Source: Sclerodactyla briareus (Eukaryota > Echinodermata > Holothuroidea > Dendrochirotida > Sclerodactylidae). From it: a stretch of 64,000 nucleotides of DNA. The DNA lies in NCBI GenBank assembly GCA_026419785.1, contig JAODTK010005740.1, positions 88,365 through 152,364 of the forward strand. The letters run 5' to 3'. The notes below the pieces were generated by a model. It had not been told where the DNA came from. It made no database searches and saw only the letters and a list, made by a program, of their open reading frames with translations. Of this stretch, positions 1-64,000 are shown piece after piece; position 1 is the stretch's first letter, and each line of letters starts with the position of its first letter. Made by a program: the position numbers and the translations under genes.

Positions 1-3000
1 CTCAGTCTATGCCCTGGAGCGGTATGTATACAAAACCCAACACCTTCGGGCCACAGCTAGGTTGTTCATCTGCCTAAAATGCTCTTTACCCAGGGATGCC
101 AAATTCACTCTCTCCCGCTGGATTGTTCAGCTTTCACTCCAGCTCTCCTCACTCCAGATCTACACACCTTGCACTGCCACTCACCACTAACAGTGTCTGA
201 GTTTCGTTGCTCGGCAGATCCCAGAGTAGTTATCACCACAGTCTATGTACCTACTCGTAGGCTGAGACAATCGTTCGTTGTTCTATCATCGTACAGTTTC
301 CTAACCATGTTGCGTCTGTAGTTTCCACTGAGACCAACCCCTTGCCAAAAGGGACCCCCATACCTGGACGATATACTCATTCATTATTTACTGGTTACGA
401 GCAGTACGCGACATGTTTACTCCGGATCACTTTCAGACTTTGGGCCCATCTAGGAAACATTCAAGGGCCCTTTGCAGCTGTTAAACTTTCTTGCATTGGT
501 CATCCATTGTTCTTGATAGAAGTCACATTTCATATGTAGTTGGATACCTACAAGCGGGACCTCGTTGTTCGATTCAGAGCATCTTGGAGGTTTTTTTTGA
601 GGTCTGGCGAGCCAATGGCGAATGACATTAGTCTGGCCCCATTCTTTGTGGGGTGTATAAGTTATAAGATTGTATTGATACTTTGAATGTTCGAACGAGA
701 GCATTTCTCAGACCTTTCACAAGGTCCAGGGATACGCGCAGCAGATAGACTCACGACAAACGTCCATGTCTGCGCATGCCATGTTCTCCTCCCAATACTA
801 TCCATTGCTTGGATATTAGCACCTCATCCGTTTGGTGGAAACCCTGCAGCTCTATAACCAACAGTTGTTCCAATCGAAGTGACAATCTGCTGGTAACTCT
901 GGGACAAAAGTGCTGCTAGTAACATTGACATTTGCGGTGCTAGTGAGCAGCACGATCACGTGGCAGATGCACGCATATGAGGCACTAGTTAAACTAGCAA
1001 CTAAGACAAATACGCTGACTTGAACCGATTAGTCCGCTTCAAGTGCTCAAGAACTCGGGACAGAAGTGCTACAATTAAACTCGTAGTTGAAGGGATTTCT
1101 CGCATGAGTGTATCTAGCAGTACAAATGATTTCATTTTTGCAGGGTATTTCTCGAATTTCCGCACGTTTAGCTAACATCACACTATAACCTGCTCAAAAG
1201 CCTAATAAAACTATTGCTAGGACACTGGCACTCGGTTCTAATATGAATGCCGTATGCTTAAATCCAGAGAGGATTCCTTGTCGTCTTGACGTCAATAGGT
1301 GAGATATTAAATAAATAGTCCATAAAATTGAACATTAATTCTGTAGTCATAGGCTGGCGCACCGCAGTGAGTGGATGGAGTAATTAAGACAACGGTGAAC
1401 AAACTTCTAGTGAATATCCTCGTTCTTGGAACACGAATGGTTGTATGTGTCGGCACTGATATAGGTGATGCGTGTTCGTAACGTGATATGCGAAGTGGAA
1501 ATCAATGTTGCTGGGTGCATCATAGGAGGTTGAAATTGCGGCCATCTTAGCTGAACACTCTGACCCTATTGTTTCGGCGTTCAAGAGTGTTTCGGCCTCG
1601 ACGTCCGAAGCGATTGCCGACAGCGCTTAGCTTGCGTAACCGTCTCTAACATCCCACGTATTTGGCGATGCGATTCATAGGCGAAATATCATCGTAAATC
1701 ACTAGCCTGATGGTTAGACTACACACTTCCACTGTTGGTATTACTGCTGACGTGTCGTGTCAGAGTCGGTTCGTTAATGTCATCTCCTCAAGTGTCGGTC
1801 TGTACCTCATTATGAGTTATCATTTTGTTTTCAGTTAGGTGTTTCTATTCCATGGTATTTCTTGTAAGGAAAATGATGGATAAGAGACTACTGTGTATAT
1901 CTATCGTTTGTAATCGATAATGCATAAGATTTAACCATCGAATGTATTGTAGTGAGTATGTTTTAGGAGGCTAAAAAATGTCGAACTAGGTATTTGACCT
2001 TTTCCTGCTATTATTCGCGTGATGAGACCCTTGCTAGAGACTAGCATTCCGTTCAATGTTAGGACACTCGAGTAGCACTACGATCACTAATGAATACGAT
2101 CAAGGCCTACCCCTACGATTATAATTATAATTTTCAGGAAGTACAATTATTATATAATTTTGCGATACACTTTAAGCTCAGAACTCGCCAGAATCAGCCC
2201 TGTAGAGTCACTGGCATATCGAAGAGTCTATAGACTATAGGTCACGTAGGATGGCACGATCTTGCCATACTACAGTAGGCTACTGATGGGTATGTCAGTG
2301 CCCATGCAATGTAACGAAACTAACGTTACCTAACTCATCTTCGAAGTGATCATCCAAAATTAAATGGAATTTCATGACACTTGTTGTTCTATACACACTA
2401 GCCTATGTCCCTCAGTCTGAAAGATTCAATCAGTTATGCAGGGATCTTCATTTCAAGGCATTGTACTGTGCCACTACTACACAAAGTAAATGTTACGATG
2501 TTACCACGATAATTTAAAGTCTGTCAGTCCGTCGGTCTTCTAACGTTTAGAACTAAAAATACGTCACACCGTGTTTCCAAAGTCCAGTCATCAGCGTGAT
2601 GCTTTTGAAACTGTTTAGATTCCGGTTCCGTAATTTTAGTTTTTTGGTCACATGTGAGTTCCTCATAGTTGATCGATTATCAAATCTTACTACGCCTCTG
2701 TACCAGTCGTTCGTGTTCCATGACTCCCACCCCGGACAATCGCTGGGAACTTCATCCATATGACTTCTTAGTTGCCATAGCAGTGAAGTAGCTAATTTCG
2801 CAGAGGAAGACTCATGCACTCCGTTATCGAGTATACTCATTTACACTATTTGACAGGTGAGGCTCGGTGATTGTGTGTGGATACGCTCTGTAGGTTGAAC
2901 AGGTGAATGACATCCAGGATAGAGAACATAGCATGAAGCCAAAATGTCACCAGGGCGTACTGAGCCATTTCTAACTACGGCGACTCGCTGTCTTTTTAGT

Positions 3001-3475
3001 GACGTAAGTGTGATGTAATCATGAGAATACGAGAGTGATATTCCATTAGCCACACCTCAAGTGACTGGCCCAGTGACTGGTTTAATCAGTGTCCTATTGA
3101 ATGGCAAAACACAGATTGTGCGGAACGGAATGTTTTGTTTCAATATTCTCAGTTTCTTTTGTATTCTTTTCAAGTGACGCATTTGTGATGTAATTTGCAT
3201 TGCTAATGTAGACGGTGTAGCTATAAAATTGCGACAGTTATGTTTCAATGGCCACTTCCAGACGGACCGACTGACTTAACTGATTGGTGACGGCCAGTTT
3301 TGCTAATTTAGGTATTTTCCATTAGGTTGATATTTAGATAAAATCACACAGTATTACATTTTTTGAAACCCAGTCAATGTTGTAATATTGTATTTTATTT
3401 TTTATAGTACAGAAAGGTAAACACTCACTGGTCCCAATCCCCGGCCTTCCTCGAGCGAGCCATCGGACCAAGACC
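1..3475. other. Unique AT-leaning DNA, no gene seen
   Basis: Stops are frequent in all frames and I recognise no protein, RNA gene or element. A short AT-rich palindromic stretch (repeats of TTATAATTATAAT type) lies near 2120-2165. Two short blocks, about 2995-3060 and 3170-3210, share the words GTGACG and GTGATGTAAT, which may be a very old duplication. Confidence 0.5.
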
Positions 3476-3790
3476 TAGTTTAGTTTAGTTCGTGTGTAGT
3501 TAGGTTTAGTTTAGTGAAAAGGGGTCAGGAAAGTGTTAAAATCCACATGGAGACCCGTACGCCACAACATCCCAAAAGAGGAAGAACAACCCAGATGCCT
3601 GGAGAATTCGCCCACATTCTGAAAATAAATCGAGACTGTTCTTGAACGCATTCACACTCTTAGACAGAAAACATACATTCTCCAGGAAGGCTATTCCACC
3701 AGGAATAACTCTCCGCGAGACGAAATATTTCCGAAGGTCCAATCTACAGGGTTGACCCGACTTGTTGATCCTCGTGCTACTCCAATAATG
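3476..3790 (-). mobile_element. CR1-like LINE, 3' end, copy A (truncated)
   Basis: The minus strand encodes the extreme C-terminus of a non-LTR retrotransposon reverse transcriptase: RKYFVSRRV (about 3738-3712), then a degenerate form of the usual WNSLP box, then NAFKNSLD. This order is typical of the end of CR1/L2-type polyproteins. Past the stop, at lower coordinates, the element ends in a tandem tail of AAACT units, seen on the plus strand as TTTAGTTTAG at 3476-3515. The same 3' untranslated words, including GGGGTCAGGAAAG, recur in copy B at 35.6 kb, so the two belong to one family. The copy is 5' truncated as LINEs usually are. Family identity is inferred from motifs; the clade could be CR1, L2 or a close relative. 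Confidence 0.75.
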
Positions 3791-6700
3791 AGCAATACGT
3801 ATTGCCCACCGGATTGTTCATGGGACCACATAAACATAGATAAACACCATAAACAATAATGGCTGTAAGAGCTTGCAGCTTCAAAGTTGTCATTTGCAAT
3901 CTTAAATTTGTCATTGTGAATTTGCAAAGTGTCAGAGCAAAGGGTGAATATTGTGAATCCTCGATGCTGAGGAACCGGGCATACTCATGATCTTGGCTCA
4001 ACTCCGGCACGAACTCCAATCAGACGCATACGTCATTCTAGACAAGATAGATCAAAGAACACATGCGCATCCATGGAAAGTAACCAACATTGATAGTGAG
4101 TCCACAAAAATTGAACTTTTTTTTAAAAGAAAATCTAACCCGGATACAGCAATATGGCGTACGTGAAGGAATTGCCCATCAACTTCGATTACACCACATA
4201 AGGACAGTTGCTGCGGGATATATTTGGGGGAAAAACATTAGTTGTTTGAATTCACATTTACCTCATCGTGACGTTAGCGAACTTCAAGTTCAACAAGATT
4301 CCTCTTCCCGCACCGATTTTCCTCCCTGTGCATTTCACTTTTCCTAACTAATTTGATATGTTTATATCCTATACTCGGAGTCACAGTTAAATTCCTGACA
4401 GGTTGCAGCAGTTCTATTGAAAAATCAAGATCTTAAGTCCTTTGCCCCCAAAAAATTCCGGTCACTTTCTCAGTCAATCTGGCAGTTCCGAGACCCCGTA
4501 GGCTGGATTTGGAGCTGGAACATTCTCCAACATTCCTAGAGCAGACTCTGGTCAGGCAGTCCATTGGAATTGCACACGAAACAGCTGCCGCGCCATAAGG
4601 TTTAGGTTCCATAGGGTTCGAGACATTTTTCGATTCGGAATTGCAAGGTAATACTACTTGCTAAAAACACTAATAGTTAGAGGAAATTACGGAAATCTGT
4701 GAACAAACTCCTTACCAAAACTTGTTTGCACCTCCTCGTAGTGCCCTCGAGCAATATCAGTTTACTTACACTCACGGCGCGGTTCTAAAATGAAATCGAT
4801 ATTGAAATTGTCGGAATGTGACTGTAATAGCATTCATGCCATTTTACATGAAGCAATAGTACATGAATGAACCAGGGTGGATTCATCGACTTGAAAATTG
4901 GGGCGCTCTTCAAAATGGCGACGGAACTAAAACAATATGGGATAGCCTTAAATCACAATATACCGGTAAAACATATGGATCTAAAAAAAGTGCACCCTAA
5001 TCATCCCCACTCCCATGAGCACCCTGGCATCGGACAAACGCTTTTGCCAGCGGGGACCAAGATTGCTACCAACTGAGGTAGTCATGGGGGAATTTAGTTT
5101 TGCCTCACCCCACATTGTGATCGCTAGAATAAAGAGAGACTAGAAGCACGATTGAGCAAAACACGCGGAGCTTAGTTTCTCTGTCTATAGACAACATGGT
5201 CGCCAAACGTCAACAGCCTCCTGACATAAACTCATTCATGCCGGGACCCACTCAAAGCTTGCTCACTGTTTTGTCCTCGGCCCTTAATATGAGTGCGTCG
5301 AAAACATGTATAGCTCATCTCTTTCCAACTTTGTCCGGACACAGCGCGTCTGGCCTCACCGACAGAGGTAAGTGTTATCTAGACTAAGCCATTGCTATGG
5401 CAATCAAGTAGGTCAGGTGATGCTATGGCTAGAGAATCAGCGGGAAACAACCAGGAAGTAATTTGTGATCGAGATTATAAATGCCGATTTCCCTTTGAAC
5501 CCCGTTTAGTGAAGATATAAGTGCACGGTCGTACAACACGACCAGGATGGTAAAATAAGGAGCTCCCGTTGTTTCTCGATCAACTGTTAGCGGAATATTT
5601 TAATTTTATTCTTATCACGAACAAGCAAGTACAAGTATACAGGTCAATAAACTAACCCAGTGTCTAGTTCAGAGTGTCGACATAGAATGACATGATGTAG
5701 TTAGTAAATGGTTAGTAGAGACGGTATAGCGTAGGGCGGGAACATGGCAGGGTGGTAGTAGTGACGCTTGGAACGCAAGCATTCCGTGTTCCGAGTTATC
5801 GCTCATCCACGGTCAATACGGCCAGGGGTCCTTGATGAGCCTCACTTAGCTTCCCAAATCGAATCAATTGTGTAACCTTAATAAGCCTATCTGAAGTTAC
5901 CATTGAATGATACACTTACGACATGCCGTAACTATACACTCAGAAAGCACTGTCTAAGTAGATACCTATTCTTGAATGTATGGAAATTACACAAGAAGTG
6001 TGTGACGACTACACAGGTAATGTACTTCTAAACACAATATTGTGGATTTTCTACACATATTCAGGTTAGAATAGATGTACTAGTACACAGTGTTGTGTGA
6101 TAATCATTTTCACCTTCAAAATCTAGAATTACGACGGCATGGTGTATATCAGGCGTAAGAGGAGGGGCTGTGTATGTATAAAATTATCACTCTGGCATAT
6201 AATCTGCGGCCTGAGGTGATTTATTTCTCCTCAGTTGAAGTAATCGCAGTTAAGATTTGTAATCGCCGGTTGTTTTTCGGAAAGTATCACGATTTGTGTT
6301 ATTTGTTAACGTTGCTCATTCTTACTATTCAGGACCAGCAACCCCAGAGAGTCCGAGAAAATACGACTAAACAGAACAACTGAACAACAGAAAAAACGGA
6401 ACAATATAAAACAATGACAGATTATTCAGTTATTCACTGAACAGAAAATGTAAATCATGAAACTAACTTAATGTACGAGCCATATAAATACACGATCTAG
6501 TTCCATTGTTCCATAGGCAGATTTACGTGATATGCGCTCTTTTTTCGAGAAGCCGACGAACTCAAGATAGATGTCTATTCCGGGCCTACTTTCCGGCCAA
6601 TTATTGAAATCCCTCGTGGTCATGCTGACATACACATTTGCTCGCGGAGAGGGGTTCAGAAGTAAATTGTATTTGTGTCATATACCCTTTCTAATACATT

Positions 6701-8480
6701 CATTTGAATATGAAAAATGGTGTAATTGAAATCAATTCTAGTAATATCGCAACCGGAATGAAATTAGTAATGGGACTGTCCCTATCAACTTATACCCGCT
6801 CTATGAGAGGTCATTACTCCCCCGTTCAGGGAACGTGTCACAATTATTTATTCATTTTACCAGAGTAATATCTCATAAAAAACAGCTTATCCCCATACAA
6901 AACTGTGTATGTACATGAGCAAGTCTATGAGGTCCAGAGAAATGGAGCAGAAATGGTTTATGTGACTCACTCCATGAACTATTAGCATCACAGGAGGAGG
7001 GGTCCCTGGTTCAGAGAATTAAGAGGCACTTGTTTAACTAATGTCTTGTCTGTACATAAATACCAATAATATTATGGTGAACATCACAAAAATAAATATA
7101 GGCTAGTGTAGTAGTGTTAACGAGGCATTTCAGAAATTATAACTCATATAACACTGGCAGCAATGTTTTTCTCCCTGCGAGGGCGGTGATATTATGTGCT
7201 TGTATAGACCCAACGAGCCATAATTTCCAAAATGTCCACGGTGCTCCCCACGGAGGTTCCTACTGTAGAAACGTATCGAGGACTGCTAGGCATAATTTGG
7301 CATCAATTACTTGATTAATTACATGGTCATAGAAATTATTCCCTCATTGCGGATATGCAGATATTCCGCGAATGGACCCAACTAGCATCTGGATGGGGAA
7401 CGATAGTGATCCGCCTGTTATACTGTTTCGGTACATCCGTCGTTCGATCATTGAAACTGTACTTCTACAGGGGCCAATCAGATCTCCGTTAGAGAGAGCG
7501 ATGAGTGGTTTATGTGAATTTCGCTGAACACAGCAGCAAATTACCGCCACCTTCGAAGCTGAGAGATCCATGTTGTACCGCGCACATCCGTTTAAGAGCT
7601 GAGTATGGTCATGTGGTGACTATTTATCTCACCATAGGTACCTATCGCCTACAAAAATAAGTTGCCTGGGTGGGGTCCTTCGAACGTTCTGTTTTTTCTC
7701 TAGTACGCATCAGTGTATTGATAATACATAATCTAACTCTGTGTTTGGATATTAGTATACAAACTTCATTCCGAAGATCACACACAGGCAACGTGATGCA
7801 TCCAACCACAATTGCAGCGAAGTTTTGTTAATCACCCTAACGAGTGCGCAGAAAAAGTAAGTTATTAGCAACGTTATAATCACTTTGGGAAGCGGAGTCA
7901 CATATGTAACGAGGGTACTGTGCTGTGGTATTCCCAATTCCCCAGTTTTCGCAAGCGTGCACAGGAGGAAGAAAAAAAACATTCGTGAAATTCGTAAATT
8001 CATCTTATCAATCTTATTTTGGTAACAAGTTTGATGAGATTTCCTGCACTCCCATTGGTATGCCGCAAAAACTAACAAAAGCCTGACAGTGAATATACTT
8101 AAGAGACAACAAGATATTTCAGCTCATTACGTTGTCCTATTTTGTGTATCTCTTTTCCAGATCATATACGGACAAAGTTCCTCCTACTTTTTCGATTCAT
8201 TTGAGAAAAGTGATAATGATATTACATATTTCTGTATACAGAATATCTCCTTCACTTTGCAAAAATGGCAGCTAGCAATTCCGCTAGGATGCGTGTTCTG
8301 CTGCTTGTCTTGCTCGCCCACATGTATAATTGGCCTAATTCGTGTTCTGCTTCACATGCTGTGCATGTGTTTCAACTTGTCAACGTCCGTTGCAATTTTG
8401 CAGGTACACTGCATGTTTAGCGATCGAATGTGTGGGTGAAACAGTTTGTTTTGCACCATCTGTTCAGTTTATTTCTTAAA
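3791..8480. other. AT-rich DNA without recognisable genes
   Basis: I see no convincing coding segment, repeat or RNA gene over about 4.7 kb. The longer open frames (for example 4867-5076, 5196-5387, 8089-8439) have random-like composition and match nothing I know. Confidence 0.45.
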
Positions 8481-8602
8481 GCGCTGTTCACACTTGTGGC
8501 GATACGATACGATACGATACGATACGATACGATACGATACGATACGATAAATTTATCGGATGGAGTGTTCACACTTGTGCGATAAAATATCGTACGATAA
8601 CG
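8481..8602 (+). repeat. GATAC microsatellite inside a GTTCACACTTGTG-headed repeat
   Basis: Nine perfect copies of GATAC run from 8501 to 8545. The block starts with TGTTCACACTTGTG (8485) and the same head recurs at 8566 followed by GCGATAAAATATCG. A related block lies in opposite orientation at 18,134-18,340. The head resembles termini seen in some PIF/Harbinger elements, but I see no transposase beside it, so this is only a suggestion. Confidence 0.75.
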
Positions 8603-9431
8603 TTACGGGCTCCTCGTCTCGGTCGCCCTAATATGACTAAGCAAGTGGTGGATTTGTTGAGAAAAACACGTTTTCCCTCTTTTTGGGGTCCATCTTCAGA
8701 CTGTGTGAATAGCCTCGTCGGCAAAATTGTTGATACCAAGAATTGCAATTTAAAAGCATTCGAAGCTTATGTCTTTCGCAGTACTTGTAGGAGGCGAGAA
8801 ATAGTGATTATCGACCGATTTTGAAGCGATAACAACTTACAGGCTCTCTCTAGTCGGCGAGCCTGTCCTGAGCCGTCCCTCCTCCCCAACTCCCCAACTC
8901 CTCCGAGGTAAACCCGCGCTGCTGGCCAACCATGCTGGAATACCGTTTTCCGCCCCGCGAACGGCCCTACCCCAAGGTGTCCCGTGGAGACGGAACGCGG
9001 TAGACGGGATTGTCCACGGATGCCCACATACGCGCATTACCGATTCACCGAATCAGGCAGCTGACCTCGCCATCTCGCAGCCTACCTTTTCGGTGGACAC
9101 GCCGACTTAATATCATGCGTATCCAAAATCAATGTCAGAGTGAGGTAGCCAAGAGGCATTCAGTCAATTCAGTCCAATTGCCCTGAAAATTTGGAGCTTG
9201 GTTACTCTGCTCAGAACAAGCACGTGGAAATAATGCCTATAACGGCTCCACCCCTTGTACACCGATCTACTTTCCTCACTGACCTCATGACTTATTAACT
9301 TGGTGTTAGATCGACATTATATACCCCCCTATATAGCGTATTCCCGTGCCACCCTCCTTCGTTTCTTTTCCGACTCATTTCTCATTCAGCAGGACGGTTA
9401 GGGTCAGACTTTTAGGGGAGGACACTTTTGT
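8603..9431. other. Mixed DNA, GC-richer patch at 8840-9040
   Basis: A 63-codon open frame at 8633-8824 starts with ATG but matches nothing I recognise. The patch at 8840-9040 is more GC- and CpG-rich than its surroundings. I cannot assign a function. Confidence 0.3.
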
Positions 9432-9627
9432 TGAGTACGAGTACGAGTACGAGTACACTTCCCAAAAGACGAGTACGAGTTAAGAGTACCTGACATGCGA
9501 GTATACGAGCTACGAGTACGAGTACCACTTTGTGATGGCAAGAGTACAGTACGAGTACGGTACACAACACATAGTACGAGTACGAGTCCGAGTACACAAC
9601 CTCTAAGTCCGAGTACGTGTAAGTACA
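9432..9627. repeat. Degenerate GAGTAC hexamer array
   Basis: About 195 bp of interrupted CGAGTA/GAGTAC hexamers. A second array of the same word lies at 17,438-17,643. GAGTAC and its complement GTACTC overlap into palindromes such as GTACTCGAGTAC, so the array can fold on itself. Confidence 0.85.
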
Positions 9628-11488
9628 ATTTTTTTCAAACGTTACAAATCACCACAGATTCATTGTTTTAATGTGGAGCAGCAAAATACTGATTGAATAC
9701 ACCTATACCATTGTCAAATTACACCGCCTTACCCGGTTTGTAAGTCTTTATCTTTATCTCCAAACTACCAAGCAGCGCAAGTCACTGACTGACATGGTAT
9801 TGAAAACAGTTCATTAGGCACTGACTCACGCAGATCACCGTAGCGTACTACTTTCCAGAGTCCAACGCTTCTTCATCCTTTAGTTAGTGGTCATACTAGT
9901 TTCCCTGCACTATCGTGAAAGCCAGGGAGGTTCCTGCTATTCAGTAAGTTGTAAGTGGAGAACCTTTTGTTTATTGGAAAAAAAGCAAAGATTGAAAATC
10001 ATGTAAACATTCGAAAACAGCAGTTTTATTTCTTTTTAACCTTCTTATATGTACTAATGAATGTGGCCATAGTATAGGAGTTTACTAGTCTAGAGTCTTC
10101 ATTGACATAAAAAATAAAGCATGTCAATGAGAAATTTACCTTTAACACATTGACTCAGTATACAACCTCATAAATATTTAATGAAGGGCCAGTATTACTT
10201 GCAGTTAATATATCTTGTCTTATAAGTCTTAGTCGGATTCTTGCTACACTAATCAATGGGATTCTGAAACACACCTTGAGTCCTAGATTGTGTGGCGTCA
10301 GTGTTCGTCGTGTCTAACATTCGGTGACTCATCACCCTCTTCTGAGCTCGGGCAGGGGGGAGGGGGCTCATTACCTAACATCTTAAGTGGTGAATAGCAA
10401 AGCAATGGCTGGTGCCATGTTACCACCATGATAATGTGCATGAGCATTGTGTGTGGACGAGACTACTGAGTTATGGCACTGAATCATTTTCGTAATCATC
10501 TGCATTATATAGGCACCTATGAGGCTGATTTCCATAACAGTCTCATACAAAGTAAGGCTTTCTGAAGTTTCTGAACTGATATAAATTAATATTAAAAAAG
10601 CATGGTATCATCAAATAAATACATGTGGGTACCCATTTTTGCTGAAAGCACTCGGATTTACACCGGTTGAGTGGTTTAAGCTATTTAAGTTCCATTCAGC
10701 CTTTGAATTTCCGAAAAACAGCATCAATGAAGGGCAATCTTCGATACCTGTACGACTGTACCTGATCTACGTGACGAACTTCAGTAAAAATCACAGCCCT
10801 CAATCTCTTCTCTATTCTTCGAGAAAATGGTGGTTCATCTGTGAAAATTTCAAAATAGCCAATCCGGTCGCAACAACTATATTTCTGCCATAGGGACCTA
10901 TTCGACACAAGTATTATTTGCCCTAATTCTTTTGTTCCAACCATTTTTTTTTACTCAATGAGTTTCACCCCACCTGATGACCTCTTTGGAGAACACTGCA
11001 AAGGTCGCTATTGACTTCACACAGTAAATGTACCACTGCTGATATTTCGCACATTAGACTGAAGAATATTAATTAACATTCAAAATAGAAATTGAGGAAA
11101 TTATTCTTTCATATTTGTGAACAACTCTTCACCTGATCCCATTGTAGTTTTTGCCACTAGGGTGGTAAAATACATTTTATGCATTGACTTTGTATTCACA
11201 GGGTCCTCAGTTACTCTTGTGACGTTGGAAATTGCAATAGCCAAATTGTCTCCTTTTCACACTCTTTTTTCTGAGGTTTGGGTTTTCCAATTATACTAGA
11301 TATAGGTCCCCAAAATAGCAGGAGTTGTGTTCAGATCATTGTACATCTTAAATTATCTGAACAAATTTATCGTGACTATATGCCGTTATTTTCATAGGGC
11401 CGAGAATGCATGACTGATGTGAGATCATTCAGATGGAGAACTTTGGGGGAGGCCTGTTTATGCCTAATTTCCTCATTGCCATTGCACT
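9628..11488. other. AT-rich DNA without recognisable genes
   Basis: No protein or repeat recognised. It flanks the 3' side of the hAT transposase remnant and might contain that element's terminus, but I could not find one by eye. Confidence 0.4.
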
Positions 11489-11869
11489 TCAGGAAGATGA
11501 GAGAGGAGAGGAGATTGCTTCCAAGTCTTGCTCTGTGAGGTCGGAGTATAATTCCCCCAAACTGAATACTCGCTCAATGGTGCACTTGAAGCTGGGATAG
11601 AGAGGACTTTCCTTCACCAGTCGGTAGTCCGGGGGAATTCTTTCCGGTTCTGAACCAGAAGGTGAAGCATTCCTCATGGTCACCTTCAGTTTCCAGTACA
11701 GCATAGAACGAAGCCAGTTCACCTGTCAGCGTTGACGAACCTGTCTTCTTCTTACTGGGCTTGGACATAAACCTCGGCTTCTTTAGATGGGACCTTGGTC
11801 CCTTCTTCTGGTTGACAGTTAGGTCCTCTCCGGAGGGCTCTAAGCTCTCTACTTCCCGTCGCAGCTGTG
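11489..11869 (-). pseudogene. hAT transposase remnant, last exon (dimerisation domain)
   Basis: After the acceptor at 11,870, one frame stays open for about 95 codons and carries a basic linker (SKPSKKKTGS) and the acidic helix ELASFYAVLET. Around 11,680-11,640 the plausible frame shifts by one base into a second frame. That frame carries ERVFSLGELYSDLTEQDLEA (11,575 down to about 11,516) and ends at TGA. The ERVFS box followed by a leucine-rich helix is the C-terminal dimerisation domain of hAT transposases. The frame change would be a single indel. I infer this is the natural C-terminus. Confidence 0.75.
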
Positions 11870-12791
11870 CTGTAAGAGGGAAAAACAAGATTTGAATATT
11901 ATAGCTATTGGAATCGCCAAGTCATGGTGACTGTTCCATCTACAGTAGGACAGAAATCCATTTAGGACTCTGTAAGAAATAGAATCCATGAGTGTAGTCT
12001 TCACTACAATTCCATAAATGGGTAAGCTGCCAACAACATCGATGAGTTCACATTTTACTAACATAGAAATTGAGGAATTTTTAACCGACATCACACCTGT
12101 CACACCTGCAACGGAAGAGGCAGGACGATTAGAAAGGACCCCCACATTATACCATTGAAGCTCACAATATTTCCATACTAGTTCTGTGAATGAGGCACTC
12201 AGCAATTCAATTTGTTCATGGCATCACTGGAACAATACAGCAACGTTGGCAAATCAGTTAACACTTGAGCTTCGTTCCTCTGCCCAGATAAAGTGGCTGC
12301 CAAACATCAAGGCCATTGTTGTGGGGTATAACAACCCCCTTGGCTACTACTAGAAACGTTACTTCATGTCAACAACAAAAACTGACAGGAGCAGTGTACT
12401 TGGGGATGACATATCTGCTCGTATAGTGCATATAGGACCCCTATGTTTTGCAGTCTCAGATGTGAAGGTCGACTTGTGTTCATAATATTAACTTCATAAT
12501 AAGCATCTAAGGTCGTCACATAGGTCTATTAGTCTATTCCTTACAATATCTTTCTCTTATCTGGTTTACCTCAGTCATCCAGTAACTGGTTACTGCTCCG
12601 GTTAGTAGTTCAAATTAGTTAGAAGCCAGTCAAGTTTCTGGTATGCCCTTGTCTTGACCAAGTCATTTTGTTCCAAATGATTTACCCTACTGTACCCAAT
12701 GTGTTTAATTTGTTACTGTGGTGGGATATCTGTTAAGTGATTGTGACTATCAAACTAATCCCGGTTTATCCAGATGCTGAATATATTATAC
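11870..12791 (-). other. Intron-like spacer within the hAT remnant
   Basis: It begins GTATAA and ends TTCCCTCTTACAG in the minus-strand sense, so it obeys the GT-AG rule with a pyrimidine-rich acceptor. No element is recognised inside it. It could instead be an insertion into a once continuous reading frame. Confidence 0.45.
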
Positions 12792-14241
12792 CTTTTATGT
12801 CAACACGATCTGGTTCTTGGCATCAGCCGTCATTTCTTCATCCTCTCGACCCCAGGAGAACCCCCACCAGGAGCCAGAACAGCGGCCATGCATACACCTG
12901 ATCCCCAAGTCGGCAGCATCTACAGGTTCAGATTCCTGGCTCATCTTTTGAGGATACCTCTAAATCTCTTCCTCTAGAGTCCAGCAATGCCCTCACCATT
13001 GCACCACAGTGTCCGGCGTGTTTGTGACATCCCCACACGAAAGCTGGAGACGAAGAACGCCGGGCACAACACAGCTTTATTGTTACGTCCGTCTGTCCTT
13101 GCGTCATGTCGGTGAGTTCAAGGAATGGCGTCAGAACCTCTTGTGAGTTCCCTAAGCACTGATCTCTCTTGCCGCATTTTTGAGGTGTTCCACCTTCCTT
13201 TTCTTCAGTAGACTGGTAAGCTTACTAGTGTCCAGTCCTGTCACAGACATTACTTGGCGTAAGTGAGTTCCACCTGGTGACATTGGCTGCTGGTATTCCA
13301 CAGTTGGCACCGACTTCTCCTCAAAGCCATCTTTTGAAGCCTTACTGCCTGTGGCTGAGGGTTTGACAGCTTCGAAACCTCGCGATGGTTGTTCGTGAGC
13401 CCGGCCACTTCTTTTCATCCATCGTGTATGACCAGCTGCAAGGTGTGCCGAACCGAGGACGCCTTTGGATGTCTGGTGTTCTCCTCATCGTTCCGATCAC
13501 CCATCAGCGATGTAACCAGGAAGATCTTCCAACATTCCATCGTTGTCGACTACTTCCTCGCCATCATCTCATCATCACTCGCAGATATCTTCTGTTGTGG
13601 TTGATGGCCGGAGCAGTATCATCTTTTCTGTCTGGACCAAAGAAACTTGTGCTGAAGGGGGGGGGGGGGCCTTCTTCAGTTTGCCGCATGTCCGTTACCT
13701 ATATACTTATCTTCTTTCTATCCCATAGTCCTTAGCAACATCTTCATACTCTCTGCTGATGTGAGTTCCAGTGTGCTTGCCAGTAATCCTATACACAGTG
13801 CAAAGGACGACTGCCGTTTCAGCTGACCACTATCACGATCTCCTCCACTGTGTGGGCGGTGTATCCCAATACCCTCTATTTTCGGTCCAGACCACATGTC
13901 AGTTGTTGTGGTACAGAATGTTCAGTTGTCCGCCTCTCTTGATTGTCAGATTTGACAGCTTCCACCTTGTTTGGGATCTTCGTCTCTGTCAGTGTGTGCT
14001 GCGTGCAACAGGTGTGTACCTTGATCAGTTGTGTTCATGAACCTTCTGAAGGAGGCAGTCTCAGTTAAGGAAAGCGGTAAATTACACCCGATGATGAGGT
14101 CCATTCAGATGACTCCGTTATTTTGAGTTGCTGGTGATTGGTTACGGCCATATTTCTGCTTGGATTTGTCGGGGACTACAACAAGTTATCCATGGAAGCT
14201 TGATCAGGAGCCGTTGTGATGGAGCTTCAAATTCCTTGATT
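12792..14241 (-). pseudogene. hAT transposase remnant, first visible exon (catalytic core)
   Basis: The segment opens after an acceptor-like CTTTTCAG at 14,242-14,249. Motif positions on the minus strand are: IIGCNLPLSL about 14,095-14,066; TTDMWSGPK 13,906-13,881; ITGKHTGTHI about 13,790-13,760; VTDM 13,698-13,687, with a TAG just before it; HTLQLVIHDG 13,447-13,418; NNHREVSKL 13,400-13,371; WNTSSQ 13,300-13,283. LTDMTQGQT falls near 13,120, VRALLDSRG near 12,990 and MAAVLAPGG near 12,885. HTLQL is the hAT C-x-x-H-like insertion-domain entry, and W marks the usual RW position. The third acidic residue expected after MAAVL (normally Asp) reads Ala here. A donor-like AAG/GTATAA closes the exon at 12,792. 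A G9-10 homopolymer at about 13,660 coincides with one frame break. Confidence 0.8.
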
Positions 14242-14249
14242 CTGAAAAG

Positions 14250-15608
14250 ATACAACTGAAGAGAGAGGTTATAAATACAGTAACCTGTGAAATGTTAGAG
14301 GCATACACATGAACTCCCTTTCACTAATATGTAAGCCCAAACTATTTCAACTTTCTTGTGAAGTGAGTTAGTGACACACAACAGTGAGTTAAGCACTCAA
14401 AAATTGCATGAATCGCTGTGGATTCTGAATCACAGGAACACAGGTTACCATTTAATGGTCATCTCGCCTGGTACTTGTTGTATCACATCTACAATTTAGA
14501 ATTTTTCGTATTGATTTGTGAGGGATTATAAGCAGGGGGTGGGATAGAAACATTGGTATGTCATGCAACAAAAACTGATATTTCCTTCCAATTTAATGAG
14601 AACAAATGGAATGAGAGTACTGTGATGTACTGGATATTTTCCTCTCTTTTGTACTGTACGTCCTCATGGCTTGTGTTCGCAATGTCAAAAAATACACTGT
14701 TCCGTGAGGGTACAATATCAGAAGGCCTATCTATATGCTTTTTCTGTACTAGATGGAATACAATTACTTAGGCAATGTGGTCCTGGATTTTGTTGCTGGC
14801 CAAGAGGGTTATGTTGTTTCTCAGAGTGGTCAGAATGGAAAAGATTTGGCAAATTGAATGAAAGCAACTGGGGTAAATAAGAAAACAAAAACATTTCCTT
14901 CCGCTCAACACCATTCTGTTGGATCTCTCTTTGTATCGAATCGGTTTCCATTGATAAACCATTCTCTAATAGCTCCAATAAATATCATGTAGAATAGGAA
15001 GGGTGAATGACAAATCTTGTCAGCACAATTTCCTCACCCTAGGACGTATGCGAACTTCACTTACTGTATAAATTTTGTGTAGGGACGAGACATGTCGTAA
15101 TCATGGTCAATCCACCAGATGATTATCCTACCCTATATGACGTGGGAGAAATTGGTCTCACATGGGGAGCATATAATTCACAAACGTAGCATGTATCGAT
15201 ATGCAATGGTGCCCTCATACTCAGCATTAATGGAGGTCAGGGTAAATCCTATAGCCTTCAGAGTGAGTTCATTTCACTGAATAGGGAAAAAACTGTTTAA
15301 AAATTCACTGATTGCCCACAATCGTTGGAAAGTGTCTCACTGCTTGGACTGTCCTAGAACTACATGTATCTAGTCCAGGCCCTGGGCCTAGGAACATTGT
15401 GTTCAGGCTGACACCTGCCAGGCTTGGCCTAGCCAAGGCCTGAAACTGTTATGCGATGGCACACTGAGCCACAGACCCATCGAACACATGACCATGCTAA
15501 TTAGGCCTAGACCAACTTTATAGTTGTTTATCTATTCTTCTTTAAACCTCCAAGCATGAAGAAAAAGACACATCATGCTCCCATAGCAGTTTCTAACAGC
15601 AAACTTAC
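14250..15608. other. Intron-like or intergenic DNA upstream of the hAT remnant
   Basis: No further hAT domain was found. A GGCCTA-rich patch lies at about 15,365-15,510 (GGCCTAG, AGGCCTAG and GGCCTAGCC recur). A minus-strand acceptor-like TTCCCTATTCAG occurs near 15,280 followed by a short open segment, but no family is recognisable. Confidence 0.35.
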
Positions 15609-15683
15609 AACCCGAGGAATTGTCCGAAGCGCTCTGTGTATATTCACATTTGACTCCGTAGGAGGTAATTGGGCGTCCTCCAT
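15609..15683 (-). CDS. Candidate first coding exon, product unknown
   Basis: On the minus strand an ATG in strong context (A at -3, G at +4) opens a 25-codon frame beginning MEDAQLPPTESN. It ends exactly at GTT/GTAAGT, a consensus splice donor, in phase 0. The downstream direction leads toward the hAT remnant, so this might be the start of a gene that once included it, but no joining exon could be proven. I do not recognise the peptide. Chance occurrence is quite possible at this length. Confidence 0.3.
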
Positions 15684-16915
15684 TGTGTTGAGGAGGTAAA
15701 TAAAAACACAAAACTCCAAAGCCGTGGGCGATACTGCAACTGTACAACTAACTTACGATAAAGGATGTTTGTTCCATGGTTCTAAGTATCAGCTGTTACA
15801 CACAATTACACCAAAATCACAGCCACACACCCCCCAATTGGACCTTGGTTAACTACAAGGTAAACCCGAACATGGAATGCCCTAATACGGTGAAATCTCA
15901 GAATCAATGCATTGACACATTTGATAATATTGCACAGCCATTGACAAATTGAAAAATTGGCAATTGTTTTTAAAAAAATGATTTTCAAGACTTTCCTTTG
16001 ACCTTCTAGAGAAAGACCCATGTTCCTTAAGAATGATCACATTCCAAGTTGTCAACATACAATGGACCCATACACTCATTGATGCAATCAGGAGAACGTT
16101 TCTTCTTGGAGAAAACTTGCAGATGTTTTAGAGACTAAAAAATTGTATTTTGTGTCAATTTTCGGGAAGGCTCTCATCGACTTGGACCAGCATGTTCCTA
16201 CATTTGATAGAAAGTGCTCCCGTAAACTCAATAACAACCTCATGAGAAATTTATTGTTGTACAGCTAACAAAATTAATTCTTCTTTATATACAAAATGCC
16301 CCATTAGGCTCATAAAGAAAAGAGTGAGCTCTGAGGATAATAATGCAAAACCAAGACTAACACAGTAAGAACTCGAAACATGGCAGTGTGTACTGTCCGA
16401 GTCCTCGAGCCGAGGCCTATGTCCCATATATTAATATAAAATCAAAATTTGGGCGAAATTTAGCTATCACCAACTGGCATTACCTGGGGCACTCTGACAT
16501 TGCAAGTTTTATTAACAGGCTGACAGTAACAGAAGAAAAATCAGATATATAAATCCATCCCTCATTACATGGATACTCATGTACACAGTATAGGCTATAG
16601 TATAGTCTAGTCCTAAGAAAAAGTGGTTGCTGGGCGATTTCTTCGGCACTGGGTTTATTCTCTTTTGGGATGTTTGGCTTCAGGGTTCCCCTGAGTATTT
16701 GCCCTCTTCCTGACCCCATTTTCACTGAGTTAACTAAACGGAAACCAACTAATGCCCTAAAACCTAAGCCTATGTAACTAGTCTACATAACATGTATGTA
16801 GTATATCTAACCAACAGAATAATTAGCTCCGGGTAGGCTAAATTTACTACTTTTCCCCCATGCTTTTCCTCTGGAAGTGCTTCTGGAAATTCGAATAAGT
16901 CTTTCCCTCTCCTGA
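15684..16915. other. DNA without recognised genes
   Basis: A minus-strand frame near 16,725-16,600 beginning MGSGRGQILRG has coding-like composition but no family match and no clean splice ends. Otherwise nothing is seen. Confidence 0.3.
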
Positions 16916-17330
16916 TCACGGCCCTGCAAACTTGCATTTTGCAGTGGTGTGACCATCCTCAAGTTTTAGATTATGCGCATCAAAAGCAAATCTATTATGT
17001 GGCAGGCCCAAGCCATCTTGTAAATGTGGTACTGGTAACTGGTAAAACTGCATAAAACCAAGGGTTTCAGACTGTTTCCACATGAACAGCATCTTTAATG
17101 GCAAATCTGCGAATTCATCGACATAAACAGTTTTGCGTATTACATCATCTGATGCCCACTCTCTTTTTATGTCGGTATACTTACAAACTGCTTTAAATTA
17201 CAGTTTTCTTGGAGTCCCAAACTGGGACAGTAGCCCTGTTGGCCATGCTGATTTTCTGAAGAATTGTAAGCAATCGCTTGTGACTTGATCAGTTGAAGTT
17301 TTGGAGACTAGGGGTTGCCGCTTTGCTGAC
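16916..17330 (-). pseudogene. Coding-like segment, product unknown
   Basis: On the minus strand a 93-codon frame (17,197-16,916) is open and ends in TGA. It has balanced protein-like composition, with words such as REWASDDVIRKTVYVDE, QFYQLPVPHLQDG and HNLKLEDGHTTAKC. Just upstream a second frame is open for about 46 codons (about 17,330-17,190) and reaches a consensus donor GTAAGTAT at about 17,187. The two could be one coding region with an indel, or two overlapping exon options. I do not recognise the family. A host gene exon or another transposon gene are both possible. Confidence 0.3.
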
Positions 17331-17437
17331 TTGGAATTTTTGGCCAATTTGAGATAACTAATGTTTTAATATTATCAGGATGGAATATTTTTCATGCATC
17401 AGCAGTTAGGTAATCAGGCCAACCGGGAAGGCAACAC

Positions 17438-17643
17438 GTACTCGAGTACAAGTACGATTACAGAGATCCGAGTACTAAGTAATGCTACGAGTACGCAGCT
17501 CCAGAGTACGAGTACAGTACGAGTACGCAGACCTAGAGTACGAGTCTGAGTACGATTACTTGGACTGAGTACTCGAGTACGGTACGAGTAACAGAAATAA
17601 TACTCGAGTACGACTGCGAGTCCGAGTACGTACTCGAGTACTA
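17438..17643. repeat. Degenerate GAGTAC hexamer array, second copy
   Basis: About 205 bp of GAGTAC words, more degenerate than the array at 9432-9627 but the same motif. GTACTCGAGTAC palindromes occur at both ends. Confidence 0.85.
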
Positions 17644-18133
17644 CAAGTCTGGTTAGGGTGAGTTCGCCGTCAGACCGTCATGCTTGTGTATCGCCCCCCT
17701 CTGGGAAACGTCCCGCTACCCTCACCCCTCTCAAACATCCACAACCCCCCTCCCCCGGCCACTGACTACTAACAGCATATCTTCTTTCTGTTGCATGTCC
17801 ATGATAATTCTTGGACCCGACGCAACATGAACCCTCCACATTACCTCACTGGTCCGCTACTATTTGTATATTGGGAAGGCCTCATGATTCGAACATAAAA
17901 TAATGTTTCGTAGGTCTCATGCATGACGGCAAAAAAGAGCCGGAAGCTCAACCAGAGGCCAATGTCTTTCCCGATACGTCCTACCCAATAATTCTCAAAA
18001 CCCCTGAATTTTAATATCACGAAAACCTACTTTTCAACTTTCACGCCAAACCTTTTTCCTCCCCCAAGAAGCCTTTTGGCGTTCCATACTCTTTGATGAA
18101 TTGCGCAAGTTTATCCCTCCATTGCGCAATCTA
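17644..18133. other. Spacer without recognised features
   Basis: C-rich patches near 17,690-17,760; no gene, RNA or element recognised. Confidence 0.35.
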
Positions 18134-18340
18134 TCGCATCCGATAATTTATCGTACGATAAAAGTAAAAATATTTTCAACTCGACGTCCTATAAATTTAT
18201 CGTAATCGTATCGTATCGTAAATCGTATCGTATCGTCGCACAGGTGTGCACACTCCTATTGAAAATACACTTTTTAACTCGACGTCCGATAATTTATCGT
18301 ATCGTAATCGTATCGTATCGCACAGTGTAACATCCCTTTA
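18134..18340 (-). repeat. TATCG repeat block, inverted partner of the 8.5-kb block
   Basis: Two tandem units of about 95 bp, each with the head CTCGACGTCC followed by ATAATTTATCG and ATCGTATCG runs, and each closing with a GTGCACAC- or GTGTAAC-like end. The reverse complement reads TGTTACACTGTGCGATACG, the same layout as the head at 8485-8505. The two blocks are therefore inverted relative to each other, 9.7 kb apart. Confidence 0.7.
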
Positions 18341-19659
18341 GAACCATGCCTTTTTTTCATTGTTCTCGACTTTGTATATGAAAGTGAAAGTTGGAAGCGT
18401 TCAGCAGCTGTAGAAGGAGTTTGGGAATATTATGTGATAACTGCGAGCGGAAAGGGAAGGTGGGGGGGGAGGGGGGGGGGGGGGGGATTCACCCACAGGC
18501 AAGAGTGGTTGGTCAAGTTCAGCAAAAATAGGAAAGGAACCCACGACCAGACGTAGCTACACGTTGCCCTCTACCCCCTACAGTAAAGCTACATTTTGAT
18601 GATTTCAATTTTGCTCCTCCAACTGTGTCAGTGTTTCTCATTATTTCATTTTATTTCGGATTGTTATGCTAGCATAATCGCACCCCTGTGACCACAACAC
18701 CAATGTGTTATCTTGAGGAAAAATCCCTCCTTCTCGTGAACCTTGAGGACGGCGAAATTGAGCTACCTCTGGACACGCGAAGGGGATGGGGTTGATGTGG
18801 GGGGTCGCACGAGGAGATTAAACGTACGTCTCAAGGGCGTAGGAACTGGGGGCGGGGGAGGTTCACCCGTGTGGAAAAATGTGGTGGTTGCGGAATTACC
18901 ATCGCCCCCCCCCACCTCGAGGGCTGAAAAAAAACCTTTTTTTTATTTGCAAAGCAGCATTCGTCATTCAGGCTATTCCACTTTCCTCATTTTCGATCAG
19001 ATTGCTTGTATTTGTTCAAAATTTGGTAACAATACTTCTTTCGTCAATTACAGGCATATTTACCACGACCGCCTGGTCAGCTGTCTGATTGTATAACATC
19101 CATTGTGTCAAGTGTATGATTAGAGATTAGGGTAGGGATTAGATTCACGTACAGAACCAATGCGGAGATGGCTTGTAATAATCGGCGAATTGACCCCACG
19201 CATGTCTTAGGCTATAGTAAAATTTTGTAATTCTGCATAGGACTAAAATATACAAATAGCATCATGGATAGTTCAGCTGAAGCGTGGACATCTATGAGGC
19301 AGCACCCGCTCCCAGTTACCCCCTCTTCGAACGAAAGGAGTTTACGATGGTCCAAAATGGGACAGCGCAGAGGAATACGAGAAAAGAATTGATAGAGAAT
19401 ATCTAGGCAGAAATTGATCAATTAATTTTCGACCGAAATGCGAAATTCACTGTGTTGTGCAAACGTTTTGGTGCGCTTTGCACGCAACATCCTTTGGTGT
19501 ATCACACGTATACCCGTCACTGATGCGAACTCGAGAGCTCGAATTCGAGAACGTTTTGATACTCATGCATCTTTTCTAAAGATTTACATCGAAAGAAATG
19601 GATTGTGGCGAAAGAAAATCTATAACCTATGCCTCTAGGATGGGGACTTACTGGACGAC
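18341..19659. other. DNA without recognised genes; G-run at 18,461-18,487
   Basis: It contains a G tract interrupted by A at 18,461-18,487 and a C tract near 18,905. Open frames here are short and arise around homopolymers. Confidence 0.35.
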
Positions 19660-20130
19660 AAGGGCGGCGATCATGGGGGGGGGGGACGGGTGGGAACGGC
19701 GTCCTCCCAATATTTTGGTTGAGGGGACGCAATGCATTTTGTCCCCCCCCCCCCCCGCCCCCCAATATTCGAGCCCTACTTCCATTTCGCTGACACTGTT
19801 TCCGACATGTCCGGTCTCTGTATTTTTTTTTTTAATTTTATTTATGGGTGCGACCACTTGTTGAAAGTTGGGTGCACGGTTACATATTATCACTATGAGG
19901 CATAGGGCTTACAGTGGGGCATCGAAAATGCAGCCAGGGAACGGTACAAAAAGTTGTAAAAAAAGAAATGTATAATTATTGACTGAATTTTCGATGGATA
20001 CCCAAAACGGCCAAAAGGACAAAAAGGACCAAATTCGCCTCGAATGCACTCAAAAGTGAACAAATTGTGTGTTTGCGCGTACAGTGGTGGTTTTGCCCGT
20101 AGCTCTTCCCTCATCTCCGCACAATTTTGG
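19660..20130. repeat. Dispersed repeat, copy 1 (GGGTGCGACCACTTGTTG family)
   Basis: It begins with facing G and C tracts (19,676-19,684 and 19,742-19,755). Then comes the block GGGTGCGACCACTTGTTG...GTTGGGTGCA (19,846-19,880) and a tail with a TTTTCGATGG word. Copy 2 repeats this order at 24,744-24,930. The G/C tracts could form the stem of a foldback. No coding capacity is visible. Confidence 0.6.
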
Positions 20131-20489
20131 AATTTCCGCCCATGGCCCCCTACCCATACATATTTGTGAGGTGAAATCATACAACAACATTCTCATTGAC
20201 CTTGAAAACTACAATCAACCTCTTTTGATTACTAAACATTCAGCCTCCGGTCCGTTTCCTCCTCCTCGACCACGCCGCAATTGGAAATGGCAGTATGCCT
20301 AGGCTATCAGATGTTGGATTTTAAACGCAGATTCTCTCCAGATAAATGCTACTTGGGAGTTCCCAGCTCTCTCGGGTTGACGTCATATCATGGTGGGACA
20401 GTAGAGATAAGCTAGCTGAAGTCCAAATTTTTGGGTGAGTCCTGTTTTTACTCAAACCGCTATGATGGTTGAGCTATTGTGATGCCTGC

Positions 20490-20530
20490 ATGTCATTCTA
20501 TCTATCTATCCTCCTATCTATCCTTCATAT
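20490..20530 (+). repeat. TCTA microsatellite
   Basis: Short interrupted TCTA/CTAT tetramer run. The rest of 20,131-20,720 holds an AGGTCAAGGTCAA word at about 20,633 and nothing else recognised. Confidence 0.7.
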
Positions 20531-20729
20531 ATACAGTCTGGAAATTTTCGAGCCACCAAATGTTCATGCTTTAATGAATCTAACCAGACTTGGTCACATT
20601 GTGTACTGAATGATGGGTCATCGTCGACCAACTAAAGGTCAAGGTCAAATGGCATAAAAGGGACACGATAGGCCAATAAGTGGAACAACTGCAAAACGCT
20701 AATTATACGAATTTTGTTGCACAGTTGTG

Positions 20730-21960
20730 TGTTTGGGTCTATTGATGGTCATCAGCCGTACCTTCGGGGTGTTCAGGATTTTGATCAAGGCCCTGGGCCC
20801 GATTGCCCATTTCATGAAATTTCACACAATGGTACTTGAAATACATCTCGTCCCACAAGCTCAATTAGTTTTTCGAGTTACATGTAAGGTTCCTTGAGTA
20901 GAGGGCATTGGGGTTTTCAGGAATTTGGGGCCCCAGGGCCCAGTTTGGGCCAAAGGGCGATTATATGAAATACCGCAAAATCTGTAAGTCTTCAAATTTA
21001 GTTGCACAGTGTCGATGCTCAGTAATAATGAGGGTCTAATAGACGTACCTTTGAGGTGTCCAGAATTTTCTGTTCCAATGTCCGACTTGGGCTCGAGGGC
21101 CCATGTTATGATATTTCAAAACAATGGTGCTTGAAATGTAATGTACTAGTCCTTGGGTAGATGTCCATGGGGATTTTTCAAGAAATTTTTTGGGCCCGGC
21201 CGAGTTTGAGCCCTAAGGCCCATTATCTAAATACTGTTAAATTTTGTATCTCCTACAAATCTAGTTGCACCATGACTAATGTTCATCATAATGATGGTCT
21301 AACAGCTGTATCTTCAGGGTGCCCAGGGATTTGGGACTCAATGCCAGTGTGGGCCTGAGGGCCCCCTATTTGAATTAAGCAAATGCTTCTCTTACATGTT
21401 TTGGTGCACAGTACTGATATTCGGTCATAATGATGGTCTAACAGTCATACCTCCGCGGTGTTCAGGAATTTTTGATCCGAGGTCGCACTTGGGCCCGAGG
21501 GCCCATTCTATGAAATTTCACACAAAGGTACTTTAAAAGCATCTCCTTCTCAAGTACAATTGATTTTCTTTAAAGTACATGTACTGGCTCCTTGGTTTAG
21601 GGTCCACGGGGATGATTTGTAAACGTTCTAGCTGAAGCCCAGTGTGGGCCCTAAGGCGGATCATGTTAAATCATGCAAATTGCTTCCATAAATTTTGATG
21701 AACAACTCAGTGCTGATGTTCGGTTCATAATGAGGGTCTAATTGCCGTACCTTTAGGGTTCTCAGGAATTTTGGACTTGAGGCCCATTTTGGGCCCGAGG
21801 TCTCATCACGTGCCATCAAGCAACATGGTTTCTTCTCCTACAGTGCTGTTGCTCTATCATAATGATGGAACAGTCATACCTATGGGCTTTTCCAAGAATT
21901 TTTTGGTCCAAGGTCCCACTTGGGGCCCTACGGCCTATCTACTCTATCCAGTGTGTCAAC
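20730..21960 (+). repeat. Tandem array, about 145-bp monomer, roughly nine copies
   Basis: The core TTGGGCCC or a close variant recurs near 20,795, 20,937, 21,085, 21,195, 21,345, 21,487, 21,643, 21,785 and 21,915, mostly 140-156 bp apart. Around it recur GGTGTTCAGGAATTT, AGGGCCCAT and TGAAATTTCACA. The word GGTCTAACAG with CGTACCT occurs only in every second unit, so monomers alternate between two types and make a dimer of about 290 bp. Both flanks (about 20,580 and 22,000) carry related CCAACTTGG and AGGTCAAGG words. The copies are strongly diverged. Confidence 0.8.
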
Positions 21961-24559
21961 GAATGCATTTTTTGGCCCCCATACAGTCATTCTTTCATGG
22001 ATGTCAACCAACTTGGACAGATTGTTGATTGACCCATGAGAACTGTTTTATTTCGTGAAGTTCAGGGTCAAAGGTCAAGGGGCAATATAGGCCACTATCT
22101 ATAAAATTTCAAAATGTATCTCCTCCTACGAAGTACATTAGATTTTTTTTGTCATAATGTTCCTCAGGAGGTGCTCTCTTCAGCTTGTTTGCAGATTTTG
22201 GATGCACATCATATGGTATTGTTAGAGTTAAAACAGAAACATCTAATGAAAAGAAGCAAAAACAGTCATAAACCGTGTTGAGGATAAGGAGTAGAGCTTT
22301 GAATTTCAAGTCCTGCAAAATATATGGGTAGCCAGTTTTGTTGCTAAACTATCACTACTATTTAACTACATAACTATTTTTTCTGTCTGTTAATATCCAA
22401 ATTCTAATAAACTTCATCTCTAAATCCTGCTTTGAAACTCCCTAAATCCCCCTAGCAACACCCTTGTTTCCCTCTTGAGATCCACATTTCCTTAATTGCT
22501 CTCTACTCCCCATACTGGGTTGCTGCCCCCATCTAGCCTGCACCCACCCAATCACCCCACCCCACCATCAATGATGTCCCAAATTACAATTTTTCATGCA
22601 ACTTGTATCTATTGTATCTATAGATACAAAGCAAATCACTTAATTCTGTTTTGACGTGTTTTGGTAAACATGTCACAGGCAATTTGTTATCATCCCGATG
22701 ATGGTCTACCCAGCTATAAACGATTAGCCCCTGGAGATTTGCACCCTTAAGCCGGTGAGATGATGGCATTCAGGCATAGTATGTCTGTCAGTATGTAGAG
22801 TAACCTTAAGTGTAATACAGTTTATAACTCCATTGTCCATGAAAATGACTCAAGAATGAGGCAGTAGGTGTAATAAACACCAATAGAATGGAATAGAATT
22901 TACAATGATTTGTCTCCCACCCCTCCTCCTTAAACTGATAGAATTATGAAGAAAGAACATTGAAGGAAATGCAGTAAGTACAGCCTTAGAAAATGGAATA
23001 TTGAAATTGCAACACTCATTAATATGTGCACCTAATATGATTATTGTGTCTAATATAATATATAAGACAACCCTCCCCCCTGAAAATATTGGATCGAGTT
23101 CAGTAGAAAAAAGACAACTCTGACAATAGGTCCCCCTGCTCACCCTGGGTCTGGGACTGGCGAGTGCACAGTCGCTTTTAGTATGATACAATTTGTGTAC
23201 AGTATCCAGCCTTTGAAATTTATCATTGTGGATAGGTGTACTGCAGCCAGATCATGGAATACTGCTAAGCTAATTGTTCAATATGAGACAATTTAAAAAA
23301 GGACAAGTATTAACATTAAAGTACAATTTTGAAATACTTCGCTAAACAACCTCTCCGACCCACTTTAGGAGGATAAAGTGTGATTGAGAAATATGTAATT
23401 TTAATTTAGCAACTGCCAACAATCCCTCTTTTCCTTGCACGTGTTAGGCACGCTATACATTTACGATTTATATGGAATACAGGTTCCACGGAGGCCGTTC
23501 CTGCACACGTTCCTATACATGTTGGCGGTTTACCCGCCTATACATGTCTAGTTCTTTGATGGATCCTGACCAAAGCTTAGACAATTTTCACGACTGTGAA
23601 GTTGCCTCTTTCGCTGTCAATAGGGCATTCTTTGATCGATGTTGACTAAGCTGAGTAACAATGTTTATTGACTGCTAAGACATTTTTTGGCCATATGAAG
23701 ATCAAGGTCAAGTTTGTTACGGGGCACAATAGGCCATTGCTTGAAAAATGCCTTCTTGACCTCATGATTGAACATTTAACACACAATTTTACATTTGTCT
23801 TGGCACATTCATGCGAATCGAGCTACAGCACCATTGTTGCTCTTTTTCTCAATTTTCAGGTCAAAAGTCATTAAAGAGGCAACATTTGCTCACAGATTTG
23901 GTTGTAATATCAATATATTTGGTCACTGTGGCACCTATGTACTTGGTATGAGTTGGTTATGTTGAGTACATGTCACAATTGTTTAAAATCATATCGAGTC
24001 AAGATAGGTGACAAGTTCGGGACAGATAGCTGTCTAAAATGCAACATACGTATAATGGGGCATGTCTGATAGGTGCAGTTGACTATAAGATTTCAGATCC
24101 ATGAATTTTTGGAGCAGATCGAAGGTCATATGAGGTGAGAGAAAATGAAATCTAGAACCCTTTTAACATGTTATTGCTAACTGTGAAAACAATTGACATT
24201 ATGCTTAGAAATCAGACATCAACTGGCTGAGGCAAGGAATCACTATGTCGAGTGGCTTTTATATTTTTCATGTATGTCATCAGTGATATGCATTGCCTTC
24301 CACACTCTCCAGAATTTCGAAAATAAAAACTTGGCAATACTGTAGTATATGTAACTGAAATCAATGCACAACTCTGGTAACACATCATAGAGAACCAGTT
24401 CACTACATATTGAAAATTTGTCCGGTTTGAGCTACTGAACCGATTCTAGCCAAAAAAATGTTCAAATTTTCCACCGATTACGAATTTGTGATCACAAAAT
24501 GCCCAGATCGAAACTTGGTACACGCAGCCCAAAACGCCCGAGAGAGGTCATTCCGCCAT
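21961..24559. other. DNA without recognised genes; AGGTCA-type repeat flanks
   Basis: The stretch 22,000-22,110 resembles 20,580-20,680 and 23,640-23,730. All three carry an AAGGTCAA(G/A) word close to GGGGCAATATAGGCC or a variant of it. The remainder is AT-rich and shows no gene. Confidence 0.4.
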
Positions 24560-25000
24560 CTGGGAGGCTCGCGCAACCAAAATTTATTGTGCGTTCCGCG
24601 CCAACCTACGGTGGCGCTCCGTTTAGATAGGTTCGGTTCCCCGGAAAATATTTGTGCCCCCTTGTGCCCCCCCCCCGGATGAAAAAGTCGGGTAGCGCCA
24701 CTGTATGGCCAAATTTGGAATAGAGTATTCAGCAATCAATTTTTGGGTGCGACCACTTGTTGGAGGTTGGGTGCATACACGGTGCACATACTAAGCCAAT
24801 AAAAAAGCCATCGAACTGTCGAATATTCGGTCAGGGGACGCCACAACATCGTGCAAAGACATGATTAAAATTCGGGTGAGAATAAGTTTATATCCAAAGA
24901 TTGCCTGACTTTTCGATGGGATGTCCGGAAGTGAAAAAAAATCGCGCTCGTTTCTGGCGCGCATTGCGGTTTTACTTCTGTGTTATACTCATTTGGCCAC
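24560..25000. repeat. Dispersed repeat, copy 2 (GGGTGCGACCACTTGTTG family)
   Basis: It contains the near-palindrome GCGCCAACCTACGGTGGCGC at about 24,599-24,618, then a C tract, then GGGTGCGACCACTTGTTG at 24,746. A tail with TTTTCGATGGGATG matches copy 1 at 19,992. The same near-palindrome (with T for C) recurs alone at about 25,419-25,438. Confidence 0.6.
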
Positions 25001-25394
25001 CTGTCTGGTCCCTGTTTGGAAGTGTCCTTCCGGCCCTGCGTCTGTGGGTCTCAAATAGGATAAAAACCGGGGTTCGTAATCTTTGAGTAAAAAAACTCAG
25101 GCCTATCTAAGTGATAGGTCAAAGAGGGGTCAGTGCCATGCCGTTGGTCAAATGGATTCTGCAAACGTACTGCTGGTGCCATTGCCCATTTCCATTGCTC
25201 CTTTGATGCCTGTAACCTCACTTGCATGGTATTTTAGAATGTCACATCACCCAACGCACACCTTGACAATTGATCCCAAGGCAATAAGGTTTGGAGAACC
25301 TTTCCTAAAATAACAATTTGGTATCATTTAGAAATGCTGCTTACTGTCCCATAAGGCACGGGAAGTGCTTTTCCTGCAATCAGGGGGTTTGTCA

Positions 25395-25495
25395 ACGGAC
25401 ATTTTTCTTGTACGCTACGCGCCAACCTATGGTGGCGCCTCCGCCTTGAGATAGTTTTCATCTTGTCCGTCCCCCCCCCCCCTCCCCCATCGCCA
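25395..25495. repeat. Partial copy of the near-palindromic GCGCCAACC repeat
   Basis: CGCGCCAACCTATGGTGGCGC is followed by a CCGCC-rich stretch and a C tract at 25,471-25,482, the same order as at 24.6 kb but truncated. Confidence 0.5.
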
Positions 25496-26040
25496 ACACA
25501 AATCGCCGCCCTTGCTGGAGATCTTGACTGTCCCTGGAAAGTGAGATTTCAACCAGCTTTAAACGAAGGGCACTTACTGTCCTTGTGCTCAGCACATTTT
25601 GTCAGGATAACATCACAAATTCAAGAGCACAATCGAATCCAAGGCCATGGTGAAACGCAAATTATTTTTGGTAACGATGTGAGTCGTTTTAAGGATTCTT
25701 GAAATGTCGCCTAGATTGGCATCAAAGGCATCCGTATTTGCCATTTCAAAAGTGGAGAGAGCGGGAATTGGCGGTCATAGGCGCAGAGTAGGGGGGGGGG
25801 GGGGGTACTGCCCCACATTTTTCTGATATGAGAAATTCGGGGGAAAATTACAAACGTTGTTTGAAAAAAAGGCTGTGCCAAAAGCACAAGTGGGAAATAT
25901 TATCTTCTTCTTCTGCTGACTGGCCCTAATTTCTGATAACTGAAAAATAGCCAGAAAAATATGAAATGAATTTTCGGGTACCATTGCAGTCTTCCGGTGC
26001 CCCACTTAAAAAATTCGGCCCAAAATTTGTCGCCCCACTA

Positions 26041-26150
26041 ATTTGTTTATTTATTTCTTATGTATACCTGCCATCAGAGAATCGAACCTTATTCAAGGAC
26101 CAGCAAAGATGCAGACCTGGTTACTACACCTATTGTCAGCTGCGATATAA
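26041..26150 (-). mobile_element. tRNA-derived SINE-like fragment, copy 1
   Basis: On the minus strand a good RNA polymerase III B box, GGTTCGATTCTC (about 26,089-26,078), follows a weak A-box-like AATAGGTGTAGT by about 45 nt. The 3' end is TATACATAAG with an A-rich tail. The words CCAGCAA, TGCAGACC and AGCTGCGA recur in the same order in copy 2 at 38.9 kb. Family membership is inferred from this pair. Confidence 0.5.
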
Positions 26151-27490
26151 CTATAATGTTCTTTTGCACTACTGGGGTCAGTAAAAGTGGCATCTCTCAA
26201 GACTCGGCAACTCGCGAACCACTTCCTGAAGATTTTTGCTATTCTGACACCCGCGGGATTAGGCAGCATGGCATAGTCCTATATACCCCCTGCCTACCAA
26301 TTTTCTTGAAACACCAACCCTAACTATTCAGACCAAATTCCATTCTTGAAATATTTGGAAATAGCTTCCTCAAGTGAGATTTTTTTTTTGTGTTATTCTG
26401 ATGCCGGCTTTGGAGCGGAATTACCATGTGTTTGTTCCATTTCCCTGAACCCGGCATGAAGTTTTGACAAATACCACATGGCTTATATCGTCTGCTATTT
26501 GAAGTGAGAATAAATACGGTGGTCCTGAGCTTTTTGATTGTCAGGGAAATCGAAACCCAAATCTGGGGCGGCTGATAGCCACTTGGCCTTGCCCTCCCGG
26601 AAAATTGCAAGCTCCGAAGACAAGATGATCATGTCGTCAAATAACGGGGTCACTCAGGGAGGGGGGGGGGGGATCCCCGGACGTCTGGTTTGGGGGAGCT
26701 GAAAAATGGTGGAATCAGAGCAACTCTCAAACAAAATCTGTGTGTATCGTTTTATATAAACATGAAAAAATATGTGGTTGTCCGGCATACTGTACAAATC
26801 CAAATCCATCTTCAAGAATAAGTGGCCCGAGAAAAGAAAAGAATTGTAAAACATTTATGCGCCTGATTTCGCGTGCCGTTGCGGCGTCGCTTATGGCCTC
26901 TGTGAATCATTGCATCACCAGCATGGTCGGGCATGGCTACGATACAGAGGGTAGGTAAGAGGGTAAAACAAGGCGACCGCTCCCAGCGTCTCGCCTGGTT
27001 ACGCGATAAGTGTTTTCTGCATTCACATCTAGTTATTCATCACCTTGCAAACAGTTACAAGGATTTTAATGAGTTGCTTTAAGCACATTCTGGTATAGCA
27101 TTCGATAGAAAAGCCTAATATCAGTTAACCATTTCAATTCGTAAGGAACTGATTATTGACAATTTCTACTATTAGTTTTGTGGAAATGTTCCTAAGATTG
27201 CCTCAGTTTATGCAAATTATACAATAATCAACTTTCTGTTGCCCCTTTTCTCACTTCACTACTCAGGACCAAATGTTAACCACACTTAATACATTTCATC
27301 ATCGGCATTCAACAAACTTTAACAGTTTGCAGATTCAAGCACTTTATAACAAACACTGCATAACCCCTAGTGGCCTGATTCAATCGTTTCCCACATTTTG
27401 CGGAGACTAAGGTACGCCACAGCTTGCATAGTGGAGCTAGTCCTATCTAATACAGTTTGTCTGTAGTCCTCACTAGTCCCACCCACCTAA
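26151..27490. other. DNA without recognised genes
   Basis: A G tract at 26,659-26,671 is the only notable feature. A short open segment near 26,855-26,955 ends close to a donor-like GTAGGTAAG but matches nothing known. Confidence 0.35.
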
Positions 27491-27497
27491 GAGTTCC

Positions 27498-27599
27498 ATT
27501 TAAATACCAGCCCTCATCTCTCCATCCCCCCTATCTCACACACCAAGCTTACTGCAGTGTAACCTGACACTCTTCATCTTGAACCGGTGCCTGGTGAGT
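27498..27599 (+). promoter_or_regulatory. Candidate core promoter and short 5' exon
   Basis: TTTAAATA (27,498-27,505) is followed 30-40 bp later by a pyrimidine-rich initiator-like stretch. At 27,594 comes a consensus splice donor, CTG/GTGAGT. The spacing fits a TATA-driven transcript with a noncoding first exon of about 60 bp. No coding exon was found downstream, so this stays speculative. Confidence 0.2.
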
Positions 27600-29056
27600 G
27601 TTTACACTTTATATGGTCAGTGTAGGGGCCCAGAAGAGGGTATGACGCGGAGGAACTTCAAGGTAAAAAAGGCAGGTTTCGACGATAGATGAAATCTCTG
27701 TCTGTCACAGATCGGAATACTAGTTAGATGATGGGAAATAACATGCCTGAGTGGTTGAAATTAGTAAAACTCTCAACATTTTGGTTATTGATAGCATGCT
27801 ATATAATAGTGTTTCAGCATCATGCTTCTCAGCTATGTGCCACAAGCTAGATCCATTTCTTAAAACGAACTAGCGTACAGTCCTCTGAGGTTTGTGCGGA
27901 AATGTTATTATTTGACAGTTTTTGGTCCATAGTGACCTGAATGACCTGATGACATAACGGTTTTTTTATGAAAATGTTACCCTTGATCAGTGCCATGTCC
28001 AATTTTCGGGCCTATCACACACATCACTAGAAATGATTAAGAGAAAATGTTATTATTTGGCATTTTCTTGACCTCGAATTACCTTCTACGACATGACGGG
28101 TTTTCATGAAAAAGCTTGCCAATGTGATGCACTAAGCCCTAAAAGCATTATGTAAATCAGGTAACATTCTCTATGCTATCCCCAAAAGGTATAAAATAGA
28201 GCTTTGACCCCTTGTAAACTTGAAGACCAGGTGTCATATCGAAGGCGGAGTTGTTTCGTCTATGTAGTAGACAGAGAACTATCACATATCCCCATCGACA
28301 GTTTTTTATTTCTTTGTCCTAATCTCCTAAAATAAGCACTTGTTCTTAAAACTTGACCTTTGAACCTTTTGACCTTGTCTTTAGATTAGTTTGAAACTGA
28401 ACCCAAAAATTACCAATGAACAATCTTAGGAGCACCCTATGCAATTCATTCCATTGTTACTGGCCCAGCCTGAACAAAATCGAAAAATGCGTATTTATGC
28501 AAATTATTCTCATTAATGACCTTAAGTGAGTTTTACACTGTTGTGAAACATGATCAAAGGTATACCATGCTCCACCAGTTTCATGAGATTCACCAACTTT
28601 AAAATTGCATAATTTATGCAATAGGACTCGGTAAATGCGGATTAGTCATTAAATGACCTCTGGCGCCCTCGTCCCTACTGTAAAATTCATTGGGACATCG
28701 ATACACGATCTCCACCGAGTTTCGTCGAAATCACAACGAACTTCAAAAATATCGCAGAACTATGCCAATTCGACTACCTCAATCCGCATATATCATGCCG
28801 GGAATCGGATCATTTGTGTATCTTCTAGTTGTTTATATACTCCAACGGGCATCACCACTGCATCTACCGATCAGAGATATCTTGTACACAACTCCCGGCC
28901 CAATTTTTCATTAAATATGCAAATTTTATGCCAATGAGGTTGTCCTTCGGAAAAAAAGTGGATGCCACATCGACAACTCTTCACTGCGCACCCCACAAAA
29001 GGTCCCAGCACGATTGCTTTCACGGTTCAGGATATTCGACCGCACATACGGACATA
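27600..29056. other. Old dispersed repeats, AGGTCA-rich, no gene
   Basis: Words such as TTGACCTTTGAACC and TTTTGACCTTG occur near 28,355-28,380. From about 28,500 the sequence has the look of a long interspersed repeat that leads into the ACAGAC run at 29,057. No coding remnant could be identified. Confidence 0.4.
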
Positions 29057-29104
29057 TGACAGACAGACAGACTGACGACGGACAGCACGGACAGACAGTC
29101 AGAC
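29057..29104 (+). repeat. ACAGAC / ACGGACAGC run
   Basis: Imperfect ACAGACAG and ACGGACAG words. Such runs are known near the end of interspersed repeats in many marine invertebrates. A short similar run is at about 61,929-61,942. Confidence 0.7.
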
Positions 29105-32100
29105 ACCACACACCACAGAGGGACCCGTATGTCTCTCCTTGGAACAAAGTTCATACGAGACAAAAATCACCATTGGGGCCAGATCTTTGTGGTCAGTTGA
29201 GAAGAAAATTAAATTTTTATATCAGTCCCAGCAGCCATGCGTCAACTCGAAGTGTTACGTCCCGTGCGCTACCAGTATCAGTACATGCTGTATTACATTT
29301 GTTAATTGCTGGGCCGCCCTTGTACTACTATGGTAACAAAATGGCTGGCGATGACAAGTTGCGGTGGATTATTAGGAAAGCAACATACGAAGAAACCTTG
29401 CGATTCCGTTGGCGTAAATAATAAGGGCAGATAATTCAGCAAATGCAGCTACGCGTGTGAGCATTCTTCAGTGGTGATTTCCCTAAAAGGAGTCAAAGCG
29501 TTAGTCCACCTTTTAACCGTTCATTGTTAAATTGAATCCCTTGCTTTTCCTTTTTTTTCCTCTTATGAAATTTTTTCCGTCAAAGGGGTTGGCATGGTGG
29601 GTTCCATCCATAGCATATAGGAACTATACCTCTGCGTGGTTATATCGTACACAAATCTCCGCTTTTGCGGTGCCTATTCCATACTTTCCATGCATTGTGA
29701 TGTAAGAATAGAACTATAGCCCCAGTGATTTATAACTACATTTGCCTAGACCCTGTTGGGGTCTGCTCGGCGTATGTACTACTCTACTATGAATCCTTAA
29801 TGTTATATCCTGCCGTGGCCGTTGGCTCGCCAGATCCGAGGTAAGGACGAATCGAGGATGGAAAATTATCTGGCGACCGTGTTGTTGAGCTCAGCGTGTA
29901 ATTTCAGTGTTCGCGCTGAGGTGCGCTCGACTGCGCGATTCGCGCACTGGTTTCCCGAATCCCTCACAAAAAATAATTGTTCGCGGGAATTCCCGCACAC
30001 TTTTTTATACATATCTGATGTTCATAATTGCCGATATCAATCTCTGTAAACTCATTGTGACCCGACAAAATGTCCTGACAGGCACAACAGAAATCCATAC
30101 AGATCTGGCCACTATATCGACGATGTGCCGGTGTCCTGGCTGTGCTTGATGGGCTAATCCTGATAACGTCTTCCTGATTAGTCGTATTCCGAGAGATTAT
30201 GCGGTGCACCCGAAAAAAAATTCGCATTTAACTATTACGTTAAAGAACATTGCAGACATGGATACAACAGACGTCCATATGGAGAACCTGGGAATGAAAA
30301 CTGTATCTGTTGTCCAACCCCATTGCGATACTATGTTCTTGAATGTGGCGTTATTGGCCTGCCAAAGTTTGGGTCATTAGCTAGAAATTGGGGAGAATCC
30401 CAATCGCGCCATAACGCATGACGTCACACTAATAGACAACACACGGGAATATGCTATGTATTTCATTGTTTTATTTTGTTGAATTGAGTCAACATTTAGC
30501 AAAAATTTTGTTGTCTTTCTCTCACCACCGTAGCCACACAAACCATACCAAACACTCAGCAATCCTCTTCCCATAGATGAATTGCTTTTTCGAAGTGAAA
30601 TTAATGTTTGAATTTCGATAGAAAACAGAATGTTTGCAGGGTTGTGCAGGTATGACACTTTTTTTTGCACTGATGGTATGCTTTTCCATCTTGCGCAATA
30701 CACATGCTTCACAATAACAACTTCATGCACTGTAACTCCGTACGGAAGTCGTATGAACTTGCCAGTTTGGCACTAGCGCATTCAGTTTTTATCTGGCTAT
30801 TATATTAGCCCTTTCATAAATAATCCTGCATCCTGTCTTTTAAACGTTGTTTTTGTTTTTTTTTGCTGATTTTTTCGTCGATCAGTACCGCTACACATTT
30901 TTATTTGGATCCAGTGAATTTCGCCTCGTCATGATGCCTCGAAGGGTCTGCATTCGTTCTTCAAACGGAAAAGATCTGAAGGTCAGGCACGATGAATGCA
31001 TACTCATATTATTGTGCGCAGACATAACACTGCAGGACATGATAGAAAACACTATTTTCAATGTTCCTCACTTACGGAACCCAGCAGGCCCAGCACAATA
31101 TCGATAGACTATATACGCGATTTACTGAGTCCTCAACAAACTGGTGCATGTAAAAAGTTCTATGATACATGTGGATGGGCGCCAAATTCCACTACTGTAA
31201 AATACGTTTAAAAACTGCAATCAAAAAACTAAAAAACGCAATCCTAAAACATCTAAAATCATCATATGATAAACATGCAATGTAGATGGGTTGCTACAAC
31301 CACTTCACAAAAGACTGACATGTTATTTCAAGGTTCTTCAGGAATCACTTCTCTGTTTCGGTCGATTTTGTTCCTGCACAAAATCAAGCAAGTTCATACT
31401 TAGGCTCACTGCTGCTACGTGTGGGAATTATAAAGCCATCCGAACATGTCATTTCGTTTTTCTTCTCTCATTTAATCACAACAAAATACTATATTGCTTG
31501 GAAAGAACTTCACTATGGTCGGAAAATGTTGCTGTTTTGAAGGATTTTGCCCTTTCATCGGCAATCCATGTAGCTATGGAAGCAGAACGGTATGGCATGG
31601 GGGTGGCATTACACGCATGTACCCATCTGCCTATACAGTGTAACTATAGTTTTGCAATGTAGTTTTGTGTTTGATATAGAGGGAGTATTTAAAGGAGCAA
31701 ACTTGGTCAAGAAGGGAGGGCTGCACCCTTAGCGCCCACCCTTCCTATTGTTAAAAACACAATGTTTGTTAGTATCATGGATGAGATTCGCTGATCTCAT
31801 TCTGAGAACCCCCTCCCAGGCTCCCCCTCTTGATTTCAAAACCCCCTTTTGAAAAATGTGAGGGGGAACCCCCTCCCCCCAATTGAGACCTAGCGTAACA
31901 CTCAGCGCGGCAGCGTGTAGCATGCCAAGACCAAATTCGCCAGTTTGTGGCCGGTCTTGAAATGAAGGAAAATTTACGGGCCGTTCGCTGATTTATAATA
32001 TCCCAAATCCCCCAAAAAAGCTTAACCCCCTAACCCCCCCCCCCAAAAAAAAAAACTTACTGAGACCTAGCGCAAACACTGTCGTGTCATGGTCAGAAAG

Positions 32101-32785
32101 TAATGGCAGAAACGCCCTTACAAGGGCTAACATTGGCCTCTCAGTCACTGCAACGGCCTGTCAGATGAGATTATTATAGAGAGCAAGGAGAGCCTGGTGT
32201 TAACTTGTCTCCGTCGTCCGCCGAGGCCTATACTCCCAGAGCATGCATATGAGACACATGGTTGGCACTGAACTAGTGTAGATGACCTTGGTTTAAAATT
32301 GACTCAGTTTGACTGAGCAGGCTACTCATCCCCAGGGCATGGTTATAGCCTAATTGGGTATCGGAGGACAGCAACCATTTGCTCATAAAACTGTCCAAGC
32401 ATGTGATCAGTGAAAAGGGCTGAACAGCTTTTTTACTATACTTTTTTCACCTCATGTTTTCGGTAGCCATAAACTCCCTCACAGCACAAATTGTGCCCCC
32501 CCGACAGAAGTGGCTTAAGGTCATTAAGAGGTTCATTGGACGTCCATTTTGCAGACTTTAGTGATTATCGAACTTTCTCAGCTACTTTTTTGTCGCCACC
32601 GCCACCACAACTTTGATCAGGATGCCATCGTGTCCCAATAAGACTTACATGTCCTATTGATCACTGATATGCAAATGTGGGGGAAAACCACGTTTGCGGT
32701 TCATCCACCTGAATATGGTATATTTTTCTCTGGCTCACAGAAACTGGTTACGTATTAGGTTAACGATACGTTAACTTATTATAAT
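29105..32785. other. DNA without recognised genes
   Basis: No coding region is supported. C- and A-rich homopolymers occur at about 32,035-32,054. The patch 31,790-31,890 is rich in CCCCCTCC and GAACCCCCTCCC words and may be part of an old hAT-type MITE. Confidence 0.35.
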
Positions 32786-33290
32786 ATCCCCCGCGACACT
32801 GGGAAGTGTCCGGGGAATATTTATGGTTTTGGGTGTGTAGCCGCTGCCGTCCCAGGCCCTCCTCGCCGCCGCCGGGAAACTTTAGGCGTTAGCGCAATAA
32901 CTCGTTAACGCTCTATCCGATGACCTAAACTTGTAGCACATTCCGCCGCTAGTGAAATCTCGGATGATTTCGGAAGTGGCATCACTGCAATAACTACTGG
33001 GGGTCGCTAATGTTCATAATTCCAAGTTAGGTCGTGATTTGAACGAAACTTGTGGGTAAGGACTATAGTTTGATCCCAAAAATGTGGAATTCATTTCAAG
33101 GTCATCGAGGTCAAACTTTGGAAATATGCGATTTCCAAACTTTGGTCATGATTGAACGAAACTTGGTGGGTGGGAGCTACATTTTGTTTCTCACAAAGTT
33201 TGAAGTCATTTCAAAGCCTCGGGGTCTCTTTGCATAATTCATGTGCCTCTTTCCTTCCATGGATTTACCACACAACGTGGTGGATGAAGT
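32786..33290 (+). mobile_element. Hairpin-tipped dispersed repeat, about 500 bp
   Basis: It starts with a near-perfect hairpin at 32,789-32,815: CCCCG, one unpaired C, GACACT, a GGGA loop, then AGTGTC and CGGGG. GGGTGTGTAGCCGCTGCCGTCC follows in two parts. Two internal units share TTTGAACGAAACTTG and GTCATTTCAA words near 33,035 and 33,145. A smaller palindrome, ACCACACAACGTGGT, lies at about 33,269-33,283 and may mark the other end. A truncated copy of the hairpin end is at 39,889. It looks non-coding and non-autonomous; the transposition class is unknown to me. Confidence 0.6.
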
Positions 33291-35326
33291 TCATAGTTTC
33301 TGACCAAAAGGGGGTTATTTAATGGGGTGTTACTTCTTCGCAATGATTCTCCAAAGCGGTGATATACGCGTGGTGCGTTCACCGCCTAACAATGTCTAGT
33401 TTCTCTTGAATTCGGTATCGTTCGAACAAAGGTGGCCCAGCGGGAAGCCCCCCCCCCCCCCCCATTTTTTTTTTCCAATTCCGTCGGGAGCCCGAGTGGG
33501 TCCGCTGCAATTAACAACTCGACGAGGGCCTGTTTGCCCGACAGTATAACTATTTTCACCCTTTAATAGTGAAAGTTTCTTATTTAAACTCTGAAAAGTT
33601 TCCCTCGCTTAAGTTACAATTCACCTCTATTCCTACAGACTGAACAAACGGGCATATGTAGAGATGCTACACAAGTCGTATTGGATTCTTCGAAATGTCC
33701 CTGCTGCAAGAGAATAATTTTACAATTCTGTTTGGGAAAATGAATGTCTCTATCTGCCCGATTATTTGTTGAACACCAGGACCCATTGAGTGTCCTAACC
33801 TAAACATACTGGTGCCTTACTTCCAAACACAATTGTAAGGTTTGATCGCTAGCGATCTCAGCATTGGTGTTTAGGATCCAATACTTCATATAGCGTCAGG
33901 CAATTTTTGACTATGTGGATATTCGAAACTACGTCAGAATTGAACAATGTTTCAGCGCTGCGAATTTCGCCTTCCTCTTACAACACGTTCGCATCGTGAC
34001 GCGAATTACGGAATTCGAAAACACAATTTGTTCGAACTTGGGAAAACTTCCAAATTTTCAGTATGCAAAGAGAAAAACCCGCCACACAAAATTTTAGTTC
34101 AGAGCACAATCCATCGAACTCGCATGAAAAGGTATCATTACAGATTGGTTCTTTTCGGGGTAATGTGAAATTCAGAGTAGGGCAATTACAAGTGTTTCTC
34201 CTCAGAAAACAATTCTGTAAGGGACGTCCTCTCGTTCCGTTGTGAATCTACTGCGGATTTAATGAACAACTGTGGCCAGGCGTTCATTGAGGTACATACC
34301 CTGTAGGCTTAGGATATACCCAAGATCTCTCCTCGGCTATACTGCTTAGTTCCGTCCCATATCATGTAATACTTGTCGCCTACTTTGGATTCCTATGACC
34401 AAAATGAGGACTGTACCATTTTTCTCTGCGTTAATGAATGACATTTGCCAATTTGCTCTGTCCGCTGCAACAGTTTTTTTTTATAGTTTTTTTTTTTTTT
34501 TTTAATTCTTCTGTAGACGATCTCTGTCTCTGCACCCGCTATTGGTCTATAACGTTTGCCGCCTATCCATCGCAAATTTGCTTATCTCTGATGTTTTCTT
34601 TATGTCCATATCATTCATGAATACTGTAAAAGAGATTGGTCCAAGAAATATCTCCGATCAACCGGCTCGTCACATTTTCTTCCATTCCGATTCCTCTCCA
34701 CTCCTTCAAAATGCAAGCACGGCTCGCTGCTTCCTTCCCTCCAACCACTCTTCCATCCATTATAGATGGACTATCGATACCATGTGCTTCGACCTTCATG
34801 AATATGGAGTTTATGCGGTATTTGTATCGAATATGTTTTTTTCACAGATATGACGTCGTTCAAATTCTGGCGATCGAGAGGACGATGGGTAGGCCAGTTT
34901 GAAATGCGGTTAAATAGCCAGAATTGTACTAATAAGCCTAAATAGAGGGGGCGTTTGTTGGTCCCACCCCCCCCCCCCCCCCCCCCATAGAAGACCGAAG
35001 AGAGGGGTTAGGTAAGAAGTATAGACTAGGTATCCAATGTCGTGACTGTTAATCCCAAGATCCTTCTTCAGCCTGCCATTCATAATAATCATGTATTGAA
35101 TGTCGTGGATAACATGTAAAGTATCTGATTAATAGTTAGTTTGTGTCTGTTTACCTCTTCCGGGCTCCTCACTTTGTGGCGACCCAACAAGGACCTCCCT
35201 TCTATAGTTGCTCGGTTCCATGTATGGGGGGGGGATTGTCGGGTAACATGTAAAGTCCCTGATAACATTCCCACTAGGTGACCATCAGTTACTTCAGTTC
35301 TGTGGTTGCCACTTTTTAGTCAGTCA
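33291..35326. other. DNA without recognised genes; C, T and C tracts
   Basis: Homopolymers sit at 33,450-33,466 (C), 34,485-34,503 (T) and 34,966-34,986 (C). No element ends or coding segments are recognised. Confidence 0.35.
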
Positions 35327-35400
35327 TGCAGGCGCGTACCGAGAGATTTGGGTGGGGGGGGGGGGGGGGAAGGTCGGCGGGGGGGGGGTCGGACTAACGT
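35327..35400 (+). repeat. Possible solitary hAT-type MITE end with G tract
   Basis: CAGGCGCGTACCGAGAG followed by a long G tract resembles the CAGGCGCGG...GGGG left end at 46,522. No matching right end was seen, so it may be truncated or a chance resemblance. Confidence 0.3.
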
Positions 35401-35597
35401 AGAGGAGGCTGTGTGCACGATCGCTCCAGCAAGGAGGTTTTATATGAATGAAAATCTGAAAATGTGTGGACAATTATGGAGATGCAAAATTACCCATCAC
35501 GGGAATAAGAGGGGGAATGGGTTCGGGGTATGTCGATGTGCTCAAGGGGGAATGGAGAGTTGAGTATCATTAATATGTGATGTTCGCATTGCCCAGT

Positions 35598-36565
35598 TTT
35601 AGTTTAGTTTAGTTTAGTTTAGTTTAGTTTTAGTGAATAAGGGTCAGGAAGGACATAAACCTCATAAACGACCCCGGAGCCAAACATCCAGGAAAGAAAA
35701 ATGAACCAAACCAGTAAATTGCCGTGATTCCTGAAAATAAATCAAGACTGTTCTGAACGCATTCACAATCTGGGAGGAAAACAACATTTCAGGAAGACAA
35801 TTCCACGCACTGATCACTCTCTGCGAGAAGAAATATTTACGAATGTCCAATGCAGCGCTTGCCACGAAGCTTGAGCAGTGGACTCTATGTGCAGTAGTAA
35901 CATGGGAAATTCAAAGAAGTAGTGGAAGGACAGGCCATCGAGTCCATGACAATTTTGAAAACTGGATCAATCACCCCGAATGCCCCTCGCTTCATGGTTG
36001 AGTTAGGACAGACGCCTAATCTTGTCTCGATACATTTGCAGACAGTGACTTCATTTAGTTGCCCTATCGATGAACGTTTTCAATAAATGCTGTCTTTTGC
36101 AAAGTAGAGGTTCCACACTTGTACAGATTATTCCAGGTGCGGCTCACCAGTTGCTTAACGCCTGACAACAACTATCATTACAAGGAAACTGAAGTGACCG
36201 TCGATCAGCCAAGAATCCATTACCTCTTCTAGCAGCTTCGGCACACTCCTTGGAAGGTTTCAAAGAAGAATCAAAACAAACCCCAAGATCTTTTCGGGAC
36301 TCACCGACCTGATATTTTGGCCATTTCATTGAAGGAAGCGTTTGCGATTTGAAAAAACAAACCTGCATCAACTTTGCATGTCGACATGAAAAACATTTGC
36401 CAGTCGAAGACCATTGGAAATATATCCAGTCACTTTGAACAATTTTCAGGGCATCATCATACGACCGACCTCCCAGTACAACTTGGTATCGTCTGCGAAC
36501 TTCTTAACACTGGAATGAACAGAACCTTCAAGATCGCAATATACGCCAGAAAGATCTTAGTTTAG
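35598..36565 (-). mobile_element. CR1-like LINE with reverse transcriptase motifs, copy B
   Basis: In minus-strand order: DLEGSVHSSVKKFADDTKL (about 36,535-36,479), which contains the catalytic ADD box of the reverse transcriptase palm. A thumb-type segment with KDLGVCFDSSLK (36,294-36,260) and AEAARRGN follows. After a gap with stops come DIRKYFFSQRV (about 35,845-35,815) and WNCLPEM. The stop is followed by a 3' tail of five to six AAACT units at 35,598-35,630. Frames change between these blocks, so the copy is dead. The motif order and text are typical of the CR1/L2 group. The 5' part of the element (endonuclease, ORF1) is missing, as expected for 5' truncation, and the tail matches copy A. 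Confidence 0.85.
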
Positions 36566-37417
36566 ACTAATACTATTACTGCATGAATATCTTTTATATA
36601 GATTTAACATGACTGAGCCAAAAAAAGAAAAAAGAAAAAAAAAAACTCACATGGCCCTAAAGGGTATTATATAAACTTTACTGTCAGAGTAACTTTTGGA
36701 CGTTTTTAAACCGCTTGGACTGTTAGATATTGCGTTAGGTGCAGTATTAACATTCTCAACCAATGAACTACTACACAAAAATAGCTGATATGCTGCAAAA
36801 AAATGTCAAGTAAATTTTATTTGAAATTCCCTTAAACAGCTACGAATATGTTCCCATGAAGTGGCGTACGGAGACTGAGGGTATCCTAACACACAATCAC
36901 CTTTTTAGTACACACCTCAGTAGACGTTTCACAGCTGTTGTTCACCATATATTGCAACAGCATGTGTCTAGGGGACCATTAATTGCATTTATTTGCCAAT
37001 GGGGAGGGTGAGAATGGGAATGAGGGCGCACTTGGGTCCCGATCCCACCCCTCCCCAAGACAGTCTCTCGGTACGCCGTCCAACTGGGCCTCATCTTTCT
37101 CCCTTCTTCGAGAAGGACATCGGAACATATTTCAGGTACCTCGTGCCCGTTGCAATGAAAAGAACGTCTAATTTCCTACATAAGGCAGTATTCCACTATT
37201 TCAAACTACAAAATGACTGAGCTGACTGGAAGTCATTGTACAAACTGACATAACAGTAGCAAAAAACATTTTTCAAGTATAATAGCCTGACCCCGAGGAC
37301 ACTGACACACAAATAGACTTCCTCCGAAAGGAATGGCGTTGGATGGGAAGCATTAGGTATGAAAGAATTTTCAGCTGTTCATGTTAGCAGCATTTCATTG
37401 TACAAACTGACATGATA
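36566..37417. other. DNA without recognised genes
   Basis: A-rich tract at 36,620-36,646. Two blocks share the word TTGTACAAACTGACAT (near 37,236 and 37,398), a short local duplication next to the large microsatellite. Confidence 0.4.
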
Positions 37418-37945
<528 letters not shown>

Positions 37946-38220
37946 ATGAATCAGGACTTAATATAGCGCTTAAATCGTTACAACTCCAAAAGCGCTTTGG
38001 AAGAGATGATTCTTCAGACGACGTTTGGAGGTTGACAACTTGTCACACTTCCTTTGATCCTCTGGTAAGGAGTTCCATGCATAGCCTTGGTCCTATTAAC
38101 GAGAAAGTACGGCTACCGTGGCAAAGGTTTTTGAAGGGTGGGACAACCAGACGAGCGGAGTTGTGTGAGCGGATAAATTCTGCTGGCGGTTTTGGAACAA
38201 TGAGCTGACTCAATTATTCT
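37946..38220 (-). repeat. Retroposon-like block beside the TAA microsatellite
   Basis: Ordered words: ATATAGCGCTTAAA, then CAAAAGCGCTTTGG, GGAGTTCCATGCATAG, TTGGTCC and GAGAAAGTACGGCTACC. I know this layout, starting right after a TAA-type repeat, from interspersed repeats in aquatic animal genomes. If it is a retroposon, the microsatellite would be its expanded 3' tail, which puts the element on the minus strand. The class is uncertain. Confidence 0.45.
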
Positions 38221-38872
38221 GGTGCCTGCCGTGAAGTTATTTCTAGAGAGGAAAGTATGTTTGATGCGGGCAGGGCGATGCTATGTATTGTCAGAGTCCA
38301 ATGAAGCACAATACTGTGAGACATTTTTTTTTCTTCAAGGAAGGCACTATCTTGAAGACACAATGGCAACAGTATCTTCTTCCCTAGATGTCCAGACTTT
38401 CTCCTGGAAGCGTGTGGTTAAATAGGGAGGAGGGGGGTATAAACAAATCCGTAGAAGAATGACAATCTTTGGGGTCGAACCCCTGCTGCAATGTGGGCAG
38501 CGGGTCAGTAGTCAACATTTTAATTGTACAAACTGGCTTTATTTTTTTTATTTTTTTTTCAAGTAGAACACTCTGATTTGCAGACATATATAGTGCTCCT
38601 ATTACATTGGTCGGCTTAGCATGAACTGGGTGGTGTTATACTTGTTCGGGTATGAAAAAAACATTGATTTAGAGGTAAACAAAGAAGGCCTGCTAGGCCA
38701 ACTCGAAAAGGCCACATAGATGTCGGTTGTTTCTCCTGCAGCTGTCACCATTTTGGTCTAAATGACATGTATAAAAAAAAATTCAAGAAGGACGCTATGA
38801 ACCGAGTCGAACAACGGCACTACTTCCGTTTGGAGTCGTAACTGATTGGTCACGGTCTATCATACAGATGGA
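38221..38872. other. DNA without recognised genes
   Basis: T-rich tract near 38,540-38,562. No element or gene recognised. Confidence 0.35.
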
Positions 38873-38985
38873 TTTTTTTTTTTTTATGTATACTGCCGGG
38901 TAGAGGAGCGATCCCATTCAAGGCCCAGCAACGGTGCAGACCGGGATACTGCAACCTAGTGAGCTGCGAATCCTTACACTGAATA
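38873..38985 (-). mobile_element. tRNA-derived SINE-like fragment, copy 2
   Basis: On the minus strand: AGCTCACTAGGTTGCAG, CGGTCTGCACC, GCTGGGCCTTGAATGG, then a degraded B-box position (GGGATCGCTCC), TATACAT and a poly-A tail (38,873-38,885 as T on the plus strand). It aligns block by block with copy 1 at 26.0 kb, whose B box is better preserved. A 3' A tail fits LINE-mobilised retroposition. Confidence 0.5.
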
Positions 38986-39076
38986 GGAATGAGGCAATGC
39001 CCTTTGGCGGTACCTTCACCGTGGGGGGGGGATAATCACACGCAGACGGCAAAACTTGCAAATTGCCTACCCCTCG

Positions 39077-39228
39077 CAGGGGCGGATCCAGGTTTTCCAG
39101 AAGTGTCCACCTTGCTTCACGAAAATGGCAGTCCACGTTTCTCACCTCACACCCTACCACCAAGAGCGTCTATACCATTTTTTTCATTCACTTTGTCATT
39201 TTTTTCCAAAAAATCTGGATCCGCCCTG
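39077..39228. mobile_element. hAT-like MITE, 152 bp
   Basis: The left end reads CAGGGGCGGATCCAGG and the right end, reverse complemented, CAGGGCGGATCCAGATTTT. These are inverted repeats of about 19 bp with one base missing. The CAG-G start and the GCGGATCCAG core are typical of hAT-type non-autonomous elements. Eight-base flanks (ACCCCTCG and AGTGCTTG) agree at only four positions, so a target duplication is not clear. Confidence 0.65.
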
Positions 39229-39888
39229 AGTGCTTGATGAAATAGCCGAACCTCACCCACCCATCTGTCAGAAATTGCAAAGACCTTTTCAATATACTTT
39301 TTCAATTTGCCCCTCAATTTTGTTTGTTGTGCAAAGACCCTAACAAGAGCCCAAGTGCTGCGGAAATCTTTCAGTTTGCGTAAAATGTTGCTATCAAAAC
39401 CATGATTGGATATAGATATCCCCTTCGTGACACGAGGCCTTCTTCGTCGAAGACTGACATTTTTGCGCATGCTACTCAGGGCTCCATGGTGGGTGGGGGA
39501 GGCCTCCCGGATGGGGTGCATGCATTAGCGGTTATCATGGGGGGGGGGTCACCCTGAATATTGTTTGAGCGTGAAGCTATGAATTTCTCCCCCAATTCTG
39601 ACGCCTCTGCTATTTCCTTATAAACTGCAATTCGACATATTCGAGAACTCACAGAATGTGAATAGGTCGGCCTGTCCACACGGATTTGAAATAACTTTCC
39701 ATCGCTAAACCACCTCAGTCAGTTTTTTTTTTAGTGTTGAATACTGTTTTGCAAATGTTTTCTCAACTTTGCAAAACGATTCTCTCGGACTCGCTGGAGG
39801 AATATACTGTCCTTTTCGCCCGTCTATTTTTTATACTACTAAACTTTCAACAATAAGAACAAACTCAGAGAGAAATCTCAGTAAATTT
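39229..39888. other. DNA without recognised genes
   Basis: A G tract at 39,539-39,548 and short T runs. Nothing else recognised. Confidence 0.35.
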
Positions 39889-39960
39889 ATCCCCGCACAC
39901 GTAAGTGTTCGGGGATATATGGGTTGGGGGTGTAGCCGCCGCCGTCCATAAGCTATATAC
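39889..39960 (+). repeat. Truncated copy of the hairpin-tipped repeat
   Basis: ATCCCCG, an unpaired C, ACAC, a short loop, then GTGT, an unpaired T and CGGGGAT (39,889-39,916). GGGGGTGTAGCCGCCGCC follows, matching the start of the repeat at 32,786. Similarity ends near 39,958. Confidence 0.6.
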
Positions 39961-41596
39961 TGCATGGATGCGTGTAATACTCACTATTTGCTCGTGGGAC
40001 TTTGCAGTATATAGATTGTCATAGTTTAACAAGAGCCGACAACGCGCTGCGAATCGCGCCAAATTTTCGTAAGTTCACACGGAGATGTCCTGATTGCGAC
40101 GATAATGTAATCACGATACACTTTATATTCCTGATAGTGCAACACCCTCACCGCCCCCCCCTACAAAATACGTTTCTCGGGACATTATATCAAACAAATA
40201 TTTTGCGGATAGAATTCCCATAGGGGCCCCAAATGCCTGCCCGGGCACCGGGAGTCAACCCCAGTGCTGCGCAAACGCCCAATTTTTTTCAAGGTCATGT
40301 ACATCTTGTAAGAGTATAGTCTCCTATCGATGGTACATCACAGATGGCCCACATAGTTGGGAATGTGAACGGGTGGGGGGTCCGACTCGTCGGAGCCATC
40401 TGGATCCAGATCCACATTATTGGTGAGAATGCTTAGTGCTTCAACATTTCTGAACAGTAGGGGTGGTAGGGTCCGGACCCCCTGGACCTCACCTGTATCC
40501 GCTACTCTGCCTCGTTGTCCCTCTCCAATCTCTTGTTCTGGCGCCCTGCGAAAAGGCAACAGGTTCTTTTTAAGTATTTGGTATGACCCGACCGGGAATG
40601 GGTGGAAGTCCGCCACCTACCAATTGTGCCAACATTCTGTAGATTGGGTTCATCTCACCAGAAAGGCATCTTTCATAGCTAGTTTTACTTCATCGATGTT
40701 GGTTTGGGAGAACCCCCCCCCCCCGCCGCGGCCGTTATTATTAGGCATCAAATGCTAATTGCGGATCGCAATGCAGCAATTATTTTGAGGTACTGCTGCC
40801 GTGTAGTCATCATGTAATTAAGAACTATTGATTTGTTCTAACCAGTGTGGGGGGGACATGACTCCGACCCGCTTCAAAATTTTTGTAGCACCGTAACTTT
40901 ATCCGCTCCTCCTCTGATGACCCGCTATTGTTTCAATCTATTAAGCTTTTCGGGGCTTCCGCAACCTTTTTTGTAACTAACTTTGTGGTTTGTCTTTGCC
41001 AAAAAACAATAGAGCAAATTAGTCTTGCAAGCCACAATGTCGAACGAGGTCACGGGATCACTCGTATTGATTTCGCAGATGACCAGAATTTCCCATTGAA
41101 GCATCATCCCTTGAATGTACCACCACGCGCGCAGTGTATCATGCATCACGAATCTGGCCATTACCAGTATTCAGCCGTGGTGTAATGAGGTCAAACGGTC
41201 AAGAGTCAAAAGTGCAAATGATGTCAAAGTGGGTCACTAGACGCAGTCCCGCAAGACGAACAACATTTCCATTACCCATTCCTGTTGAATGTCCTCGTTG
41301 CAAGTATGAATAAAGCTCGTTCTCATAGCATTAGTGACCTTGAATGCCATGACCAACACTAGAACTAGAGTCTATCCTTACCATATGTCCCAATTCCTCA
41401 TCAATTCGAACTTGATGGGTACTTGCGTTCTCACGAATGCGGTTGACGAGCTCTTCGAAGTTTGCCCTCCCGTGAGCTCGTCCTATGACGCCAAAGACAA
41501 CAGGGTGCATCCACAACAGAATATGGTGCACCAACATACCCAATGTGAACTTGACACAAGCTTGCGTTGGTTAAATATCGTGCTAGTAAGAAGTGT
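39961..41596. other. DNA without recognised genes; possible hAT-type end at 40,455-40,512
   Basis: GGGTCCGGACCCCCTGGACC (40,469-40,488) followed by CCTGTATCCGCTACTCTG (40,493-40,510) resembles the right end of hAT-type MITEs. No left partner was found. Otherwise only a C tract at 40,713-40,724. Confidence 0.35.
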
Positions 41597-41648
41597 CACA
41601 CACACGCACACACACGTACATACATACACACACACACACACCCACACC
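41597..41648 (+). repeat. CA dinucleotide microsatellite
   Basis: Interrupted CA run with CGTA and CATA variants. Confidence 0.9.
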
Positions 41649-41728
41649 GCACATCTTACAACGCGCCAATGCATCCTACTCACACAAAGACATATGCACG
41701 CCCGCTCGATTGCATAGAACCCTCCTTA

Positions 41729-42061
41729 GGCCAAGAGCATTAGCTCAAATTACTCCAAAGATGGACATTTCTGGTAACAACTGATTTTTTAAAACTAGGT
41801 TTAGAAAAAGGTGTAGTTTAACATACTAAAACTCCCCGAACTTCCGAGTTGTGGAAACTCCGTAATCCAAGATGGCGTCCAAATGGCCGCCATTTTCACT
41901 GTTTGGCATAACTTTGCCCTCAAATCGTCACAAGAGATGGAAACGATGTCTGGGATTCTCGGGGAGTTTTAGTATGTTAATCTAAACATTATTCTGAACC
42001 TATGTCAAAAAAATCAGCTTGTTACCAGATATATGTCCATCTTTATCTAATGCTCTTTGCC
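41729..42061. mobile_element. MITE with long inverted arms and TA target duplication, 333 bp
   Basis: The outer ends read GGCCAAGAGCATTAG and, reverse complemented, GGCAAAGAGCATTAG, each directly bordered by TA (41,727-41,728 and 42,062-42,063). The inverted homology continues for about 110 bp through AAGATGGACAT, CTGGTAACAA and a perfect inner block TAACATACTAAAACTCCCCG. A central loop of about 120 bp contains AAGATGGCG and GGCCGCCATTTT, a second small palindrome. The TA duplication suggests mobilisation by a Tc1/mariner-type or other TA-specific transposase. No coding capacity. Confidence 0.75.
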
Positions 42062-42063
42062 TA

Positions 42064-45000
42064 CCTGCCTCCTGCAGTATCATACAAGCAATGACGAAGT
42101 CCTCTCTTGCAACTGTCAGGTTTAGCGTACATATATACTTTGTCTCGGACACATCTTTCTCACAAGCCTTGATCTGAAACCGGAACAGCAGGGTTTTCTC
42201 TATCTATGTTGTCACCTATATATATCAAATTCATACTGCATTGGCATTAGCATGTTAGGCTATAGGCTATGACAACTCTTTGCCGACTGTGAAATGCTAA
42301 GCTGCATGTAGAGTTGGATCTTTCGTGACATAAATTACCTCGAATTGAGACGAACGTGTGAAGCTGACTCCATTGTATGGAATCAATACGTCTGTTCACA
42401 GTTTCAAGTGCGCATGCTCACAGCTAAGCAGTAGTCGAGTACAGACGAGATTTTTTGCCATTGCTATATCATTATGTCTTTATTTTTAAACTGTGACTAC
42501 TCTTCGAAAACGAAAACCAACTCATCCCTTGTTTTAGTATTGTTGTGTTGATAAGTATGGGGGAATGATATGTAGTTTTCGCCAGAGGAGTTGCGATAGA
42601 TCCCCCCTGCCTACTGTTTGGGCTGTGTGTGCATGCATTCCGTTCAATTAATACCCGATCGTAATATGCATTCATCATTTCATTAGACTGGTCAACTGTG
42701 ACCGGCTTTAATAATTGGTAACCGTTAATCATTGTTATAGGATTAGGATTAGTTAGAAGATTAGAGAATGTTTAAACCAGAACATGATTGCCTTTAAGAG
42801 CATTTTTGCTCATTACACCCACTGGCTTGTTGGAGGCCTGCTCAATCGGTACCACCCGACTTGGCCTATGTGTATCTGAAGCCGCGCCATTTTTTAGAGC
42901 GTTTGCTGCGGGGACAACTTTAACAAGCGATCGCTCTCATCCGTGGTCTATGCGGGTTAATCCGCGAATAGTCACGTTTCCGATCGTTATCTAGGCTGTG
43001 CCAGCAATTATTTTCAAAAGTAGCCTACTATTGGTTTTTGGTGCGTGAAATGGTTTACCAATCTCGATGCTACTCAATCCAAGCTGCGGTAGGAAACCAT
43101 ATTTGATATTTGCCAGTCAGAAAGGTACTGTATAATTGCCTATACAAATAATGACAATCTTTACTTCGAGGACAAGACGTGATCATTTGCCGAGTTGATG
43201 ATTTCACACTGACGAATCGTAATTGTCACCTGAACTTGATCACGTCGTATTCTCAACATATGATCCTTACATACATCGACATAGAGACATCCCTTTTGTA
43301 TTCGTGTCCTGTTCTTGGCAGCCCTCCTGGAATCCGTTTATTTCTAACTTTTTTCTACTGGCTACAGTGTCGAATACTTTTCTGTTAGACTAGATGTGAT
43401 CCGAATCATTGTCCTCCTATACATAATTTTGCCAACTGAAGATCTCATTTGATATGGCATGGATCAAACCCAAAAAAAATTTTGCTAAGGGTTCTATACT
43501 TGCCGTTGGAGGCCGCGGTCTGTTCCACGATCCTGAAGTCCTTAGGCTTCGTCGCTTCGAGTTAGTCAATCAATTCAGACCATTGATATTCACGACGAAC
43601 GCTATACCGGGTTCTTTTTGTGTGCGCTCTTTATGCTGTGTCGGAAATCCCAACTTTCCCTCAATTACCAGAATTCTGGGGATTATTTTCAGCGGCTTCA
43701 TGCAATCGTCGCCCATTTTGTGCGGTTATAAACTATTAACGCATCGGCGCAGGTAACGCAAAGGCCTTGTATTTTACCCTACCGATTTTTGTGATCGTCG
43801 TAAGCTATTTCTCTGGGAGACCGATTACGGAGTCCACGTAATCTGTGCCCTGTCCTCTGGTATGGGCGTCACTCTAGTGGACAAGATCCAGAGCTGTGGG
43901 TTCACCAAGTTCGCCTCCTGATGGCGACATAGCTTGTACCGGGCTGTGGATTCTGGCGTACTGGAAGCGTTCGTGTATTCCATTGTACTGGTGATTCGAC
44001 GATTCTTGTGAAGCGAAGATCGGCCTCGTTGCCGTTACTGTTCGCTTTCTCCGTCCAATACTCGTAGCCTCCGGTCTCATGTGCACATTGTCCGATTCGT
44101 GGGACTTTCCAGGGAACAATATCATCGACCTCTCATCATTCTGGGCGGACACGGGCCCCTCAGACCCCCTCGGATTTTTGTTAGTATTTATGGCAGGGAG
44201 AATTACAATCTCCTTCACAGTCGCCATAATCACCCCGGCCAAACGTGCCTTTGGAGTATAATGGCGCCAGGATTAGTATCCGTTCGCTGCCTGTAGAATG
44301 GATGGATATCGGAGCGCGTGATAACAGTTGGCCTCGTCTGTCAGCGTTGCCTCTCATGAGCATCTTCCAATCGTGTCATGAAATTCCGGCTGGAGATTCT
44401 GACGACGATGAAAAAAAAAGCCTTACCGAATGCAAGCATCCCTTAGCCTTATATTTCGCGACAGCATGTGATTAGAGCCGTGTGACGTTCTGGACCAAAA
44501 ACGCATGAAATATGTTTCATTGTAACATTATAACGGGAAAGCACCGGAGTTGACCTCATGATATCCATATCATGTTTTTTTTTTTTTTTTTTTTTTTTGT
44601 TTTTTTTTTTAGAGATAGATTAATTGAATTGGTCTCTTAAGGATATTTGGACCATGGACCTATTATATTACTGTGCACTCTTGTAGCTGAACTGACCTAT
44701 GTTAACAAAGATCTCAAAGGTCAGTCCTATCAATAGTGAGTCAGACTTTCAATAAGTGTTTGGTGCTCTGTGACTTTTGGCTTTTGCATATAAATTTGAA
44801 AACTCCAAAAATACTCCGCACCTTCAAGAAATATCAGTTCGAAGCGCCGTACCAGTTAATATCTCAGAATGATGAATAGATGTATTTTGACCCCTGATGT
44901 GAATACTCAGACTATTTCGGGGTTATGATCGAAGTAGTGTTTAAATCAGAAGGTTGGTGGTAGTGTTCATCTGGGCCGGGAAAACGGTTAAAGTCCCCAG

Positions 45001-45603
45001 GCCGGGTGCAGGCAGTAGAGTTAAAGCGAAAAGGTCATTGATTTTTAAAAGGGTTTAACAAGGGTGGGGTGGTGGGGGGAAACATGCAACTTGACAAAGA
45101 AAATTATACTCTTCAGTAGAAACGAGCTATTATCGCTTACAGAAGCCAAGATAGCACAATATACCAACACGCGCGAACGATAGTTGACACTTCAACACGC
45201 AATCTTATGTTTCCAGTGGCTTAACCACTGGGTTTGTGTCTAGAGGCTAATGTGAATTTTTGTGTCCAGGTTAACTGCCGGGGATGATATGCTAACAATA
45301 ATATGTATTTTTTGTTTTGGGGGGGGGGGGGGAGCGATAATTTGACTTCCGTCAAGTATTTTTCCTTCCAACTTTAAATAGATTCAGTGGGTGCAAATGG
45401 GCTTGTTTATGGGATTACACTTCGTCAGATAAACGGACTACAGACGGAGAAATGTACGAATGAAGAACAACTGAGGGCTAAGTTCTCTAAGTATATATTT
45501 GGGGTGAAATTCTAGTCCCATTTTCTCACTCCAGCATTCCACGCCTCCTAATTTGGACGTCGGAACCTTCAACATGGTTGTGCCCTTGATTTAAACAGTC
45601 CCT
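42064..45603. other. DNA without supported genes; CG-richer patch 43.4-44.5 kb
   Basis: The patch 43,450-44,480 is richer in CpG and has open frames of 60-122 codons on both strands (longest 44,242-43,874 minus), none matching a family I know. Poly-T lies at 44,575-44,610 and a G tract at about 45,318-45,333. Confidence 0.35.
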
Positions 45604-46132
45604 GTACTGGGCCTCAGTTTTGGGCGGAGAATAGTAAGGCGGTATCAGATTGTTTGCCTTTTGCAAATGCAAGCCGGTCCAGGTTCGAATTCCAGCCGAG
45701 CAAGCACCGAAACGTTTTCCAGAAGTGGCGGTACTTGCAGTTCGACTGTCCGGTTCCTGGTCTTAGTTTCCTGGTCCCTCTGCTGTTGATCAGTGGGCTT
45801 GGTAATTTCGGGGGGTTGTTCGGGGGCCTTTGCAATAGGTCGCGTCTGTCGGCTGTGAGCCATTCTCGTCGAACATCTTCCGCTCCTCCAGGTTCTTGAG
45901 AAAGTGGTCAGGGTCCTGGAGTCACATGATCGTTCCGTCGGATGGGGACGTAAATTGCGGTCCCGGATCAGGGTTGGTGTCACAGCTCCTGCCTCGATAA
46001 TCATCTGAGCACTAGTCGAGAAGAGAAGGCGAGTTGTCGCCGGTGAACATCCACTATCAAAACTTCGGGTTAGGGTTCCACGATGATCCAAAATTGGCTT
46101 GCCTGAACCCGTAGCAATCAAATCAATCAGTC
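45604..46132 (+). mobile_element. tRNA-headed SINE-like element
   Basis: The head at about 45,625-45,705 folds roughly like a tRNA: a D-arm-like AGTAAGGCGG, a stem GTTTG with CAAAT around a seven-base loop, and a B-box-like GGTTCGAATTCC with one extra T. Downstream, TCCGTCGGATGGGGACGTAA (45,935-45,954) matches a block I recall from SINE-like repeats across many invertebrates. The far end is an A/T-rich CAATCAAATCAATCAG tail near 46,117-46,132. A 158-codon open frame on the opposite strand is a by-product. The family name is not assigned. Confidence 0.5.
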
Positions 46133-46521
46133 ACTCATAGTAATGCAAACAATGTATGGTAATAATATGCAATTCATAGGCAATCGAACACTCTATCAGA
46201 GGCCTGCATACGGATACTATGGATAGTAAATCAAGAAAAGAGTAACAGATTAGGATTTTACATTTTCCCCTCAGGCCAAGAGTAAGAATAAGGGCGGATA
46301 CAGGAATTGCATTATTTGTTACAAGATTGTTCAACATGAAAAATCAAGAGATTCATCCCAATTAAATAATTCTTTACCATTAGGGCAATCACTCACTGAG
46401 GTGGCATCAATGTCATCCATTTTAATTTTATTCGCAAATGATACTATACTCATAAAAACAAACTAAACAATTGCGCATAGAGGGTGACATTTGTGCACTC
46501 CAGGCAAGGAGGGGTCAGGAG
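46133..46521. other. DNA without recognised genes
   Basis: AT-rich, nothing recognised. Confidence 0.35.
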
Positions 46522-46957
46522 CAGGCGCGGTTCTACGGGGGGGGGGGGGGGATGGGTAGGGAGGGGCAAGCATAAGGAGGGGGGGGGAGGGGGGGTATGG
46601 AGGGTGAGGGTCAGGGGAATTAGGGATGGGGAGAGGAGAAGGAAGGAGGGTAGGGGAGGGAGGGAGGTGGGGGGGAGGGAGGGGGGGGGGGGGTATGGGT
46701 CGGTGGGGGGGAGGAGGGGAGGGTTAGGAGGAAGGGTAGGGGGGGGAGGGGGAGGGTAGGGGGGTGAGTGGAGGGGGGAGGGGGCTTGGGGCCCCGCCCC
46801 CAAAATGTGCTCAAGTCCCCCTCCCCCCAAAAAATGTTCGAGTTTTGTATACATGTAATCTATAATATGCAGTATATTGGTGCTTAAGCCCCCCCCCCCA
46901 GCTCCCCCCCCCCCAAAAAAAAAAAAAAAAAAAAATCTTGGTCTAGAACTGCGCGTG
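46522..46957. mobile_element. G-rich hAT-like MITE, 436 bp
   Basis: Left end CAGGCGCGGTTCTAC, right end (reverse complement) CACGCGCAGTTCTAG, matching at 12 of 15 positions. Flanks are GTCAGGAG (46,514-46,521) and GTCGGAG (46,958-46,964), identical apart from one missing A, which fits an 8-bp hAT target duplication. The interior is an almost pure G/A tract (46,538-46,785) that runs into a C tract and an A tract (46,889-46,935). The G tract gives proline- and glycine-rich open frames that are not genes. Confidence 0.7.
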
Positions 46958-46964
46958 GTCGGAG

Positions 46965-49900
46965 TCCTGTATATAGGGTCTGTTAAGAATTAAGAAAACA
47001 GTAGGTAAGAAGAGATATGGGGCTGAATGTATTAGGTTCAAGAGGTGTCTCGAACTATAGGGTAAATGATTGGCGAGGATGCCTTAGTATTGGGTTCATT
47101 TGACCACCCACCAACACATTTTCTCTACACTATTGGTAAGGGTTTTTATGTCTCGGAGAATTGGTGACAGTATCTTCGCGGGGAAGAAAGGAGGGACTTT
47201 TGGTAAAAAAGTGCAGCATAATATATGACAAGTACATTTGGGAAATGATGTTTCTCACGTCTTTCCATAATTATATGGCAAACTATAGCCTAACTATGTA
47301 TGTGGTGCTGATTATCATTTAGTTTCATACTAACCTATTTGGAATAATAGTTCTATGAAGATTATTGGTCCAGGCCAATGATCTGTCGCTATGGGTTAAA
47401 GAGAAATTTATATTGTTGGTGATTTGATCACAGATTTTTCATTTACAACGCATGATACATGAAATAAAATCTTCGTGGAAAAATTTTCTTAAGAGCTTAG
47501 ATTACACTTTATCTGTGAGTTGTTAAGAATCTCTATTGGCCAATAAAAAGGATTCGTAGATATGTTCTTAATTGTTTGTAATATTTACTACATACGTTGA
47601 AAGACCTCTATCTAAATAGCGTGGGAAACTAGATGACATCTTGGATGATGATCGGTCCCACTAATTGTTTCACATCCATTTAATTGCTCGATGACGTTAT
47701 TATTAAACTCTTGGAAAGTTTATCAGATAGGATCACAAATTTATAAAGAATTCTCGTGCACCACGACAGAGTTGTAATAGCGCCTCCCTAGGAAAGATGG
47801 TCATGTTCTGATGAGACGTCGTGATCTCGAGAAGTCGACACGTTCTTTGGTAGTTTACGGGAATTCTTTATGAAAAAAAAAATGGGTGGTTTCAAATATA
47901 GCGTCTTGCATCGTTCAATTCGTTGTTATTTAAGGTAATTACTACCACGATGCGTAATATTAATGCAATTCTCTCTAAGTTGTGTTACTATCTTCTGGTC
48001 ACCATAATGCTGCGAAACAATTTGATATTGTTTCCAATTGCTTTCACGTCTGTAATTCTTTTGTTATTCCGTGAATACATTATTAACCAATATGGATATA
48101 GATTGTAGTATCTTCTCTGATTAATGAAGGCAATACATTGTTAAGGTTGGTGACAAAGGCCTCCCAAGTTGTGACTGTTTTAGTGGAAAAACAATTGACA
48201 AAACAATTTTTTGTCGGACCTCTCGAAAATTATCAGCTGCAGAATGTGTTACTTTCTTCAACAAAAACTAGCAATACGTGCAGGAAAGAATTGGGATTGC
48301 GAAAAATCATTAACCTTATTTATGTATATTTTTCCTATTATTTTATTATTCGGATTGATTTTTCTTCACAGAGAGTTGCCGAAAACTGGATTTTTTGTTT
48401 TTACCACGGGAAACATACTCGCCCCCAGTCATTGATGCAAATAGACTTATCTGGTATGGAGCAACGGTATGTGACAGTTAGGACAGTTTGGAGTTGGATT
48501 GGCAACCAAAATAGCCTGAGGAGGAATCAGGCAGAAGTGTATTTTTTAAAACGAATATGTAGAAGATTGGGATAGATACTTATTCCCATGGATGAGAGTT
48601 CCGGAATCCACTTTGTTATGTCATGAGAATATTTCGAAAAGCGAAAACCATGACGCCTTATTTGTGTAATGTTTTTCAGACTCACCGAGTCCTGAACTGA
48701 ACTGCGCCCTCTGATGCTGACTGAGGTTATAAGCTCAATCATATTGGCTGTTAATCCCCCGACAATAAATTCCACCGAACAAATAGGAGTACCGAACTAA
48801 GATAATGAAACCATATTCTAGAGCACTGCAAAGTGACATCCAGTTGAACCATTTTCAGGATGAGCGGGGAGGGGGAGGGGGGGGGAGCGATGAGGGGGAA
48901 AAGAGGGGGGGAGCAGGGGGACGGGGGGGTCGGAGACTTGCAAAATTGGCGTGAGGGAGGAAATAAAAATAACATCATCCCAATGCTCTGTCAAATGACT
49001 CACAGCTGTAATATCATTCTTTCCAAAACAGTTTATGAGTTGCCCAGCGATTGAGGTAATAAATAACATCGCACAGTGTTCAAGGGAAGTCCCACAGAAA
49101 AGAGGAGGCTGATCCATAGGTGGGAACTGGCATAAGGCATAGCATTCTAAACATTTCTCTTGAATGAGATCTTTTCACTCGTTGAACGTGGGAGTGAACA
49201 GGAATGCTATGCTGCCCAAAGGACAATCTGTTTTTAGAACTCTTCCTCGAGGACAACGTGATTTATCATTTTTACACATAGTGACGGTAATTGACCTTCA
49301 GTGACTTTTGACCCTAAACTTGAAACTTCGTAGGTACCCCACAAGTCCACTCAATGTCAAGGGTCATGGAAGGAGCATAATGAACTTTGTGTCAATGGAA
49401 GGAGCATAATGACTGTTTGCTGAAAAAGGTTATAATGGATTAAGTTGATATTTCCATTAATATGGTTACCAACCTGTGATACGCCATTATAGTACTAGGT
49501 ATTAGGGAATAAGTGAATGTCATGTATAACTTTTTCCGCCTTCATTTTAATAACCCATAAAATAGGACGGAAAACTCAAACACTGGAAATATTAACCTTA
49601 CTTTGGTTTCCGCGCCTTTAAAATATTTGACCAACTGAGTGAAAAATTGTTACGTGCGTTTAAAATACAACCAAAGTGGGACAACATTCGTGATGAAGTT
49701 GCTTGTTACAAACAAGGGACTCACGGGATGTGGTTTGGGGTGCAAATGGGTGGGGGGGGTGGGGGGGTTATTGGGTGTGTTTTTGTCAACATATCTGGAG
49801 CAATTTCATAGCATTTTACAGTATACAGTTTGATACATAAATCATGCCGTGTTTTGGTGTCTTTTTATATTTATTTGAAACGTACGTAGCACCCTAGTAA

Positions 49901-52900
49901 GCCGTTTACACTGCATAGTAAATGTATGTATTTCGAGTGATTAACTAAATTTATTTACTGGGTGACTGATAACTGGAAATAATGTTCGAATGTTCGTTGG
50001 ACATATGTTTTGGTAAAGTGATACCACTCTAGTTTTTTTTTCACATTTCACACGTGGAGGTAAATATTTCCGCATTCGATACAGATTTTCGCTACAAGAC
50101 CAGCGGCACGAGTTCAGTACGGCAGCATTTGTTGGTTGAACTTAGAATGGATACTATGTTCACATTTTTTTGTAGGCCTGTTTTATATTCTATTATCTAA
50201 ATTCCATCATGTTCCGCAGACCGCAATGATAATTTAATTGTGTCGATTTGGTGTTGATTCCCAGTTTCCATTCAGTTCAAATTTTAGGTGGACGCCCCCC
50301 GTTATTTCTTTCTTCTTTTTTTTTGGGGGGGGACGCTTGCGCCGCCTCCGGATGCAAAAAACATGGGGCGGATTAATAAGTAGAGTGGTATCATGCAGTG
50401 GCCCTTGCAAGCAAACATCCGTGTTCGCATTCAGCAGCACCCACCGTTCTTCCTTAAGTGCTCTACTTGCAGTTACCATGAGGAGAGGTTTTGGTCTTCA
50501 TCAGAATCTTCTGCACTCCAGGTTCCTCAATTGGCTTACCGTCAGAATAGTATAACAAGAAATATGCTCCACATATGCAGTGTCACATCACTTGATCAGT
50601 TAAATTAGGCGGTATCAGTCTATGTGCTTATATGGAATGAACTCAAGTAATTAAGTTACATGTTAGGTATACTTTGAACAGTATTGCTTTGAATAGTTCC
50701 TAGCATATCCATCTAATTTTTATCTGATCTGCCCTCACCCCTTTCTACTTGAGAGGTGAACGGTAAACAACTTGCAGTTGCCAAAATATTGATTAATGCA
50801 ATTTTCTTCATTGAAGAATCGCTCTCCATTTCTTTCTACACGCGAAATGAAATTCTATTGAGAAATTATTTTATTCAATCGTTTGATGAAGAAAACGAAA
50901 TAGGGAAGAAGATAAATGAGGGAAAACTGCATGATTGTGCTGAAAATTTTTCGTCATAGATTCCAGGGAGAATTGCAAACATTCGACGGTTGGTGCTGGC
51001 TACGTGTTTCATTCTTTCATTGCAGGGACCATGGATAAGTCGAATTAGTATCTACCACTCAGTAAGTTTGGCAAGGTATAACGGTGCGATTGACTTAGGA
51101 AAACATCTGCTCGTGCTCGCATATAAGCCATCATTGTCTGAAGTGTATATGTATTCAACCTGCTACACTCCGCCTGACTAGCTATGTATAGCTGATTTGA
51201 CTTGCCTCCCCACCAAACAGGGACCATGGGCTAAGCAATGGCAACGCTCAGCCAATACCAACTGGTATGGACGAAAAAAAAAAACCTGGTAATTATAACG
51301 TTGGTCAATAAGGTAAAATGATATTCAGTATTCGAATATGTTTGCATGTTCCTTAAATCCGTGTTATTTGCTCAGCAACATGTACTATGGGAGAGTATGC
51401 CCCTGCACATTGTTAAGTCAGTGGTGCGAGTTGACTTCCATCAAAGATCCAAAGATAGCTGGGCTGGTTCCCCTCAGGGGTCCGATCGTTGGGTTGTCTC
51501 GGTTCCCGAACCTGCATGTACAGGCGGTTGGGGCTGGCCATGCCATCTTTTCTTTCTATCTCTAGTTCCCATCGTCATGGTTATCGAAATTGTGTTGGGA
51601 TTGAATGATCATCATGTAAAGATACCACTATCATCACTGTCAAATGTTGATATAGAAGAAAAAAAACATAAACCTTGAATGAGTGTGCGACTCAAACTCC
51701 TCAGTGTACTAAGGTCCGTCTTGTTCAAACAATACACAAAATACACAAAAACACAATAAGGTGGGTAATAAATTTAAACAAATGAATACGCCTTCAATCT
51801 TACGAAAAGGGGTAATGAAGTGATGCATCAAATTCCAGAAAATTAATATATACCACCTTCCAACTTCACGATAACTTTACTTCTTAAAACTAACTATTAA
51901 AACTCGGCAAGTCTACGTGTAACGTTCACAGTATAGTATTAAGAAATGAACTGACATATATTATACGTGTTGAATATTCATTATCCACTCTCTGTAATTA
52001 CCAGTCATTTTTTTTCTTAGTTTATATCTACTGCAAACTTGTCGTATCTCTACATTTGCCAACCGAAATTTGCATCTCTGTCAATTCATATTGCTCGTAG
52101 CTAATTTCGATTAATTATTAAAAAAAATTGACCTCAATGGTAAATGGTTCAATATTAGATATTTCGACTAGTTGCAATTTCGCCAGTTATATAGGCGACA
52201 GTTTACTTGAGATTCAATTTAGGATGAAGAAGTTCATATATCACGGTAACAGATTCCAAACTTCCAGTGAACTGCCGCGATAACGATCTCGTCATGTCCC
52301 AGTCCAGGAATAGAATGTGCTGAAAAAATGAAGATAACGATGTTAAATTTGCCATAACATTACTGAATGTAAATGGTAGGGCCCGTATAATGCATCGCTG
52401 CACCGATGGTTGAGACCCACCATTCACCAAACAAAGGAATTAACGAGCTGTACTATAGCATCAGTTGTTTCCCAACTATAGTGAACGCTATGGTATCCAA
52501 GTTTTACAGAGATCCAACTCATTTCAAACAACCATTAACAGAAATGTTCTTCCAACTTACACTAGACAAGTACATTGCCCAAATAACACCAGAACAACCA
52601 ATTATATTAATGGGTGTAAGTTTCAAAACAATTTCTACAATGGAAGAGAAAAATGAAGGAAAACATGAATTCGAATGCTTTTATAGAAGACGTCAATGTC
52701 CCAACCGTATGATTTTAAACTGTGAAAATGGCCGCAGGTGATGGTCAGGGAACCATCGGAATATGTCGAGCGTTCCGACCCGCTATCAGGTTGATCTCCT
52801 CACAGACGACTGAAAAGTACGTCAAATATGCCTCCGACACCCGATAGCTATAGCCCCTCTTCGGTAATAAGGCAGAATCTAACGCAAGATAGAGATTTTC

Positions 52901-52977
52901 CACTTCCGGATTTCTAACGGGCGGTCGTTCTTACTACAGGCAGAGGCACAACACAGCGCATCTCAGGACCTCCCGTA
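46965..52977. other. Long stretch without recognised genes
   Basis: About 6 kb of AT-rich DNA. G-rich patches occur at 48,860-48,930 and 49,750-49,768. The largest open frames (48,138-48,575 and 52,406-52,741, both plus) have AT-driven composition, no recognisable domain and no convincing splice context. Confidence 0.4.
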
Positions 52978-55329
52978 CAAAAAGTTTCTATGAATTCTAT
53001 TAAAAAAAATATATGAAATATATACAATTTCTATAGAGGCCCCTCTATAAAAACTCTATAAATTTTCTAAAGAATTTCTAAAGAATTTCTAAAAGCATTA
53101 TAAAGAAATCTAAAGAATTTCTAAAGAATTTCTGAAGAAAATCTATAGGATATTCTATAGAAACTCTATAGGAATTTCTAAAGAGTTCTAAAGAAAATTT
53201 CTAAAGAAAATCTATAGGATCTTCTATAGAAATTCTAAAGACAATCTGAAGATATTCTATAGAACCTCTATAGAAACTTATAGAACTCTATAGAATTCTA
53301 TAGACTGTGAAGAATCTCTAAAGAAAATCTTCCATGGAAACTCTGTGGGGTCTCCAAAGGACTGCTAAAGAAATCTCATTAAATAATGTACTAAGAGAAT
53401 CATTATATAATTCTGATATGAACAAAGGCCTATACTACCTTGATCGGTAATGGCAAATAGTTGAATAGCTGATTTACCCCCCCACCCCCCCCCCCACCCC
53501 TTCCCAAGCCGGGACGGTCCGCGCTGGGCTAACTTTGATATAAATAATTTTTTACTGATTGCGCATCCGCGAGATAAAAGAATAAAATCTATGCCGTGCC
53601 AATTACACACAACTGAGGGCTAATAGAATAGCATAATAAATTCTTAGCGTCCGAACGTTTGGGCTAATTAGCCGTTACATATTTCAAGAATAATAAAAGG
53701 ACATACCGGGTCAGATAATGGGGCTCCCTCAATTTTCCTCAAAGGGTTTAAGCATATTAAATTACGCATTGTTAACAGTGTAATACCAGTAAAGGCATAA
53801 ACACAAACAAATTGCACCAGACTGGCATAGCTATATGCAATACAAAAATGTGGAGAAAATTGCCTATGTGCGGGTACACTGCATATTTGTTAGGGCTATA
53901 AGCCTCACATCCTCTACAAACTTTAGGCTTGAATATGAATAAAAAAATTACTACCAAATAGAAATAATCATAATTTCCAATTGACAACTTGAAACTATAA
54001 TTCCTGGTCAATTATACTAAAACATTATCCAATGTTCCGTGAATAATAACCAATTTAGAGACTGGAATGGCTGAATTCAGAAATACAGAGCCTAACGCCA
54101 CGCCTGCATTTGAATTAGGGCTGTCAAAATCACAAACTGCTCTTGTCAGTTGTGATTGTTTAAATCTGACTGAATATTATTAAAATTTATCTGTGACAAG
54201 TTAATAAGTTCAAATGATGTAAGTAAAGGCTAATTAGCCTATCAATTTCACCATAGATCCCAAACATTCATAATCATGGGATTTTGATTAATAGAAGAGC
54301 ATACATTATATAACTAGCTAAATGGCAACCCCCAGACATGATCATAGAGATTCTATAGAAACTCTATAGAATCTCTATAGAAATTAATGAAAGCCGTTTA
54401 TAAGTAAAATAAGCTCTTATTTCCTTTTTATGCGTATAGCATTCTAGAAGTTAACAGAACAGCCAGAAGAAAGTTACATCTCTAAGCCTGTCCACATATC
54501 ATAAATCTTCATGTTATTGATATTAGAAAAGAAGGTCTAATGCGTAAATGGGCTGAATAGGGGGGGGGGGGCGCATATAGGCCTATACAGAAATGAAACA
54601 AAGTACCAGTTGGCAGGGGCGCGTGCTAGAAAGTGGAAAAGAAAAAAATTGGGTGACGGCATTAGCAGGAGCCGTACTGCGTCGGCAGCCCTTGCCTGTC
54701 AACACATATGAGGGGGGTTAAAGAGTGGGATATAACTTCTCATTCCTTTATCTGGCCAACTCTCCCTCCCAACCATTTAATTGCATGTCAAAGTCAAATT
54801 GTCGTCACCAGCAGTGCAAGCAGTTGCTCCTCTCTTTAAGTTGAATGTGGAGAAGAGGAGACACATGGCACAATTAAGGTACGTTGTTGATAAACCAAGT
54901 GATTGTACCCAGCTAATATTATAAGCTATCAATAACAATAACAGGTATTGTAACGTTTAGTGTGAGCGGCAATAAATTTCGGAAATAGCCAGAAGAAACA
55001 GACGCCTTTAAAACTAGCAGCCTCACAACTTTCAGCCTATTTCAGTGCAACTGAAACATATTATTATTATATTCATTATATTATTAAATCCTCATTATCA
55101 GTACAATGGAATAGATTTTCAGATTCTAAATAGAGGTCTATAGAGTTCTGAAAAAATGAATCTGTAGAACTCTATAGAGTGACTAATGCTTACAACGATT
55201 AATAAAAAAAACATTAGTAAGTCATAGAAATTATGAATTCTATAGAAAAATGGATCAATTTATAGAAAGGACCTTCTAAGAATTATAGAACTCTAGAGAC
55301 ACTTCTATAGAATTCTATGAACTTTTTTG
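52978..55329. mobile_element. Putative 2.35-kb element with TTCTATAGAA subterminal arrays
   Basis: The left end reads CAAAAAGTTTCTATGAATTC. The right end, reverse complemented, reads CAAAAAAGTTCATAGAATTC. Both are bordered by TA (52,976-52,977 and 55,330-55,331). Inside the left end, about 350 bp (52,985-53,350) is packed with ten-base palindromes TTCTATAGAA, TTCTAAAGAA and variants. The right end has a sparser array (55,130-55,320), and a short cluster lies at 54,346-54,386. Between them is AT-rich DNA with no recognised coding. This arrangement suggests a foldback-like or TA-duplicating non-autonomous DNA transposon. I do not recognise the family. Confidence 0.55.
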
Positions 55330-55331
55330 TA

Positions 55332-57342
55332 AGCGGCTATAACGATTACGGCAACTATGTCGTAAAACAATCGCCATCATACGGGCTAAGGTTACACCTA
55401 ATTGACCATAGTAGACTATGTTACGTAATCGACTTCGCACAATAATCGCCCCTCTAGTCCTAGCAATATATACGAACAAAAACGAAGTACAAATGAGACG
55501 TTTACATTAATATCAGGACATCATGTATAAAGCAAAGATCATCATGTAAACATGTAAGTGTAGAAAAACACATCGTCATGTGAAAATTGCGGCCAGCATT
55601 AAAAATACACTAGCATGTTCAGGAAATACCCGATGTAATGTTAATGGGCATGCTATATATTGAATGCGTCCGTATTTTTATGGAACATTTTCCTGGTATT
55701 TCTGCGGCAATGCACAAGCTGCGGGAATAGGTCTACACGATCCGGGAAAGCTCGGTTGTCAGTTCATACACGGTCACATTTGTGGCAATCTCCACCCTGG
55801 GTAGAGTGCAATGGGTTTGCGAGAATCCTCTATCTGTGAGTGTTAGGCTTCCCAATAGTCTGGTCGGAATAATCAGCATCGTGCCCTCCCGTCCCGTAAT
55901 TAGATTTCCATTCGCCTCTTCATATCGAGAATACTAGAGAACGATTAGTTATGTTAACAATCCGTTAACATTTCCTATGTGACGTGAATATCTTTTAGCA
56001 AATTAATTGCCGCCATCCATCGGAAAATATATTTCACTATAACTTGACTATTATAACAGATGCTGAACGAAATTTGGTGTAAAAAAAAAATATTTTTTGA
56101 AAGTCAAGGGACGAGTTGAAGCTATATGAATAACCGCGTAACGATTTTCTTTCTTCATTTTGTTTCGTGCACGTTGGGAGTGAAACAGTGAATACCGTGT
56201 AAATATAACCCGTGATCACCTCTCACTCAGCCGAGCACATGCGTGGAAGGCAGCTTATCGCTCCCATCTTCCTCTTCCGAGTACTTGCGAATTTCGCCAA
56301 CCATGGGGCCGCCCGTTTCATCAACCCAATCCGACCAAGTTAGAAAGAGGTGCTAGCGCTTGAACATTTATACCCGAGAACAAGAAACGAAAGCACAGGT
56401 CACAAACACAAACTTTAAAATTTCCACCAGACGAATCGGTCGGGCGCCACCACGCTTCTTCGAAGAGCCTCTTCACACACATCGTTCTACCATCACGCTT
56501 TCGGGAATGAAACCTGACTATTCAGATGCGGATGTAAACAGCCGAACCAGCCACCCCCGAAGGACTTTGCCAGACACTGAAACTTATCTGAGGCAACTTG
56601 GCAGTCTCGAGCATCGCCATTCCCCAATAGTAACAATATCGCCCCAATAAAGCTCCCCGATGGTCAGAGAAGAAGTCAAGTGAAAATGGTACTTAATTGC
56701 TACTTTATGATAAAGTATCACGTCTCCTACTAACTCTGGAGGAACATTGAATATACTGTTTCAATTCATTGGCTCTTCAAAACTGACAAATTCACACAAA
56801 TTATTTGGTTGGAAACACCAAAATCCTACTTTTTCGCCTCTGAGAGTACTCCTGTGGTCATTCTTTCATCAAGAATTACCACATCATTCCTGTACTGTTT
56901 TATACCTCTTTTTCCTGCCATCCTAATTGATCGTAGTAGAAGATATTCTTTCTAGACTTCATATTCTCTTATTGCTGTTTTGGGCTGCAGAAATAGTAGA
57001 AAATTATTTTGCATTCCAAATGATGACACTGGTTCATATAAATGAGAATGATACGTGTGATTTAACTAAATACTGATTCTGTCTGGGTTCGTTACTAATA
57101 TATGTATGACGTAACCACTCTAACCATCTTCCTATGAAATTGACGTATACTGATTTTGATTTGAAGTGTTAATTTTAATTGAACAACCTCTTTCGCAGCC
57201 AACGGCTGAATTACAGAGATTACCAATCGGAACCGATTTTATAAAAACAGTACAAAAACAATGAATATACAACATCAAAACATGCACCAAGGGAAGTGGG
57301 ATTCAAATATGGGTCTGATAGGGAAATCACTTTTTAAATATT
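55332..57342. other. DNA without supported genes; weak coding candidate at 56,303-56,650
   Basis: On the plus strand, CCAACCATGG at 56,303 starts MGPPVSSTQSDQVRKRC, followed by an in-frame TAG and then about 97 open codons in the same frame (PDYSDADVNSRTSH, LPDTETYLRQLGSLEHR). Composition is protein-like but no family can be claimed. The remainder is AT-rich and unremarkable. Confidence 0.25.
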
Positions 57343-57368
57343 AAATAATAATATATATATATATAATA

Positions 57369-57404
<36 letters not shown>

Positions 57405-57430
57405 GATATTATATATATATATCCAAAAAA

Positions 57431-57483
<53 letters not shown>

Positions 57484-57522
57484 TATATATTATATATATA
57501 GATATATAATATATATATATAG
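57343..57522. repeat. TA microsatellite, left of foldback
   Basis: Imperfect TA repeat with A/T interruptions, directly outside the left arm of the inverted repeat. Confidence 0.95.
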
Positions 57523-57529
57523 TAGAATT

Positions 57530-58839
57530 GGTGTCCATGTGTACTCCAATAAATACACAAAATATGCTGATCTCAAAATCATAGCATGTTACACTGGAGT
57601 ACTGAAAATATCTATCTTCTCAGAATTTTCGGTCCCCCTGGTACCTTCCTCAGCCGGGTGCAGTAACAGAATAAACTGTAAACAAACAAACTGAACAGCA
57701 AAAGACGGTTATATACAGGCATGCGGCATCCCATTATCGACTTATACACGGGGTGAAGGTAATGATTTAGTGTCCCTGGTCTCTATTCAGGCCAGTGATT
57801 TGGGACTTGAATTATGATTATATTCAATTCAGTACTTGCGGATTTCTTCGGAGCGAAGTTGACCTGACCACGTGCAATTTAAGATTTTTCCAATTGAGTG
57901 ATTTCGGACGCTTAAAATGTTTCGGCCACTGGAGTAGCGGCTGTGATTGTCGCGAATTGCTTTTTGTGGTTATTGAACCGTAACCTTAAAGCTTGCCTGT
58001 TTCACCACATTAGGCCCATCATGGCAAACTTACAGTGAAAAAATAATACGACATTGCGTACTCCGGATGTGAGATTGGGGGGCTTTAACGGTTACTTGAG
58101 ACCTGAATACGTTACGCAGTTGCCAGTGGTAATATGACTGCAAAATTGGCAGCGAGATTTGTTACAGGGCATATTACCAATTACTGGCCCGAGGGCTTAG
58201 CCATTTTGGAGGAAATTTAGATCTCTTCAGTGGGGGGTTGCCTGACAGCCGGGAGAGGTTGTGCCCGAAGAACCTGACTAGCGATTGGTTCCATTTGAGA
58301 TGTGCAAAATCTTGCCTTATGGACCGTAGAGGGGGGGGTAGCATTGAGTTGTATTCCGTGACCAGTGGTATACGTTCGTTGCTGCTTTTTTAGCTTATAG
58401 GATAGCAGGTCGCTGCGCTGCACCGCCCTCGCTTTCCCTCGACAGCCTCTCTTATGATAATCATAGGGTACCCGTTGGAAAGAAAAATAATAGTGAGACG
58501 GCCGTTTCCGGTCAGGTCCATCTTCGCCTCCGAGAAATCCGCAAACGTGCTTAATTGAATTTAATCCTTAAATTCAAGTCCCTCATCACTTGCCTGAATA
58601 GAGACCTAGGGCCCCTAAATTAATATACCTTTCACCACCGTGTCTAATCGATAATTGGGGATTGCCGCCCATGCCTGTATATAACCGTCTTTTTGCTGTC
58701 AGTTTTGTTGTTAACGTTATAGTTCTTTTACTGTCACCCGGCTGAGAAAGGTCCCCTGGGCACCGAAAATTTCCGCAAATATATTATTTTTCAGTACGCC
58801 ATGTGTCACATGCTTATTATTTTTGAGCTCACATATTTT
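57530..58839. mobile_element. Foldback structure with arms of about 300 bp
   Basis: The left arm (about 57,530-57,860) and right arm (about 58,530-58,839) are inverted copies. In the left arm one reads TACTGAAAAT, ATTTTCGGT, CTCAGCCGGGTG, GACGGTTATATACAGGCATG and GGTCTCTATTCAGGC. The reverse complement of the right arm gives the same words in the same order. The spacer of about 650 bp has no recognised coding. The arm word CCGGCTGAGGAAGGT...ACCGAAAAT resembles sequences known near ends of Penelope-like elements. Both arms abut TA microsatellites. Confidence 0.7.
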
Positions 58840-58892
58840 AATATATGATATATATATATTATAGTATATATATATATAATATATATATATTA
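58840..58892. repeat. TA microsatellite, right of foldback
   Basis: Short imperfect TA repeat that borders the right arm, mirroring the one on the left. Confidence 0.9.
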
Positions 58893-61800
58893 GTCTTTAT
58901 ATAAACTGACCACTTGCAATGGGCCTTTAGTAACAAATTCACAATATTTCCACTTTAGGATATCTCTAACCAGATTTTGAACTTCTTCGGTGCCAAAGGT
59001 TTGATAGTTTTCCGCCCCGATCGATTCTCAAAAAACTGGGGGCAGCTCTCATCTCTCCCCGTGGATCTAGCTATGCGCTCGCATGAGTCCCACTAAAACC
59101 GACGGTTGCACTGTTACAGTTTCCGGAAATTCTTTCTCATTTTTTTTTTTCTCAGCAAAATGGCCTGAAAAACACATTCTACAAAACATGTATTCTGAAT
59201 ATAGGACCATAAACCCAAAACTGTCAAAGAACTGTCCAAACCTGAAAAATAAAAATGTAAAAAACCCAACGCCTCATTTCCCCTTCGCGAAGGTCGACAG
59301 ACTCGGTCACTCGTCAATTTCACGACTGCGACGGGCTGTCACATCATCTAATTTTTGCTGACGTGCCTTTCTCTGGCGACGATTGAATTAGAGAAGAACA
59401 AAGTCGAAATAGCCGATAATAAAGTCTGGCTTAGTTTTTCATCTCCATTCACTTCCATCCCCTGCTTTCCTTCACTCCCTTATTCCCTTTTCCTTTCCCT
59501 TCCCCTCATTCTTCTTGTCCTCTTTCCTCTCTTCTCCTTCCTATACTCGTTTCCTTTTTCATCCATCTCTTCCTTCCTCTTTCTCCTCTTGGCGACAGAC
59601 CAAAAATTTAGCCGCGGCCCGAATAATTGGGGTGTGGCCCGATAAGACATTGTAAAATATTTATATGGCAATTAGCACATTTTAGCATTCATAAAAATTG
59701 TCAATGCATTTAATAGGCTATGATGAAGCATGGAAAGATGGCAAATAATGCATTTTTATGGTCTATTCCGAGATTATTTCTCGATGACGTCAGCGACCTA
59801 TACAACTATTTGGAGATTTGAGGTGGAGGCAAAATATGGCACGAATTACTGTAGTGATGTACAGATTTACAAGTTCCATTTCTTTTTTAAAGACGCAATC
59901 CTTCACAGTAGTGTAATTTGGCCCCTCCGCCATCGTTGCCTCTGTGCAAGTGAGCAAATATCAATAAAAATACGCATTTTCAGACCAACGGGCCACATAG
60001 AATTGGTTTATTTAAATCACCGGGGGGCCAAAAATTTTATCATGATTCCAAGTAGGGGAAAGACGTCAAACCCGAAATTCTTTGTCGGACAAGACGCGAC
60101 ATACGTAATTTTTCCCCTAAAACCAAATGATAGGTATGCCGATCCCTTGGCCCTTTTCTAGCCTCAGCAGTGACTATTGATTTTAAAAATCGAAAGCGTG
60201 TTGCTATTGTAATGGAAAAATGAGAGTAGTAGGAGAACACTAATACTTGCTCGTCAAATTAGGGTGGAATATCAAAATTTGTTCGGACTAATTACCAAAG
60301 GAACTGTCACACGGCTGTGCTATGCTCGCATTTTTAATTAATAGCGGTATTCATTTTGAATGAGAATAGACTATCTGGTGTAGCGAACATCGTTTCGTTT
60401 GTTATGTAAACTGTGTGTTTGATAAATGAGTGACATTGACTGTAGTAGCATCGTGCCATGCTATTGAAATACATGTAACTATGATCATCGACTTAATGTT
60501 AAATTATTCAAGCAAGAGCACAGGTTAACTGTTTCGTATCTAGGGGTCTGCAGACATGTTGAGGCATACCTGTATTAACAGGACGATTCTCCCGAATTAG
60601 GAGAATACTCAGAATTTCTACAAACAGGAGAATCTCCGGACGTTTATATAAAGTTTGATGTATGTTTTCCACTCGCCAAGTGAAGGTAAGTAATGATGGA
60701 ACACGTCTAAACGACAAAGCGCCATGTCGCTGTTTTTTTGTTTTTTTTTTTTGCAATATGTCGGATAATTTTGACCCCCACAACATACATATCACATATC
60801 TGACCATGGCATATTATGATATACTATCGTCATCTGAAGAGAAATAGAGGTAGACATCGTGGTCCATGAGCATTGTTGACTACTATTATGAGACCGAGTT
60901 GTTCCCAGGGATAGTGAAATATGCGAGAATGAATACAGACAGCACAGCTGTATTATAAATCTGCGGGCAAAAGGGTAGCACATTGTGGGGTTCGAGAGAC
61001 ACGATTTATCACGCGTAGAAACGTAGATCATGAAGGGAAGAAATCCGAAAAACCAAACAGACGAAGTAAGTGGTGAACACGCATAGTGAGTGAGCATTTC
61101 ACGTATCGGTGTTCTTCTATCATTGCTTGTGCTATTATCATATATTATTATATTCCGGAGTATGATAACAGCATGGGGTTACTCGCCTAATAGCAAATGT
61201 TTTTGTCTCGCTAGGTTATTAATTTGCAGCTACCTTATGATAACGTTGGCAAACGATGATGCTCTATAATACACATCAGTGTTATTGATTCCCCCAGTGA
61301 TGCTAGTAAATGAGTGAGCCTGCTTCCTTACTATAATTTTCCGGCGATATAAAAAAGAGTACTCGCCAAAAAATGACGTGTGTGCAGACTTTCCGAACCA
61401 AACAAAGCGCCATGTTGTGGACTTTCGGTCATTAATTGCCCGAAATTTAATATGTGTGACATGACTAAGGCGTTGAACTGTGGTTGCAAAACACGTACAT
61501 AATCAGGATTCCAGGCATCTACCCTATCAATCATGAATAGGTTTGTACAGCGAATATCAAATACAGCATACTATTCCATTAGGCAGCCGTTAACGCATCC
61601 ATCTCGGACGCCATATTGAATATCTCAAACTGCCCATAACGAGAGCTCCACATCATTCTAGATAATAATAACTTCCATAGAGTAACGATCCAAATTGAGG
61701 TGAAAAAAAGGACCATCGAGCTATCTAATTATATGATGAAATTGTGTTCTGTTGCGATCTACGTTTACTCATCCGTAAAAGTATCTCTGGTCATCGCGCA

Positions 61801-63248
61801 ATAAACGTCTTCTACAATCACACCAGAGGTGGCAATTGCATGGACTTTTTGGAAGTCGATCAGGTAACGGAGATATAGAGGATATGATATCCACAATTGG
61901 CAGTTTTTCAATGCATGTAACAGCGCAAACAGACAGACAGTCTTGGAAGAAGACCGAACGGAAGTCCGGTGTCTAGTCTCTGCAATTCTGGATAAAACAC
62001 TTATTAGTTGTAATCATTTCAGCCTAGACTTCAATTAAGTCCCCATTCTGGCCTAGCCAGGAGAAGAACAAGGCTGGAGACGCCTCGTTGAATCCACAGA
62101 CCTCTCACTGCTCTTGGACCACTACACTAATCCGAGAGGCGTAAAAATAGTGGCTCGTGGCAAAACAATGATTCATGGTTATAGTTGCAAATTACAACTA
62201 GAACGAGGTAAAACTTCCAATTCAGTAATTTAGCATTCCCATGGTGGTCAAGCAGTTTCCAATGTTGGTCAATAGGAGAACACTTGTACAACATTACATT
62301 TGTAATTGAAGGTATCGGGGTCATGTTTTTGTAAATCTGAGACCTGTGTTGGTATATAGAAAAGCGTACTATAACTTTCAAATTCTTTCAACTTTACTGC
62401 TTTCATAGCCTTGGAACTGGAATATCTATATGGTGGGGGTTCGATGGCCAGGTGCAAATACACAATGTCGTCGTGTGTTTTCCATATGGTAGTGTATAGT
62501 GTACGATACCTTCAAAGCCCGCTATAATGAACTAATGAATCGTTCAAGCAGAGCAAATATGAGAAAGAAACATTTATTTATATATATATAATACTAAATT
62601 TTTATTCATTAGCTTATTCAATTATGTATTCATTCATTGCATTCATTCATTTATTTATTCATTTATTGTTCAGTTATACGTACCAGCCGAGTTTGCTTGG
62701 AATGCCAGCTCCTCGTGACAGTTGATATACTCGATGTTGTGGGTAGAAATAGCAGTAATCGTTTCCATACATCTCGACCAGAATATATTTTATATTTAGA
62801 ATAATCTTATAATTGCCTCACTGCGGGACATATTATGAATTTGTCTTGGTTTGGTTCAATCAGTTAACTGTCAGGCGTAAGCTTGTCAAATGCAATTCTT
62901 GATCAATACAGAATCAATACAAATTGATAAGCATTCACATTATTATTTGACTAAATCATATTTATCAAAGAAACGGTGTCTCCCTTTTCATGACGTCTCG
63001 ACGAAAAATCGCATCGTTCAATTCGATCACAGATGGGTTTTATCGTCGCTATATATGACAAGCTCAGTGAGATCCTTTACCACCGGAATTTGAACAGTCG
63101 ATCGATATTGCGCAGTACATGTTTGAAGCCTCATTAAAGTACATATTATTAATTACCTAACAGTAAGTAATGGGCCGTACTCGGTGTTCATAACTATTAG
63201 ATTATCGCTGCCAACGTGCAACTTGTGGGAGTTCAGTAGGTGATTGTG
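58893..63248. other. DNA without recognised genes; polypyrimidine tract at 59,436-59,590
   Basis: A C/T tract of about 150 bp lies at 59,436-59,590. A degenerate ATTC/ATTT run is at about 62,600-62,670. A 143-codon plus-strand frame at 59,730-60,161 has no recognisable domain. Nothing else is seen. Confidence 0.4.
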
Positions 63249-63268
63249 TATATAATATATCTATATAT

Positions 63269-63317
<49 letters not shown>

Positions 63318-63469
63318 TAGATAATATATATATAGTATATTATATATATATATATAGATATAATATATATATAAAATATATAATATATATATATATAATT
63401 ATATTAATATATATATATATATATATATTCTTATAATATAATATATATAATATATATACATATATTATG
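63249..63469. repeat. TA microsatellite
   Basis: About 220 bp of imperfect TA with G, C and A interruptions, directly next to the retroelement fragment that follows. Confidence 0.95.
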
Positions 63470-63479
63470 TGGCCAATCT

Positions 63480-63990
63480 ATATGATTTTTCCATTGCATC
63501 AGTTGATCTCGCCGAAAGTGGCTATCTATGAGTTGGTGTAACCAGTCTTACTGTACGGTGGGTTGAACATGCTATTCCTCGGGTTCTTTCGTTGATTCTG
63601 GGGGAGTCTGGCGTGCGCCATCGCTTTGTTAGCGTATGTAGGTCGGCACATACCCGGCTTTCTTCAGGTGTTGTATGTCAACGCGCCGCATTGAAGGTCT
63701 CGTCGTTCGACGAGAGATCTGTGATCTTTATTCGATGGCTGCGGGTATTTGGCTAGTGATGTTGGGTGGGTGGTTGGAATTTAACGTGTATGTATAGCGG
63801 TTTTTTTTTCATCGTTTGGCTCCGTATGGTCGTAGATCCCGTTGTTGAGGTCTAGTGTTGAGAACATACGTCTGGGAGACTTGCCGAGATCCTGCGAGTG
63901 CGGTCAGCGCAGCTCCCGGAGCAGCTTCCGCATGACGGCGAGGCCGTTCGTTCAACGAACGTTTGAATCCAGCCATAGTAGTGCATCCAG
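63480..63990 (-). pseudogene. Penelope-like retroelement reverse transcriptase fragment
   Basis: On the minus strand, reading from the window edge inward, pieces of one protein appear in order over three frames: NGLAVMRKL near 63,940; STLDLNNGIYDHTEPNDE near 63,840; NSNHPPNITSQIPAAIE near 63,770-63,730; TDLSSNDETFNAA near 63,710; HLKKAGYVP near 63,665; and RNSMFNPPYSK near 63,570. I know this order (GLA after the catalytic Asp pair, an LNNG box, a NHPP...IP box, LSSN, FNPP-SK) from reverse transcriptase-like ORFs of Penelope-type retroelements. The residues before GLA read TN where two Asp are expected, and frames and stops intervene, so it is inactive. The 5' part lies beyond the window. It ends near the TA microsatellite. 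The class is inferred from recall, not a search. Confidence 0.75.
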
Positions 63991-64000
63991 GGGTGAGGTT

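Follow-up and report, generated by a model that had tools for sequence, protein, structure and literature searches.

The locus considered here raises a simple question: is a transposase-like coding region with an intron and broken reading frames a host gene domesticated from a transposon, or the remains of the transposon itself? It lies on the minus strand, from 14,080 to 11,481, of the window (the whole stretch of 64,000 nucleotides that was analysed, on contig C2983) and corresponds to the remnant of a hAT transposase. Our preferred answer, to which we give a probability of about 0.93, is that it represents an old and now dead copy of an autonomous hAT DNA transposon of the BED type that carried an intron, and that its present state reflects decay, not domestication.

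Ten single-frame pieces of the region did not match any Pfam profile (0/10), so that assignment to the hAT superfamily needs a test that tolerates frame shifts. The query for this test was a C-terminal open frame on contig C2880, obtained by scanning the genome for the hAT dimerisation region of Pfam; the assembly comprises 319 Mb in 3,171 contigs. With frame shifts allowed, this frame aligns with the window at 11,626-11,481 with a score of 162, along a path that contains three frame shifts in 49 codons. Elsewhere in the window, on both strands, scores do not exceed 38, and 30 shuffles reach 40 at most. The C-terminus is thus a genuine hAT remnant. The presence of a hAT transposase had been proposed in the earlier note from the sequence, together with a frameshift-tolerant search as a check, and it is confirmed by this match. 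The alternative that the locus contains no hAT element and shows only a chance resemblance could draw on the ten unmatched single-frame pieces, but it is ruled out by the alignment with the C2880 frame; since the alignment and the motif scores described below are far above those of the shuffles and of the rest of the window, and fall in order, we give this alternative practically no credence.

A read-through composite of the region, joined by hand, matches PF05699 (hAT dimerisation region) at 4.1e-10 and the Hermes transposase with E values of 7e-7 to 9e-7, over 62 aligned residues at the C-terminus only; the frames of this composite were chosen by eye with hAT in mind and are therefore biased, the C2880 alignment being less so. 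Outside the C-terminus, the window reading has no sequence match with Hermes, and Pfam contains no match for the N-terminal half of the composite. The last-exon piece, searched in one frame for a Hermes-type match in the PDB, gave none. From the frameshift alignment and from PF05699 on hand-picked frames, the last exon (11,869 to 11,481, minus strand) encodes a charged linker and the hAT C-terminal dimerisation region, with the motifs IERVFS, RPHRARLG and FLKCN. Compared with phage records by megablast, the C-terminal stretch had no match, as expected; Rfam had no match in the window, and a tRNA scan found no tRNA.

Eight hAT motif strings, written down after the translations had been seen, which makes some bias possible, were aligned with 48 tiles covering both strands of the window. 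Seven of them have their best window place inside the element and in the correct order. The strings for D1, D2, HTLQL, RWNS and LTQGQ, ordered at 13,906-13,062, and the string for the dimerisation region that follows them were unequalled in 60 shuffles of the element, whereas the N-terminal linker string is borderline (14,080-13,995; equalled by one of 60 shuffles) and the LDP-RFK string, which 33 of 60 shuffles equalled, was not found. The statement that all landmarks occur in order, made in the earlier note, is thus close to correct but somewhat too strong. These motifs define a main transposase exon with broken frames (14,241 to 12,792, minus strand), which encodes the N-terminal linker and the RNase-H-like core and whose 5′ limit is that given in the earlier note.

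The DDE acidic triad is readable in this remnant. In the motif alignment paths, the first catalytic Asp (TTDMW) corresponds to the GAC codon at 13,900-13,898 and the second (VTD) to the GAC codon at 13,692-13,690, both positions being presumed from the hAT motif strings. The third position had been read as Ala; it is a Glu (IERVFS; GAG, 11,575-11,573) in the C2880 path, in the motif path and in the Hermes alignment, where it aligns with the Glu of SERTFS, residue 572 in chain numbering, which we take to be the catalytic Glu of Hermes. The available portion of the text of a Hermes paper (PMC10368747) does not mention E572.

Between the two exons lies an intron of 922 bases with GT-AG ends (12,791 to 11,870, minus strand). 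Its donor AAAG/GTATAA, with the intron start at 12,791, and its acceptor TTTTTCCCTCTTACAG, with the intron end at 11,870, bear out the two-part coding region with proper splice ends seen previously. A related copy on contig C2862 (L006) shares DNA with the window from 13,331 through the donor, whose GT is conserved, to 12,383, and again from 12,318 to 11,989. The intron DNA of the two copies is therefore homologous, indicating that the intron was present when they diverged; the homology ends inside the intron at 11,989 and no exon 2 was seen in L006. BuT2 of Drosophila, a hAT transposon, has a transposase gene of five exons according to the accessible part of its description (PMC3942097). Since hAT transposons can carry introns, as this partly accessible source indicates for BuT2, and since the intron of the window element is common to another copy, the presence of an intron with well-formed splice ends is no sign of domestication in a transposase; we thus reject domestication on account of the intron, to which the earlier note had pointed.

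The element probably extends further upstream. An N-terminal BED zinc finger is common in the hAT superfamily, without being present in every member, and none had been noticed at this locus. At 16,942-16,865, 2.6 kb upstream of the main exon and with the same orientation, a BED motif string reaches a score of 57, the best of 96 tiles (next tile, 44; best of 200 shuffles, 42). When read across two frame shifts, joined by hand, this stretch (AKCKFC..AVISG....SNFQKHFQRK) gives a match of 1.8e-5 with Pfam zf-BED (25.1 bits, for a cut-off of 20.6), pointing to a probable remnant of a BED finger; another BED motif string failed to pick it up. With the window BED reading as query, the best score in 12 other longer loci (L006, L007 and L038-L047) was 44, with no clear finger. 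The remnant is probably the first exon of the hAT gene, so that the element probably reaches at least from 16,942 to 11,481. A search for terminal inverted repeats with an 8-base target duplication, in which the 5′ end was sought at 14.3-18.5 kb or 16.95-20.5 kb, gave no hit (0-1 in shuffles) when three mismatches were tolerated in 14 positions and one in 8, or two in each, but heavy decay would hide the repeats.

Besides the window itself, the full DNA query retrieved four C2862 pieces from the genome. This contig carries two related copies, at C2862:245,334-249,399 (L006) and C2862:261,201-261,678 (L007), with 72-75% identity to the window (blastn pieces of at least 150 bases). L007, located about 12 kb beyond L006, matches 13,201-12,983 and then 11,825-11,645 with only 15 bases in between, an arrangement that indicates an internal deletion. 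In L006, about 2.2 kb (2008-4225) stand opposite about 155 window bases (13,487-13,331) and likely correspond to a later insertion. DNA queries made of the 3′ part (601 bases) and of the 5′ part (1,221 bases) retrieved nothing from the genome beyond the window. L007 holds part of exon 2 by local alignment and was missed nevertheless, so that this search undercounts; as far as it can see, the copy number at the DNA level appears to be low. At the protein level, the genome scan with PF05699 detected 38 places at E ≤0.001, the window not being among them, 12 of which contain internal stops. The hand-joined protein gave 29 matches in the genome at E ≤0.1, seven in the window, one on C2862 and 21 elsewhere, the latter restricted to the C-terminus. 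The earlier note had considered that many diverged copies across the genome would speak for ordinary transposon decay, and the 38 PF05699 places and 21 related C-termini largely correspond to this picture.

The comparison with L006 allows exon and intron divergence to be set side by side, which provides a quick test. Three scoring schemes were applied to the window and L006. In the coding part, mismatches amount to 16.0-20.0% of the main exon piece (exon 1), over 501-510 aligned bases, and to 18.3% of another exon piece of 164 bases; in the intron, they amount to 18.9-29.1% of the 5′ piece and 16.4-22.4% of the 3′ piece. Exon and intron divergence are near-equal. With all three schemes, exon 1 shows slightly fewer mismatches than the 5′ intron piece, the only sign that speaks against strict neutrality. 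Exon 1 contains 44, 34 or 32 indels depending on the scheme, of which two, one and one, respectively, are multiples of three. Counted only where the motifs fix the frame, the 109 substitutions are distributed over the three codon positions as 30/169, 35/175 and 44/174 (p = 0.21); the excess at third positions is non-significant and, together with the slightly lower exon 1 mismatch, leaves room for weak past selection on the coding part. No purifying selection was thus detected, and no intact reading frame is present. The broken frames described previously are evident in the seven motif alignments in the element, which together include 14 frame shifts and two stops, although shifts near the alignment ends may be noise. 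The near-equal divergence of exon and intron, the frame-breaking indels and the codon positions together argue for decay, with no selection since the copies parted.

Part of this damage could originate from the assembly, as suggested in the earlier note from homopolymers at the frame breaks, such as the run of 13 G at 13,657-13,669 (plus strand). Conserved genes were scanned in the same assembly. For actin, 14 of 16 matches are without stop, with three adjoining matches, each in a different frame, at C1260:170309-170820 (profile positions 229-410) and two adjoining matches in different frames at C2792:267460-267940; for HSP70, 8 of 14 matches are without stop and two overlapping matches are in different frames at C2424:94846-95132. 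These frame changes in actin-like and HSP70 sequences, located within apparent exons, may be either assembly indels or pseudogenes, and assembly indels may likewise add some of the frame breaks in the hAT copy. This explanation is at best partial. Of the single-base indels that distinguish exon 1 of the window from that of L006, 8/31, 7/25 or 7/24, depending on the scoring, fall in runs of at least three bases, which hold 13% of the bases, so that most of them (23/31) are located outside homopolymer runs, and indel errors do not account for 16-20% substitutions. The number of indels per 100 bases is 4.3 and 6.5 in two unrelated pairs of old repeats in the window and 4.2-6.3 in the hAT pieces with the same scoring; the damage is not special to the hAT locus.

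These data bear directly on the possibility that a hAT transposase was domesticated at this locus into a host gene that is still functional, its frame breaks being assembly errors. Such a gene would agree with the readability of all three acidic residues, with the frame changes in the conserved actin and HSP70 genes of the assembly and with the slight third-position excess. However, an exon that diverges about as much as the intron, with frame-breaking indels between copies, a codon-position p value of 0.21, two more decayed copies (one of them with an internal deletion), the 14 frame shifts and two stops of the motif alignments and the location of 23 of 31 single-base indels outside homopolymer runs make a functional gene very improbable. 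We attach just as little weight to the idea that a hAT gene was once domesticated and later lost, the window then containing a host-gene pseudogene and C2862 its duplicate. The few copies found at the DNA level and the terminal repeats that were not found would fit such a history, but the related C-termini at 21 other places and the 38 places with a hAT dimerisation region are transposon-like, and substitutions of about 16-20% would in any case make the ends of an element difficult to recognise. Only a shade more credible, and still highly unlikely, is a temporary capture of the element as a multi-exon host gene followed by its loss; an exon that has diverged slightly less and a DDE triad that can still be read would then be the trace of past coding constraint.

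In the case of a dead hAT transposon, which we favour, the source would be an autonomous element with a BED finger, an RNase-H-like DDE core and a C-terminal dimerisation region. Its transposase would have been produced from a spliced gene, with at least three exons (BED, core and C-terminus) if the BED remnant belongs to it. By analogy with other members of the superfamily, the live transposase would have bound the ends of the element and moved it by cut and paste. Copies would have spread and then, unselected, accumulated substitutions, frame-breaking indels and deletions.

Among known systems, Hermes (PDB 6dww, 2bw3, 4d1q and 8edg) shares with the window element the C-terminal dimerisation region, including Glu 572, and a BED finger on the N-terminal side, in contrast to which the window copy is dead with broken frames. 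BuT2, a hAT transposon of the Tip group, resembles the window element by a transposase gene split by introns. In the portion of its description available (PMC3942097), the most complete BuT2 copy of D. willistoni carries terminal repeats of 12 bp and target duplications of 8 bp, and the reading is intact in D. buzzatii, whereas terminal repeats, target duplications and an intact reading were not found in the window element. The ZBED genes, which derive from domesticated hAT transposases, have in common with the window element the BED finger, the hAT core and the dimerisation region. They are host genes that have been conserved and whose orthologues occupy corresponding positions, as far as the accessible part of the source describes them (PMC3606216), unlike the window element, in which frames are broken and the exon decays like the intron. 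The locus adds one more old hAT family, with little significance beyond annotation.

Several other features are present in the window. Old repeats common to the window and to the L007 stretch of C2862 are located at 31,898-31,387, 31,395-31,232 and 29,747-29,837, and another old repeat, at 30,861-30,239, is common to L038 with 78% identity. The window also contains a long array of ATA triplets (37,415-37,945; about 176 units), a G-rich array of GGGGAGGG-like units (46,622-46,784) and an imperfect array with the 11-base unit TTTCTAAAGAA (53,064-53,304).
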